Source: an uncultured Ruminococcus sp. (GTDB lineage: Bacteria; Bacillota; Clostridia; Oscillospirales; Ruminococcaceae). Taken from it: 64,000 bases of DNA. This document shows positions 1-64,000 of this stretch, piece by piece (the first letter of the stretch is position 1; each line of letters begins with the position of its first letter). The DNA is taken from NCBI GenBank assembly GCA_947566125.1, contig CANOIR010000004.1, forward strand, positions 1 to 64,000. The letters are read 5' to 3'. The position numbers and the translations under genes are program-made. The notes beneath the pieces are model-generated. The model did not search any database. It was not told the origin of the DNA and worked only from the letters and a program-made list of their open reading frames with translations.

Positions 1-17
1 AATAAAGGAAGTCTTAT

Positions 18-1439
18 ATGAACAAATATAAACAACTTGCGTCAAATACAATAATATTTGCGATTGGTTCTTTTGGCTCAAAGATTTTGCTGTTGTTTCT
101 TACAAAACTTTATACGGCAAATATAAATCCTGCTGATAACAGTACAAAAGAGCTTTTGGAAGTTACAGCAAATTTTTTGATTCCTCTTGTAACATTTTCC
201 ATTACAGAATCGATAATACGATTTGGACTTGACAGGAAATACAGTAAATCAAAAGTATATACAAATTCCCTTGCTATTACGGCTATAGGTGCTTTGATGA
301 TGTTGTCAATATCGCCTATGCTGTCGGTGATGCCGTTTGTAGATGGGTATACGTGGCTTCTTATGGTTTATGTATGTACGTCATCGCTTAGGTCGATAAA
401 CTCACAGTTTGTGCGTGCAAGAGGTCTTGTAAAGTTGTTTGCACTTGATGGAATTTTGGCAACGCTTTCACTGTTTATATTTAATGTAATTTTTATAGCA
501 GTACTTCAGCTTGGCGTAACAGGCTTTATGCTGTCGGTTATTTGTTCTGATTTCCTTTCAGCAGTATTTTTGTGGTTTACAGCCGGACTTAGAAAATACT
601 TTGATCCAAAGGCAATTGACGGCAGACTTAGTAAAGCAATGCTTGCTTTTTCACTGCCGCTTATCCCATCAACTCTTCTTTGGACAGTAACAGGTTTTTC
701 CGATCGTATATTTATAAGATATATGCCCGGACCGGAAGGTCTTGTTGGTGACGCTGCTGCCGGTATTTATGGAATAGCTAATAAGATACCGAACCTTGTT
801 TCAATGTTTTCAACAATATTTTTTCAGGCATGGAATATGTCTGCTATTCTGGAGAATGATTCAGAGGACAGAAGCCGTTTTTATGAAAGAGTTTTTGATG
901 CATATACGTCGTTTTTGTTTATTGCGGGAACGGCTATGATAGTATTTGTAAAACCTCTGTCTGCGATACTTATTGATACAAGTCAATTCCCTGAATATGG
1001 TACAGCATATTTGTATACTCCTGTGCTTATTGTTGCTGTAATAACTATGTGTCTTAATCAGTTTTTCAGCAGTGTATATGCAGCGACAAAACACACATCA
1101 CACTCGCTTTGGACGAGTTTAGTTGCAGCTGTTACAAATATTATTCTCAATGCACTTCTTGTATGGCTCTTTGGAATAAACGGTGCAGCTATTGCTACAT
1201 TTGCAGGATATTTTGCAAGCTATATAATTCGTCAAAGGGATGCAAGAAGATATGTTCCTTTTCCAATTGATCAGAAGAAGTTTTTTGTCAATCTTGTTGC
1301 AATGTTCACACTTGGATATATTGTAACTCATGATAACGTTCCCGGACAAATGATTATTATGTTTGTGGGGTTGATATTTATGGTAATATTTAATCGAAAT
1401 GCAATTGTAAATACACTGAAGCAGGTTAAATCAAGATAA
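18..1439 (+). CDS. Oligosaccharide flippase family membrane protein (Wzx/MATE-like)
   Basis: A 473-residue, almost entirely hydrophobic protein with about 12-14 predicted membrane segments. It starts with the amphipathic plus first-helix pattern typical of polysaccharide exporters (NTIIFAIGSFGSKILLLFLTK). Family members flip lipid-linked sugar repeat units across the cytoplasmic membrane, so a role in surface polysaccharide assembly is inferred. The start is supported by an AAGGAAG ribosome site just upstream. Its own operon lies outside the left edge, so no glycosyltransferase context is visible; the next gene, 32 bases on, is purine nucleoside phosphorylase. MurJ or another MATE-fold exporter are alternatives. 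Confidence 0.8.
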   Translation: MNKYKQLASNTIIFAIGSFGSKILLLFLTKLYTANINPADNSTKELLEVTANFLIPLVTFSITESIIRFGLDRKYSKSKVYTNSLAITAIGALMMLSISPMLSVMPFVDGYTWLLMVYVCTSSLRSINSQFVRARGLVKLFALDGILATLSLFIFNVIFIAVLQLGVTGFMLSVICSDFLSAVFLWFTAGLRKYFDPKAIDGRLSKAMLAFSLPLIPSTLLWTVTGFSDRIFIRYMPGPEGLVGDAAAGIYGIANKIPNLVSMFSTIFFQAWNMSAILENDSEDRSRFYERVFDAYTSFLFIAGTAMIVFVKPLSAILIDTSQFPEYGTAYLYTPVLIVAVITMCLNQFFSSVYAATKHTSHSLWTSLVAAVTNIILNALLVWLFGINGAAIATFAGYFASYIIRQRDARRYVPFPIDQKKFFVNLVAMFTLGYIVTHDNVPGQMIIMFVGLIFMVIFNRNAIVNTLKQVKSR

Positions 1440-1471
1440 AAATATTGATATAAAAGTAAGGAGGTCGTTTT

Positions 1472-2191
1472 ATGCCAACACCGCATAATAATGCAAATAA
1501 AGGAGATATTGCAAAGACTGTTTTAATGCCCGGTGATCCGCTTAGAGCAAAGTTTATAGCTGAAACATATCTTGAAGATGCAGTGCTTTATAATACAGTA
1601 CGCAATATGTACGGTTACACTGGTTTTTACAATGGCGTTAGAATTTCAGTTCAGGGCAGCGGTATGGGTATGCCGTCTATAGGCATATATTCATACGAAC
1701 TTTTTCATGAATACGATGTAGACAGAATAATAAGAGTAGGCACATCAGGCGGAGTAAGAGATGATGTAAAGCTTAGAGATGTTGTAATAGCACAAGCAGC
1801 TTGTACAAATTCTGCATATGCAAATCAGTATGATTTAGATGGAACATTTGCTCCGATCGCTGATTATGAGATGCTTGAAGCATCTGTAAACGCTGCCAGA
1901 GAGCTTGGTGTAAATGTTCGTGTCGGCAATGTTCTGTCATCAGATATATTTTATTACAGCAAGGAAAGTCCTCTTCCTATGTGGGGTAAAATGGGTGTGC
2001 TTGCTACTGAAATGGAAGCAGCGGCACTTTATATGAATGCAGCAGAGTCAGGTAAAAAAGCGCTCTGTATAACAACGGTATCTGATTGCCCGCTTAGAGG
2101 AGAATCCACAACAGCAGAGGAAAGACAAAATTCATTTTTGCAGATGATGGAAATTGCACTTAAAACAGCGTGCTTTTTTGAAAATAAATAG
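1472..2191 (+). CDS. deoD: Purine nucleoside phosphorylase, DeoD type
   Basis: Cleaves purine (deoxy)ribonucleosides with phosphate to base and sugar-1-phosphate in nucleoside salvage. The 239-residue length is that of the hexameric DeoD family. Visible motifs are the phosphate/substrate loop MPGDPLRAKFIAETYL near residue 19, the GSGMGMPSIGIYSYEL stretch, the RVGTSGG loop, the EMEAAALYM ribose-binding motif and a late VSDCPLRGE segment holding the catalytic Asp. Good ribosome site AAGGAGG seven bases before the ATG. A strong terminator follows at 2292. A second nucleoside phosphorylase (uridine type) is at 23902. Confidence 0.93.
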   Translation: MPTPHNNANKGDIAKTVLMPGDPLRAKFIAETYLEDAVLYNTVRNMYGYTGFYNGVRISVQGSGMGMPSIGIYSYELFHEYDVDRIIRVGTSGGVRDDVKLRDVVIAQAACTNSAYANQYDLDGTFAPIADYEMLEASVNAARELGVNVRVGNVLSSDIFYYSKESPLPMWGKMGVLATEMEAAALYMNAAESGKKALCITTVSDCPLRGESTTAEERQNSFLQMMEIALKTACFFENK

Positions 2192-2291
2192 GGGATCTTT
2201 AAGACTTTTTTAAGCCGCAGCAATTATAATTAAATCATGGATTAGGTAATCCTCACAATTCCCCTAAATTTTATTTGTATATTTGTTTTCC

Positions 2292-2330
2292 GCCTGCATA
2301 TTATTCATGCAGGCTTTTTCTTTATTTTTC
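2292..2330 (+). terminator. Rho-independent terminator after deoD
   Basis: Perfect 8 bp stem GCCTGCAT/ATGCAGGC with a 7-base loop, followed by a T-rich run (TTTTTCTTTATTTTT). It sits between deoD and recG. Confidence 0.85.
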
Positions 2331-2360
2331 ATAAATTTATTCATTGAAAGGAGAATTGCT

Positions 2361-4403
2361 TTGAATGAACTTTTTAAATCTATATCAAAATTAAAAGGTG
2401 TAGGAGAAAAGCGAAGTCTTGCATATGCGAAATTAAGGATAAGCACACCGTATGATTTGCTTTACCATCTTCCGCGTCATTATCTTGACTATACTTCACC
2501 TATAACAATAGCTGATGCTGCCTTTGGCGAAATTGCTGTTTTAAAGCTTACCATTGTTTCTAAATTTTCACCTCAGCATATACGCAAAGGATTTTCTATA
2601 TATAAAGCCGTTGCTACAGATGGCACTGATAATATCACGATTGTTTTTTATAATACAGGATATATTTTCGATACTCTTAATATAGGCAGCGAATATTGTA
2701 TGTCCGGAAAAATAAGCGGCAATATTATAAAAAAAGAAATACTTTCACCGCATATTATTCCTGCCGACAGCAAAAATCTTATCCGACCTGTTTATCGTTT
2801 GACTACAGGACTTACTCTTAGTCGTATCACATCAGATATGCAGGTCGCTGTTGATATATTTAAAAGAGAACCATTTGAATGGATGCCGGAGAGTATTCTT
2901 AAGGACCACAGTCTTATGACCCTGCAAGATGCATTGCCGGAGATTCATTTTCCTTCTTCGATGGAAAAGGCTGCTGCTGCCAGACGCAGACTTGCATTTG
3001 ATGAGCTTTTGGAATTGCAGCTTGGACTTTCTATGTATAAAAAGAGGTCACGAAGCGACAGTGCAAATAAAATGCGTGAAGATACAGATATAACTAAATT
3101 TTTTGAAATGCTGCCGTTTGCAATGACAAATTCTCAGCGTGAAGCAGTAGATGATATTTGCAGTGACCTTGCTAAGTCTGTTCCTATGAATCGTCTTTTA
3201 CAGGGTGATGTTGGCAGCGGAAAAACTGTCGTTGCAGCAGCGGCTTGTTATTTTGCTATAAAAAATGGCTTTCAGGCTGCACTTATGGCACCTACTGAAA
3301 TTCTTGCTGTTCAGCATTATTATACTATTTCAAAGTTTCTAGAGCCATTGGGCGTAAAAGTCGATTTGCTTACCGGTTCTGTAAAATCAAAAGAACGAAA
3401 ATCCGTTATTGCTTCTGCTGCAAGCGGTGAAACCGGACTTCTTGTAGGAACTCATGCTATTTTTCAAAAAGATGTGGAGTTTTTGAATTTAGCACTTGTT
3501 ATAACAGATGAGCAGCACCGTTTTGGTGTAACTCAGCGTTCTATGCTTGCTGAAAAGGGCGGAACGCCACATAAGCTTGTTATGTCTGCAACACCTATTC
3601 CAAGAACGCTTGCACTTATCATTTACGGAGATCTTGACATATCTGTGCTGCGTGAACTTCCGGGAGGGCGAAAGCCTATTGAAACTTATGCTGTAACAGG
3701 AAAATTGCGTCAGCGTTCGTATAATTTTATAAAACAGCAGCTAAGTGCAGGCAGACAGGGTTATATAGTATGTCCTATGATAGAAGAAAATTCAGGAGAA
3801 CTTCAAGCAGCTGCTACATATGCAGAGGATATTGCACAAAATGCTTTTTCTGGATACAGAGTAGGCCTTCTTCATGGAAAACTCTCTTCAAAGGAAAAGG
3901 ATGCGGTTATGGAATCGTTTCAGAAACATGAGATTGATTTGCTGGTGTGTACTACTGTTGTAGAGGTCGGTATAGATGTGCCTAATGCCACTGTCATGCT
4001 TATAGAAAATTCGGATAGATTTGGACTTTCTCAGCTGCACCAGCTTAGAGGACGTGTTGGACGAGGAAAGCACCAGAGCTATTGCATACTTATGACCGAT
4101 CATGTGACAGATGAGTCACGACAGCGTTTGCGTCTTATGAGCAGTACTACAGATGGATTTAAAATAGCGGAAGAGGATTTAAAAATGCGTGGACCGGGAG
4201 ATTTTTTTGGTCAGCGTCAGCATGGTCTGCCGCCGCTTAAAATAGCGGATCTTACAAAGGATATGCTTCTCTTTGAAGAAACAAAAAATCTTACAAGAGA
4301 AATACTTGAAAAAGATCCTGAGCTGAATCTTCCGGAATATAGAGCTTTGCGTCTTGAAGTTTTAAGACTTTTTGCGCTTACAGCTGAAAATGGCATGAAT
4401 TGA
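2361..4403 (+). CDS. recG: ATP-dependent DNA helicase RecG
   Basis: Branch-migrating helicase that remodels stalled replication forks and Holliday junctions. The start chosen is the TTG at 2361, preceded by GAAAGGAG; longer in-frame extensions run back through the deoD terminator and have no ribosome site. This gives 680 residues, the family size. N-terminal wedge/OB domain (LKGVGEKRSLAYAKL near residue 10), Walker A GDVGSGKT, DEQHRFG in place of DEAH, motif III SATPIPRT, and the C-terminal motif QLHQLRGRVGRG are all visible. It is followed by the tRNA cluster. Confidence 0.95.
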   Translation: MNELFKSISKLKGVGEKRSLAYAKLRISTPYDLLYHLPRHYLDYTSPITIADAAFGEIAVLKLTIVSKFSPQHIRKGFSIYKAVATDGTDNITIVFYNTGYIFDTLNIGSEYCMSGKISGNIIKKEILSPHIIPADSKNLIRPVYRLTTGLTLSRITSDMQVAVDIFKREPFEWMPESILKDHSLMTLQDALPEIHFPSSMEKAAAARRRLAFDELLELQLGLSMYKKRSRSDSANKMREDTDITKFFEMLPFAMTNSQREAVDDICSDLAKSVPMNRLLQGDVGSGKTVVAAAACYFAIKNGFQAALMAPTEILAVQHYYTISKFLEPLGVKVDLLTGSVKSKERKSVIASAASGETGLLVGTHAIFQKDVEFLNLALVITDEQHRFGVTQRSMLAEKGGTPHKLVMSATPIPRTLALIIYGDLDISVLRELPGGRKPIETYAVTGKLRQRSYNFIKQQLSAGRQGYIVCPMIEENSGELQAAATYAEDIAQNAFSGYRVGLLHGKLSSKEKDAVMESFQKHEIDLLVCTTVVEVGIDVPNATVMLIENSDRFGLSQLHQLRGRVGRGKHQSYCILMTDHVTDESRQRLRLMSSTTDGFKIAEEDLKMRGPGDFFGQRQHGLPPLKIADLTKDMLLFEETKNLTREILEKDPELNLPEYRALRLEVLRLFALTAENGMN

Positions 4404-4496
4404 TAATCATATCATATATCTTGCATATATAGTATATATATATATTGGAAAATTATATATTCATCTTACAAATTCAATTTTTTTTGAAAAAAGTGC

Positions 4497-4525
4497 TTGA
4501 CAACTTGGGCGTAATGTGGTAAAAT
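4497..4525 (+). promoter_or_regulatory. Sigma-A promoter of the first tRNA block
   Basis: TTGACA, 17-base spacer, TAAAAT. It drives the Val-Asp-Phe-Gly(-Gly) block starting at 4578. The leader contains AGTCGCAA...GGACA, which recurs in the leader of the tRNA-Pro unit at 5424, suggesting a shared 5' processing region. Confidence 0.8.
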
Positions 4526-4577
4526 AAATAAGTCGCAAGGGGACAGGTAATAAAAACCTCGAAAATGCGGCTTAAAT

Positions 4578-4653
4578 GGGAGTTTAGCTCAGCTGGGAGA
4601 GCATCTGCCTTACAAGCAGAGGGTCACAGGTTCGAGTCCTGTAACTCCCACCA
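4578..4653 (+). tRNA. tRNA-Val (TAC)
   Basis: 76-nt cloverleaf with acceptor stem GGGAGTT/AACTCCC, anticodon loop with TAC, GGTTCGAGTCC T arm, and encoded CCA. First gene of the cluster. Confidence 0.96.
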
Positions 4654-4657
4654 TCAA

Positions 4658-4734
4658 GGTCTGGTAGTTCAGTTGGTTAGAACGCTGCCCTGTCACGGCA
4701 GAGGTCGTGGGTTCGAATCCCATCCAGATCGCCA
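4658..4734 (+). tRNA. tRNA-Asp (GTC)
   Basis: 77-nt cloverleaf, acceptor GGTCTGG/CCAGATC (one wobble pair), discriminator G, encoded CCA, anticodon GTC in a CCTGTCACG loop. Four bases after tRNA-Val and directly abutting tRNA-Phe, so maturation must use endonucleolytic cuts. Confidence 0.96.
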
Positions 4735-4810
4735 GCCTCTGTAGCTCAGTCGGTAGAGCAGGGGACTGAAAATCCCCGTGTCATTGGTTCGATTCCGATC
4801 GGAGGCACCA
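4735..4810 (+). tRNA. tRNA-Phe (GAA)
   Basis: 76-nt cloverleaf with acceptor GCCTCTG/CGGAGGC, anticodon GAA in loop ACTGAAAAT, encoded CCA. It begins at the base after the CCA of tRNA-Asp, with no spacer. Confidence 0.96.
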
Positions 4811-4837
4811 TTGCCCTTTCAATAGAGAGGGCAGAAA

Positions 4838-4913
4838 GCGGATTTAGCTCATCTGGTAGAGCGCCACCTTGCCAAGGTGGAGGTAGCGAGTTCGAGCCTC
4901 GTAATCCGCTCCA
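4838..4913 (+). tRNA. tRNA-Gly (GCC), copy 1
   Basis: 76-nt cloverleaf, acceptor GCGGATT/AATCCGC, discriminator T, encoded CCA, anticodon GCC in the CTTGCCAAG loop. Identical in sequence to the copy at 5017. Confidence 0.96.
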
Positions 4914-5016
4914 ATTTTTTTCTTTTTCATTAGTGAGTCCGCAGGTGATCTTGCGGCTTTACTTATTTTTGGAATTATTTCCAAATGACGGCAGCAATGC
5001 TTTAATTTTATATTAT

Positions 5017-5092
5017 GCGGATTTAGCTCATCTGGTAGAGCGCCACCTTGCCAAGGTGGAGGTAGCGAGTTCGAGCCTCGTAATCCGCTCCA
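5017..5092 (+). tRNA. tRNA-Gly (GCC), copy 2
   Basis: Base-for-base identical to the tRNA-Gly at 4838, 103 bases downstream. The intervening spacer is unlike the sequence flanking copy 1, so the duplicated unit is essentially the tRNA itself. No separate promoter is evident; it ends the first tRNA block before the terminator at 5097. Confidence 0.96.
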
Positions 5093-5096
5093 CGAG

Positions 5097-5130
5097 GTCT
5101 GTTCCAATAGGGGCGGACTTTTTGCTTTTT
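5097..5130 (+). terminator. Terminator of the first tRNA block
   Basis: Nine-pair stem GTCTGTTCC/GGGGCGGAC (with G-T pairs) around an AATA loop, followed by TTTTTGCTTTTT. Confidence 0.75.
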
Positions 5131-5388
5131 ACTTGCCTTTTTTGGTTCGCTGTTGATGGTTGGTGAAAGAGATTAAAAAGGAATTTTGTTTGTCTTTTTG
5201 CTTGAGCAGTTTGAACCATTTGATTTTTTAGCTTGACACAAAAATCGCAAAAAATCAGCACTTTATGATTCGATGTTTGATATAAACGCATATTTGCCGA
5301 TTATTTATGCAAACATTACATAATATGATTTTAAACATAATAAAATTTACAGCACAACGTCAAAGTTGCAAAAAAATCAAAAAAACGC
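5131..5388. other. Noncoding spacer between tRNA blocks
   Basis: About 260 AT-rich bases between the terminator of the first tRNA block and the tRNA-Pro promoter. I see no convincing gene, RNA or repeat here; short open frames on both strands lack ribosome sites. Confidence 0.5.
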
Positions 5389-5417
5389 TTGACAATATCT
5401 GCTGCATATGATATAAT
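5389..5417 (+). promoter_or_regulatory. Consensus sigma-A promoter of tRNA-Pro
   Basis: Perfect TTGACA, 17-base spacer, TATAAT, about 38 bases upstream of the tRNA 5' end. Confidence 0.9.
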
Positions 5418-5454
5418 AACAAAGTCGCAACGGACAAGTGTTAAACTTAAAGAG

Positions 5455-5531
5455 CGAGACGTAACTCAGCTTGGTAGAGTGCTTGCTTTGGGAGCAAGAC
5501 GCCGCAGGTTCGAATCCTGTCGTCTCGACCA
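5455..5531 (+). tRNA. tRNA-Pro (TGG)
   Basis: 77-nt cloverleaf, acceptor CGAGACG/CGTCTCG, discriminator A, encoded CCA, anticodon TGG in loop TTTGGGA. It has its own consensus promoter. The companion CGG isoacceptor is at 31761 on the other strand. Confidence 0.96.
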
Positions 5532-5535
5532 ACGT

Positions 5536-5570
5536 TGTACTCGAATATTGATATGTGATATTCGAGTACA
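5536..5570 (+). repeat. 13 bp perfect inverted repeat after tRNA-Pro
   Basis: TGTACTCGAATAT, nine-base loop, ATATTCGAGTACA. It would fold into a stable hairpin four bases after the tRNA CCA end. No T run follows, so it is not a standard intrinsic terminator; it may be a processing or 3'-protection element. Confidence 0.7.
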
Positions 5571-5650
5571 GCTTAATATAAATAGTTAATGCTTGGATTA
5601 AAACATCAAATGTTAAAATAAAGTTCACAAAAAGTTCTTTTAAAAAACGC

Positions 5651-5679
5651 TTGACAAACTCATAAAAATGTGTTATAAT
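5651..5679 (+). promoter_or_regulatory. Consensus sigma-A promoter of the tRNA-Thr/Tyr unit
   Basis: Perfect TTGACA, 17-base spacer, TATAAT, 17 bases upstream of tRNA-Thr, so the 5' leader is very short. Confidence 0.9.
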
Positions 5680-5696
5680 GAATAACGTTGTAAGAC

Positions 5697-5772
5697 GCTG
5701 GTGTAGCTCAGTTGGTAGAGCAGCTGATTTGTAATCAGCAGGTCGGGGGTTCGAGTCCGTCCACCAGCTCCA
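5697..5772 (+). tRNA. tRNA-Thr (TGT)
   Basis: 76-nt cloverleaf, acceptor GCTGGTG/CACCAGC, discriminator T, encoded CCA, anticodon TGT in loop TTTGTAA. Confidence 0.96.
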
Positions 5773-5798
5773 TTTTATTTTTATTCAACTTAACAAAC

Positions 5799-5883
5799 GG
5801 GGGAGTTCCCGAGTGGCCAAAGGGGGCAGACTGTAAATCTGTTGCTTCTAGCTTCGATGGTTCGAATCCGTCCTCCCCCACCA
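5799..5883 (+). tRNA. tRNA-Tyr (GTA)
   Basis: 85-nt class II tRNA with a long variable arm, acceptor GGGGGAG/CTCCCCC, GTTCCCGAGTGGCCAAA D arm characteristic of tRNA-Tyr, anticodon GTA, encoded CCA. Last gene of the cluster. Confidence 0.96.
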
Positions 5884-5890
5884 ATCAGAA

Positions 5891-5924
5891 ACAGGTAAGA
5901 CCGTTTGGTTTTACCTGTTTTTTG
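5891..5924 (+). terminator. Terminator after tRNA-Tyr
   Basis: Twelve-pair stem ACAGGTAAGACC/GGTTTTACCTGT with GTTT loop, followed by TTTTTT. It separates the tRNA unit from typA. Confidence 0.9.
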
Positions 5925-5964
5925 TATATTCACTGTATTTATCAGATGAAAGAGGTTTTTATTT

Positions 5965-7788
5965 ATGATTAGAGAAGATTTAAGAAATGTTGCTATTATC
6001 GCCCATGTTGACCACGGCAAAACAACTCTTGTTGATGAGATGCTTAAACAAGGAGGAGTTTTCCGTGAAAATCAGAATGTTGCTGATCGTGTAATGGACT
6101 CAGGTGACTTGGAGCGTGAACGTGGCATTACTATTCTGGCAAAGAATACATCTGTAAAGTATGGAGATATTAAAATCAACATAATCGATACTCCTGGACA
6201 TGCTGACTTCGGCGGCGAAGTTGAACGTGTTCTCAGCATGGTTGACGGTGCTTTGCTGCTGGTTGATGCTGCTGAAGGTCCTATGCCTCAGACAAGATTC
6301 GTTCTCCAAAAGGCACTGGAAATGAACCTTAAGATTATCGTTGTTGTAAATAAGATAGATAGACCGGATGCAAGACTTGATGAGATCGGTGATGAAGTTT
6401 TAGAGCTGCTGATGGATCTTGATGCAAGTGAAGAACAGCTTGAAAACACACCATTCCTTTATTGCTCAGGCAGAGCAGGTACTGCAAGCCCAGAGCCATT
6501 TGAAGAAGGAAAAAATCTTGTACCGCTTTTTGACACGATCATAAATTATATAGATCCGCCGGAAGGCGAGCCTGAAGAACCTCTTCAGATGCTTATTTCT
6601 TCTATTGATTACAATGAATATGTGGGAAGAATAGCAGTAGGCAGAATTTCCAGAGGTTCTATTCGTGTGAATCAGCCGATCATTATAGGTAATTATCATA
6701 ATCCTGATGAAACTCGCAGAAATAAAGTAGTTTCACTTTTACAAATTCAGGGACTTCAGAGAGTTCCAAGTGAAAGTGCTACAGTTGGCGATATTGTTTG
6801 GATAAGCGGTATTGAAAATATTTCCATAGGTGATACTGTATGTGCACCTGAATGTTTTGAACCGCTTCCGTTTACAAAAATCAGTGAACCGACAGTTGAA
6901 ATGACATTTTTGGTAAATGACAGTCCATTTGCAGGGAAAGAAGGTAAGTTTGTTACTTCAAGACAGCTTCGTGACAGACTTATGCGTGAGTTACTGCGTG
7001 ATGTATCCTTGAGAGTAACAGAAACAGACAGCACAGATGCCTTCCGTGTGGCAGGCAGAGGAGAGATGCACCTTTCTATTCTTATTGAAAATATGAGAAG
7101 AGAGGGCTATGAGCTGGGCGTTTCTACACCGAGAGTTCTCTACAAGGAAGTGGACGGCAAGCGTTATGAGCCTATCGAAGAAGTTATGATCGATGTGCCT
7201 GATGAATGTGTTGGTTCTGTTATGGAAAAGCTGGGAACAAGAAAAGCTGAAATGCAGGATATGCATCCACAAGGCGGAAGAACAAGAATCACATTTTTGA
7301 TTCCGGCAAGAGGACTTTTTGGCTACAAGAGCGAATTCCTTACTGATACAAAGGGCGAGGGAATCATGAATAGTGTATTCCATGGATATGAGCCTTATAA
7401 GGGCGATATTCCAAGAAGAAATACAGGCTCTCTTATTTCATTTGAAACCGGTGAAGCTGTAACATATGGCCTTTATAATGCACAGGAGAGAGGAGCGTTG
7501 TTTATCGGTGCAGGCGTTCCAGTTTATGAAGGCATGATAGTAGGTTCTTCTCCAAAGACAGAAGATCTTGTGGTAAATGTCTGCAAGAGAAAGCACCTTA
7601 CAAACACAAGAGCAAGCGGAAGCGATGATGCACTTCGTCTTGTTCCACCAAGAAATCTCAGCCTTGAAGATTGCCTTGAATTCCTTGCTGACGATGAACT
7701 TCTGGAGGTAACTCCAAAATCACTGCGCATTCGAAAGCAGATCCTCAGCAATCAGCTACGTGCAAAGCAGAGAGGCAAGAAACAGTAA
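5965..7788 (+). CDS. typA: Translational GTPase TypA/BipA
   Basis: Ribosome-binding GTPase of the EF-G superfamily, needed for ribosome assembly or stress growth in other bacteria. 607 residues, the normal length. G1 HVDHGKTTL near residue 14, G2 RERGITI, G3 [16 protein letters not shown]4 NKIDR and the C-terminal TypA-specific domain ([27 protein letters not shown]) are all present. AAAGAGG ribosome site. It begins 40 bases after the tRNA-Tyr terminator with no recognisable promoter, so it may depend on read-through or on a weak promoter I cannot see. Confidence 0.96.
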
Positions 7789-7858
7789 ATCAAAAAATAT
7801 CATTTTTATTTTATGAGAACGAGTTTTAAATATTAAGATATTAGAAAGGAAGATGTTT

Positions 7859-8518
7859 ATGTATAATATCACAAAAAAGCAGTTTTGGGCAGCTATTCTT
7901 ACAGCAGCTACAGTTTTTTCATTTACAGGCTGTAGTACAGATTCTGATAAAACAAGTTATACAGAAGGAACTATGGGTGTGGTTGAAACGGTTGCAGAAT
8001 ATAGTTCAAATACTGATTATCTTTATGTTAAAAATGAAGACGGTACTATTGCAGTAAGCGGATATGTTGGAAATGACGCTGTTATAAGTGTTCCGGATAA
8101 TATTGACGGTATGGCAGTAACTGCAATTGAAGACCATGCTTTTGAAGCTAACTGGGATCTTACAGATGTTACTCTTCCGGAAGGCATAACTTATATAGGC
8201 GAGAGTGCATTTATGGATTGCGGAAAGCTTGAATCTGTAAATATTCCAAGCACTACTGTAACTATCAGACGTGCAGCATTTGCAGGCTGTTCTGCTCTTG
8301 ATAATGTAACAATTCCAGAAAATGTTGCACAAATTATGGAAGAAGCATTCAGCGGCTGTGGAAGCTTTAAGAATCTCATTATCGAAAGCAAGAGTGTTAT
8401 TTACGAAAGTTGGGGACTTGATAGCGAAGTTATGCCTGATTTAGTTATTACTTGTCCTTCCGGTTCAAAGATAAGTGATTGGGCAAATGAAAACGGATTT
8501 AATACAGAAGCACTTTGA
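7859..8518 (+). CDS. Leucine-rich-repeat (BspA-like) lipoprotein
   Basis: Short N-terminus, hydrophobic segment and lipobox FTGC at about residues 22-25 mark it as an exported lipoprotein. The rest contains BspA-type leucine-rich repeats of about 23 residues (IEDHAFEANWDLTDVTLPEG, IGESAFMDCGKLESVNIPST, IRRAAFAGCSALDNVTIPEN), a fold used for surface adhesion or protein binding. ATG 7859 is chosen because AAAGGAAG lies eight bases before it; the ATG at 7853 would sit only two bases from the same site. The partner is unknown. The next gene is also a lipoprotein, 33 bases on. Confidence 0.8.
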   Translation: MYNITKKQFWAAILTAATVFSFTGCSTDSDKTSYTEGTMGVVETVAEYSSNTDYLYVKNEDGTIAVSGYVGNDAVISVPDNIDGMAVTAIEDHAFEANWDLTDVTLPEGITYIGESAFMDCGKLESVNIPSTTVTIRRAAFAGCSALDNVTIPENVAQIMEEAFSGCGSFKNLIIESKSVIYESWGLDSEVMPDLVITCPSGSKISDWANENGFNTEAL

Positions 8519-8551
8519 TGATAAGTGCTTGACAAGAAAGGAATAAAAAAT

Positions 8552-9280
8552 ATGTCAGTAATAAAAAAGATGATTCCTGTTTTTATGGCAGCAGCTATGT
8601 CAATGTCACTCTTTGGCTGCGGCGGACAAGATGACAGCAGTACAGATGATAGTAGCAGTTTGTCTGAGGCTGATTCATCAAGCGAAGCAGAAAATGATTC
8701 TGAAAAAGAAGCAGATGCAGATTCAAATGCAGATGAAAGTTCAGATGTGGAAGATGCAACTGTTCAGGCAGATATTCCGCTTGAATATGATGGAACTGAT
8801 GTAAATGATAATTGTGCTGATACTATAAACAACTATTTTACAGCTATTATCAATCAGAAATATGATGATTACAAGGCTACACTTGATCCATATTATTTTC
8901 AGGTGTACAACTCATGGCTTGACGGAAATTACGGCTATGGTATGCAGACATCATTTGAAACAATGCATCAGACTATTATGGACGCTGCCGTAACTGCGAA
9001 TTCAGGAGAAGATGTAAAAGAAGTTCGCATAACAAAATTGAAGCTTAATTCAACAACTGACAGTGACGATGAAGATGGTTCTGCTATAGATGAATATCTC
9101 GCACAGTATGATACGCTTATTGGTGAGGGATTTTCAGAGGAACTTAAGAAGCAGTGCGATGATGTTATAAATGTGAAATTTACAATGACTGCTGACTGTG
9201 ATGGTCAAGAACTTGAGATCCTAAAAGAGATGGAGCTGCTTATGACAGTTTCCGGTGATGAGTATAGAATCTTGGGCTAA
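8552..9280 (+). CDS. Lipoprotein with acidic Ser/Asp/Glu linker, function unknown
   Basis: Start at ATG 8552 behind AGAAAGGA; the upstream in-frame TTG/ATG codons lack a site. Lipobox LFGC at about residues 19-22, then a roughly 50-residue low-complexity linker rich in Ser, Asp, Glu and Ala, then a globular domain of about 160 residues (NNYFTAIINQKYDDYKATLDP...) whose start suggests an NTF2-like alpha+beta fold, as in many DUF-type lipoproteins of clostridia. No catalytic motif seen. Probably cotranscribed with the LRR lipoprotein upstream. Confidence 0.7.
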   Translation: MSVIKKMIPVFMAAAMSMSLFGCGGQDDSSTDDSSSLSEADSSSEAENDSEKEADADSNADESSDVEDATVQADIPLEYDGTDVNDNCADTINNYFTAIINQKYDDYKATLDPYYFQVYNSWLDGNYGYGMQTSFETMHQTIMDAAVTANSGEDVKEVRITKLKLNSTTDSDDEDGSAIDEYLAQYDTLIGEGFSEELKKQCDDVINVKFTMTADCDGQELEILKEMELLMTVSGDEYRILG

Positions 9281-9314
9281 ATTTCACTTTTGATTTTCAT
9301 GATTTGATATTTAT

Positions 9315-9364
9315 AAGCCTTGCTGCTATTATATATGATTTTTATAAGATCGGCAGCAGGGCTT
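9315..9364. repeat. 12 bp inverted repeat downstream of the lipoprotein pair
   Basis: AAGCCTTGCTGC and GCAGCAGGGCTT pair over 12 positions (one G-T) around a 26-base AT-rich loop. There is no T run after it, so termination is uncertain; it may be a factor-dependent 3' end. Confidence 0.5.
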
Positions 9365-9391
9365 AATTGTCAGAAATTTAAAACACTGTAC

Positions 9392-9420
9392 TTGACAATG
9401 CTTGGAAAAGGGCGTATAAT
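9392..9420 (+). promoter_or_regulatory. Consensus sigma-A promoter of serC-serA
   Basis: Perfect TTGACA, 17-base spacer, TATAAT, about 70 bases upstream of serC. The leader is too short for a T-box riboswitch. Confidence 0.9.
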
Positions 9421-9491
9421 AGAATTTGTTAGTATATATTATTAAAGCATGCGGGAGATAGGCTCATGTGCGATTTTTGGAGGTTTGTGCA

Positions 9492-10577
9492 ATGAAGAGA
9501 GTTTATAATTTCAGTGCAGGTCCGGCTGTATTACCGGAAGAAGTATTAAAAGAAGCAGCAGAAGAAATGCTTGATTATCGTGGCTGCGGTATGTCTGTTA
9601 TGGAAATGAGTCACAGAAGTGCTGCATTCCAGCAGATCATTGATGAAGCAGAAAAGGATCTCAGAGAGCTGATGAATATACCTGATAATTACAAGGTGCT
9701 TTTCTTACAGGGCGGTGCATCACAGCAGTTTTCTGCTATTCCTATGAATATGATGAAGAATGGCAAGGCTGGCTATATTGTTACAGGTCAGTGGGCTAAA
9801 AAGGCTTATCAGGAAGGTCAGAAGTACGGCGAAGCTATCAAGCTTGCATCTTCTGAAGATGAAACATTCTCATATATACCGGATTGTTCAGATCTCGATA
9901 TACCGGAAGATGCTGATTATGTTTATATTTGCGAAAATAATACAATTTATGGTACTAAATACAAGACTCTGCCAAATACAAAGGGTAAGCCGTTGGTTGC
10001 AGATGTTTCTTCATGTTTCTTAAGTGAACCGGTTGACGTTTCTAAGTACGGTGTTATTTGGGGTGGTGTTCAGAAAAATATAGGTCCTGCTGGCGTTGTT
10101 ATAATGATAATCCGTGAGGATCTTATTCCCGAAGAAACACCTATTTCCAACACTCCTACAATGCTTAAGTGGAAGACACAGGCTGATAATGGTTCTATGT
10201 ATAATACACCACCTTGCTATGGTATATATATTTGCGGCAAGGTATTCAAGTGGATAAAGAAAATGGGCGGACTTGAAGCTATGAAGGCTCACAATGAGAA
10301 AAAGGCTGCTATTCTTTATAATTTCCTTGATCAGAGCAAGCTTTTCAAGGGTACTGTACGCAAGGAAGATCGTTCACTTATGAATGTTCCATTTGTAACA
10401 GGTGATAAGGATCTTGATGCTAAATTCGTAAAGGAAGCGAAGGCTGCCGGTTTTGAAAACCTCAAGGGTCATAGAACAGTTGGCGGTATGAGAGCATCTA
10501 TTTATAATGCTATGCCTGTTGAAGGTGTTGAAGCTCTGGTTGCTTTCATGAAGAAGTTTGAGGAAGAAAACGCATAA
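9492..10577 (+). CDS. serC: Phosphoserine aminotransferase
   Basis: PLP enzyme converting 3-phosphohydroxypyruvate plus glutamate to phosphoserine, second step of serine synthesis. ATG 9492 is chosen because GGAGG lies about ten bases before it; an in-frame ATG 24 bases upstream has no site. 361 residues, family size. Motifs: NFSAGPAVLPEEVL at the N-terminus, SVMEMSHRS, FLQGGASQQF, DVSSCFLS followed by the PLP-lysine region GVIWGGVQKNIGPAG, and C-terminal GHRTVGGMRASIYNA. Directly followed by serA, 25 bases on, as one operon. Confidence 0.96.
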   Translation: MKRVYNFSAGPAVLPEEVLKEAAEEMLDYRGCGMSVMEMSHRSAAFQQIIDEAEKDLRELMNIPDNYKVLFLQGGASQQFSAIPMNMMKNGKAGYIVTGQWAKKAYQEGQKYGEAIKLASSEDETFSYIPDCSDLDIPEDADYVYICENNTIYGTKYKTLPNTKGKPLVADVSSCFLSEPVDVSKYGVIWGGVQKNIGPAGVVIMIIREDLIPEETPISNTPTMLKWKTQADNGSMYNTPPCYGIYICGKVFKWIKKMGGLEAMKAHNEKKAAILYNFLDQSKLFKGTVRKEDRSLMNVPFVTGDKDLDAKFVKEAKAAGFENLKGHRTVGGMRASIYNAMPVEGVEALVAFMKKFEEENA

Positions 10578-10602
10578 ACCAGACCGGAAAGGACATATTG
10601 AA

Positions 10603-11763
10603 ATGTTTAATATAGAAACACTTAATAAGATCTCTGCTGCTGGTACAGGCAGATTCAGTGAAAATTACAATGTGAGCGATAATGTAGAAAATCCTGATGC
10701 AATAATGGTTAGAAGTGCTGCTATGCATGATATGCAGTTTGGCGATAATCTCCTTGCAATTGCAAGAGCAGGTGCAGGTGTAAATAATATTCCTACATCA
10801 CGTTGTGCAGAAGAGGGGATTTGTGTATTCAATACTCCAGGTGCTAATGCAAATGCTGTAAAGGAACTGGTAATTACAGGAATGCTCATGTCCTCACGTA
10901 AGATAGTACAGGGAATCAAGTGGGCTGGTGCTCTTGAAGACGGTGAAACTACAGTTGCAAAGCAGGTTGAAAAGGGCAAGAGCCAGTTTGTAGGTCCTGA
11001 GATAAAGGGCAAGACACTTGGTATTATCGGTCTTGGTGCAATTGGTGCACTTGTTGCAAATGCTGCTATTTCACTTGGCATGAAAGTTGTTGGTACAGAT
11101 CCATTTTTGTCAGTAGGTGCAGCACTTAGACTAAATCCTGCTGTTACAGTTGTAAAATCAAATGATGATGTATTTGCAGCAGCTGATTATATCACAATTC
11201 ATGTTCCTTTCAACAAGGATACAGAGGGTATGATAAATGCCGAAACTATTGCAAAGATGAAGGACGGCGTAAGAGTTCTTAATTATGCAAGAGGCGAACT
11301 AGTAAATGATGATGATATGATTGCAGCACTCGAATCAGGAAAGGTTTCTTGCTATTGTACTGATTTCCCGAATGCTAAAACAGCAAATGCAGAGGGTATC
11401 ATTGCCACACCTCATCTGGGTGCGTCCACTCCTGAGAGTGAAGACAATTGTGCAGTTATGGCAGCAGATGAACTTATGGAATATCTGGAAACAGGAAATA
11501 TTAAAAACAGTGTAAATCTTCCTAATGCTGAAATGAATGCTGTAGGCACAAAGATCTGCATTATTCATAAAAATGTTCCTGCTATGATTGCAGCTATAAC
11601 AGCTGCCGCAGCAGACAATGGACTTAATATTGCAAATATGGTAAATTCAAGCAGAGGCGATTTCGCTTATACAATGCTTGATGTTAATGGCAATGTTTCT
11701 GACGCTTTTGCAGATTCAATTACTAAGATCGATGGTGTTATTAGAGTACGAATTATAGGTTGA
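10603..11763 (+). CDS. serA: D-3-phosphoglycerate dehydrogenase with ACT domain
   Basis: NAD-dependent first enzyme of serine biosynthesis. ATG 10603 behind GGAAAGGA is preferred over longer in-frame starts that overlap serC. 386 residues: substrate-binding N-part with RAGAGVNNIP, Rossmann motif GLGAIGALVANAA, catalytic His region ATPHLGASTPESEDN, and a C-terminal ACT-like domain (IIHKNVPAMIAAITAAAA...) that in the family senses serine. Second gene of serC-serA; the following secreted SH3 protein starts only ten bases after its stop and may be read from the same transcript. Confidence 0.95.
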   Translation: MFNIETLNKISAAGTGRFSENYNVSDNVENPDAIMVRSAAMHDMQFGDNLLAIARAGAGVNNIPTSRCAEEGICVFNTPGANANAVKELVITGMLMSSRKIVQGIKWAGALEDGETTVAKQVEKGKSQFVGPEIKGKTLGIIGLGAIGALVANAAISLGMKVVGTDPFLSVGAALRLNPAVTVVKSNDDVFAAADYITIHVPFNKDTEGMINAETIAKMKDGVRVLNYARGELVNDDDMIAALESGKVSCYCTDFPNAKTANAEGIIATPHLGASTPESEDNCAVMAADELMEYLETGNIKNSVNLPNAEMNAVGTKICIIHKNVPAMIAAITAAAADNGLNIANMVNSSRGDFAYTMLDVNGNVSDAFADSITKIDGVIRVRIIG

Positions 11764-11773
11764 TTGACTTATT

Positions 11774-12886
11774 ATGAATACTAAGAAAAAGATGTTGAAT
11801 AAGGCATTATCAGTATTCTTAGCTATTATATTTATGCTGTTTTCTTTTGCGGTGCTTGGACTGAATAAGTCTGAAACTGTATACGCTGCCCAAAGAGGTG
11901 AAGTTTCTTACAGCGGATCCGGCAGTTTATATGGTTATACTACAAATTATGTCAAGTATGGCGGCAGCTTTGAATCACAGCACAGAGTATATGATGGCTG
12001 GCATATAACAGCTTATGACAGCTATTATTCTCATGGAGTAACATGGTATGAATGCTGGGATACGGATGATGGAGATTATTATGGCTGGATAGACAGTAGT
12101 TATCTTTATTTTTACAGTTCAAGTAATTCATCAAGCAATTCATCAAGTGTCACATCTTACAGTATGTCGCCACAAAGTGGCTATGTAAATGGCAACGGTG
12201 TTTATGGATATACTGATAATTATGTTCTTTATGGCGGTGCACAGACAACTCAGCACAGAGTTCAGAATGGTTGGCATATAACAGCCTATAATTACTGCTA
12301 TTCACATGGACTAACATGGTATGAATGTTGGGATACAGATGACGGCGATTATTATGGCTGGATAGATTCGAATTATGTAAGTTTCTATAGCAGTAATAAT
12401 AATTCTAATAATAAGCAAACAGTAACCGTAACAGTACCAGTGATGGTTACAGTTACAGTGCCTGTAACAGTTACAGTAACTGTTACAGAAGCTGCAACAA
12501 CGCCGCCTGCTACAACTGTTACAACAACAGCTACATCTACTTCAATAAAAGATGAAGAGGCAATTGCGGCTGTTACAAATAAAAATGATAAAGATGATGG
12601 TTCAACGCTTGATAGTAAAATGTTTATTATCATAGCGGTAGCTGCAATCGTACTTATTGCAGCAGCGTCATTTATTATTGCAGTAGTCGGAAAGCGATCC
12701 AGAGCTGTTCAGACACCTGTTGATAATAATTATAATGATAATAATTATTTAAACGGTGTCAATAATGATTCACAGGTTGAAGAACTTGTTTTTTGTCAGA
12801 ATTGCGGCACGAAAAGAAATAACCCCAGAGCAGTGTTCTGTCCGAAGTGCGGTAAGCCATATGGCAAAAACGGGTTTAATCAATAA
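11774..12886 (+). CDS. Secreted/membrane SH3-repeat protein with C-terminal zinc ribbon
   Basis: 370 residues, not a family I can name. N-terminal signal segment (residues about 9-37), then two copies of a roughly 62-residue repeat sharing QHRV..GWHITAY and TWYECWDTDDGDYYGWID (residues about 55-115 and 135-200), which look like bacterial SH3-type modules. Then a Val-Thr repeat linker with Thr/Pro, one membrane segment (FIIIAVAAIVLIAAASFIIAVV, residues about 282-305), and a C-terminal zinc ribbon CxxC-N-CxxC (FCQNCGTKRNNPR...FCPKCGKPYG). Topology inference: SH3 modules outside, zinc ribbon in the cytoplasm. Ten bases after serA, without an obvious promoter or strong ribosome site. Confidence 0.7.
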   Translation: MNTKKKMLNKALSVFLAIIFMLFSFAVLGLNKSETVYAAQRGEVSYSGSGSLYGYTTNYVKYGGSFESQHRVYDGWHITAYDSYYSHGVTWYECWDTDDGDYYGWIDSSYLYFYSSSNSSSNSSSVTSYSMSPQSGYVNGNGVYGYTDNYVLYGGAQTTQHRVQNGWHITAYNYCYSHGLTWYECWDTDDGDYYGWIDSNYVSFYSSNNNSNNKQTVTVTVPVMVTVTVPVTVTVTVTEAATTPPATTVTTTATSTSIKDEEAIAAVTNKNDKDDGSTLDSKMFIIIAVAAIVLIAAASFIIAVVGKRSRAVQTPVDNNYNDNNYLNGVNNDSQVEELVFCQNCGTKRNNPRAVFCPKCGKPYGKNGFNQ

Positions 12887-12902
12887 AAACAAAAAATATT
12901 TC

Positions 12903-13014
12903 AGAGTAGATAACGGTGCGTTAAGTGATCGGCAGACGGGGAGTTGTTGCCGGAACGAAAAGGTTTTTACACCTTGCGGTATCGTTGTCGCATCCCGCTG
13001 AATGTTCATAAGAA
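12903..13014 (+). promoter_or_regulatory. Tetrahydrofolate (THF) riboswitch
   Basis: Matches the known folT-type THF aptamer: AGAGTAGATAACGGTGCGTTAAGTG opening in two segments (GAGTAGATAACG, GTGCGTTAAGTG), the GGCAGACGGGGAGTTGTTGCC arm, CGAAAAGG...ACCTTGCGGTATCG, and the conserved closing CATCCCGCTGAATGTTC. It lies immediately upstream of a folate ECF transporter gene, the usual context. Downstream, AGCCTTTC (13020-13027) can pair with GAAAGGCT (13085-13092) over the start codon, which suggests translational control. Confidence 0.92.
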
Positions 13015-13082
13015 TAAAGAGCCTTTCGTTGCAGCCCTTGATCTTATGTGCATGAAGCACGAACTTTCAGGAGGTTTTAAAA

Positions 13083-13703
13083 ATGAAAGGCTTATTTAAT
13101 TCATTGGCAACATCTGCAAAAGAGTTTAAGCAGATCCGTACACTTACACTTACAGCAATGCTTGTAGGTCTATCAATGCTTATAGAAATGCTTTCAGTAG
13201 ACATTGGTTTTGTAAAGCTGAATTTTGCATTTATTGCTATAGCTATAATAGGTATGCTTTTTGGACCATTTGTAGGCTTTACAGCTGGTCTGGCGTGCGA
13301 TATTGTAGGTTTTATAGCTCATCCAACAGGTGCGTTTTTGCCGATATATGTGCTTGTTGCAGGCTTACAGGGTCTTATTTACGGCGTGTTGCTTTATCAT
13401 AAAGCTTATGATAATATAAGCGAAAACACAAGCCGTGCAAAAAAGAATGTTGGATTTATAATAAGAATAGTTGTCGCAAGACTTTGTGATGTTATTATAA
13501 TAAATCTGCTTTTGAATACTGCTCTTAATATGCATTATGGATTTATACCACAGGCTGCATATGGTACTGCTATTGTTGCAAGAGTGACTAAGAATGTACT
13601 TGAGCTTGGACTCGATCTGCCGTTGCTTTTTGTAATACTTCCGGCAGCACTTATGGCGTATAAAAGGGTCTTTAATATTAAAAGAAGAAAAGTTAATGTT
13701 TAA
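13083..13703 (+). CDS. folT: Folate ECF transporter substrate-binding component FolT
   Basis: Integral membrane S component that captures folate and docks onto a shared ECF energising module. 206 residues, about six membrane segments; contains the family pattern MLVGLSMLIEMLSVDIGFVK followed by GMLFGPFVGFTAGLACDIVG. The assignment to folate rests on the THF riboswitch directly upstream. Strong AGGAGG ribosome site at 13069-13074. Monocistronic; the stop codon TAA is followed by GAACTTGTTC, the end sequence of the MITE-like repeat found elsewhere in the window. Confidence 0.88.
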   Translation: MKGLFNSLATSAKEFKQIRTLTLTAMLVGLSMLIEMLSVDIGFVKLNFAFIAIAIIGMLFGPFVGFTAGLACDIVGFIAHPTGAFLPIYVLVAGLQGLIYGVLLYHKAYDNISENTSRAKKNVGFIIRIVVARLCDVIIINLLLNTALNMHYGFIPQAAYGTAIVARVTKNVLELGLDLPLLFVILPAALMAYKRVFNIKRRKVNV

Positions 13704-13745
13704 GAACTTGTTCTAGATAAAAGATTGATTTGTAATTTTATTTAT

Positions 13746-13786
13746 AAAAACAGTCACAGGAAGAAAAACTGTGACTGTTTTTGTTT
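13746..13786 (+). terminator. Terminator after folT
   Basis: Stem AAAAACAGTCACAG/CTGTGACTGTTTTT with an eight-base loop, running into TTTTTGTTTT. Confidence 0.9.
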
Positions 13787-13833
13787 TAGACAGGTATAAA
13801 TTTAAATCATAATACCGACTTTTATATTTGTTA

Positions 13834-13862
13834 TTGACCATGAAGCAAAAATGTTGTATAAT
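13834..13862 (+). promoter_or_regulatory. Sigma-A promoter of holB-ricT-queH
   Basis: TTGACC, 17-base spacer, TATAAT, 40 bases upstream of holB. Confidence 0.85.
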
Positions 13863-13901
13863 AATAATGACGAATCATGCAGGTAATGGCGGTGAAGTAT
13901 C

Positions 13902-14867
13902 ATGTTGTATGGCAACGAAAATTTACGCAGCTCTCTTATTAAAATGGCAAATGGTGATAGACTTGCTCAGTGTATTTTCTTTTACGGAGATAAGGGTACA
14001 GGCAAAAAAGCACTTAGCAGATGGTTTGCACAGCTTTTGCTTTGTGAAAACCAAAATGCACCATGCGGTCATTGTAAAAATTGCAAAACAATACAAAATG
14101 ATGTTCATCCTGATGTTGTATGGGCGGAACACAGCGGCAAGCTTGGCGGATTTTCAGTTAATACTGTAAGAGAGATTTGTGCAGATGCATTTGTTGCACC
14201 AAACAGTGGTGATAAAAAAATCTATATATTTGATGACTGCGATAAAATGGATATTCGTTCGCAAAATATTCTTTTAAAAGTCATTGAAGAGCCGCCTGCA
14301 TTTACGTATTTTATCTTTACTGCCGCTTCTGTACAGGCATTATTGCCTACAATTTTATCAAGACTTATTCCATTCGGAGTTTCTGAATGTACTGAATATG
14401 AAGCATTGCAGGCACTTGATGAAATGGGTTTTGCAAAGGAAGATGCTAAAGACGCTGTTTCCTGCTTTCATGGAAATATCGGCAGATGCAAGGATTATAT
14501 TGAAAATGAAAAGGTCAGGCAGCTTGTAGCGTTGACAAAAGAGGCTGTTCGTTGTATAATAGAAAAGCGTGAATATGATTTGCTAAGAGTGTTTTACAAC
14601 GGCAGTACCGATAGAAATGAAACGACAGCATTTATTGGTATGCTTGAAAAGGTCTTTCGAGATGCCTTGGTATTACGAATGGACCAAGCGTTGCCGTGCA
14701 TAAGCTGCGACCCTGATGGTGCAAAGCTGCTTGCAGGCAGGCTTTCTTCGTCACGTGGGCAGCATTTTCATAAATGCATATTAAACGCCTACGCTTCCAT
14801 AAATGCTAATGTAAACTTGCAGCTCACGCTTTCTGCCTTGTGTGCAGAACTTATGATGGGCAGATAG
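13902..14867 (+). CDS. holB: DNA polymerase III delta-prime subunit
   Basis: Clamp-loader subunit of the replicative polymerase. 321 residues. P-loop region FFYGDKGTGKKALSRWF near residue 26, a zinc module (C-x8-CGHC-x2-C: CENQNAPCGHCKNC), and the sensor region KVIEEPPAFTYFIFTA typical of DnaX/HolB. The zinc module and the position before ricT make this HolB rather than DnaX, which is at 28380. First gene of a three-gene operon. Confidence 0.9.
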   Translation: MLYGNENLRSSLIKMANGDRLAQCIFFYGDKGTGKKALSRWFAQLLLCENQNAPCGHCKNCKTIQNDVHPDVVWAEHSGKLGGFSVNTVREICADAFVAPNSGDKKIYIFDDCDKMDIRSQNILLKVIEEPPAFTYFIFTAASVQALLPTILSRLIPFGVSECTEYEALQALDEMGFAKEDAKDAVSCFHGNIGRCKDYIENEKVRQLVALTKEAVRCIIEKREYDLLRVFYNGSTDRNETTAFIGMLEKVFRDALVLRMDQALPCISCDPDGAKLLAGRLSSSRGQHFHKCILNAYASINANVNLQLTLSALCAELMMGR

Positions 14868-14883
14868 AAAGGATTTTTGATAT

Positions 14884-15750
14884 ATGGTTGATATTATAGG
14901 CGTTCGCTTTAAAAACGGCGGCAAGGTTTATTATTTTGCTCCCGGTGATATTGAAGTGAAGCTTGGAGATAAGGTAATTACTGAAACATCCAGAGGTCTG
15001 GAATGTGGTGAGGTAATGATCCCAAATAAAAAAGTGCCGAAATCTGATATTACGACACCTTTAAAAAATATAGTCCGAATTGCTACAAAAGAGGATTTGA
15101 GAATACTCGCTGCCAATAAGAAAAAAGAAGAGAGGGCAGCAATTATATGCGAAGAAAAGATAGCATATCGTGGAATTGATATGCATCTTGTAGATGTTGA
15201 GTGTACATTTGACAACAGTAAGCTTTTGTTTTATTTTACTGCTGAAAATCGTGTGGATTTTCGTGAATTGGTAAAGGATCTGGCATCTGTTTTCCGTACA
15301 CGTATTGAGCTTAGACAAATAGGAGTTCGTGATAAAGCCAAAATGCTTGGCGGAATAGGCATATGCGGAAGAGAATTTTGCTGCAAAGCTCATCTTCCGG
15401 ATTTTCAGCCTGTTTCAATTAAAATGGCAAAGGAACAGGGACTTTCTTTGAATCCTTCTAAAATTTCCGGTTGCTGCGGCAGACTCATGTGCTGCCTTAA
15501 GCATGAACAGAATACCTATGAAGGGCTTCTTAAGATAACTCCGAAAAACGGTGCATTGGTAGTACTTGCCGATGGAACAAAGGGTAAAGTTGTAGAGGCT
15601 AATCCGCTTACCGGTGTAATTAAAGTTTTAACAGATAAGTCTGATGTTCCTGTAAAGACTACTCGTGATGATGTAAAGATATTGCGTGATAGCCGCATAA
15701 AGGTAAATAATGATGAATTGAAAGCACTAAAGGAATTAGAGGATAAGTAA
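14884..15750 (+). CDS. ricT: RicT/YaaT (PSP1 domain) protein
   Basis: 288 residues, PSP1 superfamily. In Bacillus, RicT (YaaT) joins RicA and RicF in an iron-sulfur complex that guides RNase Y and affects sporulation phosphorelay. The conserved Cys-rich core is visible: GICGREFCCKAHLPDF and SGCCGRLMCCLKHE (residues about 158-217). Starts 16 bases after holB behind AGAAAGGA; the holB-yaaT neighbourhood is conserved in Firmicutes. Confidence 0.92.
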   Translation: MVDIIGVRFKNGGKVYYFAPGDIEVKLGDKVITETSRGLECGEVMIPNKKVPKSDITTPLKNIVRIATKEDLRILAANKKKEERAAIICEEKIAYRGIDMHLVDVECTFDNSKLLFYFTAENRVDFRELVKDLASVFRTRIELRQIGVRDKAKMLGGIGICGREFCCKAHLPDFQPVSIKMAKEQGLSLNPSKISGCCGRLMCCLKHEQNTYEGLLKITPKNGALVVLADGTKGKVVEANPLTGVIKVLTDKSDVPVKTTRDDVKILRDSRIKVNNDELKALKELEDK

Positions 15751-15776
15751 TATAAAAAGTTTAGAGGGAAATTGAA

Positions 15777-16442
15777 ATGATTCCAAATAAGCCCAAGGTT
15801 AATTATCAGTTAAAAATGGAACAGATAATAAGCACTCTGCCAAAAGACAGAGTGCCTGTGCTGTTTCTTCATGCATGTTGTGCACCATGCAGCAGCTATG
15901 TGCTGGAAACGCTAAGCCGATATTTTAAGATCCGGCTCTTTTTTTATAATCCGAACATTTTTCCGCAGGAGGAATATTTATACAGATTGTCCGAAGTTAA
16001 AAGACTTATTTCCGAGCTTCCACTTCAGAATCCTGTTGAAGTTATTAACGGTGAATATTGTCCGGAGCGTTTTAATGAGCTTGCAAAGGGTCTTGAAAAT
16101 GAGCCGGAGCGTGGAGAGCGATGTCGAAAATGTATAGGACTTAGGCTTGCTGAAACTATAAAAAAAGCGGCGGAAGAAAGTGCTGATTTTGTAACTACGA
16201 CACTTTCAATAAGTCCGCATAAAGATGCTGAGTTTATCAATGAAAAAGGCGTGCAGCTTTGTGAAGAATATGGTGCAGTATGGCTTTATTCTGATTTTAA
16301 AAAAAAGGGCGGATATTTAAGGTCAATAGCACTTTCCAAGGAATATAATTTATACAGACAAGATTTTTGCGGATGTGTATATAGTAAAGCAGTGCGTGTG
16401 CGTGAAAAGGCTGATCAGTCCTCTTTGAATAATCCGCATTGA
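15777..16442 (+). CDS. queH: Epoxyqueuosine reductase QueH
   Basis: Performs the last step of queuosine tRNA modification without B12, unlike QueG. 221 residues. The diagnostic cysteine pairs are seen: HACCAPCSSY near residue 31, CRKCIGLRL near 120, and FCGCVYS near 200, which bind the Fe-S cluster and second metal. Third gene of holB-ricT-queH. Its 3' end overlaps the 3' end of the convergent SLOG gene by 28 bases. Confidence 0.92.
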   Translation: MIPNKPKVNYQLKMEQIISTLPKDRVPVLFLHACCAPCSSYVLETLSRYFKIRLFFYNPNIFPQEEYLYRLSEVKRLISELPLQNPVEVINGEYCPERFNELAKGLENEPERGERCRKCIGLRLAETIKKAAEESADFVTTTLSISPHKDAEFINEKGVQLCEEYGAVWLYSDFKKKGGYLRSIALSKEYNLYRQDFCGCVYSKAVRVREKADQSSLNNPH

Positions 16443-17098
16443 TACAGGAGCATAGGATTCCTTTCCCAAAATGCATATTGCTGAGATGGCAGAGAAAGCC
16501 GGCATATTTCGGGATAACGATCGAGCATAGGGATCAAGCATCGGTAATCCTGAACATTTATAATACGCCGTGGAATTTGTTTTTTTGCTGCCTTTTGAAG
16601 TGTATATAAAGTTCCGCCTTTGTTTACATGAAGTACGCCAAGTACGGTGCTGGAATGTTCGAGCATATAGTCATTGCGTTTTATAAAGCACCATTTTGAA
16701 GGCGTTTCTGCGGTACATACAACGGCATCAGAGGCATCACTTATTTTATAAAGAAGTTCTTTTTCTCTGCCGTAAAAGTAGTTTTCATGATATTGATGAG
16801 GCACAATGGCAATGATATGCAAATCTGGTAGAAATTGTTTCATATATAGAAGCAGTTCGCCAGCCCATAGGTCAACGCCATATGCCATTCCTGTTAAGAA
16901 ATATCTTGCTCCACGGTTATAAGCGTCTGCAGTCATAAGGGTGAGCAGTGTTTTAATACTATTGATAATGATTTTTTCAGGTGTTTGAACATTGTCGAGA
17001 AATTTTTGAGGCCGATGTCCTGTAAAGCATACTGTCTTATCTTTTTGCTGTAAAAAGGTCATATCATTATATTGTTCATCTTTTATAAGTTTTGGCAT
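16415..17098 (-). CDS. SLOG/DUF1273-family protein (YpsA-like)
   Basis: 227 residues from the ATG at 17098, chosen because AGGAG lies eight bases before it; an ATG 21 bases further upstream has no site. CFTGHRPQKF near the start, FLTGMAYGVDLWAGE in the middle and AIVPHQYHENYF are the hallmarks of the DUF1273 branch of the SLOG Rossmann superfamily, whose members are thought to bind nucleotide-like ligands. Cellular role unknown. It converges on queH with a 28-base overlap of coding ends. Confidence 0.8.
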   Translation of the reverse strand: MPKLIKDEQYNDMTFLQQKDKTVCFTGHRPQKFLDNVQTPEKIIINSIKTLLTLMTADAYNRGARYFLTGMAYGVDLWAGELLLYMKQFLPDLHIIAIVPHQYHENYFYGREKELLYKISDASDAVVCTAETPSKWCFIKRNDYMLEHSSTVLGVLHVNKGGTLYTLQKAAKKQIPRRIINVQDYRCLIPMLDRYPEICRLSLPSQQYAFWERNPMLLYQCGLFKED

Positions 17099-17130
17099 TA
17101 TATACGCTCCTACTTTCATTGTTTACTTTA

Positions 17131-17159
17131 ATTATAACGCATTATTATAAATAATGCAA
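17131..17159 (-). promoter_or_regulatory. Sigma-A promoter of the SLOG gene
   Basis: On the minus strand TTGCAT, 17-base spacer, TATAAT. Confidence 0.75.
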
Positions 17160-17273
17160 GGACTTGTTTTATTGCTGTAAATATCAGTTGTATTTATTAT
17201 TAAGCATCTGCACTTGTGCAGTTAAAAATAAATACTATTTTATAATAAATATATTTGAAAGAAGGCATTTTTT

Positions 17274-18401
17274 ATGAAGAAGGTTTTACATCGTGCATGG
17301 GCAGAGATAGATCTTTCTGCACTTGCTCATAATGTTGAATCTGTAAAGAAGGTTTTACCACAGAACACTCAATTTATGGCTGTAGTAAAAGCTAATGCTT
17401 ATGGTCATGGTGATGAAGCTGTATGCAAAAAGCTTTTGGAACTTGGGGTATCATGGTTTGCTGTATCAAATCTTGAAGAAGCACTTTCGGTAAGAAAAAT
17501 CTGTCCGAATGCTGAAGTATTCATTCTTGGTTATACTCCTCCTGAATGTGCAGCTGATATAGCCAAGTATAATATCATTCAAGGCGTGATGTCAGCGTCA
17601 TATGCAAAGGAACTTTGTGCTAATGCAAATGCACCTATACGTTGTCATATAAAATTGGATACCGGTATGGGAAGAATAGGTTTTCAATCTAAGCATACTG
17701 ATGCTTGTGTTAATGAATTGCTGCCGCTTTTTGATATGGAGATGCTTTCTATAGAAGGAATATACACTCACTTTGCAGTTGCAGATTCTGAAATACCATG
17801 TGATATTGAGTACACGCAAATGCAGGAAAAGCGTATTTTTGATGTTTACGATCGTCTTGCCGAGTGTGGACATAAATTGCAGCATATACACTGTATGAAT
17901 AGTGCTGCAAGTATAGTACGTCCAAATGAACGCTGTACTCTTGCGAGAATTGGAATTATAATGTATGGTTTACTTCCTAATTATCCGGTAGAACTTCCGA
18001 TCGAACTAAAGCCGGTAATGACCTTTAAGAGTGTTATATCTCAGGTCAAAGATGTTTTTGACGGCGATTGCATTAGTTATGGAAGAACATATACAGCAAG
18101 TGAAACCAGAAAAGTTGCCACGGTAACAGTAGGTTATGCAGATGGTTATGCAAGACTGCTTTCAGGCAAGGGATATGCACTTGTACATGGCAAAAAATGT
18201 CCTATATTAGGCAGAGTTTGTATGGATCAGCTTATGCTTGATGTTACCGAAATATCAGAGCTTGTACAGTCCGGTGATGAAGTAACACTTTTTGGAAATT
18301 GTGAAATAACAGCGGATAAGCTTGCTTCGCTTTATGGAACTATAGGTTATGAAATAGTATGCGGTATTTCAAAAAGAGTTCCACGAATTGTAATTGAATA
18401 A
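17274..18401 (+). CDS. alr: Alanine racemase
   Basis: PLP enzyme making D-alanine for peptidoglycan. 375 residues. PLP-lysine motif AVVKANAYGHG near residue 35, HIKLDTGMGRIGF near 125, RIGIIMYGL, and the catalytic Tyr region SYGRTYTA with the later CMDQLMLDVT are all seen. Ribosome site GAAAGAAGG. Single gene, ended by the bidirectional terminator at 18412. Confidence 0.95.
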   Translation: MKKVLHRAWAEIDLSALAHNVESVKKVLPQNTQFMAVVKANAYGHGDEAVCKKLLELGVSWFAVSNLEEALSVRKICPNAEVFILGYTPPECAADIAKYNIIQGVMSASYAKELCANANAPIRCHIKLDTGMGRIGFQSKHTDACVNELLPLFDMEMLSIEGIYTHFAVADSEIPCDIEYTQMQEKRIFDVYDRLAECGHKLQHIHCMNSAASIVRPNERCTLARIGIIMYGLLPNYPVELPIELKPVMTFKSVISQVKDVFDGDCISYGRTYTASETRKVATVTVGYADGYARLLSGKGYALVHGKKCPILGRVCMDQLMLDVTEISELVQSGDEVTLFGNCEITADKLASLYGTIGYEIVCGISKRVPRIVIE

Positions 18402-18411
18402 ACATAAGCTA

Positions 18412-18450
18412 AAAATCCCGTCTGGTGAAAAACCAAACGGGATTTCTTTT
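18412..18450. terminator. Bidirectional terminator between alr and msmX
   Basis: AAAAATCCCGT...ACGGGATTTCTTTT, stem of at least 11 pairs with additional pairing of TGGT/ACCA inside. A-rich on one side and T-rich on the other, so it can serve both convergent genes. Confidence 0.85.
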
Positions 18451-18481
18451 ATATTATGCTGTTTGCAATTTAATAACTAAA

Positions 18482-19597
18482 TCAGTTAATGATTGTAGGA
18501 TTGTTGTCAGCATCCTTATCGAACAGGTGGATCTTGTTTGGATCAAGAGCAACCTTGATAGTATCCTGGCTCTTTGCTGTAGAACGTGGATCAACACGAG
18601 CTGTCATCTGAACGCCATTGCAGTTCAGATAAAGGAATGTTTCAGCACCCATCATTTCTGTGATTTCTACGTTTGCATTTACAATACCTGTTGTAGCAGT
18701 AGACAGGAACATTTCATCATCATGGATAGCTTCAGGACGAATACCCATAATAACTTCCTTGTTAACATACTTAGCCAGATCGTTAGTAACCTTTGCAGCA
18801 GGAATATCGATAGTTGCACCGCCAGCAAATTCTACATAATAGCCATTGCCCTTCTTCAGTACAGCGTCAACAAAGTTCATCTGTGGAGAACCAAGGAATC
18901 CAGCAACGAACTTGTTGCCTGGTCTCTCATACAGAGCCTGTGGAGTATCGATCTGCTGAATGATACCGTCCTTCATAACTACGATACGGTCACCCATTGT
19001 CATAGCCTCTGTCTGGTCATGTGTTACATAGATAAATGTTGTACCGAGCTTCTTGTGGAGCTTAGAAATTTCTGTTCTCATCTGAGCACGGAGCTTAGCA
19101 TCGAGGTTAGAAAGTGGCTCGTCAAGGAGGAATACTTGTGGGTTACGAACGATAGCACGACCGAGTGCAACACGCTGTCTCTGACCACCGGACATAGCCT
19201 TTGGCTTACGATCAAGCAGGTGGCTAAGGTCAAGAATCTTTGCAGCTTCCTTAACCTTGCGAGCGATTTCGTCCTTTGGAACCTTACGGAGCTTCAGACC
19301 AAATGCCATGTTGTCAAATACTGTCATATGAGGATAAAGAGCGTAGTTCTGGAATACCATTGCAATATCTCTGTCCTTAGGAGCAATATCGTTTACAAGA
19401 CGGTCACCGATATACAGTTCACCTTCAGAAATTTCTTCGAGACCTGCGATCATTCTAAGAGTTGTTGACTTACCACAACCGGAAGGTCCAACCAGAACGA
19501 TAAATTCCTTGTCTTCAATTTCGATGTTTACGTCCTTAACAGCAACTACGTTGCCAGGATATTTCTTATAAATGTGTCTTAATGATAAACTTGCCAT
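18482..19597 (-). CDS. msmX: Sugar ABC transporter ATPase, MsmX/UgpC type
   Basis: 371 residues from the ATG at 19597, which follows TAGGAGGAATTGCTCA. Walker [17 protein letters not shown], signature [15 protein letters not shown], Walker [14 protein letters not shown], switch His THDQ, and a C-terminal MalK-like TOBE domain. No permease or binding-protein genes are next to it, which matches the shared, multi-purpose ATPases (MsmX) that energise several carbohydrate importers. The exact gene name is inferred from this orphan context. Confidence 0.88.
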
Positions 19598-19665
19598 TGA
19601 GCAATTCCTCCTATACTTTTTCATATCATTAAGTGGCAGTTTCCTGCACACTTTTGTACAATAAT

Positions 19666-19694
19666 ATAATAACAGAATTTTCAGTATTTTTCAA
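19666..19694 (-). promoter_or_regulatory. Sigma-A promoter of msmX
   Basis: Minus strand TTGAAA, 17-base spacer, TATTAT, about 70 bases before the start codon. Confidence 0.65.
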
Positions 19695-19733
19695 GTCGTT
19701 TATTGCACAAACTTTTCTTCAATAATTCATTTA

Positions 19734-20489
19734 TTATGACGAACATTTCCTAAATAAATTAACAAGAGATAAAAATATATCCTGTGTTTTAAACACTTTG
19801 CACAAATCTTTGTCTGTCATGATACGTATACTTCCAGCAGGCAAATCTTGCGGTATAATGAACTCACCTATTGCTATTCTAGAAAGACTTTCAACATGAT
19901 TTCCTGTTGCAGCAAGCATACGTTTTACCTGATGATATTTTCCCTCGTTTATGCATATTATTATTTCAAAAGCATCATCGCTTATAGCAACAGCTTTTGC
20001 AGGACGACACTTTGTACCGTCCTTTAGAGTTATTCCATTTGCAATAAGTTCAGCTGCTTTGGGCGTGAATTTTTCTGCGAGAGATGCCTTGTAATATTTT
20101 GGAATATGTTTTTTTGGAGAAGTGAGATCATGCAGCATATTGCCATCATTTGTCAATAAAAGCAAACCGGTAGTGTCTTTATCAAGACGACCAACAGGTG
20201 ATAAATTTTGCCTTTGAAATTCTTTTGGCAAAAGATCAATAACAGTTTTTTCTATTTTATCTTCTGTTGCACTTATATAACCATCTGGTTTATTCATCAA
20301 TAGAGTGAGAAATTCTTCCTTTCTCACAGGCAAATTGTTAATGGTTATATTATCTGTTTCTTCATTGATATTCATATCGGCTTTTAGTGCTATGATATTA
20401 TTTACACAGATTTTTTTTGATGCAGCAAGCTTTTTTATATCGTTTCGTGAAAATGATGTTCGCTTAGACAGATACTTGTCAAGACGCAT
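19734..20489 (-). CDS. 16S rRNA pseudouridine synthase, RsuA family
   Basis: 251 residues. N-terminal S4 RNA-binding domain (MRLDKYLSKRTSFSRNDIKKL), then the pseudouridine synthase core with the catalytic Asp in GRLDKDTTGLLLLTNDG and EGKYHQVKRMLAATGN. RsuA modifies position 516 of 16S rRNA; RluB/RluF-type relatives are alternatives, but the short S4-core form fits RsuA. Ribosome site GAAAGGAG. Confidence 0.88.
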   Translation of the reverse strand: MRLDKYLSKRTSFSRNDIKKLAASKKICVNNIIALKADMNINEETDNITINNLPVRKEEFLTLLMNKPDGYISATEDKIEKTVIDLLPKEFQRQNLSPVGRLDKDTTGLLLLTNDGNMLHDLTSPKKHIPKYYKASLAEKFTPKAAELIANGITLKDGTKCRPAKAVAISDDAFEIIICINEGKYHQVKRMLAATGNHVESLSRIAIGEFIIPQDLPAGSIRIMTDKDLCKVFKTQDIFLSLVNLFRKCSS

Positions 20490-20612
20490 TGTGATATCTT
20501 CTCCTTTCAGAGCTTATATATATTTTGCCCTTAATTTTTGAATATAAGTTCTTGAATGCAGATTTTCTGCATAGCTTATAAAAGAAAATGCTGATAGGAG
20601 GAATTATATTAT

Positions 20613-21038
20613 ATGAATCGTTCTTTTATCATTCTTACCATGGGTGTAGTTGGTGTGATGTTGGGAGCTGCTGGTCTTGTGCGGTATATTCATAAAAATC
20701 CTCCTGCTGCGGAAATAGTTTTAAACAGTGATGAGGAAATGCGGAAATTTCTTTCTGAATACGGCAAAATATCAAAAGATGCACCGCCAATAAGGCTTGA
20801 GATAACTTTGCCTACAGAATGCAGAACATCTGCTTTTGGTACATATTGTGATATGCAAAAAGAACAATCGCTTCCGCTTGCCGAGCATTTCGGCGAAGAA
20901 GTTGTTATGTGGACATATACTCTAAACGATTTACCAACTATGCGTGCAGAACTTATATGTACAAAAGATGGTCTGCTTGTTGGTGCGATGAGATATGACT
21001 GCATAAATTTTGATCGTATGTATCCGATTATTACTTAA
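20613..21038 (+). CDS. Membrane-anchored small protein, DUF4830-like
   Basis: 141 residues with one N-terminal membrane anchor (residues 5-25) and an extracytoplasmic domain of about 110 residues. The pattern FLSEYGK...ITLP...YCDMQKEQSLPLAEHFGEEVVMWTYTL...LVGAMRYD resembles the DUF4830 family, which I recall rather than can search. Function unknown. TAGGAGG ribosome site. Its stop overlaps the 3' end of the convergent gene by eight bases. Confidence 0.6.
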   Translation: MNRSFIILTMGVVGVMLGAAGLVRYIHKNPPAAEIVLNSDEEMRKFLSEYGKISKDAPPIRLEITLPTECRTSAFGTYCDMQKEQSLPLAEHFGEEVVMWTYTLNDLPTMRAELICTKDGLLVGAMRYDCINFDRMYPIIT

Positions 21039-21414
21039 TAATTCTTGCAATACTGCCTATAGCAGGCAAGTCCTTTGAATTTCCCTGACCTGTAGAAACC
21101 ATGCCATAAATCATTAGAGCTAAAGTTACAACGCATATTACCAGATCTATAAGACCTGTGATTATATGACCTATTATCGGGATCCAGCCTATAATTATTC
21201 CTACAGCAGTCGATGCGATTCCAAGTGCAACGCAGGTAAGCAGCAGCAGCAGACCTTGATTTGCATGGTATTTGCAATATGGTGTATTGCCTGCAACAAG
21301 TGGTATCCAGAAAAGAAATGGGATATATGCAAGAACGCATACAACTTTGTTATCGTTTATATCCTGTGTTCCAAATTCGTTTGAATGATTTTCTCCTTTA
21401 AAATCGTAAGCCAT
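21031..21414 (-). CDS. Small multi-pass membrane protein, DUF4870-like
   Basis: 127 residues: a short polar N-terminus then three hydrophobic segments (VCVLAYIPFLFWIPLV, LLLLLTCVALGIASTAVGIIIG, LIDLVICVVTLALMIYGMV). The CKYHANQGLLLLL motif is characteristic of the DUF4870/Tic20-like family. Function unknown. AAGGAGA ribosome site. Confidence 0.65.
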   Translation of the reverse strand: MAYDFKGENHSNEFGTQDINDNKVVCVLAYIPFLFWIPLVAGNTPYCKYHANQGLLLLLTCVALGIASTAVGIIIGWIPIIGHIITGLIDLVICVVTLALMIYGMVSTGQGNSKDLPAIGSIARIIK

Positions 21415-21451
21415 TTTTTTAGATCTCCTTAAATTATTTTTTTATATAAAG

Positions 21452-21490
21452 CAGTACTGTATGAGTTTTTTATTTACAGTACTGTTTTAT
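21452..21490. repeat. Inverted repeat of self-complementary CAGTACTG elements
   Basis: CAGTACTGTA and TACAGTACTG, 13 bases apart, 3' of nrdR and 5' of the DUF4870-like gene. Each arm itself contains the palindrome CAGTACTG. A T run follows only on the plus strand, so it is a terminator for plus-strand read-through at best; two operator-like sites are an alternative. Confidence 0.6.
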
Positions 21491-21493
21491 TTT

Positions 21494-21940
21494 TTATGAT
21501 TTGCCAAGTTCACTTATGGCATTTATAAATCCGGCAACATCTGAAAAATCTTGATAAACAGAGGCAAATCTTATATATGCCACCTGATCAATATCTTTAA
21601 GCTGCTCCATAACGACATTTCCTATTTCTGTTGATGTAATGCTTGTTCTAAGTCCTTCGGTGAAACGTTCTTCAACAGCGTCAACAATGCCCTGAACTTG
21701 TCCAGCGGTAACAGGACGTTTTTTTATGGCACTGAAAATACCTGCCATAAGCTTTTCCTTGTTGAATGGTTGAATGCTACCATCTTTTTTTTCAACAGTT
21801 AGCATAGGCAGTTCAACAGCTTCGTATGTTGTAAATCTTTTTAAACATTTGCCGCACTCTCTGCGTCTGCGTATTTTCATTTCAGAGGGACGGGAATCAA
21901 GAACTCTAGTGTCATCTTCACCGCAAAAAGGGCATTTCAT
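21494..21940 (-). CDS. nrdR: Transcriptional repressor NrdR
   Basis: Zinc-ribbon plus ATP-cone repressor of ribonucleotide reductase genes, sensing dATP/ATP. 148 residues, family size. N-terminal CPFCGEDDTRVLDSRP...RRECGKCLKRFTTYE and ATP-cone segment KKDGSIQPFNKEKLMAGI are clear. Its ATG overlaps the end of the upstream TIM-barrel gene by four bases, so the two are translationally coupled. Confidence 0.96.
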   Translation of the reverse strand: MKCPFCGEDDTRVLDSRPSEMKIRRRRECGKCLKRFTTYEAVELPMLTVEKKDGSIQPFNKEKLMAGIFSAIKKRPVTAGQVQGIVDAVEERFTEGLRTSITSTEIGNVVMEQLKDIDQVAYIRFASVYQDFSDVAGFINAISELGKS

Positions 21941-22737
21941 ATTTTCTCATCTCCTGTCAGATTTTCTATCATTCTGTTTAAGACCTGATAATTTTGCAAA
22001 AGGTCAGAAACATTCTCAAAGGCACTTCTGTAAAGTTCAAGTATAACAGTACAGTCGGGACTTAAAATTGAGAGTCTATTTAAAAATTCTTTCACCTTAA
22101 AATTTCCATTGCCGATCATAAGGCAGTCACCATATGAGCCATGGTCGCTCATATGTACTAGAATAATATTATTTGCCAGTGCTTCTATTATAGAAAAAGG
22201 ATTTTCTCCAGATCTTATGGCTTGTTTCACATCAAGTACAAACTTAGCTTTATCGCCAAGATCAGCTTTCATTTCTTTTAAGAAGTCAAGTGAACGACTT
22301 GTACATCGAACAACATTTTCCTGAGCCACTGTTATTCCAAATTGACTTCCTATTTCTGACAGCATATTGAATCTTTCAAAATAAAGCGAATTATTTCCCA
22401 TTACTTTATTTCCGTGAAGAACGAATACTTTAGCTCCCAGAGCCTGCATAGCAGCAAAGTAATGTTTATAGTAATCTATAGCGTCATTTGTTCTACGTTT
22501 ATACTGGGAGAATAGGAGCATAGGTTCTATTTCACAAGTAAAAGGGTGCAGAGAACTGCATGAAACATCAAAGCGTTTGAGCAGTTCAGAAAGACCCATT
22601 ATAAAGCTCCTACGCAGTTCCGAGTGAGTATTTAGAAATATTTCTACATTTTGTACGCCGCCAAGAAGCAGTTCATACAGAGCATCTTCTACCGGCATAG
22701 GATATAAGCAGGCAGTAGATACACCGGCTTTCAGCAT
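21937..22737 (-). CDS. Sugar phosphate isomerase/epimerase-like TIM barrel
   Basis: 266 residues from the ATG at 22737, eight bases after AAGGAGG; an upstream GTG lies inside the ribosome site. Xylose-isomerase-like TIM barrel: GVQNVEIFLNTHSE, SLHPF, KVFVLHGNK, AQENVV, FVLDVKQAIRSGENPF and VHMSDHG carry the metal-binding acidic and His residues expected of the AP-endonuclease-2 superfamily. Substrate unknown. Coupled to nrdR by a four-base overlap. Confidence 0.8.
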   Translation of the reverse strand: MLKAGVSTACLYPMPVEDALYELLLGGVQNVEIFLNTHSELRRSFIMGLSELLKRFDVSCSSLHPFTCEIEPMLLFSQYKRRTNDAIDYYKHYFAAMQALGAKVFVLHGNKVMGNNSLYFERFNMLSEIGSQFGITVAQENVVRCTSRSLDFLKEMKADLGDKAKFVLDVKQAIRSGENPFSIIEALANNIILVHMSDHGSYGDCLMIGNGNFKVKEFLNRLSILSPDCTVILELYRSAFENVSDLLQNYQVLNRMIENLTGDEKI

Positions 22738-22850
22738 AGTAAGCACCTCCTTTTTCTATATTTTATTATAACATACAGTATCACTTTTGTAAAGTAAATT
22801 TCTACGAGTGCAGTATTGTTTTAAGCATTATGTTATATGTGGCAAATTGC

Positions 22851-22879
22851 TTTACAAAAGCAGGTTTATATGTTATAAT
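22851..22879 (+). promoter_or_regulatory. Sigma-A promoter of the dockerin cysteine-peptidase-like gene
   Basis: TTTACA, 17-base spacer, TATAAT, 31 bases before the start codon. Confidence 0.8.
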
Positions 22880-22909
22880 ATAAATTACAAATAAAGGAGG
22901 AAAAAATAT

Positions 22910-23875
22910 ATGACTTTTAACATAATAAAAAAGGCGTTTTTTGCATTTACAGCTTGTGGGATATTATCATCAGCAATGTTTTCGCCTATGAATGCAGGTG
23001 CTATTTCACTTGATACGCCATTTCCAGTTGCATTTCAGCAGAATGAGGAATCGGGAGCAGAGATCCAAAGGGAAGCATATTTACCTGAATTTGGCAATTG
23101 GTGTGATTATCCATGGAATAGAGGAAGCGAAACCGGCAATACAGTTGGCAAAGCAGCGTGCAGCCTTTTTTCTGTTATAAACAATGTCTATTATCATACT
23201 GGTAAAATTATAGAACCTACAGGACTTGCACAATATGCACTTGACAAGGGCTATCGCAGAGCAGGTGTGGAAGGCGTTGCAATTGATTTCTTTTATGGAT
23301 TTATAAATGATTTTGGTGCAGAGTATGGTATGAGTTTTGTAAGCGGTACGACTTCATCTTCAAGAGTTCTTGAGCACGTAAAAAACGGCGGTGCTGCAAG
23401 TTCAAATATTTACGGTCACTGGATATCTATTGCGGATTATGATGCTGAAAATGATTTGTACTTGATACTGGATTCGGCTCAGGCTTGCAACAGATGTAAA
23501 AATATCACATGGACAGATAGAGAAAACGGTGTAGCATGGCTGACATATGAAGAGCTTGCAGCTGATGCAAAGAATGGATATTATGGTGTAAACAAGATGT
23601 ATTCGGCACTTTATAATTTTGACTATACATTTGATGGGGAATATGGCGATGCTGACGGTGATGGTAAAATTGGCGTGGACGATGCTGTATCAGTTCTTAC
23701 ACGATATTCATATTTATCAGCCAACATGGAACCTTTGCCTTATCATCCGCATCCGATTAGAAATGAGCTTTGTGAACGACTTGGAGATTTTGATGGAGAT
23801 GGAGTTGTAGCTATATCAGATGCTCTTAGTATTTTGGAAATATATTCAAATCGTGCAGCGGATATTATAGATTAA
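22910..23875 (+). CDS. Secreted papain-fold (C39-like) protein with dockerin
   Basis: 321 residues with a signal peptide (cleavage near residue 31). The middle has the C39-like pattern GKAACSLFSVINNVYY with Cys84, and GHWISIADYD with His170 and a following DSAQ, which fit a Cys-His peptidase or amidase dyad. The C-terminus is a type I dockerin: repeats GDADGDGKIGVDDAVSVLTRY and GDFDGDGVVAISDALSILEIY with intact DxDxDG calcium loops, but separated by an unusually long linker of about 27 residues. So it is likely a cellulosome-borne peptidase. AAAGGAGG ribosome site. Confidence 0.8.
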   Translation: MTFNIIKKAFFAFTACGILSSAMFSPMNAGAISLDTPFPVAFQQNEESGAEIQREAYLPEFGNWCDYPWNRGSETGNTVGKAACSLFSVINNVYYHTGKIIEPTGLAQYALDKGYRRAGVEGVAIDFFYGFINDFGAEYGMSFVSGTTSSSRVLEHVKNGGAASSNIYGHWISIADYDAENDLYLILDSAQACNRCKNITWTDRENGVAWLTYEELAADAKNGYYGVNKMYSALYNFDYTFDGEYGDADGDGKIGVDDAVSVLTRYSYLSANMEPLPYHPHPIRNELCERLGDFDGDGVVAISDALSILEIYSNRAADIID

Positions 23876-23901
23876 ATGATTCAGAAAGGCGGGGCATAAA
23901 T

Positions 23902-24678
23902 ATGGAGATAACAGAAACGATGTTTCATCTAAAGTGTAAGGCAGATGATATTGGAAAATATGTACTGCTTCCGGGTGACCCTGGGCGTACTGATGTAATA
24001 GCAGGATATATAGACAATGCCAGACTTATCAGCAGCAACAGGGAATTTCGCATATGGACAGGTAGTCTTGAGGGAGAGTTTGTAAGCATTGTATCCACAG
24101 GAATAGGCGGTCCGTCTGCGGCAATAGCTATTGAAGAGCTTGTGATGTGTGGTGCGAATACATTTATAAGAATAGGTACTTGCGGCGGAATGCAGTCAGA
24201 AGTACCGGCAGGTCAGCTTGTTATTCCTACGGGTGCAGTTAGAATGGAAGGAACATCACATGAATATATGCCTGGAGCTTTTCCGGCAGTGCCTGATTTT
24301 GACCTTGCCAGTGCAATTGTAAATGCTGCAAAGGAATTGTCGATTCCATATGTATCAGGTGTTGTGCATTGTAAAGATTCATTTTATGGTCAACACTCAC
24401 CAGAGAGAATGCCTGTAGCAAATCGTCTTACAGATGATTGGAATGCATGGATAGCAGCGGGAGTAGTGGCATCTGAAATGGAGTCGGCAGCATTGTTTGT
24501 AGCGGCTTCAGTACTTCATGTAAGATGTGCTTCGGTGCTTAATATGATATGGAACCAGGAACGTGAGAATAAATATGGAATTGAATGCACACCTCAGCTT
24601 GATATGGACGCTGCTGTAAAAACGGCGATTAAAGCTTTGAGAAGTATTATACGAGAAGATAAAAATAATTTATTATGA
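23902..24678 (+). CDS. udp: Uridine phosphorylase-type nucleoside phosphorylase
   Basis: 258 residues. Phosphate loop LLPGDPGRTDVIA near residue 22, STGIGGPSAAIAIEEL, RIGTCGGMQ, and ribose-binding ASEMESAALF place it in the NP-I family; the pyrimidine-type spacing and DSFYGQ segment favour uridine phosphorylase over DeoD. It salvages uracil from uridine. It lies 26 bases after a dockerin gene, an odd pairing that may only reflect shared transcription. AGAAAGGCGGGG ribosome site. Confidence 0.85.
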   Translation: MEITETMFHLKCKADDIGKYVLLPGDPGRTDVIAGYIDNARLISSNREFRIWTGSLEGEFVSIVSTGIGGPSAAIAIEELVMCGANTFIRIGTCGGMQSEVPAGQLVIPTGAVRMEGTSHEYMPGAFPAVPDFDLASAIVNAAKELSIPYVSGVVHCKDSFYGQHSPERMPVANRLTDDWNAWIAAGVVASEMESAALFVAASVLHVRCASVLNMIWNQERENKYGIECTPQLDMDAAVKTAIKALRSIIREDKNNLL

Positions 24679-24724
24679 GCGATACTAATAAACAATTTAA
24701 TTAAATTAAAAGAGGAGTGTTATT

Positions 24725-25564
24725 ATGAATAAAAAAATAATTTTAAGCATTGCTGCGTGCTGCATTTCTGTGAGTATGTGCCAGGGTTATGTATCTCCTA
24801 TTGAAGTAAAAGCTGAAACCGGAGGCGTGCCGGGTCAGGTCGATAATATTTATGACAATGCATATGGTGTAGGAATTGGAGATGCTACGATGGTTCTTAA
24901 GCATTATGCTATGAACGCCGCAGGATTGGAAGGTCCTATAGATAATATAGTAATGAGAGTAGGAGCTGATGTAAACGGAGATGATATTATAAATGTCAGC
25001 GATGCTACTACTATACTTAAATTTTATGCAGAATATGCAAGTGGAAAAGATGTCATTCCCAGTGATTATTTTAAAGTATATGACGTTTATAGTGCTGCTT
25101 TTGATGCATATAAGGATATTACAGAAGATTTTATGAATACCTGCAAAAACAGCGGTTTAGAGCCTCGATATGATTTGGCATACATTGACGGCAATATGAT
25201 TCCAGAGCTGATTCTTTCTCCAAGTACAACACACGTAGACGGTGGCTGTACAATATATACTTATCTAAATGGTAAAGCAATACTTCTCGGAGAAAATTGC
25301 TTTGGATCAATGGGCGAAGTAAAATGCGGATGGGGAGATGGTATTATAGTAAATGATATGGCGTATACCGGACTGCGTGGTATTTCTGTAAAAAAACTTG
25401 AACATGGTGAGCTTAAAGAAATCATGTATGCTGATATAAACTATCTCACTGGCAAGGCAACTTTGAATGGTGCTGCATCTACAGAAAGTGAAGTTGAAGC
25501 GGCAATTGAATCTGTAGCACCAAGTACTTTTACCTATGGACGCAGCTACATTGAATTTAAGTGA
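24725..25564 (+). CDS. Secreted protein with N-terminal dockerin
   Basis: 279 residues, signal peptide to about residue 31. Dockerin-like repeats come first: a degenerate one lacking DxDxDG (YGVGIGDATMVLKHYAMNAAG) and an intact one (GADVNGDDIINVSDATTILKFYAEYASG), residues about 38-105. The rest (about 175 residues) has the YDLAYIDGNMIPELIL pattern of a beta-rich VCBS-like domain common in clostridial secreted proteins. No catalytic motif. GAGGAG ribosome site; probably cotranscribed with udp. Confidence 0.75.
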   Translation: MNKKIILSIAACCISVSMCQGYVSPIEVKAETGGVPGQVDNIYDNAYGVGIGDATMVLKHYAMNAAGLEGPIDNIVMRVGADVNGDDIINVSDATTILKFYAEYASGKDVIPSDYFKVYDVYSAAFDAYKDITEDFMNTCKNSGLEPRYDLAYIDGNMIPELILSPSTTHVDGGCTIYTYLNGKAILLGENCFGSMGEVKCGWGDGIIVNDMAYTGLRGISVKKLEHGELKEIMYADINYLTGKATLNGAASTESEVEAAIESVAPSTFTYGRSYIEFK

Positions 25565-25592
25565 CTTGTTTGGATAATAACTATCTGCAAAA

Positions 25593-25630
25593 GAGGCTAT
25601 TGTATTACTACAACAGCCTTTTTTGTAAAA
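25593..25630 (+). terminator. Terminator after the N-dockerin gene
   Basis: GGCTATTGTA/TACAACAGCC, ten positions with one mismatch, loop TTAC, followed by TTTTTTG. Confidence 0.75.
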
Positions 25631-25670
25631 ATAGAATAAATGTCTTTTTTAGTAGGATTTTAACAGTACT

Positions 25671-25698
25671 GCTGTCTGCTTAAGCCGGCAGCTTTTTT
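25671..25698 (+). terminator. Second, tandem terminator
   Basis: GCTGTCTGC/GCCGGCAGC with one mismatch around TTAA, then TTTTTTG. A back-up to the terminator about 50 bases upstream. Confidence 0.65.
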
Positions 25699-25717
25699 GT
25701 TTATTTTTTAGAAAAGA

Positions 25718-26080
25718 TTATTTGACTTCTTTTAGATTATGAAGGTATTCATTTTGGTTTTCGCAAAGCTGGTCAATAAAAAGTTCTAACTTACCTTTAT
25801 TTCGTTCAGATAGTAATATATATTTTTTAGCAATGTCAAGAGCTTCATCTGAAATAAAATCATTTTTATTAACAGAGGGTATATTTGTTCTGCCTGCGAT
25901 ATAATCAAGAGAAACATTGTAGAAGTCAGCGAGTTTAACAGCACGCTGAAAGGGTATTTCACGTTCGCCGCTTTCATATTTTCCATAGTATTGTGCTGTA
26001 GTGCCTAGATACTCTGCTATTTCACCCTGTGTTTTGTCTGAATCTTCACGCAAATCTCTGATTCTTTGATAAAAAGCCAT
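25718..26080 (-). CDS. XRE-family HTH regulator
   Basis: 120 residues. N-terminal helix-turn-helix of the Cro/CI type (IRDLREDSDKTQGEIAEYLGTTAQYYGKYESGER) followed by the YNVSLDYIAGRTN element typical of chromosomal XRE repressors, then a helical tail that may dimerise. Divergent from the CHAP-like secreted gene, with a perfect palindrome in that gene's promoter spacer (26133-26149), so local repression is inferred. AAGGAG ribosome site. Confidence 0.88.
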   Translation of the reverse strand: MAFYQRIRDLREDSDKTQGEIAEYLGTTAQYYGKYESGEREIPFQRAVKLADFYNVSLDYIAGRTNIPSVNKNDFISDEALDIAKKYILLSERNKGKLELFIDQLCENQNEYLHNLKEVK

Positions 26081-26128
26081 TTCCGATACTCCTTTTTAAA
26101 TTATTTTACCATATGTGATTAAAAACAG

Positions 26129-26157
26129 TTGACTTTTTAATCTAAAAAGGTTATAAT
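26129..26157 (+). promoter_or_regulatory. Promoter with embedded palindromic operator
   Basis: TTGACT, 17-base spacer, TATAAT. The spacer carries the perfect inverted repeat CTTTTTA-ATC-TAAAAAG (26133-26149), so a dimeric repressor bound there would block polymerase. The adjacent divergent XRE gene is the natural candidate. Confidence 0.75.
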
Positions 26158-26213
26158 AATTACGGTGTGTAGTCATATATGATTGCTTAAAGCTGATAAA
26201 GGAGTTGGTTTAT

Positions 26214-26843
26214 ATGAAAAAAAGTTTATATTTATTTATTGAGTTTATCATGATTTTAACTTTAATTGCAGTTATGCCTTGGAATTTATTTAATGTATCA
26301 GCCATTAGTTGCTGCAAGGATTATTTTAATAAAAATTATACTCTGTCTGGTAATATGGCTGAAGATGTTGTTGCTATTGCAAAAGCTCAGGAGGGAAGAA
26401 TTGGCGTACAACTTGGCTATACTGAAAATTGGAGTGATGAGTTTGTTGCAGACTGTATTGAAAACGCAGGAGCGGATTCATCAATAGTTGCTCATGGCGA
26501 AACTGTATCTGATTTTGAATCAAAAATGCGTGAACGAAACGCAAAAGTAGTTTCTTTTCCTCAACCCGGAGATTTAGTTTTTTTCACTTTTAATCATGTT
26601 GAGATCGTGTCAAAGGTTATTGACGGTGTACCTTATAGTATAGGCGTAAGTAATGGAAATACTGGTTATTATGGTACAAATTATTGCCGAGCAGAACATA
26701 AGGTAAGCAATACGGGCAGTGTTAGGCTTTACTTAAGACCTAATTATAAGAATGAACCTATTTTTATTCCTACTATAATAACATTACTATATCAATTTTT
26801 TTGCCATTTTATTCGTTGTTATTTTTATTTATGGTTGGTTTAA
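26214..26843 (+). CDS. Secreted CHAP/NlpC-P60-like protein lacking the catalytic Cys
   Basis: 209 residues from ATG 26214 (GGAG nine bases before). Signal segment residues 5-30. The domain ENWSDEFVADCIENAG...PQPGDLVFFTFNHVEIVSKV follows the CHAP layout (WCxxFVxxC...PGDxxxF...HVxIV), but the position of the nucleophilic Cys is Ser74; His128 is kept. It may be an inactive, binding-only cell-wall module. The hydrophobic C-terminus (about residues 180-209) follows a TTTTTTT run and could be an altered frame. Divergent from the XRE gene. Confidence 0.7.
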   Translation: MKKSLYLFIEFIMILTLIAVMPWNLFNVSAISCCKDYFNKNYTLSGNMAEDVVAIAKAQEGRIGVQLGYTENWSDEFVADCIENAGADSSIVAHGETVSDFESKMRERNAKVVSFPQPGDLVFFTFNHVEIVSKVIDGVPYSIGVSNGNTGYYGTNYCRAEHKVSNTGSVRLYLRPNYKNEPIFIPTIITLLYQFFCHFIRCYFYLWLV

Positions 26844-26873
26844 TATTTCTGATGAAGATAATTTCCTAACAAA

Positions 26874-26910
26874 AAGCCGTCTTTTTTATGTTAGACGGCT
26901 TCTTGTTATT
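26874..26910 (+). terminator. Terminator after the CHAP-like gene
   Basis: AAGCCGTCT/AGACGGCTT, nine perfect pairs, ten-base loop, followed by CTTGTTATT. The T tract is weak. It is immediately followed by the MITE-like element. Confidence 0.7.
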
Positions 26911-27077
26911 AAGAACTTGTTCTCATAAGGATATTGCACGCATCTTTTCAGCAAATTTTAGCGATTGCCACGTCAAAAATCCTTGCCATACGTCAGTATG
27001 CCTGCGGCTTTTTTCCTTGCACTTGATAAAATTATGCTCGAAAATCTACGCACAAATCCTATGAGAACAAGTTCTAA
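26910..27077. mobile_element. MITE-like element, copy 1
   Basis: A 162 bp element (26913-27074) bounded by terminal inverted repeats GAACTTGTTCTCATA(A)GGAT and its complement, flanked on both sides by TAA, which looks like a 3 bp target duplication. It differs from the copy at 42529-42690 by three substitutions. The arms continue to pair imperfectly inward (TTGCACGCATCTTTTC against the complement of GAAAATCTACGCACAA), so the RNA would be one long foldback. No open frame of note; a non-autonomous element is inferred. Confidence 0.8.
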
Positions 27078-27250
27078 CTTTTGTTTTCGATTTTTTTGCA
27101 GCATATTTCATTTTGAACGTTTATCGTTTCAAGAGTATATCCAAGCTGTGTGCAGACCGTTGCCAGCAATGTCAGTTCATCTTTTGTAAGCTTACAGGCA
27201 AGCATATTTGCCAGTGCTGTAATTGATGCTGTTAATTCGCATGGCGACAT
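27074..27250 (-). CDS. Small conserved protein, DUF6774-like
   Basis: 58 residues from the ATG at 27250, behind AAAAGGAGG. The core CELTASITALANMLACKLTKDELTLLATVCTQLGYTLETI fits a small clostridial family (I recall DUF6774) with a helical hairpin; function unknown. Its stop codon lies in the TAA/TAG junction of the MITE-like element, so the element inserted exactly at its 3' end. Downstream of recR on the same strand, but a terminator at 27338 separates them. Confidence 0.65.
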   Translation of the reverse strand: MSPCELTASITALANMLACKLTKDELTLLATVCTQLGYTLETINVQNEICCKKIENKS

Positions 27251-27337
27251 AAATATCAATCCTCCTTTTATATCATTCTTATATCAATGTATTCAGAAGG
27301 AAAATGATTTGAGAATGGTTGATATAAAACTAAAACA

Positions 27338-27378
27338 AGCATTCATTCAATGCACAGAATGCATATTGAATGAATGCT
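27338..27378 (-). terminator. Terminator after recR
   Basis: Long stem on the minus strand AGCATTCATTCAATATGCA/TGCATTGAATGAATGCT with a two-base bulge, followed by TGTTTT. Confidence 0.8.
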
Positions 27379-27388
27379 CGTTGATTTT

Positions 27389-27991
27389 TTACATTTTATT
27401 TCGATTTTCCAGTGCCTTGTATAGAGTAACCTCATCGGCATATTCCAGTATTCCACCAACAGGCAGACCGAATGCGAGCCTTGTTACTGTAACATTCATA
27501 GGCTTTAAAAGCGAAGCAATATACATTGCAGTTGCATCGCCTTCAACTGTGGGATTGGTCGCCATGATTATTTCACTAATGTCCTGATTTTGAATTCGTG
27601 ATAAAAGCTCCCGAATTTTAAGTTGATTTGGCATAACGCCATCCAGTGGAGATATAAGTCCATGCAGCACATGATACACACCGTTATATTCATTTGTTCG
27701 TTCAAATGCGGCTACGTCTTTCGGACTTTCTACAACACATATTGTATTATGCTCTCTTCTGTCATCTTCGCAAATAGGACAAAACTCTTTGTCAGTAAGG
27801 TTTTGACAGCATTTGCAATAATGTATTTCACGTTTAGCTGTAAGAAGTGCCTCTGCAAAAGCTGAAACATCTTCATCGTTTTGTGAAATTATATAATATG
27901 CAAGTCTTTCGGCTGTCTTTTTGCCTATACCGGGCAAACGTGCAAAATGTTCTGTAAGCACTACCAAAGGCAGTGCCGTATGGTCAGCCAT
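27389..27991 (-). CDS. recR: Recombination mediator RecR
   Basis: Works with RecO/RecF to load RecA at gaps. 200 residues. Helix-hairpin-helix LPGIGKKTAERLAYYI, C4 zinc finger CKCCQNLTDKEFCPIC, and Toprim domain VVESPKDVAAFERTNEYNGVYHVLHG. Third gene of dnaX-ybaB-recR, the standard Firmicute order. Confidence 0.97.
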   Translation of the reverse strand: MADHTALPLVVLTEHFARLPGIGKKTAERLAYYIISQNDEDVSAFAEALLTAKREIHYCKCCQNLTDKEFCPICEDDRREHNTICVVESPKDVAAFERTNEYNGVYHVLHGLISPLDGVMPNQLKIRELLSRIQNQDISEIIMATNPTVEGDATAMYIASLLKPMNVTVTRLAFGLPVGGILEYADEVTLYKALENRNKM

Positions 27992-27997
27992 TATTGA

Positions 27998-28345
27998 TTA
28001 AAACATTCCCGGCAGGGATACTCCACCGGTGATCTTGCTCATTTCAGTTTCTGTTGTGTTTTCAACATTGCTTACAGCTTCGTTGAATGCACTGATAATG
28101 AGGTCCTGAAGCATTTCAATATCTTCTGGATCCACAACTTCCGGTTTAATTGTAAGGGATTTTACAGTCTTGTTGCCTGTAACTACGATTTCTACAGCAC
28201 CGCCGCCTGCTGTTGCAGTAAAGTCACGTGCACCTATTTCTTCCTGTAAATCAGTGATCTGTTCTTGCATTTTTTGTGCCTGACGGATCATAGCGTTCAT
28301 ATTCTGAGCTCCGCCCTGGTTCTGTTTAGGTAATCTTGCTTTCAT
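27998..28345 (-). CDS. ybaB: YbaB/EbfC nucleoid-associated protein
   Basis: 115 residues; small DNA-binding protein that coats the nucleoid. Typical features: IRQAQKMQEQITDLQEEI coiled N-terminus, GGGAVEIVVTGN centre and DLIISAFNEAVSNVENTTETEMSKITGG end. AAGGAGA ribosome site. Between dnaX and recR; only six bases before recR. Confidence 0.95.
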   Translation of the reverse strand: MKARLPKQNQGGAQNMNAMIRQAQKMQEQITDLQEEIGARDFTATAGGGAVEIVVTGNKTVKSLTIKPEVVDPEDIEMLQDLIISAFNEAVSNVENTTETEMSKITGGVSLPGMF

Positions 28346-28379
28346 AGTGAAAATCTCCTTAAAGATAATTTTTTAGTTT

Positions 28380-29927
28380 TTATTCAACAGCAGTTTCAAT
28401 ATTGCTGTCTATTGCTTTTTGGATCAAGTTTTGTGCTAAACTTTCTGTTTGACTTTCTTCGCTGCATTTTCCGAGGATTTTATATTCACGTCCAAGAATA
28501 CGTTTTACTGTATCGCCCAAAGAACGTGCATTCTCACGATTTTTAAGCAGCGTGAGGAAAAATCTGTTTTTTGTAACGATAAGCATATATCCGCCGCTTA
28601 CAAATGCACTTGATTCAGCCAGACTTCCGGAAACTGCTGGATTTACATTGCGATATTCTTCCAAAATATCCATCCAGTTTTCAAGAGGCTTAAAATCTTC
28701 AGCTTTGAGCTTTTTCTTAGATCCGTTGCTGTCTGCAATTTCGGCTGTATTATGATTATCTGTACTTGTAATATTATTATTTTGCTCTGTCTGAGTTTTC
28801 TCCTGAGCTTGTCTTATTGTTGTTTGAACTTGTACCGTCTGAACAGGTTTTGGCATTGCTATAGCTATCAGAGCCATTTCAAGTTCTATTCGCTTATTTG
28901 GACATCTCTGCATACGTTCACGGCAATCCTGCAAAGTGGCAATGTGTGAAAGAATCGTTTCCATGGATAACTTCTGAGAAAGATTTTTGAGTCGTTCTAT
29001 CTCATCAGGCATACATGAAAGCATATCCATTTGTTTATCGCCAAGCTTAAGCAGCATAACGTTTCTCATCTGATTTGTAAGCTCTTCGCAAAGTCTGCTC
29101 ATATCTTTTGAATGGTTATAGAGTTCGCCAACTTTTCTAAGTGCATCGGCAGCCAAACCTGAAACTACAGATTCAAGTATATCAAAAAGAGCATCTCTGC
29201 CCGCCACACCGACAGATTCTGAAACTACTTGAACAGTAATATCCTCTGAAACTGCTGCACATTGGTCAAGCAGTGAGATAGCATCTCTCATACCGCCGTC
29301 AGATATTTTTGCAATAAGCAGAGCAGCATCACTGTGAAGTGAGATATGTTCTTCCGAAGCGATAAAGTTTAGTCTTTCAGCAATATCTTCTGTACGGATT
29401 CGTCTGAAATCATATCGCTGGCATCTTGAAATAATAGTAGCAGGTACTTTATGGATCTCCGTTGTGGCAAGAATAAATTTTACATATGCCGGCGGTTCTT
29501 CCATTACTTTAAGAAGAGCACCCCATGCACTTGGTGAGAGCATATGTACTTCATCTATGATATACACCTTGCAGCTGCATCGCTCGGGCATATAAACAGT
29601 ACCTTCACGCAGATCACGTATATCCTCTACGCTGTTATTTGAAGCAGCGTCAATTTCTATAATATCGGAAAGAGTTCCCTTGTCGGCATCTCTGCATATA
29701 TCACAGGTAAGACATGGTACACCGTCTTTTGCATTAGGGCAGTTTACTGCCTTTGCGAGTATACGGGCACAAGTAGTTTTTCCAGTACCTCTTGAACCAG
29801 TGAAGAGGTAAGCATGGGCAGTTTTGCCACTGCGAACCTGATTACGAAGTGTAGAGGTGATATGTGGTTGAGAAATTACATCGTCAAAGGACATAGGACG
29901 CCATTTTCGGTATAATGCTTTATACAT
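28380..29927 (-). CDS. dnaX: DNA polymerase III gamma/tau subunit
   Basis: Clamp-loader ATPase organising the replisome. 515 residues from the ATG at 29927, behind AAAGGAGG; longer in-frame readings enter the SRP RNA. MYKALYRKWRPMSFDDVI start, Walker A GSRGTGKTTCARILA, zinc module CPNAKDGVPCLTCDIC, DEVHMLS Walker B and SRC motif TIISRCQRYDF. A Gln/Thr-rich linker precedes a tau-like C-terminal domain. No clear slippery frameshift site was seen. The SRP RNA gene lies just upstream. Confidence 0.96.
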   Translation of the reverse strand: MYKALYRKWRPMSFDDVISQPHITSTLRNQVRSGKTAHAYLFTGSRGTGKTTCARILAKAVNCPNAKDGVPCLTCDICRDADKGTLSDIIEIDAASNNSVEDIRDLREGTVYMPERCSCKVYIIDEVHMLSPSAWGALLKVMEEPPAYVKFILATTEIHKVPATIISRCQRYDFRRIRTEDIAERLNFIASEEHISLHSDAALLIAKISDGGMRDAISLLDQCAAVSEDITVQVVSESVGVAGRDALFDILESVVSGLAADALRKVGELYNHSKDMSRLCEELTNQMRNVMLLKLGDKQMDMLSCMPDEIERLKNLSQKLSMETILSHIATLQDCRERMQRCPNKRIELEMALIAIAMPKPVQTVQVQTTIRQAQEKTQTEQNNNITSTDNHNTAEIADSNGSKKKLKAEDFKPLENWMDILEEYRNVNPAVSGSLAESSAFVSGGYMLIVTKNRFFLTLLKNRENARSLGDTVKRILGREYKILGKCSEESQTESLAQNLIQKAIDSNIETAVE

Positions 29928-29955
29928 AAAAACTGCCTCCTTTTTTCGCATAAAA

Positions 29956-30083
29956 AATCCGGAACATAGGTGTGCAGGTTTACTGCGGCACACAAAACGA
30001 TCCGCTTAATGCTGCTCGGTCTCCCGCCTGACATGGTTCACGGTGCTTTATTGCACAGGACCCGCACACCTATATTCCGGAGA
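29956..30083 (-). ncRNA. ffs: Small signal recognition particle RNA
   Basis: On the minus strand the ends pair (TCCGGAATATAGGTGTGC with GCACACCTATGTTCCGGA) around a long hairpin. The apical part shows the helix 8 signature CCATGTCAGG-CGG-GAGA-CCG-AGCAGC, with GTGAACC beside it. The tetraloop is GAGA, a GNRA variant of the usual GGAA. ffs directly upstream of dnaX is the standard Firmicute location. A TTTTTT run after the closing stem suggests that the stem also ends transcription. Exact ends are approximate. Confidence 0.92.
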
Positions 30084-30132
30084 TTCACCAGAAAAAATCC
30101 GACTGATACAGAAATCCGAATCAGATGTTATT

Positions 30133-30161
30133 ATTATACCACACTCTGAAATAAATTTCAA
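30133..30161 (-). promoter_or_regulatory. Promoter of the SRP RNA (and dnaX)
   Basis: Minus strand TTGAAA, 17-base spacer, TATAAT. Transcription would begin about 40 bases before the closing stem, so a 5' extension is made and perhaps trimmed. Confidence 0.85.
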
Positions 30162-30239
30162 GTACTTTTTCACAAAAAAATACTTTTTTAAAAAAATATA
30201 TGTTGTAAAGCTGATACAAGTCAAATATAAATTAAAATA

Positions 30240-31616
30240 TCAGGTGCAAAGTCTTTCAACAATAGTTGCATCAAGAATCAAATCTCTCAGTTTTACGCCG
30301 TCAAACTTAAAATCAAGTGTTTCATCAATAGTAAGACCTTCAGCTATTGTATCTTCATCATAAATCCATATATAAAAGCTGTTGTTATGACCTTCGATTC
30401 CATAATATTCACCGTTGTATTCAAATCCAACGTTCCAGCCTCTTTCAAGATAAAACTTAAATTCACCAAGTGTTTCAAATTTATAGTCATCAGGATTGTA
30501 ACTAGGATCATCCGGCATATCTTTAAACTTCATCTTTTTTTCAACTCCTTCGGTTTTATAATAGTTTTTAAATTCAGGAATGTTTCCATCCCAATAGTTA
30601 ATGGGTGATTGTGGGTTAGGGTGCCCGTTGCTCCAATCAATATGATGGTCATGAGGATTAGAGTGATATTTTGGTATGTCGTGGTCTGTTAGATGTCGTT
30701 CCCATTCAGCCCGTCCATCTTTTCCATATTTCATTATTATTGTATATCCGCCTTTTTTTGTTTTTTTAATCCATTCTTTTGTGGTGTTTGGCTTGCCCAA
30801 AAATTTTTCATCATTTGGCTTTTTTGGTTTCCAATCTCCACCAAATGCACTGCCTCCACCTTTACATATATATCCTATTTTTGTAATTATATCACAAATA
30901 GACGTTTCTGTCAACATACTATGAATATGTTTTATATATTTCGCCGGCTTGATATCGTCATTCATATGACGCCATGAACTCATTTCATAGTCAATATAAA
31001 TCAAATTTCCTTCCATTTCGGGAAATGGCTCACTGTAACAAATTACATATTCCGGTTCGATTCGCTTTAAAAGTTCTCTGTAACCATTTAAAAAAAGTTC
31101 CTTTTGGTCTGCATGGTTGCCGTGTTCATGAAACATATATGTTGAAACTGCTACGATAGAACCTTTCTCGATTCCGGAGAAGCAGAAATCAAAGCTCCCT
31201 TTTGTTCCCCAATTAACAGTTGGTACAACACGCAAACTTTGTTGTGCCATATATGCACCGCACCATTGATTACAGAATGTATTGTAAAGCTGTAAAGCGT
31301 ATGGCATTTCTGTGTACATACTGAAATCTGGTGTCAGTACACCACGGTATGAACGTAACGATTCGATAAATGGTTCAGGGTCCTTCCAAATTTTTTCAAA
31401 ATTGTAATCATACAGAAAGAAATGAACCATTCGGTCACCGTGCAAACCTTGATCTTGTTTTACTCTATTAAATCCAAGTAATCTGAGATTATTAAGTTCA
31501 TCTTGTGAAAAATTGGGCTTTGGAATAATTGGTATACCGAAGTTATCCAATTTATCATTGAATTGGTTTCTTAAAAATAGCGGATTAGTTCTATATTTAA
31601 AATTTTCTAATGTCAT
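30240..31616 (-). CDS. DUF4417 protein with extra C-terminal domains
   Basis: 458 residues. Residues about 25-235 match the DUF4417 pattern (GVLTPDFSMYTEMPYALQLYN, GTKGSFDFCFSGIEKGSIVAVSTYM, ELLKRIEPEYVICYS), a family of unknown function found in phage-like and accessory settings. A Gly-rich hinge (GGGSAFGGDWKPKKP) leads to a His/Asn-rich segment (GRAEWERHLTDHDIPKYHSNPHDHHIDWSN) that resembles domains at the C-termini of polymorphic-toxin-like proteins, then a small alpha/beta module ending IDETLDFKFDGVKLRDLI. It stands alone between SRP RNA and a tRNA-Pro gene; AGGAGG sits close to the ATG. An accessory gene is inferred. Confidence 0.65.
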   Translation of the reverse strand: MTLENFKYRTNPLFLRNQFNDKLDNFGIPIIPKPNFSQDELNNLRLLGFNRVKQDQGLHGDRMVHFFLYDYNFEKIWKDPEPFIESLRSYRGVLTPDFSMYTEMPYALQLYNTFCNQWCGAYMAQQSLRVVPTVNWGTKGSFDFCFSGIEKGSIVAVSTYMFHEHGNHADQKELFLNGYRELLKRIEPEYVICYSEPFPEMEGNLIYIDYEMSSWRHMNDDIKPAKYIKHIHSMLTETSICDIITKIGYICKGGGSAFGGDWKPKKPNDEKFLGKPNTTKEWIKKTKKGGYTIIMKYGKDGRAEWERHLTDHDIPKYHSNPHDHHIDWSNGHPNPQSPINYWDGNIPEFKNYYKTEGVEKKMKFKDMPDDPSYNPDDYKFETLGEFKFYLERGWNVGFEYNGEYYGIEGHNNSFYIWIYDEDTIAEGLTIDETLDFKFDGVKLRDLILDATIVERLCT

Positions 31617-31678
31617 ATATCCTCCTAAAAAATGTAAATGAAAAAGATTGTTTCAATAATACTTCCGTGGAGGGTATA

Positions 31679-31700
31679 ACTTGAACGTTTTTATTCAAGT
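31679..31700. promoter_or_regulatory. Inverted repeat upstream of the DUF4417 gene
   Basis: ACTTGAA-N8-TTCAAGT, perfect over seven pairs, about 60 bases before the start codon. On the minus strand it is followed by a further imperfect repeat ATACCCTCC..GGAAGTAT. It could be an operator; no regulator gene is adjacent. Confidence 0.4.
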
Positions 31701-31714
31701 TTCATAAAAAATTA

Positions 31715-31749
31715 ACAAAAAATACTCCATCTAACAATATAGATGGAGT
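31715..31749 (-). terminator. Terminator after tRNA-Pro (CGG)
   Basis: Minus strand ACTCCATCTA/TAGATGGAGT, ten pairs, six-base loop, then ATTTTTTG. Confidence 0.85.
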
Positions 31750-31760
31750 TGTGTAATATA

Positions 31761-31837
31761 TGGTCGAGGTGACAAGATTCGAACTTGCGGCCCCTACGTC
31801 CCGAACGTAGTGCTCTACCAAACTGAGCCACACCTCG
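31761..31837 (-). tRNA. tRNA-Pro (CGG)
   Basis: 77-nt cloverleaf on the minus strand, acceptor CGAGGTG/CACCTCG, discriminator A, encoded CCA, anticodon CGG in loop TTCGGGA. Own promoter and terminator. Confidence 0.95.
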
Positions 31838-31890
31838 TATTTTGATATTAAAAATGCTGTAAATCTACAACTTATTTAATCGACTTAAAT

Positions 31891-31919
31891 AGTATATCAT
31901 ATTAAAAAGAATTTGTCAA
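31891..31919 (-). promoter_or_regulatory. Sigma-A promoter of tRNA-Pro (CGG)
   Basis: Minus strand TTGACA, 17-base spacer, TATACT. Confidence 0.85.
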
Positions 31920-31957
31920 TTGCTTTTTGGAAATTTTAATAAAAAAATCAAAAAGGC

Positions 31958-31996
31958 AAAACAAAAATCCTGAAAATATAAGCTTTCAGGATTTTG
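31958..31996 (-). terminator. Terminator after tRNA-Asn
   Basis: Minus strand AAATCCTGAAA/TTTTCAGGATTT stem followed by TTGTTTTG. Confidence 0.8.
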
Positions 31997-32011
31997 CTTT
32001 AATATTATGAT

Positions 32012-32087
32012 TGGCTCCCCCAGTTGGACTCGAACCAACGACAACTCGGTTAACAGCCGAGTGCTCTACCGACTGAGCTATGGAGGA
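32012..32087 (-). tRNA. tRNA-Asn (GTT)
   Basis: 76-nt cloverleaf on the minus strand, acceptor TCCTCCA/TGGGGGA (one G-T pair), discriminator G, encoded CCA, anticodon GTT in loop CTGTTAACC. Confidence 0.95.
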
Positions 32088-32111
32088 ATATAGCTTCTTA
32101 TCACAATATAT

Positions 32112-32140
32112 ATTATAGCATATCAAAAAAGCTTTGTCAA
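32112..32140 (-). promoter_or_regulatory. Consensus sigma-A promoter of tRNA-Asn
   Basis: Minus strand perfect TTGACA, 17-base spacer, TATAAT. Confidence 0.9.
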
Positions 32141-32277
32141 GCCTTTTTTTCAATTTTTTCAAAAAAATTTTTTGAGCGAGCAACTCTTGATTTTTATCAA
32201 TTTAGAATCTGTATTCATAAGGAAGATGTACGGCTTATACTATGAATACAGATCCTTATATTAGCATGACATGAAAA

Positions 32278-34221
32278 TTATAGTCCGGCTGCGTGTTTTA
32301 CATAAAGTGATAGAACTTCTATAGCATCTGATATATTTATTTGATAATCGTTTACTATATCCATTGCAATTTCCTGAGAACGACAAAGCCTTTGAGGTAA
32401 CAATGCACTTCTTCCCGCATATACACTTAAAATATCTATAGCATCTGTAATTGTCAAATCGCCATCTCCATCACTGTCACCATATATTATATCATAGTCA
32501 TCATATATATATTCAGGATAGCTTATATTTTCACCGCTTTCTTCAAGTGATGCAAATATGCTCATAGCTGCTCTTTTGCATACAATAGGACCTGCATTTT
32601 CTGAAAGAGCTTTTTCGCCTATAGAAACAGCCTCTGAAATTATTTCATTATAATCTTCAACATTGCGTGCGGCTTCAAGTGCAGTGTTCAGCATAATAGG
32701 AACGTATTCATCTTTGTTTGTTCTTTCGGCAAATGCCTTGATAGGAACATTTCCCATACTGCCGTGTGAACCTTCACACATTGATGTATCCAACCATTCT
32801 CCGTCTGTATATATATAACTTTCATATGGATTTGCATTGCATTCAAGTGTAAATGTGCTTGTTAATGATGTATTCTCTTCAATAGGCAGATATACTAAAC
32901 GGTTTTTGTCCTTGCAAGACATTGTAAGGACAAGTGAGAATTGGTCGCCCTTCATAAGTTCTGCCGGATTTTCAAGCGGAACTGTATAATATCCGCTATT
33001 TGAAATAGTTCCGCTTGCTGAACCGATAATATGACCATCTGTTGGGTCTTGTGTATTTTCATTAAGCTTATATACAGAAATATTGTAAGTTGTATTCACA
33101 GGATTTCCTGATGGCATATAAAATGAGGCATCTGTTATAATGCTGTCATAATCTGCGGTGAATATATTTGCCGCAGCATCGAAGCTATATGATGTCACAT
33201 AACCTACACCGTCATATTCATAAACATCATCATGTTCCGATGCCTTTTCGACAATATATTTAAAAAATGAACCCATAGACGGATCTTCATATGATATCCA
33301 GAAGTAACCATCATCAAAAATATTATCGCCATAGCTGTTTTTTACAAGCCATGCACCGTCTTTGCTTGGCTGACTGCTTGGAGCAAAGTTCTCTTTGCTA
33401 TAGTCATCGTCCCAGCCTACTATGAGTGCAGCATGGTTTGCGTCTTGCTTATAAGATTTGCCTTTTGCATAGTAAGCATATGTTGTACCGTTGTCGTAAT
33501 AAAGTGAACGCTGACTATAATATGCCATTGATACTGCACCGCTTTCCATCAGCCAATTTTTAATTTTATTTATAGATGCTGTATCTGATGCATTTGCTAT
33601 ACTTTCACAAGTTTTAAGTCTGTATTGACCGCCGTATCTTGAATATTCAGAGTAATCAGAATTCCAATTTTGATATTGGCAAAGACTCTCTCTTTCAAAT
33701 CCCATTCCGGTAGCCAGTCCGGCAGAAGCCAATAAACTATTGCCGCCGTCTGCACCTTTTTTAGGTGTGTTTAAATAATCACCATAAAGCGGATCGAATG
33801 GGTCGGACTGTGATTTATATAGAAAATATCCAAGCTGAGCTTCTGACAGGTCAAGTTTAGATGCGTCATCTTCAAAGCCTTGTTTTAAGATATTTGATTC
33901 GCACGCACCCAAAACAGCAAATATATGACACATTCCTTCAGGACCTTGATTGCGTACCGGAGTTACAGCGTTTTCATCTCTAAGGTCATAGTGACTGGGC
34001 AGGTTTTGAACTTGTATTATAGATTGATCGTCTGATTTATTTTCATACTGTTTATAATATTCTTCTTCGTATGGCATATGAACATATCCTCCGCCGTTTC
34101 CGGGAACGAAACTATTTTCTTCGGCATAGGAATAATTTATATTTGTATTATATGCAAGTATGAACGCAAAAGATGTCAAGGCAGTAAAAATGGATATTGC
34201 TTTTTTAAAATTTGACTTCAT
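32278..34221 (-). CDS. Secreted papain-family (C1A) peptidase with lectin-like domain and dockerin
   Basis: 647 residues with a signal peptide (to about residue 33). C1A catalytic set is complete: oxyanion Gln92 and Cys98 in RNQGPEGMCHIFA, His263 in ANHAALIVGWDDDY, Asn295 in WLVKNSYG. A beta-rich domain of about 160 residues follows, as in the clostridial C1A lectin-like architecture. A helical linker then leads to a dockerin (GDSDGDGDLTITDAIDILSVY and a second repeat, MDIVNDYQINISDAIEVLSLY, whose loop departs from DxDxDG). A cellulosomal protease is inferred. GGAGG ribosome site; monocistronic. Confidence 0.88.
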   Translation of the reverse strand: MKSNFKKAISIFTALTSFAFILAYNTNINYSYAEENSFVPGNGGGYVHMPYEEEYYKQYENKSDDQSIIQVQNLPSHYDLRDENAVTPVRNQGPEGMCHIFAVLGACESNILKQGFEDDASKLDLSEAQLGYFLYKSQSDPFDPLYGDYLNTPKKGADGGNSLLASAGLATGMGFERESLCQYQNWNSDYSEYSRYGGQYRLKTCESIANASDTASINKIKNWLMESGAVSMAYYSQRSLYYDNGTTYAYYAKGKSYKQDANHAALIVGWDDDYSKENFAPSSQPSKDGAWLVKNSYGDNIFDDGYFWISYEDPSMGSFFKYIVEKASEHDDVYEYDGVGYVTSYSFDAAANIFTADYDSIITDASFYMPSGNPVNTTYNISVYKLNENTQDPTDGHIIGSASGTISNSGYYTVPLENPAELMKGDQFSLVLTMSCKDKNRLVYLPIEENTSLTSTFTLECNANPYESYIYTDGEWLDTSMCEGSHGSMGNVPIKAFAERTNKDEYVPIMLNTALEAARNVEDYNEIISEAVSIGEKALSENAGPIVCKRAAMSIFASLEESGENISYPEYIYDDYDIIYGDSDGDGDLTITDAIDILSVYAGRSALLPQRLCRSQEIAMDIVNDYQINISDAIEVLSLYVKHAAGL

Positions 34222-34309
34222 AAGATACAGCCTCCTTTTCAGGCTTGTTTATATATTATTATTTTATATATTATAATAGTATATAATGGTTAAATTGCTT
34301 TATATAAAT

Positions 34310-34338
34310 ATTTTATCATGGTTTTATTGTACTGTCAA
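34310..34338 (-). promoter_or_regulatory. Promoter of the C1A peptidase gene
   Basis: Minus strand TTGACA, 17-base spacer, TAAAAT, giving a roughly 80-base AT-rich leader. Confidence 0.75.
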
Positions 34339-34459
34339 CAGTGTTTATCATATTATTCAAAAATCAACCGTGTTAAAAAATTTGGTAAAAATAAAAAAGC
34401 TTTCAGCAGTATGCTGCATTAAAAGCAGTCTGCCGAAAACTTTGATCATAAATTTAAAA

Positions 34460-34912
34460 TTACTTGCGTCTAGAGTGATTTTTTCTTTCTGTGCTGCGTT
34501 TTATATCGCACATACGCTCTTCACTGTTCTGCTTGAATTTGTTGAGCATATCTTCAAATGTCATTTCGCCCTGTGGCTGTTTTTTCTTAGGTTCCCAAAC
34601 ATTTGGTTTAGATTCTCTATGCTCATATTTTGGTGCTGAGGTCTGCTTTTGCTGTTTTGGCACAGCAGGCTTTGCCTGTTTCATAGAAAGGCTGATTTTT
34701 CCATCTTCGCCAATAGCTATTACCTTGACTTTAACTGATTGTCCTTCAGAAACGAAATCACGGATCTCGTTGACATAGTTGTTAGAAATTTCAGATATAT
34801 GTACCATTCCCATAATACGTTGATTTTCCGTGCCTGAGATATTTACAAAAACACCGTATTTAGTTATACTTTTTACTGTTCCATCATAAATTTTACCATT
34901 TTCAATCTGCAT
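34460..34912 (-). CDS. yabR: S1 RNA-binding domain protein, YabR-like
   Basis: About 150 residues. N-terminal S1/OB domain (GKIYDGTVKSITKYGVFVNISG...MVHISEISNNYVNEI...VKVKVIAIGEDGKISLSMKQA), then a Lys/Gln/Pro-rich disordered tail. Matches B. subtilis YabR in domain and in position after divIC. Start uncertain: ATG 34912 is preferred to an in-frame ATG 21 bases upstream (34933), but the GGAG before it is only three bases away. Confidence 0.82.
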   Translation of the reverse strand: MQIENGKIYDGTVKSITKYGVFVNISGTENQRIMGMVHISEISNNYVNEIRDFVSEGQSVKVKVIAIGEDGKISLSMKQAKPAVPKQQKQTSAPKYEHRESKPNVWEPKKKQPQGEMTFEDMLNKFKQNSEERMCDIKRSTERKNHSRRK

Positions 34913-34947
34913 TATCTCCAATAATCCCTTCATATAATTTTTTTGTT

Positions 34948-35301
34948 TTAATTTCGAGAGGTATCGTAAAACCTAAATTCATCAGGGTATGCATAGCCGT
35001 AATCCTCTCTTGCCAGCTTTTCCATATAGCGATCAGCGTCACCGCTGTTGAGAATACGGGTTAAGTCTTCATTTTTAGCTTCATATTCACTTATCTGGTT
35101 TTGCAGAAGCTTAAGTTCTGAATTTTTCTCAGCAATAGTTGACTGAACGCTTATAATAAGTATTGTACAGCCAATAATGGCAGCAACGGCCGCAGTACGC
35201 TGAATTATGCGAAATATAAACTTAGGGCGTGAAACATTTTTTCTTGCAGCTTTTTTCCTAGCAGATGATTTACGTTTTTGAGTTGTCCTGTTGGTCGCCA
35301 T
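34948..35301 (-). CDS. divIC: Septum formation initiator, DivIC/FtsB family
   Basis: 117 residues from the ATG at 35301 behind GAGGAAG. Very basic cytoplasmic N-tail (RTTQKRKSSARKKAARKN), one membrane segment (about residues 34-52), and an extracellular coiled coil (ELKLLQNQISEYEAKNEDLTRIL) ending in the LAREDYGYAYPDEFRFYD motif of the family. It belongs to the divisome core. Its start overlaps the end of yabQ by 32 bases. Order yabP-yabQ-divIC-yabR is as in Bacillus. Confidence 0.88.
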   Translation of the reverse strand: MATNRTTQKRKSSARKKAARKNVSRPKFIFRIIQRTAAVAAIIGCTILIISVQSTIAEKNSELKLLQNQISEYEAKNEDLTRILNSGDADRYMEKLAREDYGYAYPDEFRFYDTSRN

Positions 35302-35824
35302 TTTCTTCCTCACCCTTCTTTCCATTACTATTGAATATATTATACAACATTTTTTGTACTGCAATCAAGGGGAAAGAACAAATATTTTTTATTCTTCTAC
35401 TAATTTTGGCGTTATTTACAAATTTGCGTGCGAATTTATTATGAATCCATGTGCAAAGTTTAATGAAAGGTGAGAATATCCATTTTATGATACGCAAAAG
35501 GAAATTTGAAACGAGTGACAGTATCCTTACAAGGGAATTTCCTATGGTAACTCTGCATAATATAAAGCCTAAAATACTTCCGATAATATAGAACATTCGG
35601 AAAACGCCTTTTGCAAAAATACTTGTAAAGCATATCAGACAACCAGACCATATCAGAATGAAAATAATATCTTCAATTGCGTTTGCGGCAGCCTTATGTG
35701 GGATAATGATTCTGAAAGCTCTGAATATATCAAAGACTAGTTCCAGAACGCAGCCGAGCAGAATTGCTCCTAAAAACAGGAGTAATTCTTCATGAACGGT
35801 GAGAAATGTATCAGGTATCAGCAT
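35270..35824 (-). CDS. yabQ: Spore cortex protein YabQ
   Basis: 184 residues, three to four membrane segments in the first 110 residues (ELLLFLGAILLGCVLELVFDIFRAFR, IEDIIFILIWSGCLICFTSIFA, GSILGFILCRVTIG) followed by a cytoplasmic basic helical tail. In Bacillus YabQ is a mother-cell protein needed for cortex formation. Its ATG overlaps the yabP stop by one base. Second gene of the operon. Confidence 0.88.
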   Translation of the reverse strand: MLIPDTFLTVHEELLLFLGAILLGCVLELVFDIFRAFRIIIPHKAAANAIEDIIFILIWSGCLICFTSIFAKGVFRMFYIIGSILGFILCRVTIGNSLVRILSLVSNFLLRIIKWIFSPFIKLCTWIHNKFARKFVNNAKISRRIKNICSFPLIAVQKMLYNIFNSNGKKGEEENGDQQDNSKT

Positions 35825-36111
35825 TAGCGAAAGAGTTTTCCAAATGCTGACAACGGACCTGTTTTATCCCTGTCGCCATAAATCAGTGACCAAACGTCGC
35901 CGCTTATTTTCATATCGCCGCTTTCAAGGCTTACACTGTCCACATGAAGATTTCTGCCTTTTACAGTGAGTTCTCCTAGCTGGGTATAAAGTCTTATTAC
36001 ACGTTCATCAAAACAATCAACATCTGTAACTCCGGATAGACTTATATTGTTTCTGTCCTCCATTATAAGATTATGGTGGCGTTCACTTTTGGGTTGAGTT
36101 GTTTGCTTCAT
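35824..36111 (-). CDS. yabP: Sporulation protein YabP
   Basis: 95 residues with the YabP/YqfC pattern (HHNLIMEDRNNISLSGVTDVDCFDERVIRLYTQLGELTVKGRNLHVDSVSLESGDMKISGDVWSLIYGD). Mother-cell sporulation protein with YabQ. AGGAAAGGA ribosome site. A sigma-E-like promoter lies about 30 bases upstream, matching its known sigma-E control in Bacillus. Confidence 0.92.
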   Translation of the reverse strand: MKQTTQPKSERHHNLIMEDRNNISLSGVTDVDCFDERVIRLYTQLGELTVKGRNLHVDSVSLESGDMKISGDVWSLIYGDRDKTGPLSAFGKLFR

Positions 36112-36143
36112 GTTATCCAGTCCTTTCCTATAGCTTTTTTATA

Positions 36144-36172
36144 ATAGTATGATAATACATTTTGCATTATGA
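36144..36172 (-). promoter_or_regulatory. Sigma-E-like promoter of the yabP operon
   Basis: Minus strand TCATAAT, 14-base spacer, CATACTAT. Against the Bacillus sigma-E consensus (KHATATT-N14-CATACAHT) this is one mismatch in each element. The gene it drives is a known sigma-E target in Bacillus. Confidence 0.6.
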
Positions 36173-36299
36173 CTGATCAGCTTATGACTATAATTTTTCA
36201 TGCGTGAATTTGTTGTGTGTTGTGCTTTTTTTGTTAAACATAAGAAATGTTTTGTATACAATGCACATATAAATTGTGTAAACTTGTTATAATTTACGG

Positions 36300-36328
36300 T
36301 TGACTTTTGCAGTAGATTATAATATAAT
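36300..36328 (+). promoter_or_regulatory. Sigma-A promoter of the 36.5 kb dockerin gene
   Basis: TTGACT, 17-base spacer, TATAAT. Starts a long leader of about 155 bases. The same TTGACTTTT start is shared with the promoters at 26129 and 55685. Confidence 0.8.
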
Positions 36329-36369
36329 ATAAATGAAAGATAAAATATGTAAAAAATATTTTTGGCAGT

Positions 36370-36422
36370 TTCTTTATGATATTAAATCATAATAAATTTA
36401 TTATGAATAGTATCATAAAGAA
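36370..36422 (+). promoter_or_regulatory. Nested palindromes in the 5' leader
   Basis: Outer perfect 12 bp inverted repeat TTCTTTATGATA (36370-36381) / TATCATAAAGAA (36411-36422), enclosing a perfect 20-base palindrome TCATAATAAATTTATTATGA (36387-36406). The transcript would fold into one long arm before the dockerin gene. No known riboswitch is recognised. Confidence 0.65.
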
Positions 36423-36491
36423 GAGTATTCGTGTTAATGGTTGCAGTCATGGTAAATTTGATCAATGCGTTAAATTAAAGGGGGTAATTCT

Positions 36492-37526
36492 ATGAAAAAA
36501 ACAAGTAAAATATTATCATTTATAATAGGTTCAGCAATTGCAATTGGTACAATGGGTTCACTAAGTGCAAATGCATTCTATATGGAAAGAAGCGATATTC
36601 CTTTAACGCCTCCTGATGGTGAAGAACTTTATGAACTTGACTGTGAAAATGGAGAAGTTAGCTATAGAATAACTTCCGGAAAAGGTTTATCAGTATATGG
36701 CTTTGATTTTTTCACATACAATAATATAGATATAACGGTAAAAGATGGCGATAGTGCAAGTGCGGTAGCTGCAAAGTATCTGTCAGATTTAAAATTTGAT
36801 GAGCGTTTACTTTCTAGAGATGGTTCTCATATTTATTTGTACGATAAACATGTAAGTGGTGATGACCCAAGAACTCATGAGTCTGTAGAGGATAAATATA
36901 AACAACTAAGTGAAATATGTGCTAAGATGTATGAAGATGGTGTTGTTGAAGAGGCGATATTAGTACCTATGAAATCTTCATATTATACTGAAGAATTGTA
37001 TCCTCATATTCTTTGCAAATATCTTTACGGACCGAATAAAGAGATGTTTCAGGATAAGGTAGATGAACTTCAGGCACTTGTAGATCAGTATACAGAATAT
37101 GGTGAGGTTAGTATCCATAACTATGGTGGTCCTAAGAATGAAATATATTACATTATCGTTGATCTTGAAAAAGACAATAAAACTGACTTTGACACATATG
37201 ATAAATTGGCTGCCCTTCGTGATGAAATAGCAGAGCGTTATGATTATGGGAAAGTTATGATAGATTATATGCGACCAGAAACTATGCAGGATGCCGCATC
37301 ACCTGAAATCAACCTTCTTGACCCATATATCTGCGATATAGATGCAAGTGGTAAAGCAGATATTGCAGATGCTACAACCATTCTTAGTGCATATGCAGAA
37401 AACGCCGCTGGTATGAGAACTGCTGTCGATGATAAAATGGATGTAAACAGCGACGGTAATGTTAATGTAGAAGATGCAACATATGTACTCAACTATTATT
37501 CTCAGGCTGCTGCCGGTCTTAGATAA
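36492..37526 (+). CDS. Secreted dockerin protein, paralogue of the 57.1 kb gene
   Basis: 344 residues. Signal peptide MKKTSKILSFIIGSAIAIGT..SANA, almost identical in style to that of the 57078 protein. The middle (about 60-265) contains two copies of a short alpha/beta unit: a helix SEICAKMYEDGVVEEAILVPM and a later helix DELQALVDQYTEYGEVSIHNYG; the 57078 protein has the same SEMYKAGCISEARYVPI element. Function unknown, no catalytic motif. C-terminal dockerin: CDIDASGKADIADATTILSAY and MDVNSDGNVNVEDATYVLNYY. GGGGG ribosome site; single gene with a long folded leader. Confidence 0.78.
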   Translation: MKKTSKILSFIIGSAIAIGTMGSLSANAFYMERSDIPLTPPDGEELYELDCENGEVSYRITSGKGLSVYGFDFFTYNNIDITVKDGDSASAVAAKYLSDLKFDERLLSRDGSHIYLYDKHVSGDDPRTHESVEDKYKQLSEICAKMYEDGVVEEAILVPMKSSYYTEELYPHILCKYLYGPNKEMFQDKVDELQALVDQYTEYGEVSIHNYGGPKNEIYYIIVDLEKDNKTDFDTYDKLAALRDEIAERYDYGKVMIDYMRPETMQDAASPEINLLDPYICDIDASGKADIADATTILSAYAENAAGMRTAVDDKMDVNSDGNVNVEDATYVLNYYSQAAAGLR

Positions 37527-37580
37527 AAATTGATTTTTAAAGCTATTAAATACATTGTTTCTCCAATTATATAATATTAT

Positions 37581-37621
37581 AAAAGCTCTCTGTCAGGACT
37601 ACAACCTGACAGAGAGCTTTT
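37581..37621. terminator. Bidirectional terminator between dockerin gene and rnhA
   Basis: Perfect 17 bp stem AAAAGCTCTCTGTCAGG/CCTGACAGAGAGCTTTT, seven-base loop. A/T-rich at both ends, serving both convergent genes. Confidence 0.9.
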
Positions 37622-37622
37622 G

Positions 37623-38066
37623 CTATATAAATTTACTATTATCTCTTTGTTCTACAGCTAATTGGTCACAGCGTTCATTCTCCGGATGACCTGCATGACC
37701 TTTGACCCATATGAAATCAACTTTATGCTTTTCCAGCAACGGAAGCAGCTTCTCCCATAAATCGACATTTAGGGCGGGCTTTTTATCGGATTTTATCCAG
37801 CCTTTTTTCTTCCAGGAATAAACCCATCCTTTTGTAATACTGTCTACAACATATTTACTATCAGTAGTCAGTGTTACATGACACGGTTCTTTTAGTGCAG
37901 CCAATGCTGCTATAACTGCTGAAAGTTCCATTCGGTTATTTGTTGTTGATGGTTCACCGCCGGATAATTCACGTTCAAATTTTCCGTATCTTAAAATCGC
38001 TCCCCAGCCGCCTGCTCCCGGATTTCCGCTGCAAGCTCCATCGGTGAAGATCTGTACTTCTTTCAT
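37623..38066 (-). CDS. rnhA: Ribonuclease HI
   Basis: Degrades RNA in RNA-DNA hybrids. 147 residues. Catalytic acids seen in [12 protein letters not shown] (Asp), [15 protein letters not shown] (Glu), LTTDSKYV (Asp) and NERCDQLA (Asp), plus the basic-protrusion segment [17 protein letters not shown] and [18 protein letters not shown] ribosome site. Downstream of the pseudo-C39 gene, 19 bases after its stop. Confidence 0.95.
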
Positions 38067-38085
38067 TATGAAAAGTTCCTTTCGA

Positions 38086-39072
38086 TCAATATATAATTAC
38101 AGCTTGCTTGTAAAGTGCATTGTAAGAGGTTTTGAACATTCCCATATTGTAAGTTATTTCACCTTGCTTAGGGTCGATTATCGTTACGGTATTATTTACA
38201 GTATCATAACCCGTAAGCAGTACACAAGTTGCATTTGGTATCCAATATACATCTTGCTTATATTGGCTTTCCAATGCTGTAGTTATTTCAGGCTCAGTAG
38301 TAGTTTCAATAGAATCTTGTTTTGATGTGCCAAGAACTACTATAGATGTTGCTGCCGGTTCTGTAGTAGTGGAAGCACCGCCTGTTCCATATAATGTAAA
38401 GCAATATTCCTCTTGACAAAGCTCAAGGTTGCTGTTTATCCATACAAGAACCGGATAGTCACTTGCAACATGAAGCAGGACGTCATCAAAACTGTCGGCA
38501 TTCAAAGACTTGACTGTTCTGCTGCTGCCTTGTGAGTTTAGATATTTCTGTGCTGTTTCCACAATAACCGGTGCAAAACATCCCAGTCCGTCAGAAGTTT
38601 TTGGATCGCCTATAAATGCTTGTGAGAATGTAGCGTCGCCACGTTCTGCACGTGGCAGGAAATTATCTGCAAGTGTTACCTTATCGGTTTCAAATCCAAG
38701 ATAATTCAAAAGCATTGATAGAGATGTTACTTCACTTCCTGTAGGCAGTTCGGGATCTTGATAAATAACAGGTACAGTTATCTGATGAGAACTTGGAAGA
38801 GTATCAACAAGCTGTTCCTGAGGAAGAGTCGTTTCGGGTATCACTGTGGAAGTTTGTGAAGATGAATCATCGGAAACATCCGAAGATGTTGTTGTCATTG
38901 GCTTGTCAGTGTCAGAATTTTCATCAGCTTTGCAGGCACAGCGTATACAACTTGCACAACCTTTTGATAATAGAAAAATTAAAATCAGCAATACAATTAG
39001 TCCACCTATGCGTCGCCTTTGAAGCTGTTTGCGTGTTACACGTTTTTTAGGTCTTTGTTTGTTGTTTTCCAT
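38086..39072 (-). CDS. Membrane-anchored C39-like pseudo-peptidase
   Basis: 328 residues. Basic cytoplasmic tail, one membrane helix (about 22-37), Ser/Thr-rich linker, then a C39_2-type domain. The signature LPTGCEVTSLAM of active members reads [12 protein letters not shown] (Ser113 for Cys), and the His of the HCVLLTGYD-type motif is replaced ([10 protein letters not shown], Thr282). A Thr/Glu-rich insertion (about 232-270) interrupts the domain before that motif. The [11 protein letters not shown] end is kept. So the fold is kept and both catalytic residues are gone; a peptide-binding or scaffolding role is inferred. Between tmcAL and rnhA on the same strand. Confidence 0.72.
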
Positions 39073-39082
39073 AATATCCTCC

Positions 39083-40342
39083 TTAATTTCCAGAGGTGTT
39101 TGATATTTGTATTTTATGTCTGAAGTCAGAACCTGCCTTGCCTATATTATTACAGGCAAGCTGATAAATATCAGTTGCTTTAGATTCAAGATATGCACAC
39201 TTTTTTGCAGCTTCATTTTGATTTGACAATCTTTTTAGAGATTCTGCAAAAGGTAAGGTTCTTATTCCTTTTGAAAGAGCAAGTACTTTTCTGCCGGTGC
39301 TGTTGAATGCCAATACTCTGCCATAAGGCGGAAGTGAATATATATCTTCTTTTTTTATTCCTATAAGCATATGCAGAAGTATTCTTCTGAGTCTTGATGC
39401 TGGATAGCGTTTTGTTCTTAGTTGATCCATAAGGTCATCAAGTGAAGTAGCTGTTCTTGCCTGATAAATTCTATACGCAAGACCTTGAGCACCAACTTCA
39501 GCGATTTCAGCAATTTCTTCCGGTTCCATTGTACGCAGTTTATAGAGAATAGGTCTTTCAAGATTTCTAAGGTTTGCCAGCAAACCGTTTTTTTGTGATG
39601 AAGAGATCTCTTTCCATGAAGGCGATGGAACCATTTTTCGGCAGTCTATATTCTCATCCAGGCATCTTCGTATATAAGATGCACTTGCAAAAAGGTCTTT
39701 GTTTTCATTTTGTATCTCGGGCTGAAAGTCTGCCTGAACTTCTTCAGATTCAACAGTCATACTGTCATGAGTAGCCCCCTTTCGCTGTACGGCAAATGGC
39801 TTTATACGGCTGTTGCTGTTTTTAAGAGCATTTAAATATGCAACTGCAAGAGTATTATTTGATTGTGAAAGAACCGATGCAATTTCCGGACCGGCGATCT
39901 GTGTTGCAAGTTCCTGTAGAACTGCCGGATAAGAATTTCCCTTTTTAGTAAAATGTCTGAGTGTATCGGCGTATTCAGTTTGGCATTCATAACACACATC
40001 AGCTGCTGCTTTCAGCAGTTCTATATCTCCGCATTCGCAGCCAAAAGATATTTCATCTACTACCTGAAGTGCGTCTAATATAGTTATTCCGCCGGCTGCA
40101 AATTGGTCTGCCGGTGAGAGTGACCATATTACAGGAAGTTCAATTACAAGGTCTGCACCTGCTTTTAATGCAAGATTGGCACGTGCAAGCTTTTCTATAA
40201 CTGCAACATCGCCACGTTGTACGAAATTTCCACTCATTACAGCTACAATAGCATCTGCTCCGTTTTCACGTACTGTTTTAAGGTGATGAATATGTCCGTT
40301 GTGCAGTGGGTTGTATTCGCATATAACACTGCTTACTTTCAT
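39083..40342 (-). CDS. tmcAL: tRNA(Met) cytidine acetate ligase
   Basis: Installs N4-acetylcytidine at the wobble base of elongator tRNA-Met using acetate and ATP (B. subtilis TmcAL/YlbM). 419 residues. Nucleotidyltransferase HxGH motif in CEYNPLHNGHIHHL, then VMSGNFVQRGDVAVIEKLARA and ADLVIELP, all typical. The gene using acetate lies back to back with ackA (acetate kinase), about 200 bases apart. AAGAAGG ribosome site. Confidence 0.93.
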   Translation of the reverse strand: MKVSSVICEYNPLHNGHIHHLKTVRENGADAIVAVMSGNFVQRGDVAVIEKLARANLALKAGADLVIELPVIWSLSPADQFAAGGITILDALQVVDEISFGCECGDIELLKAAADVCYECQTEYADTLRHFTKKGNSYPAVLQELATQIAGPEIASVLSQSNNTLAVAYLNALKNSNSRIKPFAVQRKGATHDSMTVESEEVQADFQPEIQNENKDLFASASYIRRCLDENIDCRKMVPSPSWKEISSSQKNGLLANLRNLERPILYKLRTMEPEEIAEIAEVGAQGLAYRIYQARTATSLDDLMDQLRTKRYPASRLRRILLHMLIGIKKEDIYSLPPYGRVLAFNSTGRKVLALSKGIRTLPFAESLKRLSNQNEAAKKCAYLESKATDIYQLACNNIGKAGSDFRHKIQISNTSGN

Positions 40343-40413
40343 TTAAATACCTTCTTTCCATATTTAAGAATATGTCATTCTCTGAAAATACAAATCGAAT
40401 TTAAGGAAAAGAC

Positions 40414-40441
40414 TTGCAATTTTCAGAAAAAAGTTTATAAT
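40414..40441 (+). promoter_or_regulatory. Probable promoter of ackA
   Basis: TTGCAA, 16-base spacer, TATAAT, about 100 bases before ackA. Confidence 0.6.
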
Positions 40442-40539
40442 AATATATATAGGAACTTTAAAAAGCGATTGCTTTTTGAGTTCTCATAAATGCAGTTATT
40501 ATAAAATGAACTGCTATAATACGAAAGGATTTGAAACTT

Positions 40540-41736
40540 ATGATTATTCTCGTTGTGAATGCGGGCAGCTCTTCTCTCAAGTATCAGCTTATCAATATGG
40601 ACGATGAGTCTGTTATAGCAAAGGGCAACTGCGACCGTATCGGCATTGATGGTCACCTTAGCCACAAAACTGCTGATGGAAGAACTATTGAAGAGGACTG
40701 CAATTTCCCAACACATTCCGAAGCTTTTGCACGTCTTGTTGATGCACTCACCACAGGTGATGCTTCTGTTATTAAAAGCATGGATGAAATTTCCGCTGTA
40801 GGTCACCGTATCGTGCAGGGTGCCGAAGTATTTACAAAGACAACTATGGTAACTCCTGAAGTTATTGATAAGATCGAGGAACTCAAGGAACTTGCTCCTG
40901 TACATAACCATGGCCATGCTCTGGCACTTTGGGCTTGTACAAAGGTTATGCCAAATGTTCCACAGGTCGTAGTATTTGATACAGCATTCCACCAGACAAT
41001 CCCACAGAAGGCTTATATGTATGGTCTGCCATATGAAGATTATGAAAAATACCATGTAAGAAAATATGGATTCCATGGTACATCACACCGTTTTGTAACA
41101 GCAGCTCTTGCAGAAGTTATGGGCAAGGATCTTAAGGACCTTAAGATCGTATCATGTCATCTTGGCAATGGTTCTTCAATTACTGCCGTACAGAATGGTC
41201 AGTCTATTGATACTACAATGGGCTTTACACCTCTTGACGGCGTACTTATGGGTACACGCTGCGGTGCAGTTGACCCATCTGCTGTAACATATGTTGCAAA
41301 TAAGCACGGCTTTACTACAAGCGATATGGATACATATATGAATAAGAAGTCCGGTTTGCTTGGCGTTTCCGGCAATTCTTCCGACTGGAGAGATATTACC
41401 GCTGCTTCTGAATCCGGAGATAAAAAAGCACTTCTTGCAAGAGATATGCTTGTTTATGACATCAAAAAGGACATCGGTGCTTATGCAGCTATAATGAATG
41501 GCCTTGACGCTGTTATCTTTACAGGTGGTATTGGCGAAAATGCTCCTAATTGTCGTGAGATGGTTTGTGAGGATATGGAATACCTCGGCATTAAGATTGA
41601 TAAAGATGCAAACGATTTTAAGGGCGAACTAAAAAAGATCTCTGCTCCTGATTCAAAGGTTGAGGTATGGGTAATCCCTACAAATGAAGAACTGCTCATT
41701 GCAAGAGATACCTTGGCAATGATAACAGACAAGTGA
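40540..41736 (+). CDS. ackA: Acetate kinase
   Basis: Makes ATP from acetyl phosphate, the main energy-yielding step of fermentation to acetate. 398 residues from ATG 40540 behind GAAAGGA; an in-frame TTG nine bases upstream is less likely. VVNAGSSSLKYQL phosphate motif, GHRIVQGAE, FDTAFHQTIP, CHLGNGSSI and FTGGIGENAP are all visible. No pta gene is adjacent. Terminator at 41766. Confidence 0.96.
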   Translation: MIILVVNAGSSSLKYQLINMDDESVIAKGNCDRIGIDGHLSHKTADGRTIEEDCNFPTHSEAFARLVDALTTGDASVIKSMDEISAVGHRIVQGAEVFTKTTMVTPEVIDKIEELKELAPVHNHGHALALWACTKVMPNVPQVVVFDTAFHQTIPQKAYMYGLPYEDYEKYHVRKYGFHGTSHRFVTAALAEVMGKDLKDLKIVSCHLGNGSSITAVQNGQSIDTTMGFTPLDGVLMGTRCGAVDPSAVTYVANKHGFTTSDMDTYMNKKSGLLGVSGNSSDWRDITAASESGDKKALLARDMLVYDIKKDIGAYAAIMNGLDAVIFTGGIGENAPNCREMVCEDMEYLGIKIDKDANDFKGELKKISAPDSKVEVWVIPTNEELLIARDTLAMITDK

Positions 41737-41765
41737 TTTTTAACATTAAAAATTCATATGAAATT

Positions 41766-41792
41766 CGGGTAGCTTTGGTCTGCCCGTTTTTC
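41766..41792 (+). terminator. Terminator after ackA
   Basis: CGGGTAG/CTGCCCG, seven pairs (one G-T), seven-base loop, then TTTTTCATTTT. Confidence 0.75.
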
Positions 41793-41814
41793 ATTTTAGA
41801 AAGGAATCGTCAAA

Positions 41815-42198
41815 ATGATACAAAATTTGACAGAGGCAGCAATGACTGCAAGGGCAAATGCATATGCACCGTATTCAAACTTTTTTGTAGGTGCGGCTCT
41901 TAGATGTGAAAGCGGCAAGGTATACACTGGCTGCAATGTGGAAAACGCATCATATTCTATGGGAATATGTGCCGAGCGAAATGCAGTATTTCAAGCTGTG
42001 GCAGCAGGTGAGAAAAAGTTTAGAACACTGTCAATTGTAGGCGGAAAGACCGATGAAGAGGCATTATCTTTGCCATGTATTCCATGTGGCGCTTGCCTTC
42101 AGGTATTATCTGAATTTTGCTCCGGTGATTTTCCGATCCTTTTAGCAGATGGTATACATAAATTGAGCGATTTTCTTCCCAATAGTTTTAAGCTTTAA
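41815..42198 (+). CDS. cdd: Cytidine deaminase
   Basis: Zinc hydrolase turning cytidine into uridine; pairs logically with the uridine phosphorylase at 23902. 127 residues, tetrameric short form. Zinc and catalytic motif NVENASYSMGICAERNAVF (Cys, Glu) and PCIPCGACLQVL (two Cys). AGAAAGGA ribosome site. Converges on the DUF896 gene eight bases away. Confidence 0.94.
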   Translation: MIQNLTEAAMTARANAYAPYSNFFVGAALRCESGKVYTGCNVENASYSMGICAERNAVFQAVAAGEKKFRTLSIVGGKTDEEALSLPCIPCGACLQVLSEFCSGDFPILLADGIHKLSDFLPNSFKL

Positions 42199-42206
42199 TT
42201 TAGGCT

Positions 42207-42410
42207 TTAATCTTTCTTTTTGATTTCAGATCGGCTTCCGTCTGGATTTATGATCACAGTACGGTCGAGCTGACCGCTGAGGTTTGCAACAACAGATCGG
42301 CGGAATTCATTTCTAAGCTCAGTCTGTTCTTCGATTTCTGCTTTTGTTAAATCACGTTCTTTAGAGGCTTTAGCAAGAGCATTTATCCTGTCAATTTTAT
42401 TTTTATCCAT
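42207..42410 (-). CDS. DUF896 (YnzC-like) small protein
   Basis: 67 residues. Pattern INALAKASKERDLTKAEIEEQTELRNEFRRSVVANLSGQLDRTVIINPDG is the DUF896 family, a two-helix bundle linked in Bacillus to SOS-regulated genes but of unclear function. Ribosome site weak (GGAGAATA). Confidence 0.88.
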   Translation of the reverse strand: MDKNKIDRINALAKASKERDLTKAEIEEQTELRNEFRRSVVANLSGQLDRTVIINPDGSRSEIKKKD

Positions 42411-42525
42411 AAGTTATTCTCCAAAAACTTTATTTTTTCGGTTATCCATTTAATTATAACACATAAATTTCCAAAGTGCAAGAGCCACATCAGCACTATT
42501 TGCATTAAAAATTTTATATTTGAAT

Positions 42526-42693
42526 TAAGAACTTGTTCTCATAAGGATATTGCACGCATCTTTTCGGCAAATTTTAGCGATTGCCACGTCAAAAATCCTT
42601 GCCATACGTCAGTATGCCTGCGGCTTTTTTCCTTGCACTCGATAAAATTATGCTCGAAAATCTACGCACAAATCCTATGAGAATAAGTTCTAA
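42526..42693. mobile_element. MITE-like element, copy 2
   Basis: Second copy of the 162 bp element (42529-42690), again flanked by TAA on both sides. It differs from copy 1 at three positions (A/G near 42568, T/C near 42648, C/T in the right terminal repeat). Same orientation as copy 1. It occupies the gap between the DUF896 gene and the SDR gene. Confidence 0.8.
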
Positions 42694-42735
42694 ATTATAA
42701 GAATAAAACAACCGATATGAAAGGAATATATAAAT

Positions 42736-43449
42736 ATGAAAACAGCATTTGTAACAGGCGGTACACGAGGTATCGGACTTTCTATAACAAGAGCCTTGTC
42801 CGCACAAGGCTATATGGTTGCAGCAGGCTATTGCAGAAATGACGCTGCCGCAATGAAAACCAAAGAAGAATGCGGAGCAGAGGTTATAAAATGTGATCTT
42901 AGTTGTGACGGAAGTGCAGCACTGCTTGCAAAGCGTGCACTTGATGTGCTTGGTCATGTAGATGTACTTGTAAATAATGCGGCTGTATCGTATACAGAAC
43001 TTTTTCAATGCATGACAGAAAAGCAGATTCACGAGCTTTATCAAGTGAATTTGTTCGGTACTACTGAAACAACACGTTTTTTACTTCCGGATATGCTTAA
43101 ACGCAAAAGCGGCTGTATTATAAATATAGCCTCTGTATGGGGTGAAGTTGGTGCGTCTTGCGAAGTGGATTATTCAGCCACGAAGGGAGCAGTCATAAGC
43201 TTTACAAAAGCACTTGCAAAGGAAGTGGGACTTTCGGGAATACGTGTAAACTGCGTATCTCCGGGAGTTATAAGAACCGATATGAATTCGCATCTTTCAG
43301 AAGAAGATATAAATGCACTTGCAGAGGAAACACCGCTGGGACGCATTGGCAGACCGGAAGAAGTTGCAGCAGCTGTCTGCTGGCTTGCTTCTGATGCTTC
43401 CAGTTTTGTAACAGGACAGGTCTTTCCAATAAATGGCGGACTTACTTAA
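42736..43449 (+). CDS. SDR-family oxidoreductase (FabG-like)
   Basis: 237 residues. NAD(P)-binding TGGTRGIGLSI near residue 8, NNAA at 75, catalytic Ser (IASVWGE), Tyr-x3-Lys (YSATKGA), and RVNCVSPGVIRTDM. Length and motifs fit 3-oxoacyl-ACP reductase or a related dehydrogenase; it is not beside fatty-acid genes, so the substrate is open. Starts 43 bases after the MITE-like element, GAAAGGAA ribosome site. Confidence 0.85.
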   Translation: MKTAFVTGGTRGIGLSITRALSAQGYMVAAGYCRNDAAAMKTKEECGAEVIKCDLSCDGSAALLAKRALDVLGHVDVLVNNAAVSYTELFQCMTEKQIHELYQVNLFGTTETTRFLLPDMLKRKSGCIINIASVWGEVGASCEVDYSATKGAVISFTKALAKEVGLSGIRVNCVSPGVIRTDMNSHLSEEDINALAEETPLGRIGRPEEVAAAVCWLASDASSFVTGQVFPINGGLT

Positions 43450-43517
43450 TATGCATTTTGAAACAAATTGCAACAAATAAGGTGTAATAAATCATATACA
43501 ATTATTTTTTTAAATGT

Positions 43518-43523
43518 TATAAT
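43518..43523 (+). promoter_or_regulatory. Probable -10 box of the pectate lyase gene
   Basis: TATAAT with a weak TATACA 17 bases upstream (43495-43500), followed by a short leader and AAGGAGG. Confidence 0.5.
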
Positions 43524-43576
43524 TAAAATATAGCAAATTTATGGCGATTATGTATTTTTTAAGGAGGTCTATTTTT

Positions 43577-46465
43577 ATGTGTAAATCTATACGCATTAAA
43601 AGTGTTCTTGTTGCAATGATTATGCTTGCAGCATTCCTGCTGCCAATGTTCAGCAGGAATATTAGTGTTGATATTCCGGTTTCGGCTATATCAACCGATT
43701 ATCCGGCACAGCTTATGAATATTGCTGTCAAGGATAATTCAAAAGTCCTGACTGAAAACGGAACAACAGATGGTTCGGCACTTTCAGTCAAGGCACTGGG
43801 CAGCGATCTTTCATGTTCATGGCGATTTGACCGTGTTGGAGCTGATTCAAATGGTACATTTTTTAAGCTTGTAAATGCTCAGTCCGGACGTTTGCTTACA
43901 CCGCAGAATTATAGTGTTGCCGCAGGTGCAAATGTTATAATGTATGGCAGCGAATCTCATAAATCACAGCATTGGTATGTTGTGCCGGTGAAAAATGACA
44001 GGCTTGGAAATGGCTTGTATTACAAGATAGTAAACTATTCTGATATATCACTTGCACTTACTCAAAGTTCAGCCGGTATGAAGCTGGAATCATATACAGG
44101 TGCAGACAATCAGTTGTGGCTTCTTACGCCAGACGGTTTACAGGGATTTGCCGGATATTGCTTTAATGATAACACAAATAATATTAAAGCTGCTGATATA
44201 GGCGGCTTGTTCGGTGAAGTAGTTGAGGTTTCAACTTTTGATGAATTAAAAAAATACGCTACTTCTGATGATCCATATACTATTGTAGTAACTAATAATA
44301 TCAAAGTTACAGAGCTTGATCTCAACGGCTCAAGATATATGTGCAAAGCTGGAAGAATCTATGTACATAACAACAAGACTATTATAGGCAGCTATAATGC
44401 TCATACTTTATTCAATGTACAGTTCTGTACTTCATCAAACAGTGGCAAGGGCGATAATATTATAATCAAAAACTTTGATATGCAGCATGATGCAGAATCC
44501 AATAATAATGATTCTATTGTATGCTATTTTGGTTCAGGCGAAAATATATGGGTAGACCATGTGACATTTACAGGTCATGATAACTATGGTTATGCTCCTA
44601 AAACCGGTTTGGTCGATGAGGATAAATTCCTTGCCTGCTGCTATGATGCCGATTATTGCACAGTGTCTGATTGCTCATTTGGCAAGCATAAATATGGTTT
44701 GATTTTGGGCTATCCGGCAGATGATGCAGCTAATAAATCAAAATACGGCGGTTATCCACGTATGTCACTCATTTCAAATAAGTTTGACGGATGTAACACA
44801 AGAGGTCCTGGACTTATGAGATGGGGTTACTTCCATTCGATTAATAACTATGTAAATAATTTTAATATGGCATATACTGTTATGTCTGACGTTAATATTT
44901 ATGCAGAAAATTGCGTATATGAAAACGGCGGCAATGTTATATGTGACTGGGATAAGGCAACTTATATCGGACATTATGCGGAAGACGGTTCTATATTCTC
45001 AGGCTGTAAAAGAACAGTACAGGGCGGAGATTCAAACAGTACGGCTGATGCCTGTAAATGGCGTCCAAAGAATAATTATAAATATATATCACGTTCTGCT
45101 TCAGATGCAAAATCATATTGCAGCAGCTACAGCAGTTGTCAGACTTCTAAAGATAATGTAATGTATCTGCGTTTTTCAAAGAAGGGCGTTCCTAGTGCAG
45201 GCTATACAGAAGTTCCAAGCGGTCCGATTGCTCCTGTTCCTGTGAGTTTTAATGAAGGTGCTGCTTATCGTATCAAAAATGTAAATTCAGGGCTGTATAT
45301 GCAGGTCGCAGGTGCTGCTGCTGCAAATGGTACAAATGTTCAGCAGTGGGGTTCAAACGGCACTGATGTACATGACATCTGGAAATTTTACAGTGCAGGC
45401 AATGGATATTATTACATTGCATCATGTGTAGGTGACGGCGGAACATATGTACTTGATATAGCAGGCAAAAAGACTGCCAACGGTACTAATATTGATATAT
45501 ACAATTATAACGGCGGTGAAAATCAGAAGTTTATGATAACTGATAATGGTGACGGCAGTTATAAGATAAGAACAAAAATTACAGGCGAAAATTCAGCAGT
45601 AGAAGTCACCAGTGCCTCTAAAGATTCCGGTGCAAATATTCAGCAGTGGGAGATAAACAATGCAAATTGTCAGGACTGGATATTAGAACCGGCAACAGAC
45701 CCTGGAACATCAATGAGTACTGATTATATGTACATATTCCAGAATGTAAATTCAGGTCTTAACATGGAAATCGCAAACGGTTCTATGGAAAGCGGAGCAA
45801 ACGTTCAGCAGTGGACAGCAAACGGTTATGATAATCAAAAGTGGATTCTTAAAGCGTTCGGCAACGGCAATTATTATTGGATCCGTTCACAGCAGAATCC
45901 AGATTTCGCACTCAAGGCTGAAGGCAGTGCAAACGGAAGCAATATTGATATAACAAACTATAGCTCAAAGGATAGCTCACAGCTTTTTAGATTCAGCAAG
46001 AATTTAGATGGTTCATACAGCATTATAACTCATGCGTCAAAAGATGCTTGTCTTGTCGAAGTGGGCAGTGCATCGAAAGATAATGGTGCAAATATTCAGC
46101 AGTGGGGTGTTACTAATAGCAGCTGCCAGAAGTGGAATGCCCAGACAGAGAAAATAACAACAACAACAACTACTACAACCACTATCACTACAACAACATC
46201 AACAACAGCTGATACGACTGTGGTTACTACTGTTTCAAATGAAACAACTTCAGAAACAACAACTACCGCAGAGCCTTTGCCTTTAAAAGGCGATATAAAC
46301 TATGACGGCAGCTTTACAATCATGGATGTACTTCATTTGCAAAAATGGCTTTTAGCTGTACCGAATGTAACACTGGTAAATCCTTTTGTTGCTGATCTTA
46401 ATGGCAATGGAAGAATTGAAGTATTTGATTTGTCTATTCTTAAAGCTATGCTTATGAATTCTTAA
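43577..46465 (+). CDS. Cellulosomal pectate lyase: lectin-PL1-lectin-lectin-dockerin
   Basis: 962 residues from ATG 43577 behind AAGGAGG. Signal peptide; ricin-type beta-trefoil (about 38-185, with QLWLLTP ending); pectate lyase family 1 beta-helix (about 200-470) with ENIWVDHVTF and the catalytic-Arg region NTRGPGLMRWGYFHSINNYV; two further ricin-type trefoils (about 558-710 and 715-860) with NVQQW and QDW/QKW repeats; a Thr-rich linker of about 40 residues; and a C-terminal dockerin (GDINYDGSFTIMDVLHLQKWL, ADLNGNGRIEVFDLSILKAML). It should cleave pectin or homogalacturonan on the cellulosome. Confidence 0.9.
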   Translation: MCKSIRIKSVLVAMIMLAAFLLPMFSRNISVDIPVSAISTDYPAQLMNIAVKDNSKVLTENGTTDGSALSVKALGSDLSCSWRFDRVGADSNGTFFKLVNAQSGRLLTPQNYSVAAGANVIMYGSESHKSQHWYVVPVKNDRLGNGLYYKIVNYSDISLALTQSSAGMKLESYTGADNQLWLLTPDGLQGFAGYCFNDNTNNIKAADIGGLFGEVVEVSTFDELKKYATSDDPYTIVVTNNIKVTELDLNGSRYMCKAGRIYVHNNKTIIGSYNAHTLFNVQFCTSSNSGKGDNIIIKNFDMQHDAESNNNDSIVCYFGSGENIWVDHVTFTGHDNYGYAPKTGLVDEDKFLACCYDADYCTVSDCSFGKHKYGLILGYPADDAANKSKYGGYPRMSLISNKFDGCNTRGPGLMRWGYFHSINNYVNNFNMAYTVMSDVNIYAENCVYENGGNVICDWDKATYIGHYAEDGSIFSGCKRTVQGGDSNSTADACKWRPKNNYKYISRSASDAKSYCSSYSSCQTSKDNVMYLRFSKKGVPSAGYTEVPSGPIAPVPVSFNEGAAYRIKNVNSGLYMQVAGAAAANGTNVQQWGSNGTDVHDIWKFYSAGNGYYYIASCVGDGGTYVLDIAGKKTANGTNIDIYNYNGGENQKFMITDNGDGSYKIRTKITGENSAVEVTSASKDSGANIQQWEINNANCQDWILEPATDPGTSMSTDYMYIFQNVNSGLNMEIANGSMESGANVQQWTANGYDNQKWILKAFGNGNYYWIRSQQNPDFALKAEGSANGSNIDITNYSSKDSSQLFRFSKNLDGSYSIITHASKDACLVEVGSASKDNGANIQQWGVTNSSCQKWNAQTEKITTTTTTTTTITTTTSTTADTTVVTTVSNETTSETTTTAEPLPLKGDINYDGSFTIMDVLHLQKWLLAVPNVTLVNPFVADLNGNGRIEVFDLSILKAMLMNS

Positions 46466-46471
46466 AACAAT

Positions 46472-46512
46472 AAAAATATGCCGCACGAAACAAAAGTGCG
46501 GCATATTTTTTA
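46472..46512. terminator. Bidirectional terminator after the pectate lyase
   Basis: Perfect 15 bp stem AAAAATATGCCGCAC/GTGCGGCATATTTTT, nine-base loop. Confidence 0.9.
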
Positions 46513-46514
46513 TA

Positions 46515-46874
46515 TTATTTGCAGTTCTCTAACGTTCGAAATTCATGCTTTTCATAATATCCTATGAGAGAACCATTTTCGTCACGCAGTGCTATCATGT
46601 AAACATCTTTGTTTTCCTTTGGATTATGAAATGTGAAAATCCTATTGTTGTCTTTGCTTTGCTCAAACCATTCTATCACTTTCTTGATTTTAATGTTTGA
46701 ATCGGCATTGTGACAGTCAAGCAAAGATTTTCCCATAAGCTTGTATCCGCCGCTTTTTGAATAACGTTCTGCGGCTTTTGGATTCATGTAGATTATTGTA
46801 TGATTTGTATCGCATATTACAACAGGTGCAATATCTGAATCAATTATGCTTTTGAAAAAAGCTGACAGTTCCAT
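46515..46874 (-). CDS. Stand-alone PAS domain protein
   Basis: 119 residues from the ATG at 46874, six bases after GGAGGTG (a GTG inside that site is an unlikely start). One PAS fold: FFKSIIDSDIAPVVICDTNHTIIYMNPKAAERY, LMGKSLLDCHNADSN, RIFTFHNPKENKDVYMIALRDENGSLIGYYE. The LLDCHN motif is shared with PAS domains of DUF438-type proteins. No output domain, so it should act through a partner. Confidence 0.82.
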   Translation of the reverse strand: MELSAFFKSIIDSDIAPVVICDTNHTIIYMNPKAAERYSKSGGYKLMGKSLLDCHNADSNIKIKKVIEWFEQSKDNNRIFTFHNPKENKDVYMIALRDENGSLIGYYEKHEFRTLENCK

Positions 46875-46976
46875 AAAGAACACCTCCGATTTTTTTATTG
46901 ATTTTTATTATACTATATTTAAAATAGAAATACAATAATTTTCTTGCATTGATTTTGAGAAAAAATAAAAAAAGCC

Positions 46977-47005
46977 TTGACAAAGATAAAAATATGTGTT
47001 ATCAT
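46977..47005 (+). promoter_or_regulatory. Promoter of the ylxM-ffh operon
   Basis: TTGACA, 17-base spacer, TATCAT, 43 bases before ylxM. Confidence 0.75.
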
Positions 47006-47047
47006 TGTAAAGCTGAATGACTTTACACCCTGTAAGGAGGTTGCTTT

Positions 47048-47407
47048 ATGGCAAAGGATTTGCAGTTCATAATGCTCCTTGACTGCTATGGTGAGTTCTT
47101 GACAGAGCGTCAAAGACAAGTGTCAGAATTGTATTATGGCGAAGATCTTTCACTTGGTGAAATATCAGAGCTTTCAGGTATAACCAGACAGGCTGTAAGG
47201 GACGGTATTAAACGCAGTGAGGAAATTTTACTTAGTATGGAAAGCAAACTGAGGTTTGCTGAAAGACTATCTGCATTGAGAGAAAATTATGCACAGATTT
47301 CTGCCGCTGCTAAAGCTATTGCTGAAGATGCAGCAGATAAACCAATTGTACTGGAAAAATGTGCTCTTGTTGAAACGAAAGTTCAGGAAGGTTTAAAACT
47401 GCTTTAA
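47048..47407 (+). CDS. ylxM: YlxM family HTH protein
   Basis: 119 residues, UPF0122. Sigma-70 region-4-like helix-turn-helix (LTERQRQVSELYYGEDLSLGEISELSGITRQAVRDGIKRSE). Regularly found before ffh and thought to affect SRP function. AAGGAGG ribosome site; 39 bases before ffh. Confidence 0.93.
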   Translation: MAKDLQFIMLLDCYGEFLTERQRQVSELYYGEDLSLGEISELSGITRQAVRDGIKRSEEILLSMESKLRFAERLSALRENYAQISAAAKAIAEDAADKPIVLEKCALVETKVQEGLKLL

Positions 47408-47446
47408 ATATAAATTTAAAAATGTACACCAGAAGGAGGATTCACT

Positions 47447-48868
47447 ATGGCTTTTGAAGGTCTGTCTGATAAGCTGAATAGGGTATTTAGAAAACTTAAA
47501 TCACACGGAAAGCTCACAGAAGCTGATGTAAAAGAAGCTATGCGTGAAGTCAGAATGGCTCTTCTGGAAGCGGATGTAAGCTATAAAGTCGTTAAGGATT
47601 TTGTGGCTAAGGTTTCTGCAAGAGCTGTTGGTGAAGAGGTTCTTACAAGTCTTACACCCGGTCAACAGGTTATAAAGATAGTAAACGAAGAACTTTGTGC
47701 TCTTATGGGAAATGATAATGCAAGAATAAATTTCCCGTCAAAGCCTCCTTGTGTTATTATGATGTGCGGCTTGCAGGGTTCAGGTAAGACTACTCATGCA
47801 GCTAAGCTTGCTAAGCTTTTGAAAAAAGAAGGACATTACCCTTTGCTTGTTGCTTGCGATATTTACCGTCCGGCTGCTATAAATCAGCTTCAGATCGTTG
47901 GTGAACGTGCAGGCGTAAAGGTATTTGAAATGGGACAGATCTCTCCTATGATAATAGCTAAAGAAGCAATGAAATTTGGTAAGGATCACGGTAATGACGT
48001 TATCATTTTGGATACGGCAGGTAGACTTCATATAGATGAAAAACTTATGGATGAGCTTAAGGAATTGAAAAAGCTTACAAATCCAAATGAGATCATGCTT
48101 GTTGTAGATGCTATGACCGGTCAGGATGCAGTAAATGTTGCCAAAGCTTTTGATGACGCTTTGGGTATTGACAGCGTTCTTATGTCTAAGCTTGATTCTG
48201 ATACAAGAGGCGGTGCAGCACTTTCTGTATTGTCAGTTACAGGTAAGCCTATTAAATATGTTGGTATGGGTGAAAAGCTTGATGATTTTGAGCAGTTCCA
48301 TCCCGAAAGAATGGCATCACGTATTCTTGGAATGGGTGATATGCTTACACTTATTGAAAAGGCTGAAAATACTGTAGATATGAACGAAGCTGAAAGACTG
48401 GCAAAGCGTATGGAAAAGAATCAGTTTGATATGAATGATTTGCTTGATCAGCTTCAGCAGATAAAGAAAATGGGTTCTATACAGTCAATTATTGGAATGC
48501 TTCCAGGTGTGGGCAGTAAACTGAAAGATGTTGATATAGATGATAGACAGTTTATAAGAATTGAAGCGATTATCACATCTATGACAGCGGCTGAAAGAAA
48601 GAAACCGTCTATAATAAATCCATCACGCAAGAGAAGAATTGCTGCCGGAAGCGGTAATAAAGTTGAAGATGTCAACAGGCTTTTGAAGCAGTTTGATCAG
48701 ATGCAGAAGATGATGAAAAAAATGGGCGGAAGTATAAAGGGCAAGAACGGCAAGGTTTCACGCCGTGCTATGAAGCGTCTTGCTGGTATGAATATGGAAG
48801 ATCTGCAAAATATGCAGGGTGGAAATATACCTGGACTTCCTCCGGGAATAAATCCTAATAAGCGATAA
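47447..48868 (+). CDS. ffh: Signal recognition particle protein Ffh
   Basis: SRP GTPase that binds signal sequences and the 4.5S-type RNA (encoded at 29956). 473 residues. N domain, G domain with GLQGSGKTTHAAKLA, DTAGRLHID, KLDSDTRGGAALS, and a Met-rich M domain ending in GNIPGLPPGINPNKR. AGAAGGAGG ribosome site. Heads the rpsP-khpA-rimM-trmD group. Confidence 0.97.
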   Translation: MAFEGLSDKLNRVFRKLKSHGKLTEADVKEAMREVRMALLEADVSYKVVKDFVAKVSARAVGEEVLTSLTPGQQVIKIVNEELCALMGNDNARINFPSKPPCVIMMCGLQGSGKTTHAAKLAKLLKKEGHYPLLVACDIYRPAAINQLQIVGERAGVKVFEMGQISPMIIAKEAMKFGKDHGNDVIILDTAGRLHIDEKLMDELKELKKLTNPNEIMLVVDAMTGQDAVNVAKAFDDALGIDSVLMSKLDSDTRGGAALSVLSVTGKPIKYVGMGEKLDDFEQFHPERMASRILGMGDMLTLIEKAENTVDMNEAERLAKRMEKNQFDMNDLLDQLQQIKKMGSIQSIIGMLPGVGSKLKDVDIDDRQFIRIEAIITSMTAAERKKPSIINPSRKRRIAAGSGNKVEDVNRLLKQFDQMQKMMKKMGGSIKGKNGKVSRRAMKRLAGMNMEDLQNMQGGNIPGLPPGINPNKR

Positions 48869-48935
48869 AAATGCATTATCATGCAGGAAACTGCTGATAT
48901 ATAAAGAATTCAAATACACATGGAGGTGAAATAAA

Positions 48936-49178
48936 ATGGCAGTAAAAATCAGACTGAGAAGAATGGGTGCAAAGAAGGCTCCTTTCTATCGTGTTGTAGT
49001 TGCTGACGAGAGATATCCTCGTGACGGCAGATTCATCGAAGAAATCGGCTACTATGATCCTACAAAGGAACCATCTGTAGTTAATGTTGACGCTGAAAAG
49101 GCTAAGAAGTGGCTTGCAAATGGTGCACAGCCTACAGATACCGTTAAGGTTATTCTGAAGAAGGAAGGCATTCTTTAA
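48936..49178 (+). CDS. rpsP: 30S ribosomal protein S16
   Basis: 80 residues, family size. [42 protein letters not shown] is diagnostic. GGAGGTG ribosome site. Between ffh and khpA as usual. Confidence 0.97.
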
Positions 49179-49264
49179 TCAGAAAGTGCAGGTAGGGAGC
49201 AGAATAGTGCATTGCACTGCTGCTCATACTTCTTGCAGATGTTTTTCTGAAAGGAGCATATTTT

Positions 49265-49498
49265 ATGCAAGAGTTGCTTTATACAATTGTAGAACGTCTG
49301 GTCGATGACCCATCTGCAATTAAAATTACAGAGGACGCTCCTAATGAAGAGGGCGTTATTGTATTCCACTTGAGTGTGGCACAGGAAGATATGGGCAGAG
49401 TTGTAGGAAAGCAGGGCAGAATTGCCAAGGCTATCCGTGTGATTATGCGTTCAGGTGCTGCAAGACTTGATAAGAAAGTCGCAGTGGAAATAGACTAA
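49265..49498 (+). CDS. khpA: KH-domain RNA-binding protein KhpA
   Basis: 77 residues, single KH domain with the GRVVGKQGRIAKAIR version of the GxxG loop. With KhpB it binds many RNAs and affects cell elongation in other Firmicutes. GAAAGGAG ribosome site. Followed by a hairpin at 49513. Confidence 0.95.
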   Translation: MQELLYTIVERLVDDPSAIKITEDAPNEEGVIVFHLSVAQEDMGRVVGKQGRIAKAIRVIMRSGAARLDKKVAVEID

Positions 49499-49511
49499 TA
49501 GAATTATCTTT

Positions 49512-49545
49512 GCAGGCGATTCTTAGAAGATTCGCCTGTTTCTAT
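49512..49545 (+). terminator. Hairpin after khpA (weak terminator)
   Basis: CAGGCGA-T-TCT/AGA-T-TCGCCTG, ten pairs with one T-T mismatch, then TTTCTATATT. The T tract is broken, so read-through to rimM-trmD is likely. Confidence 0.6.
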
Positions 49546-49641
49546 ATTAGAACATATTTGTTTTATAATTATCAGTTGAATGGATGCTTGATTCTGAAAT
49601 ATATAATGTTGCTTGGCATACTTGGAAAAGGAGGAAGACAA

Positions 49642-50157
49642 ATGAAAAAAGAGTATTTGGAGATCGGTAAGATTGTAAATATTCACGGTCTGCGTGGTGA
49701 CGTAAAGGTTATGCCATGGTGTGATGAACCGGAACTTTTATGTGAATTTGACAGATTGTTTATTGATAAAGATAAAAAGGAAATTTTTACAGAAGATGCA
49801 AAGGTTTTTAAAAATACAGTTATAATGCATTTTGAGGGATGTGATACTCCGGAAGCCGCTGAAAAGCTTAGAAATAAGATCTTGTATATGCATCGTGATG
49901 ATTTAGAGCTTGATGAAGGCGTTTATTTTATACAGGATCTGATCGGACTGCGTGTTGTAGATGCAGACAACGGCAGAGCATATGGCACTATAAAAGATGT
50001 ATCACAGACAGGTGCTAATGATGTTTATGAAGTTTTTGACAGTGAGCTTAATAAAACTTACTGGATACCAGCTATACCAGATGTTGTTGTTGAAACTGAT
50101 ATTGACGGCGAGATTATGAAGATACGCCCATTGGAGGGACTTCTTGATGCAAATTGA
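49642..50157 (+). CDS. rimM: Ribosome maturation factor RimM
   Basis: 171 residues from ATG 49642 behind AAAGGAGG; the reading frame stays open for 132 bases upstream but those starts overlap the khpA hairpin. EYLEIGKIVNIHGLRGDVKVMPW start, PRC-barrel C-part (GVYFIQDLIGLRVVDADNGRAYGTIKDV). Assists 30S assembly at S19. Its end overlaps trmD by 11 bases. Confidence 0.95.
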   Translation: MKKEYLEIGKIVNIHGLRGDVKVMPWCDEPELLCEFDRLFIDKDKKEIFTEDAKVFKNTVIMHFEGCDTPEAAEKLRNKILYMHRDDLELDEGVYFIQDLIGLRVVDADNGRAYGTIKDVSQTGANDVYEVFDSELNKTYWIPAIPDVVVETDIDGEIMKIRPLEGLLDAN

Positions 50158-50842
50158 TATAGCAACTCTTTTTCCGGATATGTGTGAAGCAGTGCTTTCC
50201 GAAAGCATTGTTGGACGTGCAAGGAAAGCAGGACATATAACGGTAAACTGTCATAATATTAGAGATTACACTCTGGATAAACATAGGCGTGTTGACGATG
50301 TGCCTTATGGAGGCGGCAGAGGTATGGTAATGCAGGCAGACCCTATTTATAGATGCTGGGAAGCGATTTGTAAAGATCGTACTGAGAAGCCTCATGCTAT
50401 ATATCTTTCGCCAAAGGGTGCCGTTCTTACTCAAAAAAGAGCTATGGAACTTTCAAAAATGAATGAACTTTTCTTGCTTTGCGGTCATTATGAAGGAATA
50501 GATCAGCGTGTTTTGGATGAAATTATAGATGAAGAAATATCCATAGGAGATTATGTACTTACAGGCGGAGAATTGCCTGCACTTGTACTTACAGATACTA
50601 TTGCACGTATGTGTCCTGGCGTTTTGCCGGAATCAGTGTGCTTTGAAGAGGAAAGTCATTACGGAGGACTGCTTGAGTATCCACACTATACAAGGCCGGA
50701 GATATGGCATGATACAACAGTTCCGCCGGTGCTTTTATCAGGACATCATAAGAATATAGCGGACTGGCGTTTTGCACAAAGCCTTGAAGTGACAAAAGAA
50801 AAGCGACCGGACTTGTATGAGGACTATATTGACAAAATATAA
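50147..50842 (+). CDS. trmD: tRNA (guanine-37-N1) methyltransferase TrmD
   Basis: SAM-dependent SPOUT enzyme that makes m1G37. 231 residues from ATG 50147; GGAGGG lies eight bases before. DIATLFPDM start, VDDVPYGGGRGMVMQ, knot motifs LLCGHYEGIDQRV and SIGDYVLTGGELPALVL. Overlaps rimM by 11 bases. The usual next gene, rplS, is not present; a new promoter and HPr follow. Confidence 0.97.
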   Translation: MQIDIATLFPDMCEAVLSESIVGRARKAGHITVNCHNIRDYTLDKHRRVDDVPYGGGRGMVMQADPIYRCWEAICKDRTEKPHAIYLSPKGAVLTQKRAMELSKMNELFLLCGHYEGIDQRVLDEIIDEEISIGDYVLTGGELPALVLTDTIARMCPGVLPESVCFEEESHYGGLLEYPHYTRPEIWHDTTVPPVLLSGHHKNIADWRFAQSLEVTKEKRPDLYEDYIDKI

Positions 50843-51008
50843 CAAGATTTTTGTTCGCTGTGTCTAAAATGTGGTGTTGAATTTGGTCATTCTAACTACA
50901 ACGCAAATCTTGTAGTTATTATCAACAAAGTTTAGAGCTAAAAAAAACAGAAGTTATGTCAACACGTAGAAATTTAGCTTAAAACCCTAATTTATTGCAA
51001 AATATACG

Positions 51009-51037
51009 TTGACGGCAGGTCTAAAAATCTGTATAAT
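51009..51037 (+). promoter_or_regulatory. Sigma-A promoter of the HPr gene
   Basis: TTGACG, 17-base spacer, TATAAT, about 85 bases before the start codon. A hairpin AACTACAA/TTGTAGTT at 50894-50917 lies upstream. Confidence 0.85.
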
Positions 51038-51122
51038 AGTTAACAGAGACAGAAATCAATGGCTTATCAACTTGGAAACAAAAGTTTCCCTAAAGACTTT
51101 TTATGATAGGAGAGTAATTATT

Positions 51123-51395
51123 ATGTATGTAAAAGACGTTGAAGTTAAGAACCAAGTTGGTCTTCATGCAAGACCTGCAACATTCTTTATTCAGAAGGCT
51201 AATGAATTCCGTGCGTCCATTTGGATCGAAAAGGAAGAACGCCGAGTAAATGCTAAGAGCTTGTTGGGTATCCTTTCTCTGGGTATCATTGGCGGCACAA
51301 ACATTCGCATTATTGCAGACGGTCAGGACGAACAGGCAGCTGTAGACGCTCTGGTAGATCTGGTTGAGAGCGGTTTTAGTGACGAAAACAGATAA
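51123..51395 (+). CDS. ptsH: HPr family phosphocarrier protein
   Basis: 90 residues from ATG 51123 behind AGGAGAG. Active-site His in GLHARPATFF (residue 15-16 region) and the regulatory Ser in NAKSLLGILSLG. So it has both the PTS phosphorylation site and the HPr-kinase site; Crh-type proteins lack the His. No enzyme I gene is adjacent. Gene name by function only. Confidence 0.88.
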   Translation: MYVKDVEVKNQVGLHARPATFFIQKANEFRASIWIEKEERRVNAKSLLGILSLGIIGGTNIRIIADGQDEQAAVDALVDLVESGFSDENR

Positions 51396-51413
51396 GTTTT
51401 TAATTAAATTAAG

Positions 51414-51460
51414 GGGCTGTTGCAGGGGTTTTGAACTGTGGCAGCCTTTTTGTTGTTTTA
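51414..51460 (+). terminator. Terminator after the HPr gene
   Basis: GGCTG...CAGCC stem with a 21-base internal region, followed by TTTTTGTTGTTTT. Confidence 0.65.
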
Positions 51461-51471
51461 ATTTATAAAAC

Positions 51472-51508
51472 AAGCATATCGCCCTCTGGCAGAGGGCTTT
51501 GTATGCTT
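51472..51508. repeat. Two-tier hairpin, possibly a dispersed repeat
   Basis: AAGCATA-tc-GCCCTCT-ggc-AGAGGGC-tttg-TATGCTT: two perfect seven-pair stems stacked with a small internal loop. No T run. The sequence after it (to about 51575) holds GTCG..CGAC and GAGC..GCTC pairs, so the whole 100-base stretch is structured. Confidence 0.55.
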
Positions 51509-51596
51509 TAAATGATTAAAAAAGTAAAGGGTGGGAGTCGTAGAGCGGTCGAGTTAGCGACAGCTCAAGAAAAAATAAATTTTATTGGCTAAGTGC

Positions 51597-51625
51597 TTGC
51601 ATAATAAAGCGAAATATAGTATAAT
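51597..51625 (+). promoter_or_regulatory. Promoter of the 51.7 kb lipoprotein
   Basis: TTGCAT, 17-base spacer, TATAAT, 70 bases before the start codon. Confidence 0.75.
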
Positions 51626-51695
51626 ATGTCTAATTGGAAGTAATCAACGATTTTTGATTGAAACATTTGACATATATTACAGAGGTGTAAACAAT

Positions 51696-52607
51696 ATGAA
51701 TATGAAAAAGAGTATGGCTGTTATACTTATGATGATCTGTGCATTATGTATTGGAGGCTGTTCAAATGACGGCGATTCGGTGTCAGAAAAGGAAGCTTTG
51801 GCGGTTAATGATATAACATCATCAACAACACCTAAAGTGACTGAAAATACATCAGTTGTCAGTACAGAAGAGTCCGCTTTGGAAAGTGACGCTACTGATA
51901 ATAATATTGGCAGTAGCAGCAGTACAGCTGAAAGTGAAATGAATATTACCACACAGCTGATCGTTAATAATGGACAAGGCGGTGGAAATCCAGCTCCGTC
52001 TTTTACCGTGCCGGTAAATAATAATCAGAATAATTTTCAGGATAACAGTGTTGGAAATAATAATGTAAATAATAATGGCAATAATAATAACGGTAACAAT
52101 AGCACAGGTATACCGGTTGAAACTGTTGAAACCGCAAATGGAAATATGGATATAAGCGGAAAGAGTGAAGTTGAATGGATAGCGGAAGCACAGGAGCTTT
52201 ACAAAGAAGGTTGCAATATTTCATATAGGTATCTCTGTACAGGAAGTGAATTCCCGTTTGACAGAGATAACCTTGAAATTCTGGATAAAACATATTTTCT
52301 CACAACTTGTACATCTTTTGAAGATGCAACATCACCTTACTATGAAATCTTCAGCCGAGAATATCACGGCAGTGATTTTGATGATTTGCTTGTTTCACAA
52401 AACGGTAAGCTTTATGCTGCGAGATTTGCCAGAGGAATGGATATGACATATATTTCATCGGAAGTAGAAAGTCTTAAATCCGTATCAGATAAAGAAATAG
52501 TATTCAATGTTGTTGTAGAATATGAGGACAGTGAAACGACAAATGAATTCACACTTGTTCCAGAAAATGGAGTTTGGAAGATAGGTAAGTTCACATTGCC
52601 ATATTGA
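51696..52607 (+). CDS. Lipoprotein with Asn/Ser-rich linker, function unknown
   Basis: 303 residues from ATG 51696, eight bases after GAGGTG; the frame is open further up but without a site. Lipobox IGGC at about residues 18-21, then a roughly 130-residue Ser/Thr then Asn-rich linker, then a globular C-domain (EWIAEAQELYKEGCNISYRYLCTGSEFPFD...) of about 150 residues with no motif I recognise. It converges on spoIVB. Confidence 0.68.
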   Translation: MNMKKSMAVILMMICALCIGGCSNDGDSVSEKEALAVNDITSSTTPKVTENTSVVSTEESALESDATDNNIGSSSSTAESEMNITTQLIVNNGQGGGNPAPSFTVPVNNNQNNFQDNSVGNNNVNNNGNNNNGNNSTGIPVETVETANGNMDISGKSEVEWIAEAQELYKEGCNISYRYLCTGSEFPFDRDNLEILDKTYFLTTCTSFEDATSPYYEIFSREYHGSDFDDLLVSQNGKLYAARFARGMDMTYISSEVESLKSVSDKEIVFNVVVEYEDSETTNEFTLVPENGVWKIGKFTLPY

Positions 52608-52621
52608 TAAGCGGTATTATT

Positions 52622-53827
52622 TTAAGTTGTACCATATCTGTACATGTTTTCACAGAATATTCCATAGCCTCTTGCAGGGTCGTCCACAAATACATGAGTA
52701 ACTGCTCCTACAAGTTTACCGTTTTGAATTATCGGTGAACCGCTCATGCCTTGAACTATTCCGCCAGTATTATTGATAAGACGTTCATCTGTTATGTGTA
52801 TTACCATATTTTTGGTGTTGTCTTTACCGGTTTGGTCTATATCTTCAATTTCTGCGCTGTAGTGAACAGGTTCGTTGTTGTCGATCGTACATATTATTTC
52901 CGCTTTTCCGGTTTTTATCTCTTGTTTAAATGCCATTGGAACGGCTTCCTTTTTGGGATAGGCGGCAGACATTTTTCCAAATACTCCGCAGCGGTTGTTG
53001 CAAAGAAGTGAGCCTGTATCGCTGTTTCCGCTGAATTCTCCTTCAAGCATACCTGGTTCGCCTTTTTCACCTTTTATAATATCTTTAATTGTTACCGGAC
53101 AGGCACTTCCTTCGCTTATTGGAATACATACTCCTGTATCGCTGTCGCAAATAGGGTGACCAAGTCCGCCGAATGTCGTTGATTCAGGGTCGTAAAATGT
53201 CATTGTTCCAATTCCGGCAAGACTATCACGCACCCAGATCCCAGCGGTGTAGCAATCTTCGGAGAGAGAGTATGCAGGTATAAGTTGACAGCTTTTTTGT
53301 TTTCCATCACGTGTGAATTCAATTTCTACTTTATCGCCGTTTGCTTTGCAAATAGCGTCTTTTAATGATGCATTTGATGTTACAATATTGCCGTCCACTG
53401 ATTCTATTATATCTCCTGCACGAAGACCGGCGTCCTTTGCAGGACAAATCGAACCATCTTTTGTATCTGCCGAACCGAGCCGTATTACCATAACACCGTC
53501 CATTTTTAGTCGTATTCCAAAGGGTTCTCCACCGGGTATAAGCATTGGAGTATCAATTTCTTCTATATCAGCAGTTTTAACAGGAATTACACCAAAAAGT
53601 TTTAGCGATGCCGTACAAGTGCTTGATGAATTCTGATAAAAAGCGGCAAGTGAATCTTCTTTGGCAGTATCTGCTGTAATAGGCAGAAATGTTGAAAGTT
53701 CTAGATCACTGCCTGATGATATATAATAACTGTCGGATAACTTGAATGAATAATATCCGGCAGCTGTAAAAGTGTTTAGTAAAGCAGCGGAAAGTAAGAT
53801 CGCTGTAATGCGAAGATGTTTAAACAT
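52622..53827 (-). CDS. spoIVB: SpoIVB peptidase (S55)
   Basis: Forespore serine peptidase that signals to the mother cell to activate pro-sigma-K in Bacillus. 401 residues from the ATG at 53827 behind AAGAAGG. One N-terminal membrane segment, PDZ domain (about 100-180, GLRAGDIIESVDGNIV), then the S55 domain: GIWVRDSLAGIGTMTFYDP, His224 in GGLGHPI, an Asp in HITDERL (347), and Ser364 in GMSGSPII, followed by GAVTHVFVDDPARGYGIF. Divergent from spo0A rather than directly upstream in the same direction as in Bacillus. Confidence 0.95.
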   Translation of the reverse strand: MFKHLRITAILLSAALLNTFTAAGYYSFKLSDSYYISSGSDLELSTFLPITADTAKEDSLAAFYQNSSSTCTASLKLFGVIPVKTADIEEIDTPMLIPGGEPFGIRLKMDGVMVIRLGSADTKDGSICPAKDAGLRAGDIIESVDGNIVTSNASLKDAICKANGDKVEIEFTRDGKQKSCQLIPAYSLSEDCYTAGIWVRDSLAGIGTMTFYDPESTTFGGLGHPICDSDTGVCIPISEGSACPVTIKDIIKGEKGEPGMLEGEFSGNSDTGSLLCNNRCGVFGKMSAAYPKKEAVPMAFKQEIKTGKAEIICTIDNNEPVHYSAEIEDIDQTGKDNTKNMVIHITDERLINNTGGIVQGMSGSPIIQNGKLVGAVTHVFVDDPARGYGIFCENMYRYGTT

Positions 53828-54101
53828 AGATGACCTTCTTTCTGTTTTATATTTTGTCTTTTTATAATTTTTATGAAAGCTTGCGTTTATAATATGAGCA
53901 TTAAAGAATTTTTTATTAGCGAAAAAAGCAGGCAATTGTGTTTCCTGAAAAACAAAAAAATTTTTTTTAAAGCTTTAAATCATAACAATAAAGAGATTAT
54001 AAATTGAGCAAAGTATATGAAGTCTGAAGAAAGCTTAAAAAATGCATGTTTTCGGCAAAAAATATTATGAAATCATTGACATCTTACGACAAAGCTGAAT
54101 C

Positions 54102-54130
54102 TTGTGGAAAACTCTCGCATTGTGTTAAAA
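54102..54130 (+). promoter_or_regulatory. Possible spo0A promoter with 0A-box-like sites
   Basis: TTGTGG, 17-base spacer, TTAAAA. The -35 region TTGTGGAAAA is one base off a 0A box (TTGTCGAAAA). A second site, TTTGTCGTA on the minus strand (54085-54093), lies about ten bases upstream. Autoregulation by Spo0A is plausible. Confidence 0.45.
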
Positions 54131-54156
54131 TATTAGAGCAGGTGAGAGGAGGATAT

Positions 54157-54927
54157 ATGAATCACAAGGTTAAAGTATTGATCGGTGATGACAGCGTAGA
54201 ATATGGTCTTTCTTGTGCTAATTGCTTTCGTGCAAAAGGAATTTATACAGTTACACGCAAAAAGGACGGAAAAGTTTTGCTTGAGTCGATACAAGCAGAT
54301 TGTCCTGAAGTCGTGATTATGGATGCAGTTATGCTGCATTATGATGCGGTAGAGGTAATGACAAAACTTCGGGCATTGGGAGGAAAGCTTCCTTATTTTA
54401 TTATTACCTCAGCGTATGATAATGCGTTTCTTGAAAGGCAGGTAGTAGAGGCAGGAGCTACATATTTTGTACAAAGACCTTTTGATAATGAGATGATGTG
54501 CAGTAGAGCTCAAAAGCTTTTGTGCGGAGAACCAGTTCAAAAGATAAGTGAATCACACGATCTTGAAGTAATAGTAACCGAAATGATTCATCAGCTTGGA
54601 GTACCTGCACATATAAAAGGCTATCATTATTTAAGATCAGCTATACTTATGGCAATAGATGATAACGAGCTGTTGGAAAGTATAACAAAGCTTTTATATC
54701 CAAGTGTAGCAAAGAAGTATGAAACCACTTCCTCAAGAGTTGAAAGGGCAATACGTCATGCGATTGAAATTGCGTGGGACAGAGGCAATATAGAAACATT
54801 GAATTCGTTTTTCGGCTATACGGTAAATACTTGTAAAGGAAAGCCGACTAATTCAGAGTTTATAGCGCTTATTACGGACAAGCTGCGTTTGCAGTACAGA
54901 AACAATAGTATAAAGAAATTTGCATAA
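54157..54927 (+). CDS. spo0A: Sporulation master regulator Spo0A
   Basis: 256 residues from ATG 54157 behind GAGAGGAGG. Receiver domain: acidic pair Asp11/Asp12, phospho-acceptor Asp56 (VVIMDAVM), Thr84 (FIITSAYD), but the invariant Lys of KPFD is Arg107 (FVQRPFD). C-terminal Spo0A DNA-binding domain is strongly conserved: [67 protein letters not shown]. Controls entry into sporulation. Confidence 0.96.
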
Positions 54928-54930
54928 TGC

Positions 54931-54959
54931 TTGCATAAATACTCCTTATGTGTTATAAT
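54931..54959 (+). promoter_or_regulatory. Promoter of the flavoreductase gene
   Basis: TTGCAT, 17-base spacer, TATAAT. Confidence 0.75.
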
Positions 54960-55022
54960 ATGTTATAATGTTTAGTATATGGCTAAAGTTTGTGACATTT
55001 ATAGAGAGGAGCAGGTATTGAA

Positions 55023-55529
55023 ATGGGCTTTGTAAAGAAAAATGTTTATGAATTAAGTGGCAATCCATTTAATGAGATAGGCAAGGAATGGTTTCTCATA
55101 ACAGCAGGCAATGGTGAAAATTACAACACAATGACTGCATCATGGGGATTTATGGGAGTAATGTGGGGTACGCCTTCAATTTTGTGTGCAGTGCGTACAA
55201 ATCGACATACTTTTAAATTTATGGAAGACAGTGATATATATACTATCAGTTTCTTTGATGAAAGTTATAGAAATGCACTTAATTTTTGCGGTACAAAATC
55301 CGGCAGAGATTATGACAAGGCAAAGGAAACAGGTCTTACGCCTATTGAGATTGACGGAGCAGTGACATTTGAGCAGGCAAAGCGTGTTTTTGTTTGCAAA
55401 AAGAGATATTCTGAAATGATGAATCAAGAATCTTTTACTGAAAAGTCAACTTATGATAAGTGGTACAGCACTGACCCTATGCACAAGCAGTATATAGGTG
55501 AGATCATAGCTGTATATGAAAATGAATAA
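55023..55529 (+). CDS. Flavin reductase-like FMN-binding protein
   Basis: 168 residues, split-barrel flavoprotein. FLITAGNGENYNTMTASWGFMGVMWGTPSILCAVRTNRHTFKFME and YTISFFDESYRNALNFCGTKSGRDYDK are typical of the FlrA/flavoredoxin-like group. Redox partner unknown. GAGAGGAG ribosome site; single gene. Confidence 0.88.
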   Translation: MGFVKKNVYELSGNPFNEIGKEWFLITAGNGENYNTMTASWGFMGVMWGTPSILCAVRTNRHTFKFMEDSDIYTISFFDESYRNALNFCGTKSGRDYDKAKETGLTPIEIDGAVTFEQAKRVFVCKKRYSEMMNQESFTEKSTYDKWYSTDPMHKQYIGEIIAVYENE

Positions 55530-55537
55530 CATTAGCT

Positions 55538-55580
55538 AAAAAAGAGCTGCTGTGGGAAATCCATGGCAGTTCTTTTTATT
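55538..55580 (+). terminator. Terminator after the flavoreductase gene
   Basis: AAAAAGAGCTGC/GCAGTTCTTTTT stem with an inner TGG/CCA pairing, followed by TTTTTATTATT. Confidence 0.8.
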
Positions 55581-55684
55581 ATTTATTATAAGCTATAAAG
55601 CATGGCGAAATATGATGAAAGGTGATATGTATAATATGATTACTTTAATCCAAAAAAATATAATTATTATATGAATAATATATA

Positions 55685-55713
55685 TTGACTTTTAAATTAA
55701 ATTATAGTATAAT
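55685..55713 (+). promoter_or_regulatory. Promoter of the N-dockerin protease operon
   Basis: TTGACT, 17-base spacer, TATAAT, followed by a leader of about 115 AT-rich bases. Confidence 0.8.
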
Positions 55714-55833
55714 TTAATTGATGATAAAAATTATTGCAGGTGATTTTTATAAGTATATTTTTTGCCAAATTATGGTCTTTTTATTTTTAATTTTTCATCA
55801 TTATATATAACTTATAAAGGAGCGATGTATTAT

Positions 55834-57075
55834 ATGAGGAAAACAAATAAGCTATCGGCTTTGACCATAGCGGCGTGTATTTCTGTGGGATTAGCAGTGC
55901 CACTTAATTTGGGCAGTGTTACTGCTGATGCGGCAACGTGGAAATGTGGAGATGTTGATAATGATGGTCAATTAACCATGATGGATCAAGTGAGTCTTAA
56001 TAAATATCTTGTTGGCAAGATAGAACTTGTTGATTATACCAAGGCTGATACAAATGCTGATTGTCTTGTTGACATTGTTGACAGCAAAATTTTGCTTATG
56101 CGTTTGGCTAATCAGGTATCAGCACTGCCGTATACAAGGTATGGTGGAGGTTCACAGTACGCAAATGTTGGTGCCAAATCTGTTAATGAATCAAGAGAAT
56201 ATACTATATTTGATGCTAAAACGGGAGAGGCAGTAAATAGCTATATTTTAGATTCAAATCCAATTAATGATAATGCAAGAGCTATTATTGGCAAAGATGA
56301 CAGGTATAGAGATGATTCATTGCCTGGTGTAGTTAAGATTTTTGTTGATGGTTTGTCAAGTACTGGATTTGTTGTTGATGATCATACTATAGCTACAGCT
56401 GCTCATTGTGTTTTTAATTCTGGCACTATTTCAACTTCTGGTTTTAATTATTCTGAAGCATCAGTAGATGAGATACGAGTTATTGGCAAATCAGGTAATC
56501 TCATAAAAACGATTAGCGGAATGTATAATGTTCATGTTCCTAACTCATATATTTCAAATATGGTAGCAGCCAGAAATGCCCATAAAAATAATAATGAAGA
56601 ACTTAAACAAGAAAAATTAAAAATTGCTAATGCTTATGATTATGCACTTATAACTGTAGAAGAAGATCTTAGCGAATATGCTTGCTTTGATCTTGGCATA
56701 GCAACAGATGGTATGATGTCAGATTCACAGAAATTATATTGTACCGGTTTTCCAGATAGAGCATTAGGAGTAGGCGTAAATTTTTCTACTGATAAACGTT
56801 TTACTGGTGAGGGTTATATGCAGCCGGATTTGTTGTCAGAATTTCCTGAAAGAAAAATTTATTATAATATAGATATGTCAGGAGGCAACAGCGGCGGTCC
56901 TGTTTATGTAAAAAACACGATAGGCACTACAACATATTATACAGTTGTTGGTATAAATACACAAGCAGTGGATTCAGATAACGATGGGCATGAAGATATA
57001 AACAACGGAACTCAAATGACAACTGAACTTTTACATTTTTACAAAAACAACGAGTATATAGAATGGGGTGAATAA
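55834..57075 (+). CDS. Secreted trypsin-like serine protease with N-terminal dockerin
   Basis: 413 residues from ATG 55834 (GGAG eleven bases before). Signal peptide to about residue 34, then directly a dockerin: CGDVDNDGQLTMMDQVSLNKYL and ADTNADCLVDIVDSKILLMRL (about 37-92). The protease domain follows with a complete triad: His191 (TAAHCVF), Asp269 (NAYDYALI), Ser353 (GGNSGGPVYV), in the style of V8/glutamyl endopeptidases. Dockerin before the catalytic domain is the reverse of the usual order. Two bases separate it from the next gene. Confidence 0.85.
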   Translation: MRKTNKLSALTIAACISVGLAVPLNLGSVTADAATWKCGDVDNDGQLTMMDQVSLNKYLVGKIELVDYTKADTNADCLVDIVDSKILLMRLANQVSALPYTRYGGGSQYANVGAKSVNESREYTIFDAKTGEAVNSYILDSNPINDNARAIIGKDDRYRDDSLPGVVKIFVDGLSSTGFVVDDHTIATAAHCVFNSGTISTSGFNYSEASVDEIRVIGKSGNLIKTISGMYNVHVPNSYISNMVAARNAHKNNNEELKQEKLKIANAYDYALITVEEDLSEYACFDLGIATDGMMSDSQKLYCTGFPDRALGVGVNFSTDKRFTGEGYMQPDLLSEFPERKIYYNIDMSGGNSGGPVYVKNTIGTTTYYTVVGINTQAVDSDNDGHEDINNGTQMTTELLHFYKNNEYIEWGE

Positions 57076-57077
57076 TT

Positions 57078-58178
57078 ATGAAAAAAACAAGTAAAATTTT
57101 ATCTCTTATTTTAGGAGCATCAATGGCAGCAAGTGCAGTGCCTAGTGTTTTAGCAAGTGCAGATTATCGTTACTATCCTATGGAAGACTTTGATATTACA
57201 AAACCACCTATAGATTATTCATATTTTCAGGATACAGATCTTTATAAAGATAATATAGACGATTTTGGCATATATAGAGGATTAGCATATAGAAGTGATG
57301 TAGCAACAGATATAGTTGCTGTATACCGTGATTTCGATACTAATTACTTACATCTTACAGTTACTGATGATAAATGGGAAGAAATTTACGATAAGTATAA
57401 AGATAGGCTTGGTCTAAGCTGCACCGGAAAACTTCCTGATAATACTGTCCATATGAATGAAAATACTGAATTTGGTAAAGACTGCACTCCGGAAGAGTGT
57501 AAAGAGCTTATAGAAGAAAAGAAAAATGAAATAAAACAAAAATACGAAATAATTATGAATATGTGTTCTGAGATGTATAAAGCCGGATGTATATCTGAGG
57601 CGAGATACGTACCTATCAATGTAGGTTATGAATATTATTATGAAATAAATGCAAGAAGTTTTCGTATTAAGGATTATGGAGATATTACCATTGAAGATAT
57701 TGAAAATGTCATCAATTCTGTTTCAGATAAATGTGATGTTAGTGTAGATGCTGAAGGAGCATATTTTGTTAGTGTTAACATTGACGGCGGAACGGAATTG
57801 TTAGATGAATTCAATGCGGTTATCAATGCGATTGAAGAAAAGTATAGCGACAGCTGTAAGATCGATATTTTTACTTGGTATCGTGATATAGCTATGGCGC
57901 CAAGGCATAGGGCAATATATGATCCATTAACTATCGACCTTATAGCAGAACTTGAGAAAAATGCAGGTATTGCCTACGGCGATGCAAACACTGATAATCA
58001 TATAGGCATTCAAGATGCTGTTTTAATGAACAAATTTATGGTTGGTGCCGTTGATTTTAATGAAGACCAGGACAAAGTCACTGATTTGAACGGCGACAAT
58101 GTTGTAGACAGCGAAGATTTAGGCATTCTTTTGCAATATCTTGTTGATGATATTGATACATTTCCAGTAGCAGAATAA
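57078..58178 (+). CDS. Secreted dockerin protein coupled to the protease
   Basis: 366 residues. Signal peptide MKKTSKILSLILGASMAAS..ASA shares its first nine residues with the 36492 protein. The middle has the same recurring units as that paralogue (IIMNMCSEMYKAGCISEARYVPI, ENVINSVSDKCDVSVD, DEFNAVINAIEEKYSDSCKIDIF) and no catalytic motif. C-terminal dockerin: GDANTDNHIGIQDAVLMNKFM and TDLNGDNVVDSEDLGILLQYL. Start codon two bases after the protease stop, with GGGGTG inside the protease end, so translation is coupled. A partner, inhibitor or substrate role for the protease is inference. Confidence 0.78.
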   Translation: MKKTSKILSLILGASMAASAVPSVLASADYRYYPMEDFDITKPPIDYSYFQDTDLYKDNIDDFGIYRGLAYRSDVATDIVAVYRDFDTNYLHLTVTDDKWEEIYDKYKDRLGLSCTGKLPDNTVHMNENTEFGKDCTPEECKELIEEKKNEIKQKYEIIMNMCSEMYKAGCISEARYVPINVGYEYYYEINARSFRIKDYGDITIEDIENVINSVSDKCDVSVDAEGAYFVSVNIDGGTELLDEFNAVINAIEEKYSDSCKIDIFTWYRDIAMAPRHRAIYDPLTIDLIAELEKNAGIAYGDANTDNHIGIQDAVLMNKFMVGAVDFNEDQDKVTDLNGDNVVDSEDLGILLQYLVDDIDTFPVAE

Positions 58179-58186
58179 GTATAAAT

Positions 58187-58222
58187 AAAGCCGGCTTGCA
58201 TATATGTAAGCCGGCTTTTGCA
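58187..58222 (+). terminator. Terminator after the protease operon
   Basis: Perfect AAAGCCGGCTT/AAGCCGGCTTT stem, ten-base AT loop, then TTTTGC. Confidence 0.8.
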
Positions 58223-58309
58223 TAAATACAAGTAATATACAGGAAAGCAGGATATTTTATACATAAATAATGTATAAATTACATATTTAAGCCGAAAATA
58301 AAAATATTT

Positions 58310-58327
58310 TACGTATATTTATGCAAA
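58310..58327 (+). promoter_or_regulatory. ARG box (ArgR operator)
   Basis: TACGTATATTTATGCAAA fits the ArgR/AhrC half-site pair consensus TNTGNATWWWWATNCANA at all but one specified position. It lies four bases before the -35 of the argG promoter. A second palindrome, TGTA-TAAAT-TACA, lies at 58271-58283. Arginine repression of the operon is inferred. Confidence 0.72.
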
Positions 58328-58331
58328 ACCC

Positions 58332-58359
58332 TTGACATTTTAGAAAAAGCGTGTATAAT
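58332..58359 (+). promoter_or_regulatory. Promoter of the arginine operon
   Basis: TTGACA, 16-base spacer, TATAAT, 82 bases before argG. Confidence 0.88.
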
Positions 58360-58441
58360 AAGAAATAGATTAAAAAATAACTGCGTTAGCAGTAATGTTA
58401 TGATTGATATTATTATAACTAATATATAAGGAGAGATTATC

Positions 58442-59671
58442 ATGGCAAAGGAAATTAAAAAGGTTGTTTTGGCATATTCCGGCGGTCTGGATACTTCTAT
58501 TATCATTCCGTGGCTCAAGGAAAATTACAATAACTGCGAAGTAATAGCAGTATCCGCTGACGTAGGTCAGGGTACAGAGCTTGATGGTCTGGAAGAAAAG
58601 GCTATAAAGACAGGTGCTTCTAAACTTATCGTTCTTGATCTTAAGAAAGAATTCGTTGAGGATTATGTATTCCCAACAGTTCAGGCTGGTGCTGTTTATG
58701 AAAACCGTTACCTGCTTGGTACTTCATTCGCTCGTCCAATTATCGGTAAGAGATTGGCTGAGATCGCTCTTGAAGAAAATGCAGATGCTATCTGCCACGG
58801 TGCAACAGGTAAGGGCAACGATCAGGTTCGTTTTGAATTGGCCATTAAGGCTTATGCTCCTGATATGAAGATCATTGCTCCTTGGAGAGAATGGTCAATC
58901 AAGAGCCGTGACGAAGAAATCGATTATGCAGAGGCTCATAACATTCCACTGAAGATAAATCGTGAAACTAATTATTCTAAGGATAAGAACCTGTGGCATC
59001 TGTCACATGAAGGTCTTGACCTTGAAGATCCGGCTAATGAGCCACAGTATGAAAAGGAAGGCTTCCTTGAAATGGGAGTATCTCCAATTCAGGCTCCCGA
59101 TAAGCCAACTTATGTTTCTATCCACTTTGAAAAGGGTATTCCTACAGCTATTGACGGCAAGGAAATGGGTGCTGTAGAAATTATTGAAACTCTTAATAAG
59201 CTCGGCGGTGAAAATGGTATCGGTCTTGCTGACCTCGTTGAAAACCGTCTTGTTGGTATGAAGTCAAGAGGTGTTTATGAAACACCTGGCGGTGCTATTC
59301 TGTATCATGCTCATGATGTTCTCGAAACAATTACTATTGATAAGGAAACTGCAAGAATGAAGCAGTATATCGGCATCAAGTTTGCTGACATTGTTTACAA
59401 TGGTCAGTGGTATACTCCTCTGAGAGAAGCTCTGACAGCTTTTGTTGATGAAACACAAAAGACTGTTACAGGTGATGTTAAGCTGAAGCTGTACAAGGGC
59501 AATATCATCAATGCTGGTGTAACTTCTCCATATACTCTTTATGATGAAGAAGTTGCTACTTTTGATGCTGAAGATGTTTACAATCAGAAGGATGCTGAAG
59601 GCTTTATCAACCTGTTCGGTCTGCCGATCTGGGTTAAGGCAAAGCTTGATCAGAACCGTGATAATAAGTAA
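58442..59671 (+). CDS. argG: Argininosuccinate synthase
   Basis: Joins citrulline and aspartate with ATP. 409 residues. PP-loop [15 protein letters not shown] at residue 10, [14 protein letters not shown], and [14 protein letters not shown] are typical. AAGGAGA ribosome site. First gene of the arginine operon and the only one directly after the ARG-box promoter. Confidence 0.97.
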
Positions 59672-59696
59672 TTACTGCATATCATAAAAAAAGAGG

Positions 59697-59722
59697 AAGG
59701 CGGCGGCGTGCCGCCTTTTTTC
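59697..59722 (+). terminator. Terminator between argG and argH
   Basis: AAGGCGGC/GCCGCCTT, eight perfect GC-rich pairs, GGCGT loop, then TTTTTTC. A strong intrinsic terminator inside the arginine gene row. Confidence 0.85.
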
Positions 59723-59766
59723 GATTGACAGGCAAAAAAGAAAATGAAAGGCAGGTTGAATCAGTA

Positions 59767-61140
59767 ATGGCACTTTGGGCAGGAAGATTTTCCAAGGAAA
59801 TAGATGAAACAGTAAATGCATTCAATTCCTCTATAGCATTTGATGCAAGAATGTATAAGCACGATGTGCAGGGCAGTATCGCTCATGCTACTATGCTCGG
59901 CAAATGCGGTATTATTTCTGAAGAGGACAGTGAAATTATTATAAAGGGTCTTAAAGAAATTTTGGCTGATATTGAGTCCGGAAAGCTTGAATTTGATCCT
60001 AATGCAGAAGATATACATATGTTCATAGAAGCTGAACTTACAAAGCGTTATGGTGATGTTGGAAAAAGACTTCACACATCACGTTCAAGAAACGATCAGG
60101 TTGCACTTGATCTAAGACTTTATCTGCGTGACGAGATAGCGGAAATAAGATCTATTGTGCATAAGCTTTGTGAAGTCCTTATCACTCTGGCGGAGAAGAA
60201 TACTGAAACAGTAATGCCGGGATATACTCATCTTCAAAGAGCACAGCCAGTAACTTTTGCACATCATCTTATGGCATATGTGCAGATGTTTATTCGTGAT
60301 ATTGACAGACTGGACGATACAGCTAAGCGTATGAATGTTTGTCCGCTGGGCAGTGGTGCACTTGCAGGAACTACATATAATATTGACCGCACCATGACCG
60401 CAGAACTTTTGGGATTTGACGCTCCTATGGCAAACAGCCTTGACGGCGTTTCCGATAGAGATTATTGCATAGAGCTTGCAAATACTCTTTCTATTATAAT
60501 GATGCATTTGTCAAGATTTTCAGAAGAAGTCGTTCTTTGGTGTTCATGGGAATTTAAATTTATTGAACTTGATGATGCCTATGCTACAGGTTCTTCTATA
60601 ATGCCGCAGAAGAAAAATCCGGATATTACAGAGCTTATTCGTGGCAAGACAGCAAGAGTTTACGGCGATTTGAATACTTTGCTTACTATGATGAAGGGAC
60701 TTCCGCTTGCGTACAATAAGGATATGCAGGAGGATAAGGAAGCTATTTTCGATGCAGTTGATACAGTAAAGCTTTGTGTTAATACATTTATACCAATGAT
60801 GGAAACACTCACGGTAAATGCTGAAAATATGAGAGCTGCTGCTGCAAAGGGATTTATTAATGCCACAGATTGTGCGGACTATCTTGTTAAAAAGGGAATG
60901 CCTTTCCGTGATGCTTATAAGATTTCCGGAACACTTGTTGCAGAGTGCATTTCAAAGGGACTTACACTTGAAACACTGCCGATTGAAGAATATAAGAAAA
61001 TGACTGAGCTTTTTGATGAAGATGTATATGAAGCTATCAGCCTTGAAACTTGCGTAAAGGGCAGACTTTCACAGGGAGGTCCATCTCCAAAGGCAGTGTC
61101 TGTTCAGATAGAACTTGCTAAAAAACAATTGGAAGAGTGA
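59767..61140 (+). CDS. argH: Argininosuccinate lyase
   Basis: Releases fumarate to give arginine. 457 residues from ATG 59767, behind AAAGGCAGG; an in-frame TTG 42 bases upstream is unlikely. MALWAGRFSKEIDETVNAFNSSIAFD start, TSRSRNDQVALD and signature SSIMPQKKNPD. A TTGACA at 59725 has no matching -10, so argH probably depends on read-through of the argG terminator. Confidence 0.96.
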   Translation: MALWAGRFSKEIDETVNAFNSSIAFDARMYKHDVQGSIAHATMLGKCGIISEEDSEIIIKGLKEILADIESGKLEFDPNAEDIHMFIEAELTKRYGDVGKRLHTSRSRNDQVALDLRLYLRDEIAEIRSIVHKLCEVLITLAEKNTETVMPGYTHLQRAQPVTFAHHLMAYVQMFIRDIDRLDDTAKRMNVCPLGSGALAGTTYNIDRTMTAELLGFDAPMANSLDGVSDRDYCIELANTLSIIMMHLSRFSEEVVLWCSWEFKFIELDDAYATGSSIMPQKKNPDITELIRGKTARVYGDLNTLLTMMKGLPLAYNKDMQEDKEAIFDAVDTVKLCVNTFIPMMETLTVNAENMRAAAAKGFINATDCADYLVKKGMPFRDAYKISGTLVAECISKGLTLETLPIEEYKKMTELFDEDVYEAISLETCVKGRLSQGGPSPKAVSVQIELAKKQLEE

Positions 61141-61144
61141 TCAA

Positions 61145-61327
61145 ATGCTGAAAAGACAGTTTAAATTTATAGTGTGTCTTTGCCTTATAGCAGTGTTTGT
61201 GTGGATATTGGGCGAAGTATTGATCGCTTTGGTGCTGGATCTAAGCCCTATAATTTCGTGGATATGGGCAGCAATAATGCTTATAGGTACTTGTGCATTC
61301 AGCGTATGGAAATGTCCAAGAGAATAA
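61145..61327 (+). CDS. Small two-helix membrane protein between argH and argC
   Basis: 60 residues from ATG 61145, four bases after the argH stop, with GGAAGAG as ribosome site. Two hydrophobic segments (FIVCLCLIAVFVWILGEVLIALVL and IISWIWAAIMLIGTCAFSVW), short basic ends. No family recognised. Tight packing in the operon (argC follows 15 bases on) argues that it is expressed. Confidence 0.65.
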   Translation: MLKRQFKFIVCLCLIAVFVWILGEVLIALVLDLSPIISWIWAAIMLIGTCAFSVWKCPRE

Positions 61328-61342
61328 AGAGGAGAATGTAAG

Positions 61343-62290
61343 ATGGCAGTAAATGTTTTTATTGACGGTCAGGAAGGAACTACCGGTCTGCGTATACTTG
61401 AACGTTTCGTAGGCAGAGATGATATAAATATTTTGAGAATAGATCCTGAGCTGAGAAAGGATCCTGATGAACGCAGAAAGCTTATACAGGCGAGTGATTT
61501 TACAATTCTTTGCTTGCCTGATGCCGCTTCAAGAGAAGCTGTAGAATTGGCAGGCGATGCATCGGTGCGTATAATAGATGCCTCTACAGCTCATAGAACA
61601 AATCCGCAGTGGGCATATGGCTTTCCGGAATTATCTTCGGAACATCGCAGTAAGATAGAAACTTCATCAAGAGTTGCAGTGCCTGGATGTTATGCAAGCG
61701 GATTTAATGCACTTGCATACCCAATGATAAAAAGCGGTCTTATGCCAAAGGATTATCCTGTGCAGTGTTTTGCTGTATCAGGTTACAGCGGCGGCGGTAA
61801 AAAAATGATCGCTGAGGTGGAATCACCTGATAGTGCAGCGGAAGTTCATAGTCCAAGATTTTACGGACTTGCTAACAATCATAAACATTTGCCGGAAATG
61901 CAAGCCATATCCGGTCTTACTGTAAAGCCTATGTTTACACCTATAGTTGATGATTATTACAATGGCATGGTCGTATGTATTCCAATGCAGTCAAGCATTG
62001 CAGGAAAAGCTGTTTCACCTAAGGAAATTCATGAAATGTTCAGTGAACATTACAAAGACTGCAATTTTGTAAAAGTTATGCCGCTGATTGAAGGCGATGA
62101 ACTTACTAAGCTGAAAATCAGTTCTAATGATCTGCGTGATACAAATATGATGGAAATATTTGTATGTGGCAGTGAAGGACAGGTGCTTCTTTGTGCAAGA
62201 CTTGATAATCTTGGAAAGGGTGCATCCGGTGCTGCTGTTCAGTGCCTTAATATTATGATGGGTGTTTCTGAAACGACCGGTCTTTTGTAA
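61343..62290 (+). CDS. argC: N-acetyl-gamma-glutamyl-phosphate reductase, type 2
   Basis: NADPH reduction of acetylglutamyl phosphate to the semialdehyde. 315 residues, the shorter type 2 form. NVFIDGQEGTTGLRI Rossmann start, active-site Cys in VAVPGCYASGFNALAYP, SGYSGGGKKMI. AGGAG ribosome site. Confidence 0.93.
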   Translation: MAVNVFIDGQEGTTGLRILERFVGRDDINILRIDPELRKDPDERRKLIQASDFTILCLPDAASREAVELAGDASVRIIDASTAHRTNPQWAYGFPELSSEHRSKIETSSRVAVPGCYASGFNALAYPMIKSGLMPKDYPVQCFAVSGYSGGGKKMIAEVESPDSAAEVHSPRFYGLANNHKHLPEMQAISGLTVKPMFTPIVDDYYNGMVVCIPMQSSIAGKAVSPKEIHEMFSEHYKDCNFVKVMPLIEGDELTKLKISSNDLRDTNMMEIFVCGSEGQVLLCARLDNLGKGASGAAVQCLNIMMGVSETTGLL

Positions 62291-62310
62291 TTCCAGAAAG
62301 GAAAAGCGTT

Positions 62311-63567
62311 ATGAAAGATATAAAAAAAATAAACTATGATGGTTATAAATATATTGACGGCGGTGTATGTGCTGCAAAGGGATTTCGTGCCAATGGACTT
62401 TACAGCGGTATAAAAGAAAATCCTTCTAAAAAGTTTGACTTATGTCTGGTAGTATCAGATGTACTTTGCAGTGCTGCTGGCGTGTTTACTCAAAATAAAG
62501 TTCAAGCTGCACCTGTGACAGTTTCTAAAAAACACTTGGAAATCACGGGGGGCAAGGCAAAAGGCTTTATTTTAAATTCAAAAAATGCAAATGCCTGCAA
62601 TCCTGACGGCATAGAAAAATCTGAAAAGATGTGTGCTTTAGCCGCAGAAAAACTTTGTGTTCCAGCGGAACAGATACTTATTGCCCAGACTGGAGTTATT
62701 GGTCAGACAATGCCTATAAAGCCTATTGAGGATAATATAGATTCTCTTGTATATGGTCTTTCTTATGATGGAAATGAAAAAGCCGCAGTAGCTATTATGA
62801 CTACTGATACAGTTAAAAAGGAAGTTGCTGTAGAATTTACAATAGGCGGAAAAATTTGTCACTTAGGCGGTATGGGCAAGGGCAGCGGTATGATATGTCC
62901 AAATATGGCAACTACTCTTAATGTGATAACTACAGATTGTGCGGTATCTTCTGAAATGCTTAAGAAAGCACTTAGCGATGTTGTAAAGGTCACATATAAT
63001 TGTCTTTATGTTGACGGCGATCAGTCTACTAATGATACTTGTGCTGTTATGGCGAATGGTCTTTGCGGAAATGATATTATCACCGAAGAGAATGAGGATT
63101 TTGCAGTATTCAAGCAGGCATTATATATTGTAATGTCAAATATTACAAAGATGCTTGCAAAAGATGGAGAGGGAGCTACAAAGCTTCTTGAATGCAATGT
63201 AAACGGTGCTAAGACTAAAAAGGACGCTTTGGCTATTGCCAAGAGTGTAATTGCATCTGACCTGCTGAAGTGTGCAATGTTTGGCGAAGATGCAAATGTT
63301 GGACGTATAGCTTGTGCAATTGGTTATGCTGATGCTGATTTTGATATTACAAAGTTTTCTGTAGAGCTTGAATCCGGAAAAGGCAGTGTGAAGTTTTTTG
63401 AAAATGGTGCAATTCTGCCGTTTTCAGAAGAAGAAGCAAGTGTTATGCTCAGTGATGATGAGATAAAGATAAATGTTTTTCTTGCAGACGGTGAAGCAAA
63501 AGCAACTGCATGGGGTTGTGATCTCACATATGAGTATGTAAAAATCAATGGCGATTATCGTACCTGA
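62311..63567 (+). CDS. argJ: Bifunctional ornithine acetyltransferase / N-acetylglutamate synthase
   Basis: Recycles the acetyl group from acetylornithine to glutamate. 418 residues. Self-cleavage site with the nucleophilic Thr in KGSGMICPNMATTLNV, AAGVFTQNKVQAAPV near the N-terminus, SKNANACNP, and VDGDQSTNDT. AGAAAGGA ribosome site. Presence of ArgJ means the cyclic acetyl route. Confidence 0.96.
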   Translation: MKDIKKINYDGYKYIDGGVCAAKGFRANGLYSGIKENPSKKFDLCLVVSDVLCSAAGVFTQNKVQAAPVTVSKKHLEITGGKAKGFILNSKNANACNPDGIEKSEKMCALAAEKLCVPAEQILIAQTGVIGQTMPIKPIEDNIDSLVYGLSYDGNEKAAVAIMTTDTVKKEVAVEFTIGGKICHLGGMGKGSGMICPNMATTLNVITTDCAVSSEMLKKALSDVVKVTYNCLYVDGDQSTNDTCAVMANGLCGNDIITEENEDFAVFKQALYIVMSNITKMLAKDGEGATKLLECNVNGAKTKKDALAIAKSVIASDLLKCAMFGEDANVGRIACAIGYADADFDITKFSVELESGKGSVKFFENGAILPFSEEEASVMLSDDEIKINVFLADGEAKATAWGCDLTYEYVKINGDYRT

Positions 63568-63583
63568 AAAGAGGAAATAGAAA

Positions 63584-64000
63584 ATGGGAGAAGTAAATAA
63601 TAGCGTTCGTGCACAGGTGCTTGTTGATGCACTGCCGCACATTCAGAAATATAATAATAAGATAGTTGTTGTAAAATATGGCGGCAATGCCATGACAAAT
63701 GAAGTGCTGAAGCAGGCTGTTATGAATGATATAGTGCTTTTGTCACTTGTGGGAATAAAAGTTGTACTTGTACATGGCGGCGGTCCAGAAATAAACGATA
63801 TGCTCAAAAGACTTAATATTGAAAGCAAGTTTATCGGTGGACTAAGATATACAGATGCAGAAACTGTAGAAGTTGTAAAAATGGTGCTTGCCGGAAAGGT
63901 CAACAAGGAACTCGTCAGCCTTCTTGGCAGAAGTCAAGGAAATGCACTTGGTCTTTGCGGTACAGACGGCGGAATGCTTCTTGCAAAGCGTAAAGAAGGT
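63584..64000 (+). CDS. argB: Acetylglutamate kinase, cut by window end
   Basis: The first 139 codons are present. VVKYGGNAM and VVLVHGGGPEINDML phosphate-binding motifs, then GGLRYTDAETVEVVKMVLAGKVNKELVSLL. Starts 17 bases after argJ behind AGAGGAAA. The C-terminal half, with any arginine-feedback site, is outside the window. Confidence 0.95.
   Translation, partial: MGEVNNSVRAQVLVDALPHIQKYNNKIVVVKYGGNAMTNEVLKQAVMNDIVLLSLVGIKVVLVHGGGPEINDMLKRLNIESKFIGGLRYTDAETVEVVKMVLAGKVNKELVSLLGRSQGNALGLCGTDGGMLLAKRKEG

What the first reader, a model, noticed from the sequence alone, without database searches (positions are those of the whole stretch)
30240..31616. Isolated DUF4417 fusion protein between the SRP RNA and tRNA genes
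Seen: a DUF4417 N-part, a Gly-rich hinge, a His/Asn-rich stretch (TDHDIPKYHSNPHDHHIDW) and a further small domain, in a single gene flanked by RNA genes on both sides. Known: DUF4417 is of unknown function and occurs in mobile and phage-like settings. Inference: the hinge plus variable C-terminal layout recalls polymorphic effectors or phage accessory proteins, and sites beside tRNA/SRP RNA genes are common entry points.
Basis: partly seen in the sequence, partly recalled or inferred. Interest (0 to 1): 0.5.

Follow-up and report, generated by a model that had tools for sequence, protein, structure and literature searches.

The report
Toxin gene hiding its own antidote
A gut bacterium's gene of unknown function appears to be a bacterial weapon, a toxin behind a phage-linked carrier, whose antidote is the tail of the same gene and can probably also be made alone from a hidden second start.

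Summary
The 458-aa gene at 30240-31616 (-) is real. It has three parts: DUF4417, a ~75-aa domain with the motif PHDHxIxW, and a C-terminal domain. The middle domain also ends two RHS-repeat proteins in other Clostridia; in both, the next gene is a homologue of our C-terminal domain. Stand-alone copies, tandem cassettes and orphans occur too. So the middle part is most likely a polymorphic-toxin domain and the C-terminus its immunity protein, fused in one frame. The junction keeps a Met codon in 54 of 56 fusion rows. A strong Shine-Dalgarno precedes it in 47 of 48 non-redundant ones, in all three codon frames, against 67 of 408 other in-frame ATGs and 0 of 13 hinge Mets. A free 97-aa immunity protein is therefore probably made from a gene within the gene. 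Elsewhere (phages, plasmids, chromosomes) DUF4417 is often followed by a Gly-rich-start gene, some of them known toxin types (EndoU, ADP-ribosyltransferase), so it looks like an undescribed toxin carrier. The gene was not found at this site in 15 of 15 genus relatives (two stretches short). Target, delivery and toxicity are untested. Precedent for the nested antidote: Rpn. Verdict: new variant of a known kind.

The parts
30240..31616 (-). DUF4417-toxin-immunity fusion gene, 458 aa
30993..31541 (-). DUF4417 domain (PF14386), predicted TIM-barrel-like fold
   Evidence: fold: AlphaFold2 and VIA-align, best Z 8.7 to tRNA-guanine transglycosylase, tied with other barrels
30837..30863 (-). Gly-rich hinge KGGGSAFGG, likely relic of the Gly-rich start of a once separate toxin gene (inference)
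   Evidence: hinge motif matched in 43 of 52 fusion rows (rows listed); similar MGGRG/MGxGG starts in genes after unfused DUF4417; mostly disordered in model
30567..30824 (-). toxin domain (E-R-H...H...PHDHxIxW...NY), shared with RHS proteins
30545..30550 (-). predicted internal Shine-Dalgarno AAGGAG
   Evidence: sequence; statistics
30531..30533 (-). predicted internal start codon ATG (Met362)
30240..30533 (-). nested immunity gene, 97 aa, same frame as the fusion
29969..30067 (-). flank: small SRP RNA
31761..31837 (-). flank: tRNA-Pro(cgg), not found in the stretches beside dnaX/SRP taken from 15 relatives (two of them short)

Best explanation
The gene is a polymorphic toxin-immunity unit collapsed into one reading frame. 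DUF4417 (residues 1 to about 220) is the carrier. A disordered Gly-rich hinge leads to a ~75-aa toxin domain, most likely a nuclease. After a second disordered linker comes the immunity domain. From one mRNA the cell probably makes two products: the long carrier-toxin-immunity protein from the first ATG, and free 97-aa immunity protein from Met362, which has its own Shine-Dalgarno. The free protein keeps the toxin silent, as RpnS does with RpnL. SHOWN by computation: domain boundaries, toxin domain shared with RHS proteins, immunity homologue directly behind the RHS toxins, conserved internal SD plus Met, stand-alone and orphan immunity copies, patchy distribution. INFERRED: that the domain is toxic, that it is a nuclease, that the internal start is used, that DUF4417 carries or aims the toxin. 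UNDECIDED: whether the unit kills neighbours or acts inside the cell. I lean slightly to an intracellular, prophage-derived addiction or phage-exclusion role over export, because an exported protein would carry its own antidote unless cut.
For: Toxin: a search made with the middle domain alone hits the last ~70 residues of two RHS proteins, L078 (1721-aa open frame, Rhs_assc_core E 2.3e-16) and L084 (1089 aa, Rhs_assc_core E 1.9e-19). Immunity: the next gene in both matches an HMM of our C-terminal domain (E 5.1e-17 and 2.1e-16; also L033 5.8e-21, L115 3.5e-17). Of 74 toxin-domain ORFs kept, 67 carry the immunity domain fused, 7 have it within 300 bases, none lacks it; 29 ORFs, short fragments included, carry immunity alone. 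Internal start: junction Met in 54 of 56 fusion rows; SD <= -5 kcal/mol in 47 of 48 non-redundant rows, in 67 of 408 other in-frame ATGs and in 26 of 26 gene starts; SD core in the three codon frames 18/16/13 times; 0 of 13 hinge Mets have it. In the RHS cases the toxin's stop codon overlaps the same kind of SD. Linkers 223-259 and 351-370 are disordered in the model. Immunity is the most divergent part: mean identity DUF4417 67%, toxin 58%, immunity 38%, 33 sequences. Decay: G014 (L022) keeps an open immunity frame beside a toxin with stops; G010 (L021) keeps two immunity copies, one with a stub of the toxin's end.
Against: No toxicity, protein or ribosome data exist here. Codon choice alone is weak: resampling synonymous codons for the same residues gives SD <= -5 in 28.9 of 48 on average, and only 5 rows are individually below 0.05. 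The paralogue L004 has only a weak SD (-2.7), though it has a separate immunity gene behind it; L041 lacks the Met. Toxin and immunity distances correlate less (Spearman 0.46) than DUF4417 and immunity (0.69), against tight toxin-immunity co-evolution. Only 2 RHS carriers were found. Of the 7 'separate' cases, two (L068, L093) look like fusions broken by a stop, and in L116 the immunity match is weak (E 1.4e-4). No known toxin family matches the middle domain: Pfam and NCBIfam none, PDB sequences none. Rows are related by descent, so tests across rows are not independent.
Confidence: 0.78

Rival explanations
1. Classical interbacterial polymorphic toxin: the fusion is exported or released by lysis or on a phage particle, the linker is cut, the toxin enters a competitor and free immunity protects kin.
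For: Same toxin domain at the end of RHS proteins; cassette arrays and orphan immunity; DUF4417 loci in phages beside head or tail genes (annotated; by eye) and before ADP-ribosyltransferase genes; Foldseek match of the toxin model to a phage minor capsid protein (prob 1.00, E 8.4e-3, rank 2).
Against: No LXG/WXG, RHS or MuF family match in the window protein (signal peptides were not tested); the antidote travels with the toxin; the place of DUF4417 in phages is not constant.
Confidence: 0.4
2. Intracellular toxin-antitoxin or phage-exclusion gene like Rpn: the long protein is toxic when a phage or stress removes or outcompetes the short one.
For: Gene-within-gene antitoxin precedent (PMC10327210, abstract and introduction read); XRE- and ImmA/IrrE-like genes, judged by eye, beside some DUF4417 loci (L024, L026, L115).
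Against: No PADLOC model matches; the toxin domain also sits in RHS proteins, which are built for delivery; no such regulator adjoins the window gene.
Confidence: 0.45
3. The C-terminal domain is a structural or chaperone part of one enzyme and the internal ATG/SD is incidental.
For: The fused form is the rule in this lineage (67 of 74).
Against: The domain is a separate gene behind RHS toxins and elsewhere, 29 ORFs with immunity alone, conserved Met plus SD in three frames, disordered linker.
Confidence: 0.08
4. Decaying remnant of a prophage with no present function.
For: Decay of related loci (L020, L021, L022, L029); patchy occurrence (17 of 148 family genomes, own included).
Against: This copy is intact with start SD and internal SD; 31 of 55 loci are complete by the criteria.
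Confidence: 0.07

Closest known systems
Polymorphic toxin systems (Zhang et al. 2012, PMC3482391; passages read)
   Same: C-terminal toxin shared by unrelated N-terminal parts, immunity gene on the 3' side, stand-alone cassettes and immunity copies
   Different: carrier is DUF4417; immunity is in the same frame as the toxin with a predicted internal start. The 12 passages shown (of 25 places) describe fusions among immunity domains and occasional SUKH-toxin fusions, not this arrangement; the whole text was not read
Rpn intragenic toxin-antitoxin systems (PMC10327210; abstract and introduction read)
   Same: C-terminal antidote translated separately from inside the toxin gene
   Different: Rpn is a PD-(D/E)XK nuclease; no such domain was matched here, the antidote here has stand-alone homologues, and the toxin domain also sits on RHS proteins
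MuF phage polymorphic toxins (PMC5576092; passages read)
   Same: phage-linked carrier with exchangeable toxin domains and small downstream immunity ORFs
   Different: no MuF match here; DUF4417 genes are not regularly behind portal genes in the phages viewed
PT7/PIM7 of Bacillus cereus (8owu; DNase according to a review, PMC9990079, passages read)
   Same: small polymorphic toxin; weak structural match Z 3.7, 58 residues, rmsd 6.3, 16% identity; which partner chain B is was not checked
   Different: no sequence-profile match; the match is too weak to mean common descent
ParB-CTPase-DUF4417 fusions (PMC12704722; passages read)
   Same: DUF4417 in prophage proteins
   Different: there DUF4417 is joined to a ParB fold and has no assigned role; here it leads a toxin

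Membership tests
DUF4417 (PF14386) | profile score over the curated cut-off | tested here: met
   170.2 bits against 28.9
Polymorphic toxin system | toxin domain shared by different carriers | tested here: met
   DUF4417 fusions and two RHS proteins
Polymorphic toxin system | immunity gene directly 3' of the toxin | tested here: met
   RHS cases 2 of 2; of 74 toxin ORFs 67 fused, 7 within 300 bases (two of these broken fusions, one weak), 0 without
Polymorphic toxin system | stand-alone toxin/immunity cassettes or orphan immunity | tested here: met
   arrays in L040, L068, L079, L083, L093, L094; copies behind L004, L019, L059, L062, L089 and others
Polymorphic toxin system | N-terminal trafficking domain for export | tested here: inconclusive
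   only DUF4417 found, no known export role
Polymorphic toxin system | toxic activity blocked by cognate immunity | not testable with these tools
   needs expression
RHS protein | RHS/YD repeats and core in the window protein | tested here: not met
   no NCBIfam match up to E 1
MuF toxin | MuF domain | tested here: not met
   for the whole protein Pfam lists only DUF4417 and sub-threshold DUF6641 up to E 10
Rpn-type intragenic toxin-antitoxin | in-frame internal start giving the C-terminal antidote | tested here: inconclusive
   sequence signal strong; product not shown
Rpn-type intragenic toxin-antitoxin | Rpn PD-(D/E)XK N-terminal domain | tested here: not met
   absent in Pfam scan
PT7 DNase toxin | homology to PT7 | tested here: inconclusive
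   structure Z 3.7, no sequence match
Known anti-phage defence protein (PADLOC) | profile match | tested here: not met
   0 families up to E 0.01

The most novel reading that the evidence does not exclude
DUF4417 is the leader of an undescribed, phage-linked class of polymorphic toxins, in its basic form three adjoining genes (DUF4417, Gly-rich-start toxin, immunity). In one Oscillospirales branch the three collapsed into a single frame that keeps the immunity gene as a gene within the gene, so that one message makes both weapon and antidote.
Probability: 0.6. Interest if true: 0.75.

Novelty: new variant of a known kind. Interest (0 to 1): 0.62.

Why it matters
It gives a testable role to DUF4417, a domain matched in 481 of 50,697 phage records and, in the rows listed, mostly annotated 'nuclease' or hypothetical. 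It names a small toxin/immunity pair that the Pfam and NCBIfam scans made here did not recognise. It extends the gene-within-gene antidote known from Rpn to polymorphic toxins, where annotation hides the immunity protein inside the toxin's frame.

Tried and rejected
Entry into the SRP/tRNA site by site-specific recombination: no attachment-like direct repeats around the gene; the region is rearranged as well, so a clean insertion cannot be claimed.

Known phage relatives with the whole architecture: none among the annotated phages (no match; 479 records match, none over 80% of the query) or plasmids (5 records, DUF4417 part only). The RHS-linked immunity protein also had no match in the phage records, nor an RHS toxin end in the plasmids. 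IMG/VR scans gave 2, 4 and 1 loci, overlapping: four distinct contigs.

Fold of DUF4417: five tRNA-guanine transglycosylase entries top the list (Z 8.2 to 8.7), but an unrelated barrel also has Z 8.2, so I claim only a TIM-barrel-like fold. PDB Foldseek with the whole model gave nothing at E <= 0.001. Toxin model against PDB: OspA single-layer sheets lead at Z 5.4, taken as chance. Toxin model against viral models: the best row is a Mimivirus 'putative hemagglutinin' (E 8.1e-4, prob 1.00), then the phage minor capsid protein used as a lead, then two more phage proteins at prob 1.00 (a 'glycosyltransferase' and a 'phage protein'); aligned ranges in the targets are not given. No PDB sequence relatives of toxin or DUF4417; for the immunity profile two Piwi-like chains at E 0.03, taken as chance.

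HNH nuclease label: tempting from the His-rich motif, but no HNH model matched, so it is not used.

Papers: DUF4417 in 3 papers, PF14386 in 1; the passages I read do not call it a toxin carrier, and the third paper (PMC5478533) was seen only in the listing. 'Intragenic antitoxin' gave 5 papers. Three searches for an internally translated immunity protein gave 0, 0 and 1, the one seen only in the listing; a wider bacteriocin search listed 10 of 49, a polymorphic-toxin search 25 of 481, a phage-toxin search 4 and a PT7 search 4, listings only except the papers cited. The library holds open-licence papers only.

Full report
What is there. The ORF at 30240-31616 on the minus strand encodes 458 aa from an ATG. 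Pfam gives DUF4417 for residues 26-208 and nothing reliable for the rest; NCBIfam gives nothing. PHROGs gives phage DUF4417 families and, weakly, two phage families of ~75 aa for residues 381-454 (phrog_3711, E 2e-5). SRP RNA lies downstream and tRNA-Pro upstream.

Relatives. The same genome has a 64% paralogue on contig C7, followed by a separate gene 70% identical to our C-terminal domain. Among 60 genomes (own included), 10 have a match. G020 has the same architecture followed by two more stand-alone copies of the C-terminal domain. G012 keeps toxin and C-terminal domain with the DUF4417 front lost; G010 keeps two C-terminal copies, one with a toxin stub; G014 keeps an open C-terminal frame beside a toxin with stops. 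By the length and motif criteria, 31 of the 55 are complete DUF4417-hinge-PHDHxIxW-C-terminal proteins in one frame, near-duplicates included; the others are broken, cut off, or carry another front.

The key test. Two of the 55 (L078, L084) carry the middle domain not on DUF4417 but at the very end of RHS-repeat proteins (Rhs_assc_core E 2.3e-16 for L078, and 1.9e-19 for L084). The gene right behind each encodes a 78-aa homologue of our C-terminal domain (HMM E 5.1e-17 and 2.1e-16), and these match phrog_3711 at 2e-13 and 1e-11. RHS proteins with exchangeable ends and an immunity gene behind are textbook polymorphic toxins (recalled; general gene order in PMC3482391, passages). The search used the toxin only, and the HMM was built from fused proteins only, so finding the partner behind the RHS genes is an independent result. 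In L115, from another family of the class, DUF4417, a Gly-rich-start toxin and the immunity homologue are in three separate frames. Over the loci held, with 30 duplicate or overlapping loci dropped by name in the script (some near-duplicates remain), 74 toxin ORFs divide into 67 with fused immunity, 7 with it within 300 bases, and none without. Of the 7, two (L068, L093) look like fusions broken by a stop and one (L116) has a weak immunity match. 29 ORFs, short fragments included, are immunity alone. Arrays of toxin-immunity cassettes occur (L040, L068, L079, L083, L093, L094).

The hidden start. In fusions the residues between toxin and immunity vary, yet a Met is kept in 54 of 56 rows (L041 has none, the L068 frame ends at a stop before the junction). 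Upstream sits a Shine-Dalgarno. With redundancy cut at 90% identity, 47 of 48 rows reach -5 kcal/mol or better (mean -8.5), against 67 of 408 other in-frame ATGs and 26 of 26 true starts. The exception is the paralogue L004 (-2.7). The SD core falls in the three codon frames 18, 16 and 13 times, so the DNA motif, not a peptide motif, is kept. I took the best Met where there were several; 35 of the 52 rows listed have one Met only, and all 35 pass. As a contrast, 13 of 43 hinges also contain a Met, where a separate toxin gene could have started, and 0 of 13 have an SD of -5. Told against: given the encoded residues, random synonymous codons would reach -5 in 28.9 of 48 and only 5 rows stand out singly, so the residues themselves seem shaped by the motif and codon choice adds little; related rows are not independent. 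In the RHS loci the toxin's stop codon overlaps the SD of the immunity gene. In the window the motif is AAGGAG, 11 bases before ATG, with no stop. The second linker (351-370), which holds Met362, is disordered in the model.

DUF4417 as carrier. After dedup, 58 DUF4417 ORFs without a fused toxin have 400 or more bases behind them; 28 are followed closely by a Met with 3 or more Gly in 14 residues (MGGRG..., MGKGG...), against 222 of 4627 first-Met windows at large. The comparison is rough: the test may try several Mets per locus and the background one; the 58 include many broken fusions, which lower the figure, 5 of the 28 lead to the PHDH toxin itself, and one locus is counted twice. The following genes include EndoU (PF14436, E 4.4e-15), ADP-ribosyltransferases in Mycobacterium phage ArcherNM and Gordonia phage Remus (PF03496, E 7.1e-19 and 4.1e-21) and DUF6883. 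Others read to me as JAB-like or metalloprotease-like (L122, L136, L142), but Pfam gave no match for them, nor for L118, L119, L124 and L134. Some DUF4417 genes in fecal phage records (L138-L140) are followed by genes of another kind. The hinge of the fusion resembles the Gly-rich starts, so the likely history is DUF4417 gene + toxin gene + immunity gene, fused stepwise (inference).

The site. All 15 other genomes of the genus keep dnaX beside an SRP RNA; none of the 15 stretches shows toxin or immunity or a tRNA-Pro, though two stretches are short (L162, 2656 bases; L166, 687). In five of the nearest, the homologue of the window's C1-type peptidase gene lies behind SRP in the opposite orientation. 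So this gene is likely a lineage-specific arrival with rearrangement. DUF4417 itself is patchy: 17 of 148 genomes of the family, 9 of 398 of the phylum sample; the toxin profile hits 4 of 391 of the class sample, own genome included each time. In IMG/VR a close but broken copy of the paralogue lies behind what reads as a phage endolysin (L029; by eye).

Structure. Full-length AlphaFold2 has mean pLDDT 77. DUF4417 resembles TIM barrels, tRNA-guanine transglycosylase first at Z 8.7 but tied with others. The toxin alone (pLDDT 81) is a short helix and five strands. PDB matches are weak; PT7/PIM7 chain B stands at rank 17, Z 3.7. Among viral models the toxin matches a Mimivirus 'putative hemagglutinin' first (E 8.1e-4) and a phage minor capsid protein second (prob 1.00, E 8.4e-3), the latter a lead to MuF-like carriers.

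Judgement. That this is a toxin-immunity pair on a DUF4417 carrier I hold at about 0.85, the internal start at about 0.85, DUF4417 as a general toxin carrier at about 0.7, nuclease activity at about 0.5, and delivery is open.

Noticed in passing
L024 3176-7003: XRE-like regulator, ImmA/IrrE-like gene, DUF4417, EndoU toxin, small gene, DUF4417 fragment, second Gly-rich-start gene and small gene in a row (only EndoU and DUF4417 by profile, the rest by eye): a DUF4417 toxin island with regulators.
   Followed up: partly
L115 513-3180: DUF4417, toxin and immunity in three separate frames, followed by another small gene and a second, different toxin-like cassette (by eye).
   Followed up: partly
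window 12900-13002: THF riboswitch (RF01831), E 2.4e-18.
   Followed up: no
window 32011-34106: Segment with tRNA-Asn and a C1-type peptidase gene (ending in dockerin-like repeats, by eye) is inverted against five of the nearest relatives.
   Followed up: partly
L134 2438-3490, L141 2318-3359: In mycobacteriophages Tourach and LeBron the DUF4417 gene and its small follower sit inside a tRNA gene cluster.
   Followed up: no
L161 287-509: One relative's SRP RNA is called as the large bacterial type, the others as small.
   Followed up: no

Follow-up and report, generated by a model that had tools for sequence, protein, structure and literature searches.

The window, that is, the whole 64,000-nucleotide stretch of an uncultured Ruminococcus sp. 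that was analysed (contig CANOIR010000004.1, positions 1 to 64,000), carries two closely spaced genes near its right end. The first gene (55825-57075, +; ATG at 55825 or in frame at 55834, stop at 57075) encodes a secreted serine protease made of a signal peptide, a dockerin, a short pro-segment and a V8/trypsin-like catalytic domain. The latter matched Trypsin_2 (PF13365, E 2.8e-9) and Trypsin (PF00089, E 2e-7), both above cut-off, and the triad His191/Asp269/Ser353 (413-aa numbering) is complete within the recognised trypsin-fold domain, in the His-Asp-Ser order expected of an S1 peptidase. An alignment of 16 relatives showed the triad residues to be invariant. The dockerin (55945-56133, +) precedes the catalytic domain, as the original prediction had it, and its match to PF00404 (at 55948-56106) is borderline, with 18.7 bits in one run and 23.7 bits, for a cut-off of 22.9, in a genome-wide run. 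The pro-segment and the catalytic domain (56161-57066, +) are conserved together (profile of the 16 relatives, E 1.3e-103), and the pro-segment motif YxVYDAxTG...YTL is kept in each of the aligned proteases. V8-like enzymes share a triad order, an IGxDxR mature start and a GRxT-type C-terminal motif, and in these traits the protease resembles the V8/glutamyl endopeptidases (MEROPS S1B). It differs from them by its dockerin, either fused or, in relatives, encoded by a separate ORF, and possibly by its S1 pocket: at the alignment position that we tentatively equate with the Glu-selecting His of V8, the window enzyme has Asn (GIN) and 7 of the 16 relatives have His.

The second gene starts 2 bp after the protease stop (57078-58178, +; ATG at 57078) and encodes a 366-aa protein with a signal peptide, a middle domain and a C-terminal dockerin (57975-58142, +) that scored over the PF00404 cut-off in both the Pfam search (25.2 bits) and the genome-wide run (29.9 bits); the predicted secreted dockerin partner is thus present. 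A sigma-70-like promoter, TTGACT-17-TATAAT (55685-55713, +), identified by its match to 11 of 12 consensus positions, probably starts the two-gene unit. Terminator-like hairpins lie upstream (55539-55577) and after the partner gene (about 58187-58218, +; ViennaRNA -23.7 kcal/mol for 58176-58235), the latter not being listed by the separate scan that gave the promoter. Framed in this way, the pair looks like a closed operon as judged from its sequence.

The middle domain of the partner had been described as belonging to no assignable family, and profile searches of Pfam, NCBIfam and PDB sequences bore this out. Serpin and cysteine-protease-inhibitor families of Pfam and NCBIfam gave no match to the partner, and Inhibitor_I9 (PF05922) was absent at E <= 1 among the matches listed for 26 family members and 20 divergent partners. 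Weak matches to FtsZ_C, Prefoldin and Ntox50 were found in single members only and were rejected, and a 22-residue match obtained in a contig scan with the single partner protein was spurious. The proposed paralogue (36492-37526, +) was confirmed as homologous to the partner over its full length (BLASTP E 6e-11, 24% identity); it has the same two-unit domain, a C-terminal dockerin of another group, and no adjacent V8-like protease. The repeated SEMYKAG...EA.YVP-like unit is real and common to both proteins. Their shared signal peptide start, MKKTSKILS, is real too but uninformative by itself, as it is close to the MKKxxKxLx start that is general in the family. Elsewhere in the window, a gene at 32278-34221(-) encodes a C1 protease of the papain family that also contains a Pfam Lectin_like domain and a C-terminal dockerin; this dockerin and the one on the solitary paralogue at 36492 belong to one group.

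To compare the two paralogues as the original prediction had proposed, AlphaFold models were built from these two window proteins only (57078 and 36492). Both models display a variable N-terminal part followed by the element order beta-alpha-beta-beta-alpha-beta twice, at low mean pLDDT (52.5 and 50.4), so that the comparison yielded the same order of elements at a confidence of only 50-52. The models suggest, with low confidence, that the partner and 36492 consist of two tandem ferredoxin-like units. In the partner, the first predicted unit (57345-57611, +; residues ~90-178) holds the conserved EMCxEMYxAGxIxxA helix and its best blocks reach pLDDT 70-86; the second, also from a low-confidence model (57627-57899, +; residues ~184-274), aligned with designed and natural ferredoxin-like folds with VIA-align Z up to 9.9 (81 residues, rmsd 2.5). 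Fold searches with both models list many ferredoxin-like folds: Foldseek with the 57078 model also retrieved tandem ferredoxin-like and ACT proteins, and the 36492 model gave a best VIA-align Z of 8.4, most rows being near 7. Profiles of the N-terminal and C-terminal halves of the partner showed no detectable similarity to each other, and the tandem units therefore rest on the predicted order of elements only. Subtilisin propeptides and I9 inhibitors belong to the ferredoxin-like fold class, which is also very common and by itself says nothing about function. I9 and subtilisin-propeptide structures were absent from the top 50 fold matches, which is no evidence either way since other ferredoxin-like folds fill these lists. 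Ovorubin (9uaj), a snail egg protein reported to be a protease inhibitor, was matched by both models (Foldseek E 0.007 and 8.9e-4) and was given no weight, as it appeared among many unrelated proteins with this fold.

The genome of the window contains 5 cohesin matches, 2 of them over cut-off, and 62 dockerin matches in 2.19 Mb, which makes a scaffold plausible. A 293-aa protein of this genome with a cohesin and a dockerin (L003:1295-2176(-)) resembles an adaptor scaffoldin. The proposal that the partner docks next to the protease found no sequence support: the dockerins of the two proteins fall into different groups among the dockerins of this genome, and the two proteins may therefore not sit adjacent on the scaffold.

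The conservation of the pair was assessed with a protease profile (E <= 1e-8) in 397 genomes of the family and in 394 genomes of the order. Relatives of the protease were found in 35 of the 397 family genomes, in 21 genera, and a single strong relative was found outside the family among the genomes of the order. At all 36 loci of this protease type with readable downstream sequence, the next secreted protein encoded on the same strand carries an anchor, which is a dockerin in 35 cases and an LPXTG motif in one (L132); four of the 35 dockerins (L133, L137, L138, L147), being partial or scoring under profile thresholds, were identified by eye. The cassette is spread over nine genera and two families. 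Gaps between protease and partner range from -14 to +39 bp with two exceptions: the decayed protease of L110 is separated from its partner by 152 bp, and the two genes of L228 have a free dockerin gene between them. Among dockerin-free distant V8-like proteases, none of eight (L148-L151, L153-L156) has an anchored neighbour. As only a few per cent of genes carry dockerins, chance cannot explain the linkage; the original prediction had staked itself on linkage to proteases in other genomes, and on this point it stands. Combined, the conserved pair, the equipment of both members for scaffold attachment and the presence of cohesins and 62 dockerin matches in the genome support the claim of a protease module.

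Several loci extend this picture. The cassette occupies a conserved chromosomal place, with all or part of a spoIVB-like gene, a response regulator gene and a flavin-reductase-like gene on one side and argG and argH on the other, in the window (52622-61140) and at L061, L062, L066 and L104; at L066 the partner is found in this place without a protease. At L132, the partner (314-1483(-)) consists of three alpha/beta repeats and carries the LPXTG wall anchor where other partners have a dockerin; the gene after it reads like a sortase. At L154 (1402-2903), in another genus, a dockerin-free V8-like protease is followed by a lipoprotein with a C-terminal beta-alpha-beta-beta-alpha-beta-like part, which may be a lipid-anchored version of the arrangement.

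The dockerin of the protease takes one of two forms. It is fused at the N-terminus in 16 proteases, including the window enzyme, and the partner is kept in these cases. At 15 other loci (L063, L065, L068, L103, L105-L108, L111, L131, L134, L136, L144, L145 and L228), a dockerin-free protease with a signal peptide of its own adjoins a second ORF, which encodes a signal peptide and a dockerin. These stand-alone ORFs of ~90-115 aa, mostly 90-104, contain a signal peptide, one dockerin and nothing else (L063:4799-5095(-), L065:9593-9892(-), L103:994-1302(-), L105:5448-5744, L106:7196-7492(-), L107:7580-7927(-), L108:4888-5202, L111:6497-6772(-), L131:1130-1408, L134:2430-2705(-), L136:2403-2681(-), L144:1118-1432, L145:314-613 and L228:2273-2575; that of L068 is cut by the contig end), and they lie upstream of the protease in all loci but L228. 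Five cases have an unreadable upstream part or a decayed protease (L058, L104, L069, L110 and the remnant in L107), and the sequence before the L142 protease showed no dockerin ORF. The stand-alone dockerins may be free competitors, non-covalent subunits or products of gene fission.

To define the partner family, 16 genomes of the genus and the 397 family genomes were searched with the single protein and then with a 28-row profile. Members were found in 12 of the 16 genus genomes; the profile detected none in the other genera sampled among the 397 genomes. They share a 250-residue core, the first half of which is well conserved (motifs YN..., IYxKYxxxLDFD, YD, ExK and EMCxEMYxAGxIxxAxY) and the second half more variable, and nearly all carry a dockerin at the C-terminal end. 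About half of them immediately follow a protease gene, as one copy or as two or three in tandem, and about half are solitary; the 597-aa partner of L106 contains two copies of the core. The alignment of the family reveals no obvious conserved cleavage linker.

The two genes of the cassette differ in divergence and in survival. In 11 cognate pairs, the mean identity was 21% for partner cores versus 40% for catalytic domains, and partner identity was the lower value in 55 of 55 comparisons. Distances among proteases were not correlated with those among partners (Mantel r -0.075, p 0.67, 11 pairs), so that no co-phylogeny signal emerged, in a test with nearly saturated partner identities and with two or three partners at some loci. 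In other genera, similarity was undetectable for most partners, both among themselves and to the core family. By eye, several of these, L133, L135, L140 and L142 among them, show the same tandem alpha/beta pattern, and others (L138, L139, L141, L144, L146 and L147) look like different or smaller domains. Profile comparison detected no homology to the core family for the divergent partners of L105/L110, L109, L111 and L112. A second family of dockerin partners (L105:6715-7806, L110:2218-3318 and L065:11346-12314(-); pairs 43% and 27% identical) occupies the slot downstream of the protease in two genomes and lies near the protease locus in the third. As for survival, all readable proteases have a partner, and partners occur without a protease. 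Genomes G138, G198 and G204 (drafts, 85-97% complete) have solitary partners and no detectable protease, and intact partners are found behind decayed proteases at L107 (116-aa remnant, 5043-5393), L110 and L065 (61-aa remnant); one such case lies at position 74214 of contig C15 in genome G202. The solitary partners and those that outlive their protease suggest that the protease depends on the partner more strongly than the partner on it.

These features resemble those of known protease-inhibitor gene pairs. In the staphopain-staphostatin, SpeB-Spi and Bacteroides C10-Bfi systems, protease genes are accompanied by adjacent, co-transcribed genes for very divergent inhibitors, and unrelated inhibitors serve related proteases (PMC3462683). 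By analogy, these pairs appear to be the closest described logic: in the staphostatin, Spi, Bfi and Bti pairs as here, the gene of a secreted protease adjoins a highly divergent partner gene on the same strand. Their proteases are papain-like cysteine proteases, whereas the window enzyme is a serine protease; staphostatins and Spi are small and described as cytoplasmic, and the Bacteroides inhibitors have 116-138 aa (PMC3462683), whereas the present partners are secreted, 172-597 aa long and fitted with a dockerin or a wall anchor. Dockerin-borne inhibitors are known from cellulosomes, namely serpins (PinA) of C. thermocellum and Dpi of C. cellulolyticum, and they have been proposed to restrain cellulosome proteolysis (PMC12484212). 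The partner is likewise dockerin-borne; unlike them, it matches no inhibitor family of Pfam and is fixed beside a protease gene. Cellulosomal proteases have been described as well, as an S8 enzyme with a double dockerin in C. thermocellum and an X-dockerin papain-like peptidase in R. flavefaciens (PMC12484212, PMC3573020). The window protease shares the dockerin with these enzymes, which belong to other catalytic families and for which the available parts of the sources mention no fixed dockerin partner gene. The predicted ferredoxin-like units of the partner recall Inhibitor_I9, to which the partner has no sequence match and which targets subtilases.

We propose, at a little short of even confidence, that the partner is a dedicated scaffold-borne inhibitor of the neighbouring protease. 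The asymmetry between the two genes, the fast divergence of the partner, its variable number and the unrelated domains found in its slot are more easily explained by a partner with a protective role than by a foldase or a substrate kept for the protease. The first gene would supply a secreted V8/trypsin-like protease equipped for cohesin attachment and the second, probably on the same message, a secreted and scaffold-attached partner whose two ferredoxin-like units would bind the protease and keep it inactive, in the manner of a propeptide acting in trans. Loss or cleavage of the partner, or an excess of protease, would release the enzyme and turn on local proteolysis, which could then serve turnover, processing or nutrition. 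The missing co-phylogeny signal, the low-confidence models, the absence of a match to Pfam inhibitor families and the different groups of the two dockerins speak against this reading. Binding, inhibition, co-transcription and the trigger are what we infer here, and because some of the distant partners are different and partly smaller domains, one inhibitory mechanism shared by all is not assured. In an extended form that we consider doubtful, the cassette would have three parts, protease, stand-alone secreted dockerin peptide and dockerin- or wall-anchored inhibitor, that are made as separate gene products and assemble on the scaffold; scaffold occupancy would gate proteolysis and unrelated inhibitor domains would have been recruited in different genera.

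An obligatory chaperone and a dedicated substrate are both somewhat disfavoured, since partners are intact beside decayed proteases and occur in genomes where no protease is detected, and since unrelated-looking domains take the partner slot in other genera. Ferredoxin-like pro-regions serve as foldases in other proteases, and the partner could be a propeptide-like foldase acting in trans that the protease needs after secretion, with inhibition secondary or absent. The strict coupling of protease to partner and the translation-linked gene order agree with this, and staphostatins have been suggested to act as chaperones (PMC3462683); such a helper is nevertheless unlikely, as partners persist where no protease is detected or only a decayed gene is left, every protease keeps its own conserved pro-segment, and other genera have unrelated domains in the partner position. 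Control by location rather than by inhibition, the partner binding the protease and bringing it to the scaffold (to the wall at L132), would suit the ~15 loci where the protease polypeptide lacks a dockerin and the partner has one, the LPXTG-anchored partner of L132, and L142, where the partner carries the only dockerin since none was seen upstream. We hold it to be quite improbable, because the partner is kept at the 16 loci, the window included, where the protease has a fused dockerin, and because a stand-alone dockerin ORF is present where the protease has none. That the protease cleaves the partner to free an active fragment (signal, antimicrobial or adhesin) would account for the fixed gene order, the fast divergence and a partner that is secreted and anchored, and is very unlikely given the solitary partners without detectable protease, the intact partners beside decayed ones and the lack of an obvious conserved cleavage linker in the partner-family alignment. 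Two independent accessory cellulosome proteins, together for co-regulation only, would explain the missing co-phylogeny signal (Mantel r -0.075) and the solitary family members, and have equally slight prospects against a linkage of 36/36 in nine genera, non-homologous partners included, where dockerin gene density would lead one to expect a few per cent.

In conclusion, a protease with a gene-linked partner is a known kind of system. In the literature searched, largely papers outside subscription journals, no dockerin-bearing glutamyl endopeptidase was found, nor any dockerin-bearing trypsin-like protease of Ruminococcus, and the cellulosomal serine-protease version, the secreted anchored partner of an undescribed family and the free dockerin ORFs appear to be undescribed there. 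The roles that a recent review proposes for cellulosome proteases are turnover, processing or nitrogen recycling (PMC12484212), and a gene pair kept in all readable cases offers a direct handle on what these enzymes do. The stand-alone dockerin peptides beside many of the proteases are a second oddity of these loci. If the partner inhibits its protease, cellulosomes would carry a built-in, gene-linked control of proteolysis, and the partners would represent a new family of secreted serine-protease inhibitors.
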